A stretch of 21,761 nt of DNA, from IMG/VR virus record IMGVR_UViG_3300031787_000950, positions 1-21,761 of that record, one strand, 5' to 3'. This DNA is from a virus. The notes under the pieces are model-generated. The model was given only the letters and a program-made list of their open reading frames with translations, had not been told where the DNA came from and did not search any database. Shown here piece by piece: positions 1-21,761 of this stretch (its first letter is position 1; each line of letters begins with the position of its first letter). The translations under genes were made by a program, and so were the position numbers.

Positions 1-1
1 T

Positions 2-376
2 GTTACTGTGCGAAAGTTCACTCGAAAGATGACGCTCGGATTTATTCCGGCACTCGAATCGATGACACTTGCCGAACACGTTGATTTGGATGAACTCAGG
101 AAGCTGATTTGGAAGGACGGCAAATGGGAATGGTTTGAGAAATTGGTGGGCATCCTGTACCGACCTGTGGAGGCAAGACTCGGAAGTTGGTATAAGATCG
201 CCCCATACGATAGCGAAAAGACCACACACGCGCAGTTCATCGAGCGGCTCGACATGAACACTGTCAACTCCGCACTGCTTTTTTTTTCGACTATTTTAAG
301 CGAACTTGTGAGAAGTTCAGTCGAATCTTCGGAACAGTTGGTGAAGAAGACGATGAGGGAAGCGGCAGAGGCATGA
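2..376 (+). CDS. Tail assembly chaperone, G-like (5' end outside window)
   Basis: The frame is open to the window edge and I see no convincing internal start. A GTG at 8 is possible, but the sequence before it still reads as protein, so I treat the gene as 5'-partial. The product is about 124 residues, mixed helical and charged, with no membrane segment. I call it a tail assembly chaperone (lambda gpG role: binds the tape measure protein during tail assembly) from context: a small downstream ORF lies in the -1 frame, a -1 slippery heptamer sits in phase about 30 codons before the stop, and tail genes follow. It overlaps the next ORF by ATGA. Sequence alone does not prove the family. It could be another small tail protein, but the frameshift layout is typical of G/GT pairs. 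Confidence 0.6.
   Translation, partial: VTVRKFTRKMTLGFIPALESMTLAEHVDLDELRKLIWKDGKWEWFEKLVGILYRPVEARLGSWYKIAPYDSEKTTHAQFIERLDMNTVNSALLFFSTILSELVRSSVESSEQLVKKTMREAAEA
280..323 (+). promoter_or_regulatory. Putative programmed -1 ribosomal frameshift signal (U UUU UUU plus stem-loop)
   Basis: A run of nine T lies at 279-287. In the upstream gene's frame the codons TTT TTT occupy 281-286, so 280-286 is a canonical X XXY YYZ heptamer. Just downstream an RNA can fold: CGACT (288-292) pairs with AGTCG (319-323), enclosing GAACTT (302-307) paired with AAGTTC (313-318) around a 5-nt loop. The -1 frame is open from 214, after a TAG at 211-213, to the TGA at 538-540. Slippage would therefore fuse the upstream protein to the small ORF at 373-540. 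Confidence 0.65.
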
Positions 377-540
377 AGGGTTTGGGCGAAGTGTACGGAT
401 GGTTTCACATAGTTGAACTACTTGCCGGACACGATGTGACGAAGTTTGAACAGGTATTGACCAGACCAGCGCATGAGGTGTTTATGCACCTTGTGTATGC
501 TGAAGATAAGAGACTTGAAGAAATAAGACGAAAACTGTGA
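373..540 (+). CDS. Tail assembly chaperone, T-like extension (55 aa as a free ORF)
   Basis: This small ORF starts with ATG overlapping the previous stop (ATGA) and ends in TGA overlapping the next gene's GTG (GTGA). The protein is helical and charged, with a WFHIVELLAG segment and a KRLEEIRRKL tail. It probably works mainly as the C-terminal part of a frameshifted G-T fusion, as lambda gpT does. Its frame is -1 relative to the preceding gene and stays open upstream to 214. The 30 codons between the slip site and 373 read as plausible protein, with an acidic stretch (EEDEGSG) serving as a linker. Re-initiation at the ATGA could also give the free 55-aa form. Confidence 0.6.
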   Translation: MKGLGEVYGWFHIVELLAGHDVTKFEQVLTRPAHEVFMHLVYAEDKRLEEIRRKL

Positions 541-2243
541 ACAGGACATACAACAACATCATAGACAGGCTTCAGGCATTCGCCGATGGTCATTATATGC
601 TCAGGCGTTTCACTCATGGCGATCTTGCACAGGTTGACACGGCCATGATAAACGAATACCCCTGGATGCACGCTGAACTGTCACAGGCTACACCATCGCC
701 AGGTCAGATCGAATACGCATTTACATTCACGTTCATGGATCGCCCATCGGATAAGGTTGAACCCAATGAACACAGGCGTGAGGCGATCAGCGACATGATG
801 CAGATTGCCCTTGACTTGATTTCTGAACTCCGCAATGGTAACGTCCTTTTCGGTTCGGATGTTGAAGTCGGGGAAGGTGTGACGATTGCGCCGCTTACCA
901 ACGAGTTAAGCAACTACCTCACAGGTGTTGCCCTTACCGCGTCGATAATCGTGCCATACGACTGGTCGGCTTGTGACATACCTGCCGATTATTCCGTCGG
1001 TGGCGCGGGCGGTTCGGGCGGCTCAGGTTCGGGTGTCGGTATCACCCTTCAGGTTAACGGAACAGATAACACCGTTCAGACTTTGCTCGATCTTGTCGAT
1101 GGTGACGATATTGAAGTGGTTGATCTCGGCGATGGTCGCGTGCAGATCAACTATACTGGTTCTGGTGGCGGTGGCGGTGGTGGTTCGGTTTGGCGCAATG
1201 GTTCGGGCGTACCTTCCAATTCACTCGGTTCAAACGGTGACTACTACCTGAACGATGACAACGGTGATGTGTACCTGAAATCAGGCGGCACTTATTCTGT
1301 TGTGGCAAACATACTTGGGCCACAGGGAGCGCAAGGCCCGCAAGGTGAACAAGGCCAACAAGGTATTCAGGGCATTCAGGGCATTCAGGGCATACAAGGC
1401 GCAAACGGAGCAGACGGTTCGACTTGGTATAACAAGGTCGGAGTACCCGGCTCAGGACTTGGAAAGGATGGAGATTACTCTTTTGACGTTTCAAACGGTG
1501 ACATTTATCTGAAGTCCGGCGGTGCATGGGCATTGCATGGGAACATCAAAGGGCCAACCGGAGCAACCGGAGCAACAGGCGCAACTGGCCCTGCTCCATC
1601 AGGCACAGGGCTTGTGTCAGTGACTTCAGGCGTACTCGATACACCTACGACGCTATCTGCACGAATCGCCGCAGACGCATCAAATCTCCGCACACAACTC
1701 GGAGCTTCAACAGTCGGTTCAAACATCTTCGTTTTATCGAACCCGTCAGCTATCAGGTTTCTCCGCATCAATGCAGACAATACGGTTTCTGCTTTGACCG
1801 CAGCCGAAATGCGGACTGCGCTTGGTGTAATCGATACCTATGTACTCGGTTCGGGTGGTGTGTTTAACCCTCAAGACACGTTGACTTACTATATCGGCTC
1901 TTCTCAGTCAATGGCCGCCGCACCATCGACAACCGCAGCACGTCGCCGGGTTTATGTTGGCTCGGCTCGTCGGATAGTCGGCATCGACATTCAGACATTC
2001 ACTACCGTAACAGGTTCGGGTGAAACTGTCACCGTATCCGTGAGGGTGAATAATACAACGGACTATCTCATAGGCACAATGACATGGAATCCCGGTGCAA
2101 ACTCATACGCCATCCTGAACAATCAGGGCATGGACATATCGCTGAATGCGGATGATTATTGGGAGATTAAGATAGTCTGCCCCACATGGACGACGAACCC
2201 GACAGGCGTAACCATTCAGGGCGCGGTGTCATATCAGATATAA
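537..2243 (+). CDS. Tail-terminator-like domain fused to collagen-like fibre
   Basis: The 568-aa protein starts at a GTG that overlaps the previous stop. Residues 1-150 form a compact alpha/beta domain resembling small tail terminator/neck-type proteins in Bacteroidota phages (inference from pattern). A Gly/Ser linker (about 153-168), a short beta segment and a poly-Gly run follow. Next come two copies of a module with W/Y-x-x-x-G-x-P, GDY and GD(V/I)YLKSGG (about 217-262 and 295-340), each leading into Gly-X-Y collagen-like repeats (261-294 and 339-352). The C-terminus (about 435-568) looks like a beta-sandwich of fibre-tip type. It lies between the chaperone and a gp10-like gene in the tail operon. 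It probably attaches to the virion through its N-terminus and displays a trimeric fibre. The fibre part is well supported; the role of the N-terminal domain is less certain. Confidence 0.6.
   Translation: MNRTYNNIIDRLQAFADGHYMLRRFTHGDLAQVDTAMINEYPWMHAELSQATPSPGQIEYAFTFTFMDRPSDKVEPNEHRREAISDMMQIALDLISELRNGNVLFGSDVEVGEGVTIAPLTNELSNYLTGVALTASIIVPYDWSACDIPADYSVGGAGGSGGSGSGVGITLQVNGTDNTVQTLLDLVDGDDIEVVDLGDGRVQINYTGSGGGGGGGSVWRNGSGVPSNSLGSNGDYYLNDDNGDVYLKSGGTYSVVANILGPQGAQGPQGEQGQQGIQGIQGIQGIQGANGADGSTWYNKVGVPGSGLGKDGDYSFDVSNGDIYLKSGGAWALHGNIKGPTGATGATGATGPAPSGTGLVSVTSGVLDTPTTLSARIAADASNLRTQLGASTVGSNIFVLSNPSAIRFLRINADNTVSALTAAEMRTALGVIDTYVLGSGGVFNPQDTLTYYIGSSQSMAAAPSTTAARRRVYVGSARRIVGIDIQTFTTVTGSGETVTVSVRVNNTTDYLIGTMTWNPGANSYAILNNQGMDISLNADDYWEIKIVCPTWTTNPTGVTIQGAVSYQI
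1362..1397 (+). repeat. Four 9-nt tandem repeats encoding GIQ
   Basis: GGTATTCAG, GGCATTCAG, GGCATTCAG and GGCATACAA lie head to tail and encode Gly-Ile-Gln triplets of the collagen-like stretch. The near-identical units suggest recent slippage, so copy number could vary between relatives. A second short Gly-Ala-Thr repeat block lies near 1557-1590. Confidence 0.85.
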
Positions 2244-2245
2244 CC

Positions 2246-2752
2246 ATGAGCGAACTCAAAATACTACTCGATACCCTCGGCGCGGAAATCGTAGAGGCTG
2301 CGCAGCGTGAACTTGGTTTGACACGCACGGTAAGAGGTAAAAAACGTCGCTCCATTGCTTCGGGTACACTTCGTGATAACTTGGCGTACACGATCAAAGA
2401 GAGATCAGGCAAAGGCACGATTGATCTTGGCGCAAGGGGTGAGGCTGAGAATTATATTCGATTCGTGATTGAGGGTAGAAGAAAAGGGGCGAAGATGCCA
2501 CCACCAGACAAGATCGAAAAGTGGATTCAACAGAAGAATGTTCGTCTTCAGAAAAAGGGCGGCGGGTTCATCAAGTCCACTCCACAGGCAAGGCGTTCGG
2601 CTGCATTTCTCATGGCTCGCTCCATCGGAAAAAAAGGAATTGAACCGTTTCCGTTTTACGAATACGCAATTGAATCGACACTGGAAAAACAGGAAAAGGA
2701 AATTCAGAAGTATATTGAAAAGAAAATTGAATTGCGTTTGAAATTGAAATAA
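2246..2752 (+). CDS. HK97 gp10-like head-tail/tail completion protein
   Basis: This 168-aa protein begins at ATG 2246, two bases after the preceding stop. An upstream in-frame start inside the fibre gene is unlikely. It is highly basic and resembles HK97 gp10-type proteins: helical N-terminus, a long basic middle with a GRRKGAKMPPPDKIEKWI segment, then an AFLMARSIGKKGIEPFPFYEYA segment, which is the usual C-terminal signature of the family, and a Lys/Glu-rich terminal helix. Family members act at the head-tail interface or in tail completion. Here the gene sits among tail genes, 7 kb upstream of the capsid block, so the order is rearranged relative to HK97. The family call rests on motif resemblance only. 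Confidence 0.65.
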   Translation: MSELKILLDTLGAEIVEAAQRELGLTRTVRGKKRRSIASGTLRDNLAYTIKERSGKGTIDLGARGEAENYIRFVIEGRRKGAKMPPPDKIEKWIQQKNVRLQKKGGGFIKSTPQARRSAAFLMARSIGKKGIEPFPFYEYAIESTLEKQEKEIQKYIEKKIELRLKLK

Positions 2753-2753
2753 A

Positions 2754-4058
2754 ATGGCAATAAGTATTGAACAACAACCTCGACTTTATTCCGTAGCTGG
2801 TCATCCGGTAGTAATCGGTCTATCCTCTGACAACAGTGCGGAGGATGGTTTTCGTTTTCGGGTTCATATTGAAATGTCACTTGTGACTGATCATGTTACC
2901 TTGTTCGTTCCGCCACAAGGCGCAGTTACCAAGATCGACATCAGATCATTGCTTGATAACAGGCTCAACGATGTTTTGAGCGGAACAATTCACAGTCAGG
3001 CTGGCGGCGGTATTTATGGCGACGCTAACGACAGCATCAACACGGTTAGCGTTAGTGTCACCGAATGGTGGCTCGTCGATGGAATATTAACCGAGGCAGA
3101 TGAAGATCAGGAGAGTTGTGAATTTGTTGTGGTTAACGGCCACTTCGATAATAAAACAAACTTCAACCCAGACACAGAAGGCAGCAACACAGACTATGCT
3201 TTCAATCTGAATGGTAACACCAAGCGGTTTTTCTCGGATCGTAAATTTAATACTCACATTTGGGATCGCGCCCAATCGTTCAGCATTACACCAAGCGCAC
3301 AAACCATCTTCATTCCATCGTTTGAATCTGATTATGGTGTGTTGGGTTTTTCAAATAACAACGACCCTTGGTTATCGGCCAACATTATTGACAAAATTCA
3401 GGTTACAATTTACGCGGCCAACGGCGCACCAACAGCGTATACCGAAACAATCGGCGGCGGTGGCGAACCCCTTGCCAATGCCTTTGTATATCCGGCTAAT
3501 CTCAACGCATCAACAGCGACTGGAATCGTTAAGCCTTCGAACTATCCCAACTGGAGGTTTTACACGGTTCGCGCTCTGGACTCTTCCAATGCAGCCGTGA
3601 GCGCGTTGTATGTGTTTTACAACGCGGAGTTATACGGTCAATCGGACTGCAAACACAATAAGGTCAGGCTGGCATGGCAGAACTCACGCGGCGGGTGGGA
3701 TTACTTCAACTTCATCAAGAAGAATGAGGAATCGTTAAACATCGAGCGTACCACGTTCAGGAAGTTACGCGGGTATGATACGGGAGGCAATTTCGATTAC
3801 GGGGCATACGAAGCGGGTACGACTATTCAGGCGGTCAAAGCAACCAAGTCACTCACGATCACATCGGACTGGATCAGTGAGAATGAATTTGTATTTCTTC
3901 AATCCCTGCTTGTGTCGCGTCAAGTTCACTGGCTGCAAGACGATGGGTATTACTACCCTGTTGTGATCGATAACACCGATTACACACTTGCCCGTGAGCG
4001 TAACGGAAAACTTAAGAACCTGAACTTGAAACTGGCAATGGCTAACCAATACGTATGA
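2754..4058 (+). CDS. Probable baseplate / distal-tail-type structural protein
   Basis: The 434-aa protein starts one base after the gp10-like stop and overlaps the next gene by ATGA. It is predominantly beta-strand, with no signal peptide or membrane segment. The N-terminal half carries strands typical of tail-tip proteins. The C-terminal part contains a WQNSRGGWDYFNFIKK segment, a basic TTFRKLRGY segment, and ends in NLNLKLAMANQYV. Proteins of this sort precede the large hub protein in Bacteroidota siphophage-like operons and may fill the distal tail role. That function is an inference from position and fold type; no enzymatic motif is visible. Confidence 0.5.
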   Translation: MAISIEQQPRLYSVAGHPVVIGLSSDNSAEDGFRFRVHIEMSLVTDHVTLFVPPQGAVTKIDIRSLLDNRLNDVLSGTIHSQAGGGIYGDANDSINTVSVSVTEWWLVDGILTEADEDQESCEFVVVNGHFDNKTNFNPDTEGSNTDYAFNLNGNTKRFFSDRKFNTHIWDRAQSFSITPSAQTIFIPSFESDYGVLGFSNNNDPWLSANIIDKIQVTIYAANGAPTAYTETIGGGGEPLANAFVYPANLNASTATGIVKPSNYPNWRFYTVRALDSSNAAVSALYVFYNAELYGQSDCKHNKVRLAWQNSRGGWDYFNFIKKNEESLNIERTTFRKLRGYDTGGNFDYGAYEAGTTIQAVKATKSLTITSDWISENEFVFLQSLLVSRQVHWLQDDGYYYPVVIDNTDYTLARERNGKLKNLNLKLAMANQYV

Positions 4059-7003
4059 CGACCGATATCCAACTCATAGAATCCTCATCAGGCCGAATCG
4101 TTTCGCTTTTCGAGAACGACCCTATTGCCATTACATCAAGGTTCACCGATATTCAGAACTTTCAGGCAACGGGCGGATTTTCGCGCTCGTTTCGGGTACC
4201 GTTTGACACCAACAATCAGCAAATCTTTAGCGCACTGTTTGAGCCGAATGTTTCACCGACCAATAACTACTTCCACGTTAAGATGGACGCTGAACTGCGG
4301 GTGAACTCAATGCCATTTGCCACAGGTCACATTCAGGTCATGCGCTCGATTATTAAGGACGGCCTGATCGCATCGCTCGAAGTCGTGTTTTATTCGGAAA
4401 CTCCGAATTTGTCAAAGGCACTTGGCACGAAGAAACTCGCAGACATCGCAGCACTTGCAGATATCAACCATGCGGTTACTTATACAGCCGTTACCAACTC
4501 GACTGAGCCCTACCGTTACGCACTGATTGATCGCGGGTATAAGTTCAGCGAAGCGGGTGAATCAGGTACGCGGGTAGTGCTGAATCCGGACAGACCGATC
4601 TATGCCGCTGAAATGACACCGATGATCCAATGGTCATGGCTGTTTGACAATATCATCCGCGAGGCCGGTTTTGATTACGACGCGGAGGCACTCATTACCG
4701 TACTCGATGGGTATTATATGCCCTTTGTCAATGGCAAGGCTCTGAAGTATGACATCCCACCGGAGGGTTATTTCTTCAAAGCAGGTTACACGACAAACCA
4801 GTCGAACCTTCAGAATAGTTTGGTGGGTTCACAGCTTACCGGACTGACCGAATCATACGACAACAACAACAATTTCGCAACGTCGGTTTATACAGCCCCG
4901 TTCGATGGGGTGTACACCTTCAAGATTTTCGCCACATTCAGACGTGACACCAATCCAGCAGGTGCGCCGTTTGTTACGTTCAGGCTTCGCAACACCACAT
5001 CGGGCGCATCAATTCCCGGAGGTGCAACACCGCTTTATGCACCCGCAGTTGGTCAGACGATCAATATCCAGTATGACGTGACCGTTACACTTTCACAAGG
5101 TGACACCATCGGACTATACATGGCCGGAGGCACGCCCGTTGTGGATCTATTCGGTGATGCTGACAATGACTTTGCCAGCGGCACAGGTTTCGCACTCATC
5201 GGTTTTGAGGGTGCGTTATACGGACAGACGGTTGATCTGAAACTGAACGCGCCGGACATGACGCAGATGGAATTCATTCGCGACGTAATCGCAATGCACA
5301 ATCTGGCCGTCATCCCTGACCGCAACATTCCAAACAAGCTCAAGTTTGAATCGTTTGGCAAGTACATCGGAAGTGGTGACGACCGCGACTGGACGGGCAA
5401 ACTGGATATTTCAAAGGACTACATCATTGAACCGACAACTTCACTACAACATCAGAAGTTGAAGTTTACCTATAAACAGGGCGGCGATGTTTGGAATAAG
5501 ATATTTCAGGATGCTGGCCGTATCTACGGTGAATACAAGATCGAAGGCTACACTGTCAATTCATCGGAAGTTCCGAACGACTTTGCACAGGGTGAAATGA
5601 CGGTGCAACTTGTCACGCAACCAACACCTTCAAACGCGATCAACGGAACGGGCATCATCATCCCGAAGTTCGTGAACGATAAGGGTGAATTTGTAGTGCC
5701 TGGCCCTCGCTGCCTGTACATCGCAGGTACGGCTGACATAGCACTGTACGACGACATCACAGATGAAGTGGGTGAAATTACGAGCGTGAACCTTGCAAAT
5801 CATTACAGCACGGTCAATGCAGAGGTTCAGGACTTCGATCTGAACTTCGCACCTGAAGCGCAGCCACATCAGATCATCGGACACCCGTACAACAACCTGT
5901 TCAACCTGTATTACAGGAACTACCTGAACGAAATCTATTCGCCGGAGGCGCGTATCATGACGGCTTACTTTGATCTGACGTTTGCCGATGCGATCAACGT
6001 GAAGTTTAACGATGTTATATGGGTGAAAGATTCATACTGGCGCGTTCTTGAGATTAACGGCTACCGGTTAGGCGACCGTGACAGTACGCAGGTGAAACTT
6101 ATCAAGATCATCAACACTCAGGCTGACTGTCCTGTGATACCTGCATCTGTGAACCTCAATGGCACGGTGAACTTTGTAGATCAGAACGAGGATCCCGCAA
6201 GCGCAATGCAGACCTGCTGCGAGCGTTACGGGTACACATGGGAGGCACTGGGTGAACTCTGTTTTCAATTCGGCGCAGACCGTCGTGACGATCCGGCCGG
6301 TTCACCATTTGGGAACACCATCGGACTGGCATCAAGTCGCGGACTGCCGCTTCCCGATTACAGCGTCACCATCGGAAATGATATTCAGCTCGCACCTGAG
6401 AACAGCCAGACCATAACAGTCGGGCAGGGCATCGAATCGCTTGACAATAACCCCAACACCCTCATCATCGGGGAACAGGTTAAGTACGAAGGTGATCACG
6501 GAAGCGGATTGATAAGCGGTAAAAACGTATATGCAAATGTTCCCGGCTTCCACATTGGCGGCGGGTGGATGAGTGGCAATCGTGACGATGCACAGGGTGG
6601 AAGTCAGGCCGGAACATTCATCATGAACGTGAAGGGCGGTTTGTCATCGGGAAGTTCGACGCTTGAATTACTCATCGAGGGTATGACAGGCAAGCGGATC
6701 AACATTCCAGATCAAACCGCATGGGCGTGTGTGGTGACCATCTCATGCGCTGAATCAACAACTACCATCATCAATCAGGCACTTGCTCGGTTCAGTGTTA
6801 TGCTGAAGAAAGAAGGCACGGCAAGCGCGGGAACGGTTAATACGATTTTTGACGACACAACTTTCCACAACATTGAGCTGACGGTTGACACAGCAACCAA
6901 TACAGCCGAACATCGTTTGAAGGTAGGACTATCCTCCGGACACCCGCACACGAACCTGAACTTCATTGCAACAGTTGAATATATCCAATACAGACGCGTA
7001 TGA
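4055..7003 (+). CDS. Large tail hub / tail-tip protein (Tal-like) with fibre-like C-terminus
   Basis: The 982-aa protein is the largest in the window. Near the N-terminus it has FSRSFRVPFDTNNQQIF, a signature I associate with Bacteroidota phage tail-hub proteins. The first 700 or so residues are mostly beta-strand. The last 250 contain cysteines (a TCCERYGYTW segment) followed by Gly/Ser-rich strands with alternating polar residues, suggesting a fibre or tip domain. There is no obvious peptidoglycan hydrolase motif. It overlaps both neighbours by ATGA, indicating coupled translation with the preceding baseplate protein and the following small membrane protein. The likely role is the hub at the tail end that contacts the host surface. 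Confidence 0.55.
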   Translation: MTTDIQLIESSSGRIVSLFENDPIAITSRFTDIQNFQATGGFSRSFRVPFDTNNQQIFSALFEPNVSPTNNYFHVKMDAELRVNSMPFATGHIQVMRSIIKDGLIASLEVVFYSETPNLSKALGTKKLADIAALADINHAVTYTAVTNSTEPYRYALIDRGYKFSEAGESGTRVVLNPDRPIYAAEMTPMIQWSWLFDNIIREAGFDYDAEALITVLDGYYMPFVNGKALKYDIPPEGYFFKAGYTTNQSNLQNSLVGSQLTGLTESYDNNNNFATSVYTAPFDGVYTFKIFATFRRDTNPAGAPFVTFRLRNTTSGASIPGGATPLYAPAVGQTINIQYDVTVTLSQGDTIGLYMAGGTPVVDLFGDADNDFASGTGFALIGFEGALYGQTVDLKLNAPDMTQMEFIRDVIAMHNLAVIPDRNIPNKLKFESFGKYIGSGDDRDWTGKLDISKDYIIEPTTSLQHQKLKFTYKQGGDVWNKIFQDAGRIYGEYKIEGYTVNSSEVPNDFAQGEMTVQLVTQPTPSNAINGTGIIIPKFVNDKGEFVVPGPRCLYIAGTADIALYDDITDEVGEITSVNLANHYSTVNAEVQDFDLNFAPEAQPHQIIGHPYNNLFNLYYRNYLNEIYSPEARIMTAYFDLTFADAINVKFNDVIWVKDSYWRVLEINGYRLGDRDSTQVKLIKIINTQADCPVIPASVNLNGTVNFVDQNEDPASAMQTCCERYGYTWEALGELCFQFGADRRDDPAGSPFGNTIGLASSRGLPLPDYSVTIGNDIQLAPENSQTITVGQGIESLDNNPNTLIIGEQVKYEGDHGSGLISGKNVYANVPGFHIGGGWMSGNRDDAQGGSQAGTFIMNVKGGLSSGSSTLELLIEGMTGKRINIPDQTAWACVVTISCAESTTTIINQALARFSVMLKKEGTASAGTVNTIFDDTTFHNIELTVDTATNTAEHRLKVGLSSGHPHTNLNFIATVEYIQYRRV

Positions 7004-7170
7004 TAGACCACAGCGAAACAATAGGAGCGGCACTGAAGCTGATTAAGGCAGGGGCAACCGCGCCAAAGTACAACAAAGAACTGCGCGGGTATCGCCTGTG
7101 GATTTACCGCGTGTGCAATCTTGCCTTTATTGCCCTCATAGTTTTGGGCATCATACAACTATTCAGATGA
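7000..7170 (+). CDS. Small single-pass membrane protein between hub and tape measure
   Basis: This 56-aa ORF overlaps the hub gene at its start and the tape measure gene at its end, both by ATGA. The N-terminal 37 residues are polar and basic. The C-terminal 17 or so (NLAFIALIVLGIIQLF) form one hydrophobic membrane-spanning helix, preceded by Arg/Tyr residues. The tight coupling on both sides supports it being a real gene. Function is unknown: a virion-associated or membrane-localised helper is possible. Confidence 0.65.
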   Translation: MIDHSETIGAALKLIKAGATAPKYNKELRGYRLWIYRVCNLAFIALIVLGIIQLFR

Positions 7171-9089
7171 AGAAGTACAGCATACAATTAGATATTGACG
7201 AATCCGGCGCGATTAAAAACGTCGACAAAGTCGCGGGCACTCTTGATAACGCAACTCAAAGCGCGGTCAATCTGAAACAACAGCTTCGCGAAATGCAGAA
7301 GCAACTCTCATCACTCGATTCCAACAGTGAAGAGTTTCAGAAGTTATCCAAAGAAGCCGGTGAACTGAAAGACCGAATAAAAGACGCGAGCGAGGCAATC
7401 AATCGTCAGGCGGGTAGTTCATTTGAGAGACTGAGTAATAACGCGGCCGGACTTCGTGAATCACTCTTCAACCTCGACTTTGAGCAGGTAGGATCGTCTC
7501 TCAAAGGGTTGGCCGGAACTGTCAAGGGTTTCACATTTGAAGAGTTTTCAAGCGGTCTGAAAAACGTAACGTCAGGACTGGTTTCACTTGGTAAGTCATT
7601 ACTGACGAACCCGCTTTTCCTAATCATCACAAGTGGTGCGCTTATCATCTCAAACTTTGAGAAAATTACTGCACTGTTCGACGGGGTGACTGATCAGCAA
7701 CTTCAGGCGGCAGAAGCGCAGCAGAAGTCAGCAGATGCGGCAAAGGCTCAGTATGACGCGATCAGCGCAACCGAAAACACGCTGAAACTTCAGGGGAAAA
7801 GTGAAAAAGAAATACTGGACCTGAAGAAACAGCAACTCGACACAGCTATCCTTCAGCAACAGGCGGCAGTCGAAACGCAACAGACAATTCTCGACGGGCA
7901 AGTGGCAGCAGCCGCACGGAATAAACTTATCCTAAAGGGCATACTGGACTTCATCACAACTCCGATCCAACTCATCCTGAAAGGCATTGACACCATCGGC
8001 TCGACATTCGGTCAGAACTTCGGACTTGAATCCACGTTTGCAAAAGGTCTTGAAAGTATCGCAAGCGCGGTATTTGATCCTAAGGAAGTTCAGGCAGAAG
8101 GTCAGAAAACTATTGACGAGGCGAAGAAGAAGCTGGAAGAATTACAGAATACCCGCGATGGGTTTGAACTTCAGGAGCAGGAGAAAGCACGGGCGGCGGC
8201 GGCGGAACGTCAGAAGATCAGAGATGAAGAAATCAAACAGCTACGGGATCAACAGGCGAAGGTGTTTGAACTTCAGCAGAAACTTCGTGAGCAGGTAGAG
8301 AAGTCATTACCAGGGCAGAAGTCACAGCTATCACAACTCACATCAGAGAATGATGAGCGTTTCAAGATTCTTCAGCAGCAGCAGGACTTGGAATTGTCTC
8401 TCATGGCTGAAGGCGAAGAAAAGGAAATTGCACTTGTCGATCAGAAGTACATCAAACTTCGTGAACAGGCGGCGGGTAACGCGGAGTTATTGAAACAACT
8501 TGCGATTGCCAATGGTGAAGAAGTTGATAAAATTAAAGAGGATTATGCGAAAAAAGAATTGGAACGTGAAATCGCAATAACACAGGCAAAAACTCAGATT
8601 GCAGCAGACACGGTAAGCACACTTATATCAATTACGGATTCATTCAGCGCAAAGAACGAGGCACAGGCAAAGCGTCAATTCAATATAAACAAGGGATTAC
8701 AGATCGCTCAGGCACTTATATCAACGTATCAAGCTGCTAACGGAATATTTGCGGCGGCAGCATTGAATCCTGCTACCGTGCTTTTTCCGGCACAACCATT
8801 CATTCAGGCCGGTCTTGCTGTAGCTGCTGGACTTGCGCAGGTGAATAAGATCAGGCAGACTACATTCAACTCTTCAGGCGGTGGCGGTTCGGCATCGGCG
8901 GGAGGTTCGGCAAGTGTCAGCGCATCAGCCGGTGGTGGATCAGGTGGCGGTGCGCCTCAGTTTAATCCGGTGAACACAGACTTTGTGAATAGCAGACCAC
9001 CGCAGCCGCCTCGGGCGTATGTGGTAGCGAATGACGTTATCAAGGGAGTGGAAGCAACTGAGCAGATCGACAGACAGGCAAGGCTATAA
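7167..9089 (+). CDS. Tail tape measure protein
   Basis: The start is ATG 7167, overlapping the preceding stop; a longer open frame upstream lies inside the small membrane gene. The 640-aa protein has an N-terminal beta/coiled-coil start (LKQQLREMQKQLSSLDS), a region near 85-165 ending in a hydrophobic segment (PLFLIITSGALIISNF), and a long Gln/Lys/Glu-rich coiled coil (about 190-500). A second hydrophobic Ala-rich patch (about 525-585) and a Gly/Ser-rich tail follow. This layout is typical of tape measure proteins, which set tail length and are delivered with the DNA. At about 1.5 angstrom per residue it predicts a tail a little under 100 nm. Unusually, it follows the hub genes instead of directly following the chaperone. 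Confidence 0.8.
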   Translation: MKKYSIQLDIDESGAIKNVDKVAGTLDNATQSAVNLKQQLREMQKQLSSLDSNSEEFQKLSKEAGELKDRIKDASEAINRQAGSSFERLSNNAAGLRESLFNLDFEQVGSSLKGLAGTVKGFTFEEFSSGLKNVTSGLVSLGKSLLTNPLFLIITSGALIISNFEKITALFDGVTDQQLQAAEAQQKSADAAKAQYDAISATENTLKLQGKSEKEILDLKKQQLDTAILQQQAAVETQQTILDGQVAAAARNKLILKGILDFITTPIQLILKGIDTIGSTFGQNFGLESTFAKGLESIASAVFDPKEVQAEGQKTIDEAKKKLEELQNTRDGFELQEQEKARAAAAERQKIRDEEIKQLRDQQAKVFELQQKLREQVEKSLPGQKSQLSQLTSENDERFKILQQQQDLELSLMAEGEEKEIALVDQKYIKLREQAAGNAELLKQLAIANGEEVDKIKEDYAKKELEREIAITQAKTQIAADTVSTLISITDSFSAKNEAQAKRQFNINKGLQIAQALISTYQAANGIFAAAALNPATVLFPAQPFIQAGLAVAAGLAQVNKIRQTTFNSSGGGGSASAGGSASVSASAGGGSGGGAPQFNPVNTDFVNSRPPQPPRAYVVANDVIKGVEATEQIDRQARL

Positions 9090-9090
9090 A

Positions 9091-9113
9091 AAAACCCCCG
9101 ACGTTTCAGGGGC
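9091..9113. terminator. Weak hairpin after tape measure gene
   Basis: CCCC (9096-9099) can pair with GGGG (9109-9112) around a 9-nt loop just after the tape measure stop. On the plus strand no T-run follows. On the minus strand the hairpin is followed by T7. It may mark the end of the tail transcript or stabilise its 3' end; orientation is ambiguous. Confidence 0.4.
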
Positions 9114-9189
9114 TTCAAAACCAATGGATGCTATGAAAAAAAGCTATGAGATGCGCCGCAAACATAAACAGAAATTCTAAATTTGCAAC

Positions 9190-9738
9190 ATGGAAAAAAT
9201 AAAAGTTTACGAGGCCAAGATTGACGATGACGGTGAACTCGGTGTTTACGCGATTTCGTTCGTCGATGAGCCTGCAATTCAATCGGGTTTCATGCACTTC
9301 AAATCTCAGTATAAACTCAGGAAAGTAGATGATGAGAAGCGCATGGTTTATGGCCCAGCAATGATACCTGACCTACCCATCTACCGGATGGATGACAAAG
9401 GCAACGAATTTTTCATTAAGTTTCCAAAGGACGTAGTGCGCGAAATGGCACACAGGTATCTGATGAAGAATAACCATCAGAATACGACTGTTGACCATGA
9501 GAAAAAACTTGCCAATACGATTGTCGTAGAATCATGGATTAAGGAAGGCGAATCCGACAAGAGTATTTCGCTCGGCCTCGGTGAACTTCCAGACGGAACA
9601 TGGCTTACAGGTAGCAAAGTGAATGACGATGATGTATGGTCGCGGGTGAAGTCCGGTGATCTGGAGCGTGTGCTTGTCGGTTCTGATCCGATCGATGAAC
9701 TTGTCAAAGAAATGGAGGAAATTATTAAATCAATATAA
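9190..9738 (+). CDS. Prohead maturation protease, XkdF-like (S78_2-type)
   Basis: This 182-aa protein matches the pattern of XkdF-type phage serine proteases. It has a short N-terminal strand region, then VYGPAMIPDLPIYRMDD, an FPKDVVREMAHRY helix, His103 in TVDHE, Glu114 in VVESW, and a GTWLTGSKVNDDDVWSRVKSGDL segment. The usual GFSxEG serine site appears altered: the only serine there is Ser165 in VLVGSDPID. The enzyme would cleave scaffold and capsid precursors inside the prohead. In related phages this gene sits directly before scaffold and capsid; here 3.3 kb of accessory DNA intervenes. It ends immediately before the next start codon. Confidence 0.7.
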   Translation: MEKIKVYEAKIDDDGELGVYAISFVDEPAIQSGFMHFKSQYKLRKVDDEKRMVYGPAMIPDLPIYRMDDKGNEFFIKFPKDVVREMAHRYLMKNNHQNTTVDHEKKLANTIVVESWIKEGESDKSISLGLGELPDGTWLTGSKVNDDDVWSRVKSGDLERVLVGSDPIDELVKEMEEIIKSI

Positions 9739-10821
9739 ATGAAAACAATTCTCTTCATCCTGTTTATGGCTGTCACAGTCACGGCATTTCCACAACTTAC
9801 CGCAAACGATGTCGGACTTCCTCAGGATGTATTCGACACCTACAAGAATTTAGTGTTCACTCAGGAATACACACCTGAAGCACTCGAACTGACAAAGCTC
9901 GAAACCAAACGCACAGTCAATGGGGTGACCACTACAACGAAGGAAGTCGTACTTCGCCCCGTGCCTCGATCATCTGCCAAGACAGTTCAGGCAGGTGTCT
10001 ATGGTCTGAACCTTATTGCCAACTTTGTGCATGAGTTCGGTTACGAGCAGATTACGCAAACCGATTCCGGTTATGTGTTTACAGACACCGGAGACGGAAT
10101 GAGGTTCAATGTTTGGACAAAGTCAGGAAAGTATTATTCTCAGTTACTTTGGCCGGATTATGGTTTCAGACTTACCGATCCGTACACAAGGCAGTCACGT
10201 TACTATTCAGAAGCTGAACTTATGACGATGAAATTCTTTCCGCGTGGTTCACGAACTGCCAGGACAATCACACGATCTGAACTTGCTGCATTCTCAGCAC
10301 GTTATCGTATCGGTTCAGCAGTCAATCCTCAGACCCATGTAACAAGCCTATTTGCAACCATTGACAGGATCAGCAATAATCAGTACAGGGGAAATGTTTA
10401 CATAAATGGAAACCTCGTTACATCGAGCGCGACACTACCACTGGTTACATCATACGGCACGACAGGCATCAGGGTTGGTGCGATCAGGTGGCGATTCCTC
10501 AATGGGTGCGTTCCGAATGACGGCGGGCAGATGACAACGCAGAATGTCATGGGTGCATTGTACTACGAATATGGCAACTTCGGAACGTGCGATGGCGCGT
10601 CATTCGGAACGGTTGATAGCAACACACTCACGACAACAATCGAGGCGGGAACTTCGTTTGATTACGACCCTGTGAATGATATTGTCACCTACAACGGAAG
10701 TAAGAACATGGCCGTGTGGTTTAGTTTTGAAACTCAGTTGGCCAATGGAAAGAACGAAGGCGGGGATGGATATTGGAGCGTGACGGAAAATAGACGGGCA
10801 ATATCGCTCGGTGACTTGTAA
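9739..10821 (+). CDS. Secreted protein of unknown function (moron candidate)
   Basis: ATG directly abuts the protease stop. The 360-aa product starts with a classic Sec signal peptide (Lys, then ILFILFMAVTVTAF, cleavage probably near residue 16-19). The mature part is mostly beta and rich in Thr, Tyr, Gly and Asn, with no cysteine pair near the N-terminus and no lipobox. I recognise no catalytic motif. A Sec-targeted protein is out of place inside a capsid operon. It may be a lysogenic-conversion or surface-modifying factor, or a host-derived moron. A strong terminator follows 50 nt downstream, which cuts this transcript off from the head genes. Confidence 0.75.
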   Translation: MKTILFILFMAVTVTAFPQLTANDVGLPQDVFDTYKNLVFTQEYTPEALELTKLETKRTVNGVTTTTKEVVLRPVPRSSAKTVQAGVYGLNLIANFVHEFGYEQITQTDSGYVFTDTGDGMRFNVWTKSGKYYSQLLWPDYGFRLTDPYTRQSRYYSEAELMTMKFFPRGSRTARTITRSELAAFSARYRIGSAVNPQTHVTSLFATIDRISNNQYRGNVYINGNLVTSSATLPLVTSYGTTGIRVGAIRWRFLNGCVPNDGGQMTTQNVMGALYYEYGNFGTCDGASFGTVDSNTLTTTIEAGTSFDYDPVNDIVTYNGSKNMAVWFSFETQLANGKNEGGDGYWSVTENRRAISLGDL

Positions 10822-10870
10822 TGCAGTTTTGGTTATGTAATATATAGTTTTAGGTTAGTGTATCATGAAA

Positions 10871-10896
10871 AGCCCCTCAAACGTGAGGGGTTTTTT
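10871..10896 (+). terminator. Rho-independent terminator
   Basis: CCCCTC (10873-10878), a 6-nt loop and GAGGGG (10885-10890) are followed by T6. A short A-run precedes the stem, so it can also act on minus-strand transcripts arriving from the glycosyltransferase/cassette side. Confidence 0.85.
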
Positions 10897-10953
10897 CATC
10901 CATATCCACCCCAATCGGGCGTACTTGTGCAGGTTTGTCATCCATAGCCAATA

Positions 10954-11464
10954 GTTATGGGAAATTTTAAAAACCTTTTCCCACCGCACAGTTAATCCTC
11001 GTCAACAAATCCGTCAAGAGTTTGTCTAAAGTTTGCGATTTTGCCGTTTTCGTCAATGTCCATAATGATATAATCACCGTAACCGCTTTCTTTTGGACAC
11101 ATCATTTTTGGTACATAATCCTGTTCAATTGATAAAATGGTATTGCCTTCTGCATCTTGCAAATAATAACTACCTGCATCGCAAACTTTATAATGTACTT
11201 CGGCTTTTACACCTTGTTTCCAATTGGTAATTACACCGCTATCAATATCAATAATCGGACACCACAATTCACCCTGCTTACAAGGTATTAAATCGCCTTC
11301 GGTATCTTCCACGCCATTAACGGTTGCATCTTCGTAATAGCGTACACCTGCTTTTACTACTAAAGTTTTCAATTCAACTTCTTTTTCAATTTTTACTGTT
11401 GCTTTCATTTTTAATTTGTTCTTTAAATACCCACCCTAAAAGGTTTTTAAAACTATCCCATAAC
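10954..11464. repeat. Cassette 1 complementary ends (24 paired bases)
   Basis: GTTATGGGA at 10954-10962 is the reverse complement of TCCCATAAC at 11456-11464. After a 2-nt/3-nt mismatch, TTTTAAAAACCTTTT (10965-10979) is the exact reverse complement of AAAAGGTTTTTAAAA (11438-11452). The pair encloses the 138-aa minus-strand gene. Confidence 0.9.
10992..11408 (-). CDS. Cassette 1 hypothetical protein (138 aa)
   Basis: The protein is acidic and beta-rich. It starts MKATVKIEKEVELKTL and contains DGDL-like acidic turns (EDTEGDLIPC), a WCPIIDIDSG segment and a GYGDYIIMDIDENG segment. It has four cysteines and no signal or membrane segment. I do not recognise the family with certainty; it has the look of small widespread cassette- or phage-borne proteins. 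It sits alone inside complementary cassette ends, start codon 48 nt from one end and stop 12 nt from the inner stem at the other. Its strand is opposite to the phage structural genes and its AT content is higher, supporting transfer. No Bacteroidota promoter consensus was found directly upstream. Confidence 0.75.
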   Translation of the reverse strand: MKATVKIEKEVELKTLVVKAGVRYYEDATVNGVEDTEGDLIPCKQGELWCPIIDIDSGVITNWKQGVKAEVHYKVCDAGSYYLQDAEGNTILSIEQDYVPKMMCPKESGYGDYIIMDIDENGKIANFRQTLDGFVDED

Positions 11465-11553
11465 ACGGGTTTGGCAAAATGCCGCAGGACAGTTAGTGCT
11501 AAAATTTAAGTTTCGAGTAGCGGCACTTCGCCAAGCCCGATAACGTTAGTAGC
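11456..11553. other. attC-like recombination hairpin A
   Basis: The order is TCCCATAAC, one unpaired base, then CGGGTTTGGC (11466-11475) pairing with GCCAAGCCCG (11530-11539) with a single T-G wobble. A 4/4-nt internal loop, then TGCCGC (11480-11485) pairing with GCGGCA (11520-11525), and a 34-nt terminal loop follow. A 5-nt spacer (11540-11544) leads to GTTAGTAGC. Length (about 98 nt), AAC/GTT outer ends and unpaired asymmetric spacers match integron attC sites (R'', L'', variable terminal structure, L', R'). Confidence 0.6.
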
Positions 11554-11611
11554 AAGCGGGCGGACGTGCTTCGATTGAAGTTTAGTGCTGAAAATCCCGC
11601 CAGCTACTAAC
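11545..11611. other. Gene-less mini-cassette 2
   Basis: GTTAGTAGC (11545-11553) pairs with GCTACTAAC (11603-11611). After a 2-nt mismatch, GCGGG (11556-11560) pairs with CCCGC (11596-11600). Only 35 nt lie inside, with no ORF. It has the same plan as the gene-bearing cassettes and looks like an empty or deleted cassette, or a small structured RNA. Confidence 0.6.
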
Positions 11612-11705
11612 ACGGGTTTTGTGCAATTTGCCCTATAAACTTTCTGCTATAATTTGAACATTTGTGCAAGGGCAAACTGACACAAAGCCCGAAAGCGTTA
11701 GCTGC
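11603..11705. other. attC-like recombination hairpin B
   Basis: GCTACTAAC, one unpaired base, then CGGGTTTTGTG (11613-11623) pairing with CACAAAGCCCG (11681-11691) with one T-G wobble at the same place as in hairpin A. An internal loop (3/4 nt), TTTGCCC (11627-11633) pairing with GGGCAAA (11670-11676), and a 36-nt loop follow. A 5-nt spacer (11692-11696) leads to GTTAGCTGC. Outer arms differ from hairpin A yet remain complementary, so structure is conserved over sequence. Confidence 0.6.
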
Positions 11706-12019
11706 CATGCCGTTGGACACCCTGCAACATATCAATCAACATTAGTAATTGCCACATTTTATCAATCTTGATTTCTTGAAATTCAGTTCCTTGAACTATT
11801 TCAACTGTTGTGCTTTCATACTTGTATGTATCAGGTGCTTCAACGAACTTGAAACTATCAGTAATATGAATTTCAAGGTCGCCTACAATCTTCTTTTTGT
11901 ATGTGGCAATTTTCAGACTATAATATTCATCTGTTGCAAAGTCTTTATCATAATAAACTTTACATTCAAAGCCGTATTTATCTTCCAAATGAGTGGACAC
12001 GATAGGCACAGCAGCTAAC
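11697..12019. repeat. Cassette 3 complementary ends
   Basis: GTTAGCTGC (11697-11705) pairs with GCAGCTAAC (12011-12019). After a 2-nt mismatch, TGCC (11708-11711) pairs with GGCA (12005-12008), the same plan as cassettes 1 and 2. The right end falls inside the start region of the 120-aa gene, and no attC-like hairpin follows it. Confidence 0.65.
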
Positions 12020-12060
12020 AAGGTATCGGCAAAAAAGCCGTTTTGTTCTTCGTTTGACAT
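11698..12060 (-). CDS. Cassette 3 hypothetical protein (120 aa)
   Basis: The protein is acidic, alpha/beta and cytosolic, with a YYDKDFATDEYYSLKI segment and a C-terminal helix (MWQLLMLIDMLQG). I recognise no family. ATG 12060 lies 17 nt after the glycosyltransferase stop in an A-rich context, so co-transcription with that gene is likely. The stop codon TAA (11700-11698) is formed by the cassette end itself, as is common in integron cassettes. The other cassette end (12011-12019) lies at codons 14-17, so the first 14 or so codons may come from flanking phage DNA. An alternative cassette-internal start is GTG at 12009. The gene could thus be an in-frame fusion created by insertion. Confidence 0.65.
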   Translation of the reverse strand: MSNEEQNGFFADTLLAAVPIVSTHLEDKYGFECKVYYDKDFATDEYYSLKIATYKKKIVGDLEIHITDSFKFVEAPDTYKYESTTVEIVQGTEFQEIKIDKMWQLLMLIDMLQGVQRHGS

Positions 12061-12077
12061 TTGTATTAAGTTTTAAG

Positions 12078-12947
12078 TTACTCCGCCATTTTGGATTCAA
12101 GAAAGGACAATATCAACCGCCTTTCGTCGTCGCTAAGATAGTCGATAATCTTGTGCGCCTTGTACGGCTCGCACTTATTCTCAAGTATCGAATACGACCA
12201 GATATTCTTATCCGACTTGAAGTCGATCAGGTATATCTCTTCGTCATCCAAATCAAGTGCAACGGGCGCAAATCCATTGACCACAAGAAACAGTTCACTG
12301 GCATGATCCAGTCCTGACTTCTTATCATTCGGCCAAAGTCCTGTAAATCCCTGACCAATACACTCACGGGCGTAACCGTATCCTTTCAGATAGGCCGCAC
12401 AATCGGCAGGGAAGCTGTACTGCGTGCCTTTGTACATACACTGCCCAGGCAATCCTTCGCGGCTGATCTCCACTATCTCACGAACGCAAACCTGTTTGAT
12501 CGCACGGCGCGAGATCATCCGGCCAGCTCCGATTAGTTTATTCTCATGGCGGTTGGTATGGATCATCGCACGGCCTGTTGACAGTTCATAGTAACAGTTC
12601 CGGCGGAATCCCACATAGTCAAGGTGGCTGTGCCTGTAAAGTTTCATCGCCCCATTATCAGTCAGCACATCATCGTCACCCATGATGATAAAGTGGGTGA
12701 AGTTGTCAGGGTGTTCATAGGCGGCTTTGAGGACAGCGTTCCACTTTTCGCCAGGACGATTCTGTTCGAGCGTCACAATATCGATCACGTTTGGATCGGA
12801 TGATAGAGTCATGTAGTCGCCTCCTTCTTTTTCGGTGTATGCGGCAATGACCGGAACACCCAATCTACGAGCGCAAAGGAGTAACAACTCACTGACGCGG
12901 GGGCGACCGTTCAAACAGGTCACTATGCAGGGGTTGAATGTGTTCAT
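12078..12947 (-). CDS. Glycosyltransferase, GT-A fold
   Basis: ATG 12947 is chosen because the longer frame back to 12977 runs through the promoter. The 289-aa protein begins NTFNPCIVTCLNGRP (first strand, nucleotide-binding loop) and has PGEKWNAVLKAAYE. A DxD-type metal/nucleotide motif in IIMGDDDVL follows (Asp91-93). GAGRMISRRAI lies later, at the usual acceptor-side position. The glycosyltransferase-2-like class is well supported; donor and acceptor are unknown. In phages such enzymes modify host surface glycans, blocking superinfection, or decorate virion or DNA. It runs opposite to the structural genes, has its own promoter, and reads toward the bidirectional terminator at 10871, all typical of a moron. 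Confidence 0.75.
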   Translation of the reverse strand: MNTFNPCIVTCLNGRPRVSELLLLCARRLGVPVIAAYTEKEGGDYMTLSSDPNVIDIVTLEQNRPGEKWNAVLKAAYEHPDNFTHFIIMGDDDVLTDNGAMKLYRHSHLDYVGFRRNCYYELSTGRAMIHTNRHENKLIGAGRMISRRAIKQVCVREIVEISREGLPGQCMYKGTQYSFPADCAAYLKGYGYARECIGQGFTGLWPNDKKSGLDHASELFLVVNGFAPVALDLDDEEIYLIDFKSDKNIWSYSILENKCEPYKAHKIIDYLSDDERRLILSFLESKMAE

Positions 12948-12951
12948 GAGG

Positions 12952-12981
12952 CAAATGTATAAAGAAAAGTTTACCACGCAA
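12952..12981 (-). promoter_or_regulatory. Bacteroidota-type promoter for the glycosyltransferase
   Basis: On the minus strand TTG (12981-12979), 19 nt, then TACATTTG (12959-12952) match the TTG-N19-TAnnTTTG consensus exactly. Only four bases separate the -7 box from ATG 12947, so the transcript would be leaderless or nearly so. Confidence 0.75.
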
Positions 12982-13033
12982 GTCTTTTCATGAAAAAATA
13001 AACATTCAGCTATTTTACTGAAAACGATATTTC

Positions 13034-13630
13034 ATGTCACCAAAAGAAAAACTGACTGAACTCTACCGCAAGAATCTGGAGTTCTTCAAGAAAATCGGAC
13101 TCAAACTATCCGAAGAACCAACGGTTGAATTCAAAGCAGAGGGCAAACTTGCCGACGGCACCATCGTAAAAACTCCATCCGATTCTTTCGAGGTCGGAAG
13201 TGAAGTTTATGTTTCCGGTGAAAATGGTGACGCACTTGCACCCGCAGGTGAACACACCCTCGAAGATGGAACAATCATCGTTGTCGGTGAAGATGGCAAG
13301 ATCGCGGAAATCAAAACGATGGAAGATTCGGAAGACGAAGAATTGAGCCAAGAGGACGCACTGGAAATCATCAAGTCGCTGAATGACCGTGTGACTGAAC
13401 TTGAAACAAAGTTGAGCGCGGTTGAATCTGAAAAGGATTCCGAAACTCAGGCGCATGAAGTCACCAAAACTGAACTTTCTGCCAAGTCAAAGGAACTCGC
13501 GACACTGAAGAAAAAGGCATCTACCGATTCAGTGAAAGAGGAAAAATTCAGCAAGTCAAAGAAAAATGAAACCGCAGACGAGCCGAAAAAAGGCACTCGC
13601 GAATGGTTCATGAAATACACAGAACAGTAA
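13034..13630 (+). CDS. Capsid scaffold protein
   Basis: The 198-aa protein is very rich in Glu and Lys and lies directly before the capsid gene, the usual scaffold position. Residues 30-95 contain short beta repeats of the type DGTIVKTPSDSFEVG and EDGTIIVVGEDGKIAEI. Residues 100-165 form a coiled coil (LEIIKSLNDRVTELETKL). The C-terminus is basic and ends KKGTREWFMKYTEQ, plausibly the capsid-binding helix. It would fill the procapsid and be removed by the protease. It is separated from that protease gene by the accessory region. I see no clear promoter in the 50 nt upstream, which diverge from the glycosyltransferase promoter. Confidence 0.75.
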   Translation: MSPKEKLTELYRKNLEFFKKIGLKLSEEPTVEFKAEGKLADGTIVKTPSDSFEVGSEVYVSGENGDALAPAGEHTLEDGTIIVVGEDGKIAEIKTMEDSEDEELSQEDALEIIKSLNDRVTELETKLSAVESEKDSETQAHEVTKTELSAKSKELATLKKKASTDSVKEEKFSKSKKNETADEPKKGTREWFMKYTEQ

Positions 13631-13655
13631 TCTCACCAACAAAAGCAAATAAAAA

Positions 13656-14573
13656 ATGCCAACAGTAACTTCACTCACTACCACCTACGCAGGGGAATTG
13701 GCCGGTGAGATTCTTGCCCCTGCACTCGTAGAACTCGAAACACTGAAGCACGTAACCGTGAAGCAGAATGTACCCTACAAAACAGTAGTGCGTACAATCG
13801 TTGATGATGTGACGTTCGCAGCCGGAACTTGTGACTTTACCCCAACGGGTACTATCACACTGGCAGAGCGTATTCTGACCCTCGAAGAGTTTCAGGTTCA
13901 GCGTCAAATCTGTAAGAAAGACTTTTTCACTGACTGGTCAACAAAAGACGTTATGTCTGGCCGTGTGAATGCAGAAATTCAGGCCGCAATCCTTGAGCGT
14001 TTGACTTCAGGCATCGCTGCCAACATGGAAAACAACGTGATCTGGAAGGGTGTCAACGGCACTACCGGACAGTTCGACGGTTTCGGAACGATCATCGACG
14101 CGGATGCCAACAATGACATCAACTTTGTTTCGTCTCCGGTTGCGCTTACTTCTTCAAACATCATCGCAAAGATCGACGCACTGATCGCTGCCTGTCCTGT
14201 GGCTGTAAAGGCTGCAACCGAAAAGCCGGTGATCTACATGAACTACGCTACATGGGAGCTGTTCATGCAAGCGCAGATCGCAGCCGGTAACGGTTGGTAT
14301 GCAAATCTCGGCCCAGCTATGGCAGGTCAGAAATACATGGGTCTGTATGACATCGCGGTTTGTCCGGGTATCGCAGCCAATACCATGTACATGGCTCGCA
14401 AGTCGAACCTGTGGTTTGGTACTTGGTTGACCAATGACATGAACGAGGTGTTCATCCTCGACATGAAGGACAAGGACGGTTCGCAGAATGTGCGCTACGG
14501 TGCTACTTTCTACGCAGGTGCGCAGATCGGATTGACTTCTGAAATCGCAGCATACGGACCAGGTCTGTCGTAA
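13656..14573 (+). CDS. Major capsid protein
   Basis: The 305-aa protein starts in a strongly A-rich leader (CAAATAAAAA before ATG) typical of highly expressed Bacteroidota genes. It begins PTVTSLTTTYAGELAGEIL and has a QVQRQICKKDFFTDW segment and an IQAAILERLTSGIAANMENNVIWKG helix (the spine-helix-like region). A GTTGQFDGFGTI loop and a conserved-looking KPVIYMNYATWELF strand follow, ending in glycine-rich strands. Position after a scaffold, size and helix-strand pattern fit an HK97-fold capsid protein. A stable hairpin follows the stop. Confidence 0.8.
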   Translation: MPTVTSLTTTYAGELAGEILAPALVELETLKHVTVKQNVPYKTVVRTIVDDVTFAAGTCDFTPTGTITLAERILTLEEFQVQRQICKKDFFTDWSTKDVMSGRVNAEIQAAILERLTSGIAANMENNVIWKGVNGTTGQFDGFGTIIDADANNDINFVSSPVALTSSNIIAKIDALIAACPVAVKAATEKPVIYMNYATWELFMQAQIAAGNGWYANLGPAMAGQKYMGLYDIAVCPGIAANTMYMARKSNLWFGTWLTNDMNEVFILDMKDKDGSQNVRYGATFYAGAQIGLTSEIAAYGPGLS

Positions 14574-14590
14574 TCAACTGAATTCATAAC

Positions 14591-14609
14591 GGGCGGTGAT
14601 GAGCCGCCC
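14591..14609 (+). terminator. GC hairpin after capsid gene
   Basis: GGGCGG (14591-14596) pairs with CCGCCC (14604-14609) around a 7-nt loop; only TT follows. It may stabilise the capsid mRNA 3' end or cause partial termination. Confidence 0.5.
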
Positions 14610-14625
14610 TTAAACAATACAGCAA

Positions 14626-15180
14626 ATGCCTTGTTTACTCACATCAGGATTCACATCTGACTGCCTTGAAGGTGCGGGCGGTGTGAAAGAAGTGTTCTTC
14701 CAAAATTGGGAAGATTTTTCTGCCGGTATTACCTTCGATGGAACGACCGGAGAAGTTGATGCGCTTCCGGAAGCCACGCTTTACCGCTACGTTCCACTCA
14801 AGAACTCTGCATCGTGGTCAGACGCGGCAGTGCCGTCACAGGAAAATGGAACTTTGTTCTTCACACAGACAATAACACTTCGTTTGTCTGGTCTTTCGAT
14901 GGCAAAACGCAATGAGATTTTGAATCTTTCAAAAGCGAAGGTGATCGCCTTTGTTCGCACAATGCAGGATCAGATTTGGATCATCGGTCGTCAAACTGGT
15001 TTGTACCTGTCAACCGGAACATCCGGAACTGGCGCGGCTCGCGGTGACTTCAATGGGTATGAACTCACGATGACCGCAGATGAGCCGTTGATGGCTGAAA
15101 AACTTGAGGCTTATACCTCAGTTCCATTCGACAACTTTGCAGATATTACCGTATCTCCGGCCTATCCGGGCGTATCGTGA
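14626..15180 (+). CDS. Probable major tail tube protein
   Basis: The 184-aa protein, starting in an A-rich leader, is mainly beta. It begins with a DCLEGAGGVKEVFFQNW segment and has a central FFTQTITLRLSGLSMAKRNEIL helix-strand unit. A DQIWIIGRQTGLYLSTG strand pair and GDFNGYELTMTADEPLMAEKL follow. I associate this pattern with tail tube-type proteins of Bacteroidota phages. It lies between strong hairpins, next to the capsid gene, suggesting a high-copy product. Its position with the head genes, far from the tape measure, is unusual, so a decoration protein is an alternative. Confidence 0.5.
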   Translation: MPCLLTSGFTSDCLEGAGGVKEVFFQNWEDFSAGITFDGTTGEVDALPEATLYRYVPLKNSASWSDAAVPSQENGTLFFTQTITLRLSGLSMAKRNEILNLSKAKVIAFVRTMQDQIWIIGRQTGLYLSTGTSGTGAARGDFNGYELTMTADEPLMAEKLEAYTSVPFDNFADITVSPAYPGVS

Positions 15181-15202
15181 TTCGTATATGGTTATTAAGT
15201 TG

Positions 15203-15234
15203 AAAAGGGTGGGTTGATGCCCGCCCTTTTTTTT
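15203..15234 (+). terminator. Rho-independent terminator after tube gene
   Basis: AAAAGGGTGGG (15203-15213) pairs with CCCGCCCTTTT (15220-15230) around a 6-nt loop with one T-G wobble, followed by a T8 run (15227-15234). The next gene starts four bases later, so read-through must supply the portal genes. Confidence 0.8.
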
Positions 15235-15237
15235 GAA

Positions 15238-15621
15238 ATGATAAATCTCGCCACAAATACCGCCAATCAAACAGCGTACTTCACGCTCGATGAAGCGCGT
15301 CAATACTTCAGCGAAACCTTTACGCATTACCTTGTCATCATTACAAGGGCAGAGAATCAGCCGGGCGGACAACAGGTCGCTCAAGTGCCTGCGATCTTAG
15401 AAGATAACGCTCGATATACGTCGCTCAGAATTACAACAGTCGGTCTGTATTCTGCCGGGCAATACACATACGAGGTTTACGGACAGAATTCTAACTCCAA
15501 CACCGATCCTGAGAACGCATCGGTTGTCGGATTACTTGAGCGCGGAATGATGACACTAACCGACGATTCAACTATATTTACAGCATTAACCGGAGATATA
15601 CCCGATGACTACCGATCATAA
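15238..15621 (+). CDS. Virion-type hypothetical protein upstream of portal
   Basis: ATG 15238 is chosen because the frame's earlier ATG at 15214 lies in the terminator hairpin. The 127-aa protein is beta-rich. It has an FTLDEARQYFSETFTHYLVII segment, then RYTSLRITTVGLYSAGQYTYEVYG and an acidic C-terminus. I recall similar small proteins next to capsid/tail genes in Bacteroidota phages, but cannot assign a role. It overlaps the portal gene by 17 nt, so the two are probably translated together. Confidence 0.7.
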   Translation: MINLATNTANQTAYFTLDEARQYFSETFTHYLVIITRAENQPGGQQVAQVPAILEDNARYTSLRITTVGLYSAGQYTYEVYGQNSNSNTDPENASVVGLLERGMMTLTDDSTIFTALTGDIPDDYRS

Positions 15622-17545
15622 GCATAACAACCAAATCACCCGAATGAACTTCGAGGTGTATACACCTGTATCGACGGAGGAAAAACCCGACCGGTTGGGA
15701 TGGCTGAAGTACGGTGATCGGAATGACTTTCCCAACTACCTTGTTGAGATTAAACAATCGTCACCGGTTCATGGGTCACTTGTCAGAAGTATTGCAGACA
15801 TGGTGGCCGGCAAGGGTGATGAATCGGGAACATTTACACCTGAGACGATCGGTAAGATTGCAAACGACCTGATCACTCAAGGCGGGTTCTATCTTGAGGT
15901 CATCTACACGATCGACGGTTCAGAGATCAGCCGCGTCAATCATCTTCCATTCTGCAACGTGCGGGTGTCGGTGAATGAATACAATGAGATCGACGGTGTA
16001 TATTATTCCCGCGATTGGTCGCAATTCAAAAAGAAAGGTTACGAGCCGCGTTTTATTGACCTGTTTAATACGGGCGCACCGGATAAAACGCGCCAATGCC
16101 TTATCTGTTTTGAGACTACCGACGGAATCGAAAAGTACCCGAAGCCCGATTATTGGGGCGCGATCAATCACATTGAAACAGCGCGGCAGATTGGACTTTA
16201 TCACGCAAATTCTTTCCTGAATGGTCTGTTCCCGTCCTTCATAATTAACATGAAAAACGGAATCCCTGATCCAGATGAGCAGAATCAGATCATCATGGAT
16301 TGGGAGGGTAAATTGTCCGGGGCAAAGAATACCGGCAAGTTCATCATAACATTCAACAATCCCGGCAGCGACAATTCACCGGAGATCACGAGCTTCCCGA
16401 TGACGGAGGCCAACACTTCGTATCTGGAACTCGCGTATCGTCAATGCACTGAACAGATATTCATCGCTCACCGTGTTACCACCCCGCGTATATTCGGGGT
16501 TTCTGACAGTGGCAATGGCCTTTCTTCAAACACCGATGAGATGCTTGTCGGTTTGAATATCTTCAACGCTCAGGTCATCGAACCAAAGCGTAGAATGATC
16601 GAAACAACGCTTAATAAGGTCACCAAATTCAACGGTGAACCCGAAGTTAAGATTACGTCGAATGAGATTGTGCTGAAGCCGGGTGAAGAAGTGGGCGCAC
16701 AAGCGGAAGAGGGTGTTGATGTTGCGGCAACCGCACTCAATGGAGCGCAGATTGCTTCACTCATTGAAATTATTATACAAGCATCTACGGGAATTATTCC
16801 GATTGAAAGCGCGAAAGCAATTATTACCGCATCATTCCCGACACTTACTCAGCAGCAGGTTGACGAAATATTCACAGGCGTTGTGCCGGGTAGTATAAAC
16901 CCCTCAGAGGTTGCACTACGAGCGATGCGAATCGTGATGAATAAAAACAAATCCGAACTCGACAAATTCATCGAACAGGGTGAATCCGCGCCGGACGGTT
17001 ACATTCTGATTGACACATTCGAGGTCACAGACGACGACGACGATCACACATCGAAACTCAGCGGCCTGAAGTTCGCCACATCGACCGGAACAGCACGCCC
17101 GAACTCAAGATCGGAACAGGATGAGCGCATCGACGATAAGTTATTCATCACTCGCTACCGTTACCGAGGCGAATTGAAGTCGGACACACGGGAGTTTTGC
17201 AGGAAGATGCTCACGGCTGACAAACTTTATCGGAAGGAAGACATCCTTCAGATGGAAAACCGCGCAGTGAACCCCGGATGGGGGCCAGAAGGCGCAGACA
17301 CCTACAACATCTGGTTCTACAAAGGCGGCGGTAACTGTCATCACTTTTGGCAGAAGGAAGTTTATGTAAGCGCGGAAGGCGCGGGCATTGATGTGACCAA
17401 TCCAAACGCGCAAGGGATCGCAGTAAGAAAAGCGCAGCAAGCCGGTTACGTCGTACGCAATGAACGAATGGTAGCACAGCTGCCGGTTGATATGCCTCAT
17501 AACGGATTCTTACCAACTAACCCTATCTATGGCAATACCCAATAA
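15605..17545 (+). CDS. Portal protein with C-terminal MuF-like domain
   Basis: The 646-aa protein has a portal region at about 1-360. It includes a DRLGWLKYGDRNDFPNYL start, a KPDYWGAINHIETARQIG helix, GKFIITFNNPG, and an EQIFIAHRVTTPRIFGVSD segment. The linker (about 370-500) contains the NGAQIASLIEIIIQASTGIIP unit common after portal cores. Residues 510-590 look like a MuF-type minor head domain: RYRYRGELKSDTREFC, KLYRKEDIL, NPGWGPEGADTYN and a GGNCHHFWQ metal-site-like end. The protein would form the DNA entry vertex, with the MuF part inside the head. Fusion of the two is less common than separate genes. It overlaps both neighbours by 17 nt. Confidence 0.75.
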   Translation: MTTDHKHNNQITRMNFEVYTPVSTEEKPDRLGWLKYGDRNDFPNYLVEIKQSSPVHGSLVRSIADMVAGKGDESGTFTPETIGKIANDLITQGGFYLEVIYTIDGSEISRVNHLPFCNVRVSVNEYNEIDGVYYSRDWSQFKKKGYEPRFIDLFNTGAPDKTRQCLICFETTDGIEKYPKPDYWGAINHIETARQIGLYHANSFLNGLFPSFIINMKNGIPDPDEQNQIIMDWEGKLSGAKNTGKFIITFNNPGSDNSPEITSFPMTEANTSYLELAYRQCTEQIFIAHRVTTPRIFGVSDSGNGLSSNTDEMLVGLNIFNAQVIEPKRRMIETTLNKVTKFNGEPEVKITSNEIVLKPGEEVGAQAEEGVDVAATALNGAQIASLIEIIIQASTGIIPIESAKAIITASFPTLTQQQVDEIFTGVVPGSINPSEVALRAMRIVMNKNKSELDKFIEQGESAPDGYILIDTFEVTDDDDDHTSKLSGLKFATSTGTARPNSRSEQDERIDDKLFITRYRYRGELKSDTREFCRKMLTADKLYRKEDILQMENRAVNPGWGPEGADTYNIWFYKGGGNCHHFWQKEVYVSAEGAGIDVTNPNAQGIAVRKAQQAGYVVRNERMVAQLPVDMPHNGFLPTNPIYGNTQ

Positions 17546-18116
17546 AACAATCCTCGCGCCGCTTACCTACATCAAGAAGGTAACGCAGATCAATTCGCCC
17601 GTCGACGATAACATCATCAGCGCGGCTGCCTACATTGCTCAAGATAAATGGGTGAAACCGTATTTGGGTGATGCCCTTTACGACAAGATCGTTGAAGATT
17701 CAAACGATAATTCAATCACGGGTGACTACCTGACATTGCGCGATCATTACATGGTTGATGCAATCGCATGGTGGACGTATGTAGAAGTCTTGCCGCACCT
17801 GACATATAAGATCGACAACGCAACAATCGCACAGCGCGTCAGCGACGATACGCAACCCATTGACAACACGACCCTAAACAGGCTCATTGATAATGGCCGG
17901 CACAACGCGGAGTACTACACCAAACGCCTCAGTGAATACCTGTGCGAAAAGTCAAGCCTGTTCCCTGAACTTAACAGCAACACAGGATTCCAACGGGCGG
18001 CAATTGCTGAAACAAAGTCCGCGCCGGTGGTGATGATCTCATCAGGCAACAGCGCATCGGGAACACGCGGGGCAGTACCGCGAAACTGGATCAACAAAAT
18101 GCACAAGTATCTATGA
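17529..18116 (+). CDS. Head-tail connector-like protein (DUF6712-like)
   Basis: The start is ATG 17529 inside the portal 3' end; 14 more codons upstream are open but lie in the portal frame. The 195-aa protein is largely helical. It has INSPVDDNIISAAAYIAQDKWVKPYLGDALYDKI, then a YLTLRDHYMVDAIAWWTYVEVLP helix, then LIDNGRHNAEYYTKRLSEYLCE. This is the pattern of gp6-type connector/adaptor proteins found after portals. It probably forms the ring under the portal. It ends in an ATGA overlap with the next small ORF. Confidence 0.65.
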   Translation: MAIPNKTILAPLTYIKKVTQINSPVDDNIISAAAYIAQDKWVKPYLGDALYDKIVEDSNDNSITGDYLTLRDHYMVDAIAWWTYVEVLPHLTYKIDNATIAQRVSDDTQPIDNTTLNRLIDNGRHNAEYYTKRLSEYLCEKSSLFPELNSNTGFQRAAIAETKSAPVVMISSGNSASGTRGAVPRNWINKMHKYL

Positions 18117-18226
18117 AGCAGCATAAGGATTCATTGGAACGAAAGAAAAACCTCGTTGAAAAACTGGTGAACTACCGGCAAATGCTCATGAAACGTAACG
18201 GTAAAACAAAGAAAAAAGATTTATGA
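18113..18226 (+). CDS. Small basic protein (37 aa)
   Basis: ATGA overlaps at both ends link it to the connector gene and the following membrane protein gene. It is a single predicted helix, very rich in Lys and Arg, containing SLERKKNLVEKLVNYRQML. There is no recognised family. It is supported by tight coupling on both sides and by a clean frame. It could be a minor head component or a small regulatory peptide. Confidence 0.6.
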   Translation: MKQHKDSLERKKNLVEKLVNYRQMLMKRNGKTKKKDL

Positions 18227-18450
18227 CACATCATCATTCCGATTCAGATTCAATCGTTTCATTCATCACGGGCATGGTAGTTCAGATCGTTGGTATGATA
18301 ACATTTGAAACCTTTTGGATTCCGCTTTGCCTTGCCTTTGCCGGTGGTTTTCTCGGTCTGATCGGGAAGAAACTTGCTGAAATTGCAATAAGGCGCATGA
18401 ATAAGTGGCTCGCATCTCCGAAGATGAAGCCTCGCAGACGTGGTCATTAG
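18223..18450 (+). CDS. Small membrane protein, holin-like
   Basis: The 75-aa protein overlaps the preceding stop by ATGA. It has a His/Ser/Asp-rich N-terminus and two hydrophobic stretches (FITGMVVQIVGMITF and WIPLCLAFAGGFLGLIG). A basic C-terminus (SPKMKPRRRGH) follows. This is the topology of a two-span class II-like holin, but a second holin candidate lies at 19771 in the lysis cluster, so the role here is open. It is the last gene before a new promoter. Confidence 0.65.
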   Translation: MTHHHSDSDSIVSFITGMVVQIVGMITFETFWIPLCLAFAGGFLGLIGKKLAEIAIRRMNKWLASPKMKPRRRGH

Positions 18451-18471
18451 GTTAATTCCACTTTTGCACAT

Positions 18472-18500
18472 TGTTGTAAAAATGGAGTAGTTTATATTTG
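18472..18500 (+). promoter_or_regulatory. Bacteroidota-type promoter for the phosphoesterase/lysis genes
   Basis: TTG (18472-18474), 18 nt, TATATTTG (18493-18500) fit the consensus. Expected transcription start is about 5-7 nt later, giving a very short leader to ATG 18516. This also argues against the in-frame TTG start at 18498. Confidence 0.75.
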
Positions 18501-18515
18501 TCAAAACATACACTC

Positions 18516-18797
18516 ATGGCGGCAGCGAAAAAACCCACCTTTCATCCCGAAGATATAAGGCTTGAAGTATTGGTTCACGGACGCGATAAGCCTGAGTTCC
18601 TTATTCACTTTGTTCGCGCTGATTTCATCAACAGAATTTCTGAAAGTGTCGAGCATCGTAATATGTGCTGTGTTTGGGTTGCAGGCGAAAGTGAAGAAGC
18701 ACCGCTAATTGTGAATGCGATTGTCGAAGATGTTTATGTGGCATGGGTTGAAGCTCGCAGGAATATCTATACGAATCAACTAATACTATCACAATGA
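18516..18797 (+). CDS. Hypothetical protein (93 aa)
   Basis: ATG 18516 is used; the TTG at 18498 is part of the promoter box. The protein is a small cytosolic alpha/beta product with an LEVLVHGRDKPEFLIHF strand, a CCVWVAG segment and a VEDVYVAWVEARRNIYTNQ helix. The family is not recognised. It is first in the promoter-led operon and overlaps the phosphoesterase gene by ATGA, so it may be an early or regulatory companion. Confidence 0.65.
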   Translation: MAAAKKPTFHPEDIRLEVLVHGRDKPEFLIHFVRADFINRISESVEHRNMCCVWVAGESEEAPLIVNAIVEDVYVAWVEARRNIYTNQLILSQ

Positions 18798-19774
18798 CAC
18801 CAACCGAAATTCTGATCGAGTACCGCACACGATTCCCGAACACGCCAAACCTGACATTGGCAAAGAAAGTTTGCAAAGAACATCCGGCTTTATATGCTAC
18901 GGTCGAAAGTTGCAGGGGTGCGTTAAGAAGAATTGAAGGCAAGGGCGGAGACAAGAACACAAAGATTAAGTATAAAGATCGCTACGTTCCTCCGCGTTCA
19001 CATAACCCGTTTGATGATGTTCCAAAGTCTGCGGCCAAATCTCGCAAGCACGCCCATGTTGAAGGTAGTAGAATCCTATTCCTGTCCGATATTCACTTTC
19101 CATACCATGATGAACAGAGCCTTGTTACTGCGCTGAATTATGGCAAAGAACACGACGCAGACTGCATATATCTGAACGGTGACATAATTGACTGCTATCA
19201 GTTATCATCGTTTGAGAAAGACCCAAAAAAACGAAGGTTCAGTCAAGAGTTGAAACAAGTCCATAAGTTCTTTGAGATACTGCGCCGCGAATTTCCGAAG
19301 GCCAAAATCTATTTCAAAGAGGGAAATCACGAAGAAAGGTATTGGCGGTTTATGCGAATAAAAGCCCCTGAATTACTTGACATCGAGGAGTTTTCTTTGG
19401 CTGCTTTGCTAAAGTTATCAGAGTTCAACATTCAATACGTTGGTGGCCGGACAAAGGCTATCATTGGTAAGTTATCGGTCTTTCACGGGCATGAGTTTGG
19501 CAAGACCGTATTCAGTCCTGTAAACGTGGCGCGAGGACTTTATATGAGGGCGAAGGCCAACGCCATTTGCGGCCATAGCCATCAGACATCAGAACACACA
19601 GAACGCGACGTTAATGACAAGATGATAACCACATGGAGCGTCGGATGCTTGTGTGAACTTTCTCCGGACTTTTCGCCTTACAACAAGTGGAATCACGGCT
19701 TTGCATTTATCAAAACGGACGGAAATAATTTCCATGTTCAGAATATCAGAATTTACAAAGGTAACATAATATGA
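18794..19774 (+). CDS. Calcineurin-like metallophosphoesterase with N-terminal helical domain
   Basis: The 326-aa protein has all the hallmarks of a two-metal phosphoesterase: DIH (Asp99, His101), GD (Gly129-Asp130), GNHE (177-180), FHGHEF (His231, His233) and GHSH (260-263). Residues 1-50 form a small helical domain (TLAKKVCKEHP then SCRGALRRIEG) that resembles a helix-turn-helix and may bind DNA or a partner. A basic, disordered linker follows (about 50-90). The substrate is unknown; phage members act on nucleic acids or nucleotides. It is linked by ATGA overlaps to the neighbours on both sides. Confidence 0.85.
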   Translation: MTPTEILIEYRTRFPNTPNLTLAKKVCKEHPALYATVESCRGALRRIEGKGGDKNTKIKYKDRYVPPRSHNPFDDVPKSAAKSRKHAHVEGSRILFLSDIHFPYHDEQSLVTALNYGKEHDADCIYLNGDIIDCYQLSSFEKDPKKRRFSQELKQVHKFFEILRREFPKAKIYFKEGNHEERYWRFMRIKAPELLDIEEFSLAALLKLSEFNIQYVGGRTKAIIGKLSVFHGHEFGKTVFSPVNVARGLYMRAKANAICGHSHQTSEHTERDVNDKMITTWSVGCLCELSPDFSPYNKWNHGFAFIKTDGNNFHVQNIRIYKGNII

Positions 19775-20331
19775 GCAAGCCTAAGTTCATGGAGCGTTTT
19801 GCCCAATCTGGATTTGCAGAGTTCATCCGAGAAAAGGTTAAACCTGTGGCCGGTGACGTACTTGAGATCATTGGTGACGTGACAGGTGTGGAAGCAGTTG
19901 AGCGCGTGGGTGAAATGCTGAACAAACGAAAGGAAACCGATGATGCGGCGAAGGCACTTGCGGCTGAATGGGAAATGAAACGACTTGAGTGGCAAATGGA
20001 ACTTGAACGGCTCAGGGTTCAGCAGGCGATGGATGAGATGAGGATGGAGAATGAAGATCGGGCCAACGCCAGAAGCCGTGAGATCGAACACATGAAAGTC
20101 ACAGGCAAACGTGATTGGCTCATGGGTACGGTAGTCATCACCGGACTTGTATTGCTCGTTGGTATTATCGCCTGCCTTGTGTTCATCCGGATTCCCGTCG
20201 AAAACCAAAGGCTCGCAGATATGACATTCGGCTCAGTCCTTTCAATCGGCACTTCGATTTTCGCCTACTACGTCGGAAGTTCACGCGGCAGCCATCAGAA
20301 GCAACAGACCATTGATCGCATAACCAAATGA
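19771..20331 (+). CDS. Holin-like membrane protein
   Basis: The 186-aa protein has an amphipathic N-terminal region, a highly charged coiled coil (about 65-110, EWEMKRLEWQMELERLRV) and then two hydrophobic spans (about 115-140, MGTVVITGLVLLVGIIACLVFI; about 150-170, FGSVLSIGTSIFAYYVG). A basic tail follows. This resembles phage and gene-transfer-agent 3TM-type holins. It overlaps the endolysin gene by ATGA, fitting a holin-endolysin pair. Confidence 0.7.
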   Translation: MSKPKFMERFAQSGFAEFIREKVKPVAGDVLEIIGDVTGVEAVERVGEMLNKRKETDDAAKALAAEWEMKRLEWQMELERLRVQQAMDEMRMENEDRANARSREIEHMKVTGKRDWLMGTVVITGLVLLVGIIACLVFIRIPVENQRLADMTFGSVLSIGTSIFAYYVGSSRGSHQKQQTIDRITK

Positions 20332-20768
20332 ACCGGTTTAAGGTATCAGATAACTTCTACCTTGATGAATTCGTACCGCCAGACATTTACAACGAGCGCG
20401 GTGAGCGTGCTATTCAACTGATCGACATTCGAGTGTTTATGGCCGCCCAATTCCTTCGTGACACCATTGGTAAGCCTATGATCATCAACAACTGGTGGAA
20501 TGGCGGTAAGTTCACACAGCGAGGGTTAAGACGCCACGATTCCAAAACAGGCGCAAGATGGTCACAGCATAAGTACGGGCGCGGGTTTGATTTTCATGTA
20601 CCTGGCATGACCGTTTCAGATGTTCACGCGGTTATTATGCAGCATGAGGAAATGCTCATCAACAGGCAGTGGATTACTGTTATCGAAGATAAACGCGACA
20701 CTCCGACTTGGGTTCATTGCGACTGCCGGAATACAGGGTTAGATCAGATACTAATTGTAAGGGCATAA
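20328..20768 (+). CDS. M15-type peptidase endolysin
   Basis: The 146-aa protein has the zinc peptidase M15 pattern: SQHKYGRGFDFH (His81, Asp88) and TWVHCD (His130). An NNWWNGG substrate-side motif and an RGLRR turn also fit. It probably cleaves the D-Ala-linked peptide bonds of peptidoglycan in the periplasm. There is no signal peptide, so release would need the upstream holin-like protein. It is the last gene of the operon and is followed by a terminator. Confidence 0.75.
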   Translation: MNRFKVSDNFYLDEFVPPDIYNERGERAIQLIDIRVFMAAQFLRDTIGKPMIINNWWNGGKFTQRGLRRHDSKTGARWSQHKYGRGFDFHVPGMTVSDVHAVIMQHEEMLINRQWITVIEDKRDTPTWVHCDCRNTGLDQILIVRA

Positions 20769-20798
20769 AAAAACGGCACCCAACGGATGCCGCTTTTT
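20767..20798. terminator. Bidirectional terminator between convergent genes
   Basis: CGGCA (20774-20778) and TGCCG (20788-20792) form the stem, with CTTTTT after it and an A7 run before it. It can therefore end both the lysis transcript (plus) and the coiled-coil gene transcript (minus). Confidence 0.8.
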
Positions 20799-20814
20799 CA
20801 CATGAACACTCAGA

Positions 20815-21132
20815 TCAACCTTCCTGAGTAGGTTCTTCGCTTGGCAACTGTGCGTCCGGAATGAGGTCGTCATTCGACTGTACAGCAGCCTTCAGTTCTT
20901 CCAGCGCGGCCTGTACTTCAGGTGACACGTTGCCCTGAGCAGCAATAGCCGCGTCGAGTTCTGCGAGTTTTCCGTTAATTTCACCGAAGGACTTCTTTGT
21001 CTGTTCGGTCAGTGCGGCCAGCTGTGCCGCGAGTTCTGTCTGATTCATCAGTATTTGTTTTAAGAGTTTACGAATTACTTTGTTGTCACTTGGAAAGTGA
21101 TAGTGTGTGTGGGTGTGATTTGCTCCAAACAT
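20815..21132 (-). CDS. Coiled-coil hypothetical protein
   Basis: The 105-aa protein has a histidine-rich start (four His in HTHTHYH), then a long helix with heptads (LAAQLAALTEQTKKSF, INGKLAELDAAIAAQ). The tail is acidic and Pro/Glu-rich. Such short coiled-coil proteins are frequent in phages but have no fixed function. An internal ATG before NQTELAAQ is an alternative start. It lies 18 nt downstream of the nuclease gene, in the same minus-strand unit. Confidence 0.65.
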   Translation of the reverse strand: MFGANHTHTHYHFPSDNKVIRKLLKQILMNQTELAAQLAALTEQTKKSFGEINGKLAELDAAIAAQGNVSPEVQAALEELKAAVQSNDDLIPDAQLPSEEPTQEG

Positions 21133-21150
21133 GGGGCGAATATAATTCGG

Positions 21151-21498
21151 TTAGATTAAGCTAAGGTAAATGTTTATAACTCGGATAAAATCTTCAAACG
21201 ACTTGCACAGTTCAACCTTGTAACCAGACGCTTCAAGTTTCGGGATGATTTCCTTTTGTCGCTCACTCAGTCCATTGCTCCCGTGTTTCATCTCGATAAA
21301 CAGTCCGTGCCACTGGCCGGAAGCATGAGCAAGAAATAAATCAGGAACACCCGACAAAGCGCCCTCCTGTTTCATCCGGACTGCGGTTTTGTACGACCTC
21401 AAACCGCCGTTTGGAATACTGAACAGAATGATGTTCGGGTATTGGTATCGAAACCATTTGACGCACTGAGCCTGAAGTTTGGATTCATGGTGTTTCAT
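21151..21498 (-). CDS. VRR-NUC domain nuclease
   Basis: ATG 21498 is chosen because it overlaps the upstream lipoprotein stop (TAATG); a GTG two codons upstream is less likely. The 115-aa protein carries the VRR-NUC pattern: ESKLQAQC (Glu5, Gln9), IPNGGLRS, GVPDLF (Asp53), FIEMK (Glu69, Lys71) and LSERQ (Gln81). It is a stand-alone PD-(D/E)XK-type endonuclease of the kind common in phage replication/recombination modules, with possible activity on branched DNA. The partner genes lie beyond the window. Confidence 0.8.
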   Translation of the reverse strand: MKHHESKLQAQCVKWFRYQYPNIILFSIPNGGLRSYKTAVRMKQEGALSGVPDLFLAHASGQWHGLFIEMKHGSNGLSERQKEIIPKLEASGYKVELCKSFEDFIRVINIYLSLI

Positions 21499-21731
21499 TA
21501 CCACTCCGGCTGATTGGTTACACAGAACGATTCACCTGGATTGCCATCGAGCCAAACATCGTAATCGAAGCAAAACTTTTTCTTGTTGCCAGAACATTCA
21601 TTCCTGACTTCAAGCCAGTGACATGAGCCTTCAATGCCATCACTGGTTATCGTTCCGCAGTTACATGGTTCTTCTTTGTTACACGATGCCAACGACAATG
21701 CGAGGGCGATAATTAAAATTGATTTTTTCAT
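21498..21731 (-). CDS. Small cysteine-rich lipoprotein
   Basis: The start is ATG 21731, directly before a KKSILIIALALSLASC signal peptide with lipobox LASC; an earlier in-frame ATG lies at the window edge (21761). The 77-aa precursor has six further cysteines after the lipobox Cys in a short acidic domain, suggesting disulfide bonds in the periplasm or at the outer membrane. It overlaps the nuclease gene by one base (TAATG). Function is unknown; small phage lipoproteins sometimes block superinfection or act as spanin subunits. Confidence 0.7.
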   Translation of the reverse strand: MKKSILIIALALSLASCNKEEPCNCGTITSDGIEGSCHWLEVRNECSGNKKKFCFDYDVWLDGNPGESFCVTNQPEW

Positions 21732-21761
21732 TTTATTGTTATTGGTTATTTGTTGTTTCAT

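Follow-up and report, generated by a model that had tools for sequence, protein, structure and literature searches.

An integrase-less cassette array in a Bacteroidota phage and its counterparts in other phages and Bacteroidia chromosomes

Can a phage hold integron-type gene cassettes when it encodes nothing that would move them? This question is raised by a virus record of 21,761 bases, analyzed here over its full length and referred to as the window, in which portal, tape-measure and endolysin genes were identified. Between two of its backbone genes (9739-10821, plus strand, and 12078-12977, minus strand) lies a block of about 1.1 kb with a lower G+C content. A preliminary description, made without database searches, had read this block as an integron-like array of attC-like hairpins with no integrase in view. 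The absence was confirmed: no recombinase was found in the window, its sister records or the complete genomes of mymlan6-1, hattifnatt9-1 and P12002L, and it is from this that action in trans is inferred. The window likewise gave no match to the IntI profile TIGR02249 or to Rfam, and no tRNA.

Three cassettes and their sites

The block had been divided into three adjacent segments with complementary ends, and all three are present as claimed: 10954-10979 pairs with 11439-11464 in segment 1 (9 bp, a 3-nt mismatch and 15 bp), 11545-11560 with 11596-11611 in segment 2, and 11697-11711 with 12005-12019 in segment 3. The two junction hairpins (11456-11553 and 11603-11705) also held up, as shuffled versions folded better in only 0-1 of 200 cases (z -2.9 to -4.5), and the spacer asymmetry of 1 nt and 5 nt is identical in both. 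The full motif, TAAC-1-arm...arm-5-GTTA, occurs at two sites in the window compared to a mean of 0.02 in shuffled windows. Covariance searches used the model R1, built from 37 integrase-adjacent sites of other phages with the window excluded (its E-values are rough). R1 found exactly the two reported hairpins in the window and nothing else, which gives two attC-type sites without an integrase; a CALIN is defined by two or more such sites under the IntegronFinder model, and the count here rests on R1.

Beside the first cassette lies a constant, attI-like flank (10898..10954, plus strand) that ends in G, with the crossover between 10954 and 10955. It adjoins different last cassettes in three related records (L125, L129, L132) and is missing from three empty-site relatives (L130, L131, L133). 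A possible 22-codon ORF (MDDKPAQVRPIGVDMDEKTPHV; window 10881-10950, minus strand) is conserved in L125, L129 and L132 across this flank.

Cassette 1 (TT...G; 10955..11545, plus strand) contains an antisense gene and ends in attC1; its limits follow from the complementary ends GTTATGGGA/TCCCATAAC and the positions of the GTTA cores. The ORF of 138 aa (10992..11408, minus strand) is of unknown function and has relatives in 17 phage contigs, with 99% identity in two that also carry sites (L353 and L354). The attC1 site, TAAC-A-hairpin-ATAAC-GTTA (11461..11548, plus strand; R1 match 11453-11556, 62 bits, E 1.2e-12), is identical at 85 of 88 nt to a site in the integrase-bearing phage L207, which shows that such cassettes do encounter an integrase. 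Cassette 2 (11546..11697, plus strand) consists of a leader and attC2 (11608..11700, plus strand; R1 match 11600-11708, 51 bits, E 4.1e-10) without any ORF. Its leader matches that of intact cassettes in L053, L060 and L082 and, judged by this match, cassette 2 is a gene-less remnant. An attC2-type site with 80% identity occurs in Flavobacterium phages.

Cassette 3 (11698..12077, plus strand) has an antisense gene and a decayed terminal site. Its ORF of 120 aa (11698..12060, minus strand) has its N-terminus in common with other genes in L374-L391, the first approximately 20 residues being encoded by attC sequence. The half site attC3 (12016..12080, plus strand), which R1 did not match, retains R'', L' and R'; only this right half is left because the L'' arm, present in L370-L372, is deleted. 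The G|TTA of attC3 overlaps the stop codon of the flanking backbone gene. The R boxes in the window read GTTATGG, GTTAGTA and GTTAGCT, and neither Pfam nor PHROGs provided a function for the two window cassette ORFs.

Covariation, exchange and relocation

R1 also matched sites of Flavobacterium phages and of L125, L129 and L132, and gave no match in the empty-site relatives. A stringent site pattern was met in 99 viral stretches and 22 genome stretches. Over 228 distinct arm pairs, stem pairing is kept despite varied bases, and the unpaired position 14 (A opposite C) is conserved. Among the 37 integrase-adjacent sites, double changes occur in 14 of 15 stem pairs, and 91.5% of the cells are paired versus about 30% when slid. 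Since these sites were pre-selected for pairing over the first ten arm positions, the strongest independent support comes from the pairing beyond them and from strand geometry. Cassette ends pair with their own partner at 5.6 of 8 positions compared to 2.8 when swapped.

The proposed match to attC architecture holds in one respect and fails in another. Complementary R and L boxes that fold into a hairpin with paired arms are present, and the integron reading stands; the site is not a canonical attC. In canonical attC sites, the L boxes are flanked on either side by spacers of much the same length, about 5-6 nt, whereas those found here measure 1 nt and 5 nt, by far the commonest class of the family (361 of 541 sites). 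The GTTRRRY/RYYYAAC core is also lacking: apart from GTTA/TAAC, a condition of the search itself, the core varies and shows no RRRY pattern.

Other records with the same flanking genes were found, one of them a sister 99.6% identical to the window. At the window locus, the cassette of L125 is a different one, whose gene resembles cytosine methyltransferases; L129 has an N6-methyltransferase-like cassette together with a short ORF, and L132 an MT-A70-like cassette with a second gene (functions read from motifs by eye), while L130, L131 and L133 have no cassettes. In related phages with other cassettes, the breaks fall on the TAAC/GTTA boundaries. The preliminary description had named two outcomes that would refute it: no other genomic copies with covarying arms and swapped genes, or empty-site relatives whose junctions miss the GTT/AAC boundaries. 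Hundreds of copies with both properties were found. One edge of the empty sites coincides precisely with G|TTATCAC; at the other edge a further 56 nt of flank are missing, so that insertion and later deletion cannot be distinguished there. Both tests favored the integron reading of the array, which is thereby supported.

Virulent Flavobacterium phages with complete genomes (Muminvirus and Lillamyvirus) carry arrays of this kind. Comparison of near-identical isolates revealed the precise loss of a 506-nt cassette in mumin6-3 and of a 342-nt cassette in snork6-2. A 439-nt cassette is located at the array end beside a backbone gene in lillamy9-7 and elsewhere in lillamy9-2; cutting the lillamy9-2 cassette at GTTA and pasting it in silico yielded lillamy9-7 over 5,678 bases with no mismatch. 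Relocation and losses place the crossover at G|TT, with the hairpin travelling with its cassette, the exact base being unresolved within the shared GTTAT. As the hairpin moves with the cassette whose TAAC end precedes it, the orientation is fixed as G|TT - antisense gene - TAAC - 1 nt - hairpin - 5 nt - G|TT, which rests heavily on one clear relocation event. The lillamy relocation ruled out an array read in gene orientation, with the crossover on the opposite side of the hairpin.

Homologous recombination between similar hairpins might produce such patterns without any site-specific recombination, given that hairpin types recur among cassettes and that phages are mosaic. However, only a core of 5-7 nt is shared at the precise events, the lillamy9-7 cassette moved to a target site that has no hairpin, and the integrases adjacent to arrays would remain unexplained. 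We therefore regard this explanation as extremely unlikely.

Integrases beside arrays in phages and chromosomes

A search for integrases near further hits, as the preliminary description had proposed, found them beside arrays in related phages. A tyrosine recombinase is encoded in 7 of 47 array-carrying phage records and adjoins the array in six of the seven. Where enough upstream sequence was available, 47 of 57 phage integrase loci had an array directly upstream in divergent orientation. Around these 57 loci, 213 sites lie upstream on the opposite strand, versus 6, 5 and 4 in the other strand and side classes, which is the shuffled level. This divergent geometry is that of intI and its cassettes. 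The IMG/VR classification of the records was checked only in part; all six records larger than 240 kb, among 20 records tested, have a large terminase, which indicates that the larger array carriers are real phages. A tyrosine recombinase (PF00589, E 1e-37) is also encoded by the ORF of one phage cassette.

The phage integrases scored 176-206 bits against XerA_Arch (cut-off 220) and 141-168 bits, in two pieces, against IntI TIGR02249 (cut-off 265). The solved XerC-like protein 4a8e was the top match of their profile, followed by IntI4. The alignment skips about 42 residues of the region specific to IntI, residues 181-242 of IntI4 corresponding to 20 profile positions, and the phage integrases thus do not possess the additional domain specific to IntI. 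In the tree they cluster together (95/95), separate from the IntI and Xer groups (each with support of 100); deeper nodes are poorly supported, and long-branch artefacts are possible. According to Smyshlyaev et al., the IntI insertion is not fully conserved in an integron-like subgroup (PMC8138268), so that some array integrases may already belong to that subgroup with their arrays unrecognized.

R1 sites occurred in at least 181 of 295 genomes from the class of Aquirufa (Bacteroidia) and in none of 142 genomes of a comparison class, excluding the centre genome, which had been chosen for holding the pattern. These counts are lower bounds, as a limited number of candidates was scored per genome. 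Chromosomal arrays extend up to 57 kb; the 57-kb array, with an integrase, in a bacterial genome (G314:C2:2090-64514; L305-L308, L338) is of superintegron size. Thirteen homologous integrases were examined in ten genomes, and all ten of those away from a contig edge have sites at the expected upstream end; three of these ten informative loci are divergent, and seven are co-oriented with the array. A first scan with a strict-arm motif had suggested bacterial 390-aa homologues without arrays, a result overturned by R1. The position of an integrase beside the array at the attI end hence holds for the family, in phages as in bacteria, and not in the window. A contig of a MAG labelled Neisseriaceae (G377:C53; L108) has two sites; with none in the 142 other genomes of its class, it may be misbinned. 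A Kapaibacterium MAG (G019:C101; L135, L200) encodes a true IntI (350 bits) with no R1 site nearby.

Two other recombinases may be considered in place of the adjacent family. Host recombinases of the XerC/XerD type, which resolve dimers and are exploited by some phages, could act on the hairpins, with the adjacent integrases being incidental. In line with this, the completely sequenced virulent phages that bear arrays encode no recombinase themselves, and the array-adjacent integrases are relatives of Xer. For incidental genes, however, neither the concentration of sites in one strand and side class (213 versus 4-6) around one integrase family in phages nor an integrase at the array end in bacteria would be expected, and we find this proposal hardly credible. 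Alternatively, the sites may be ordinary attC sites acquired from bacterial integrons and handled by canonical IntI, as in some other phages. Phage attC clusters without integrase do exist, some of which work with IntI1 (PMC9892861). Against this speak the 1/5 spacers and a GTTA rather than GTTRRRY core, the lack of R1 matches beside the true IntI in L200 and throughout the comparison genomes, and the separate clades of array-adjacent integrases and IntI. Nor did R1 match phage P12002L, whose sites are of another kind and one of whose two tested sites was accepted by IntI1 (PMC9892861). We consider canonical IntI as the agent very unlikely.

Cargo, proposed mechanism and known systems

Cassette genes in phages point toward the integrase (84:0, and 155:6 in another set, composed of phage and contig loci). 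The canonical orientation, with genes that read away from attI, is absent from the first phage set (84 antisense, 0 sense), whereas bacterial arrays show it (61:6 away from the integrase), as canonical integrons do. Few of 112 phage cassette proteins, the two window ORFs included, had a Pfam match, and those that did were mostly DNA-modifying: N6/N4 methylases (9), EcoRI-type (2), a C5 methylase, Mom and a TET-associated glycosyltransferase. Bacteria, in the one array examined (L318:11060-18199), carry defence genes in the array system: cassettes next to each other hold two candidate defence families, PDC-S02 and HEC-05, and a restriction-modification pair. Phages, in turn, appear to swap anti-restriction genes through it. 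Nilsson et al. reported that LMO9 phages plating 10^3-10^4 worse on LMO6 lack a specific methyltransferase of the efficient platers (PMC7077304); the methyltransferase genes that we saw in those Flavobacterium phages lie in the array region, the gene meant by these authors not being identified.

In one attC type, the site itself supplies a start codon and an N-terminal peptide (MSNEEQNGFFAKPVL..., MSNEEQNGFFA.PVL), to which numerous unrelated genes are fused in frame, among them one that resembles cytosine methyltransferases (L370-L372, L374-L391; window 12010-12060). Just downstream of the sites, cassettes with different genes have long leaders in common (e.g. GTTATATGAAGTGCCGACT..., with the ATG about 70 nt away; L019, L032, L036, L059, L077, L088 and others), which suggests a module for making cassettes. 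This bears on the open question of cassette origin, as the same attC-plus-leader module, even the attC-encoded peptide, is joined to many unrelated genes.

Taken together, the window very probably carries an outpost, without an integrase, of a system through which Bacteroidota and their phages exchange genes in the manner of integrons, with cassettes moved in trans. To the integron reading this adds that cassette genes are antisense and that an integrase family particular to the system is encoded by other phages and by host chromosomes. The sequences themselves establish that the sites exist and covary, that cassettes are swapped, precisely lost and relocated at G|TTA, that integrases lie beside arrays and how the genes are oriented. 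Folding of a single strand as substrate (in canonical integrons it is the bottom strand that recombines), a circular intermediate, action in trans and the counter-defence role are inferred. Each cassette comprises G|TT, a gene on the opposite strand, a leader, TAAC, 1 nt, the hairpin, 5 nt and G|TT. A XerA/IntI-like tyrosine recombinase would recognize the folded hairpin as one DNA strand, cassettes would be excised as circles by crossover at G|TTA, and the circles inserted at the attI-like site at the upstream end of the array. As the window phage apparently lacks its own recombinase, an integrase supplied by the host or by a large co-infecting phage would act in trans, and the DNA-modifying cargo would let phages exchange protection against host restriction. 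Against this stand the unassayed activity of the integrase family, its lack of the insert held necessary for IntI activity (PMC9668308) and the single clear relocation event.

More broadly, it is likely that XerA-like integrases without the IntI domain, together with their own attC type, form a second integron lineage common in Bacteroidia chromosomes, with a phage branch of inverted cassette genes, the same kind of platform serving defence in bacteria and counter-defence in phages. Bacteroidota are generally regarded as poor in integrons; IntegronFinder 2.0 reported Bacteroidota with In0 elements and one complete integron, in Salinibacter (PMC9024848). No published description of these phage and Bacteroidia arrays was found in the open-access literature (subscription papers and preprints were outside the scope), and the system, with reversed genes in Bacteroidota phages and present in most sampled Bacteroidia chromosomes, has apparently gone unrecognized so far. 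If the result stands, standard tools miss it there because they require the IntI domain and canonical attC, and phages have a dedicated platform for gene capture. Isolated phage-host pairs (Flavobacterium LMO6/LMO9) render the system directly testable.

Like canonical integrons, the arrays have paired R/L boxes in a hairpin, crossover at G|TT, multiple cassettes, an integrase at the attI end and complementary ends that imply cassette circles. They differ in an integrase without the IntI insert, whose IntI profile score stays under the cut-off, in spacers and core, and in phage cassette genes that point toward the integrase. The integrase-less clusters of Qi et al. 2023, some working with IntI1, resemble the window array in their occurrence in virulent phages and their methyltransferase cargo, while theirs are canonical attC; the section of that study consulted describes neither a dedicated phage integrase family nor systematic antisense cargo (PMC9892861). 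In Treponema-type integrons (PMC3607928), the integrase is transcribed toward the array, as in seven of the ten Bacteroidota integrase loci, yet Treponema has a true IntI, and in the phages it is the cassette genes that are reversed, beside a divergent integrase. XerA and the simple tyrosine recombinases (PMC8138268; PDB 4a8e, 5hxy) are the best sequence matches of the phage integrases, but XerA resolves chromosome dimers at dif, whereas the phage integrases adjoin arrays of hairpin cassettes.
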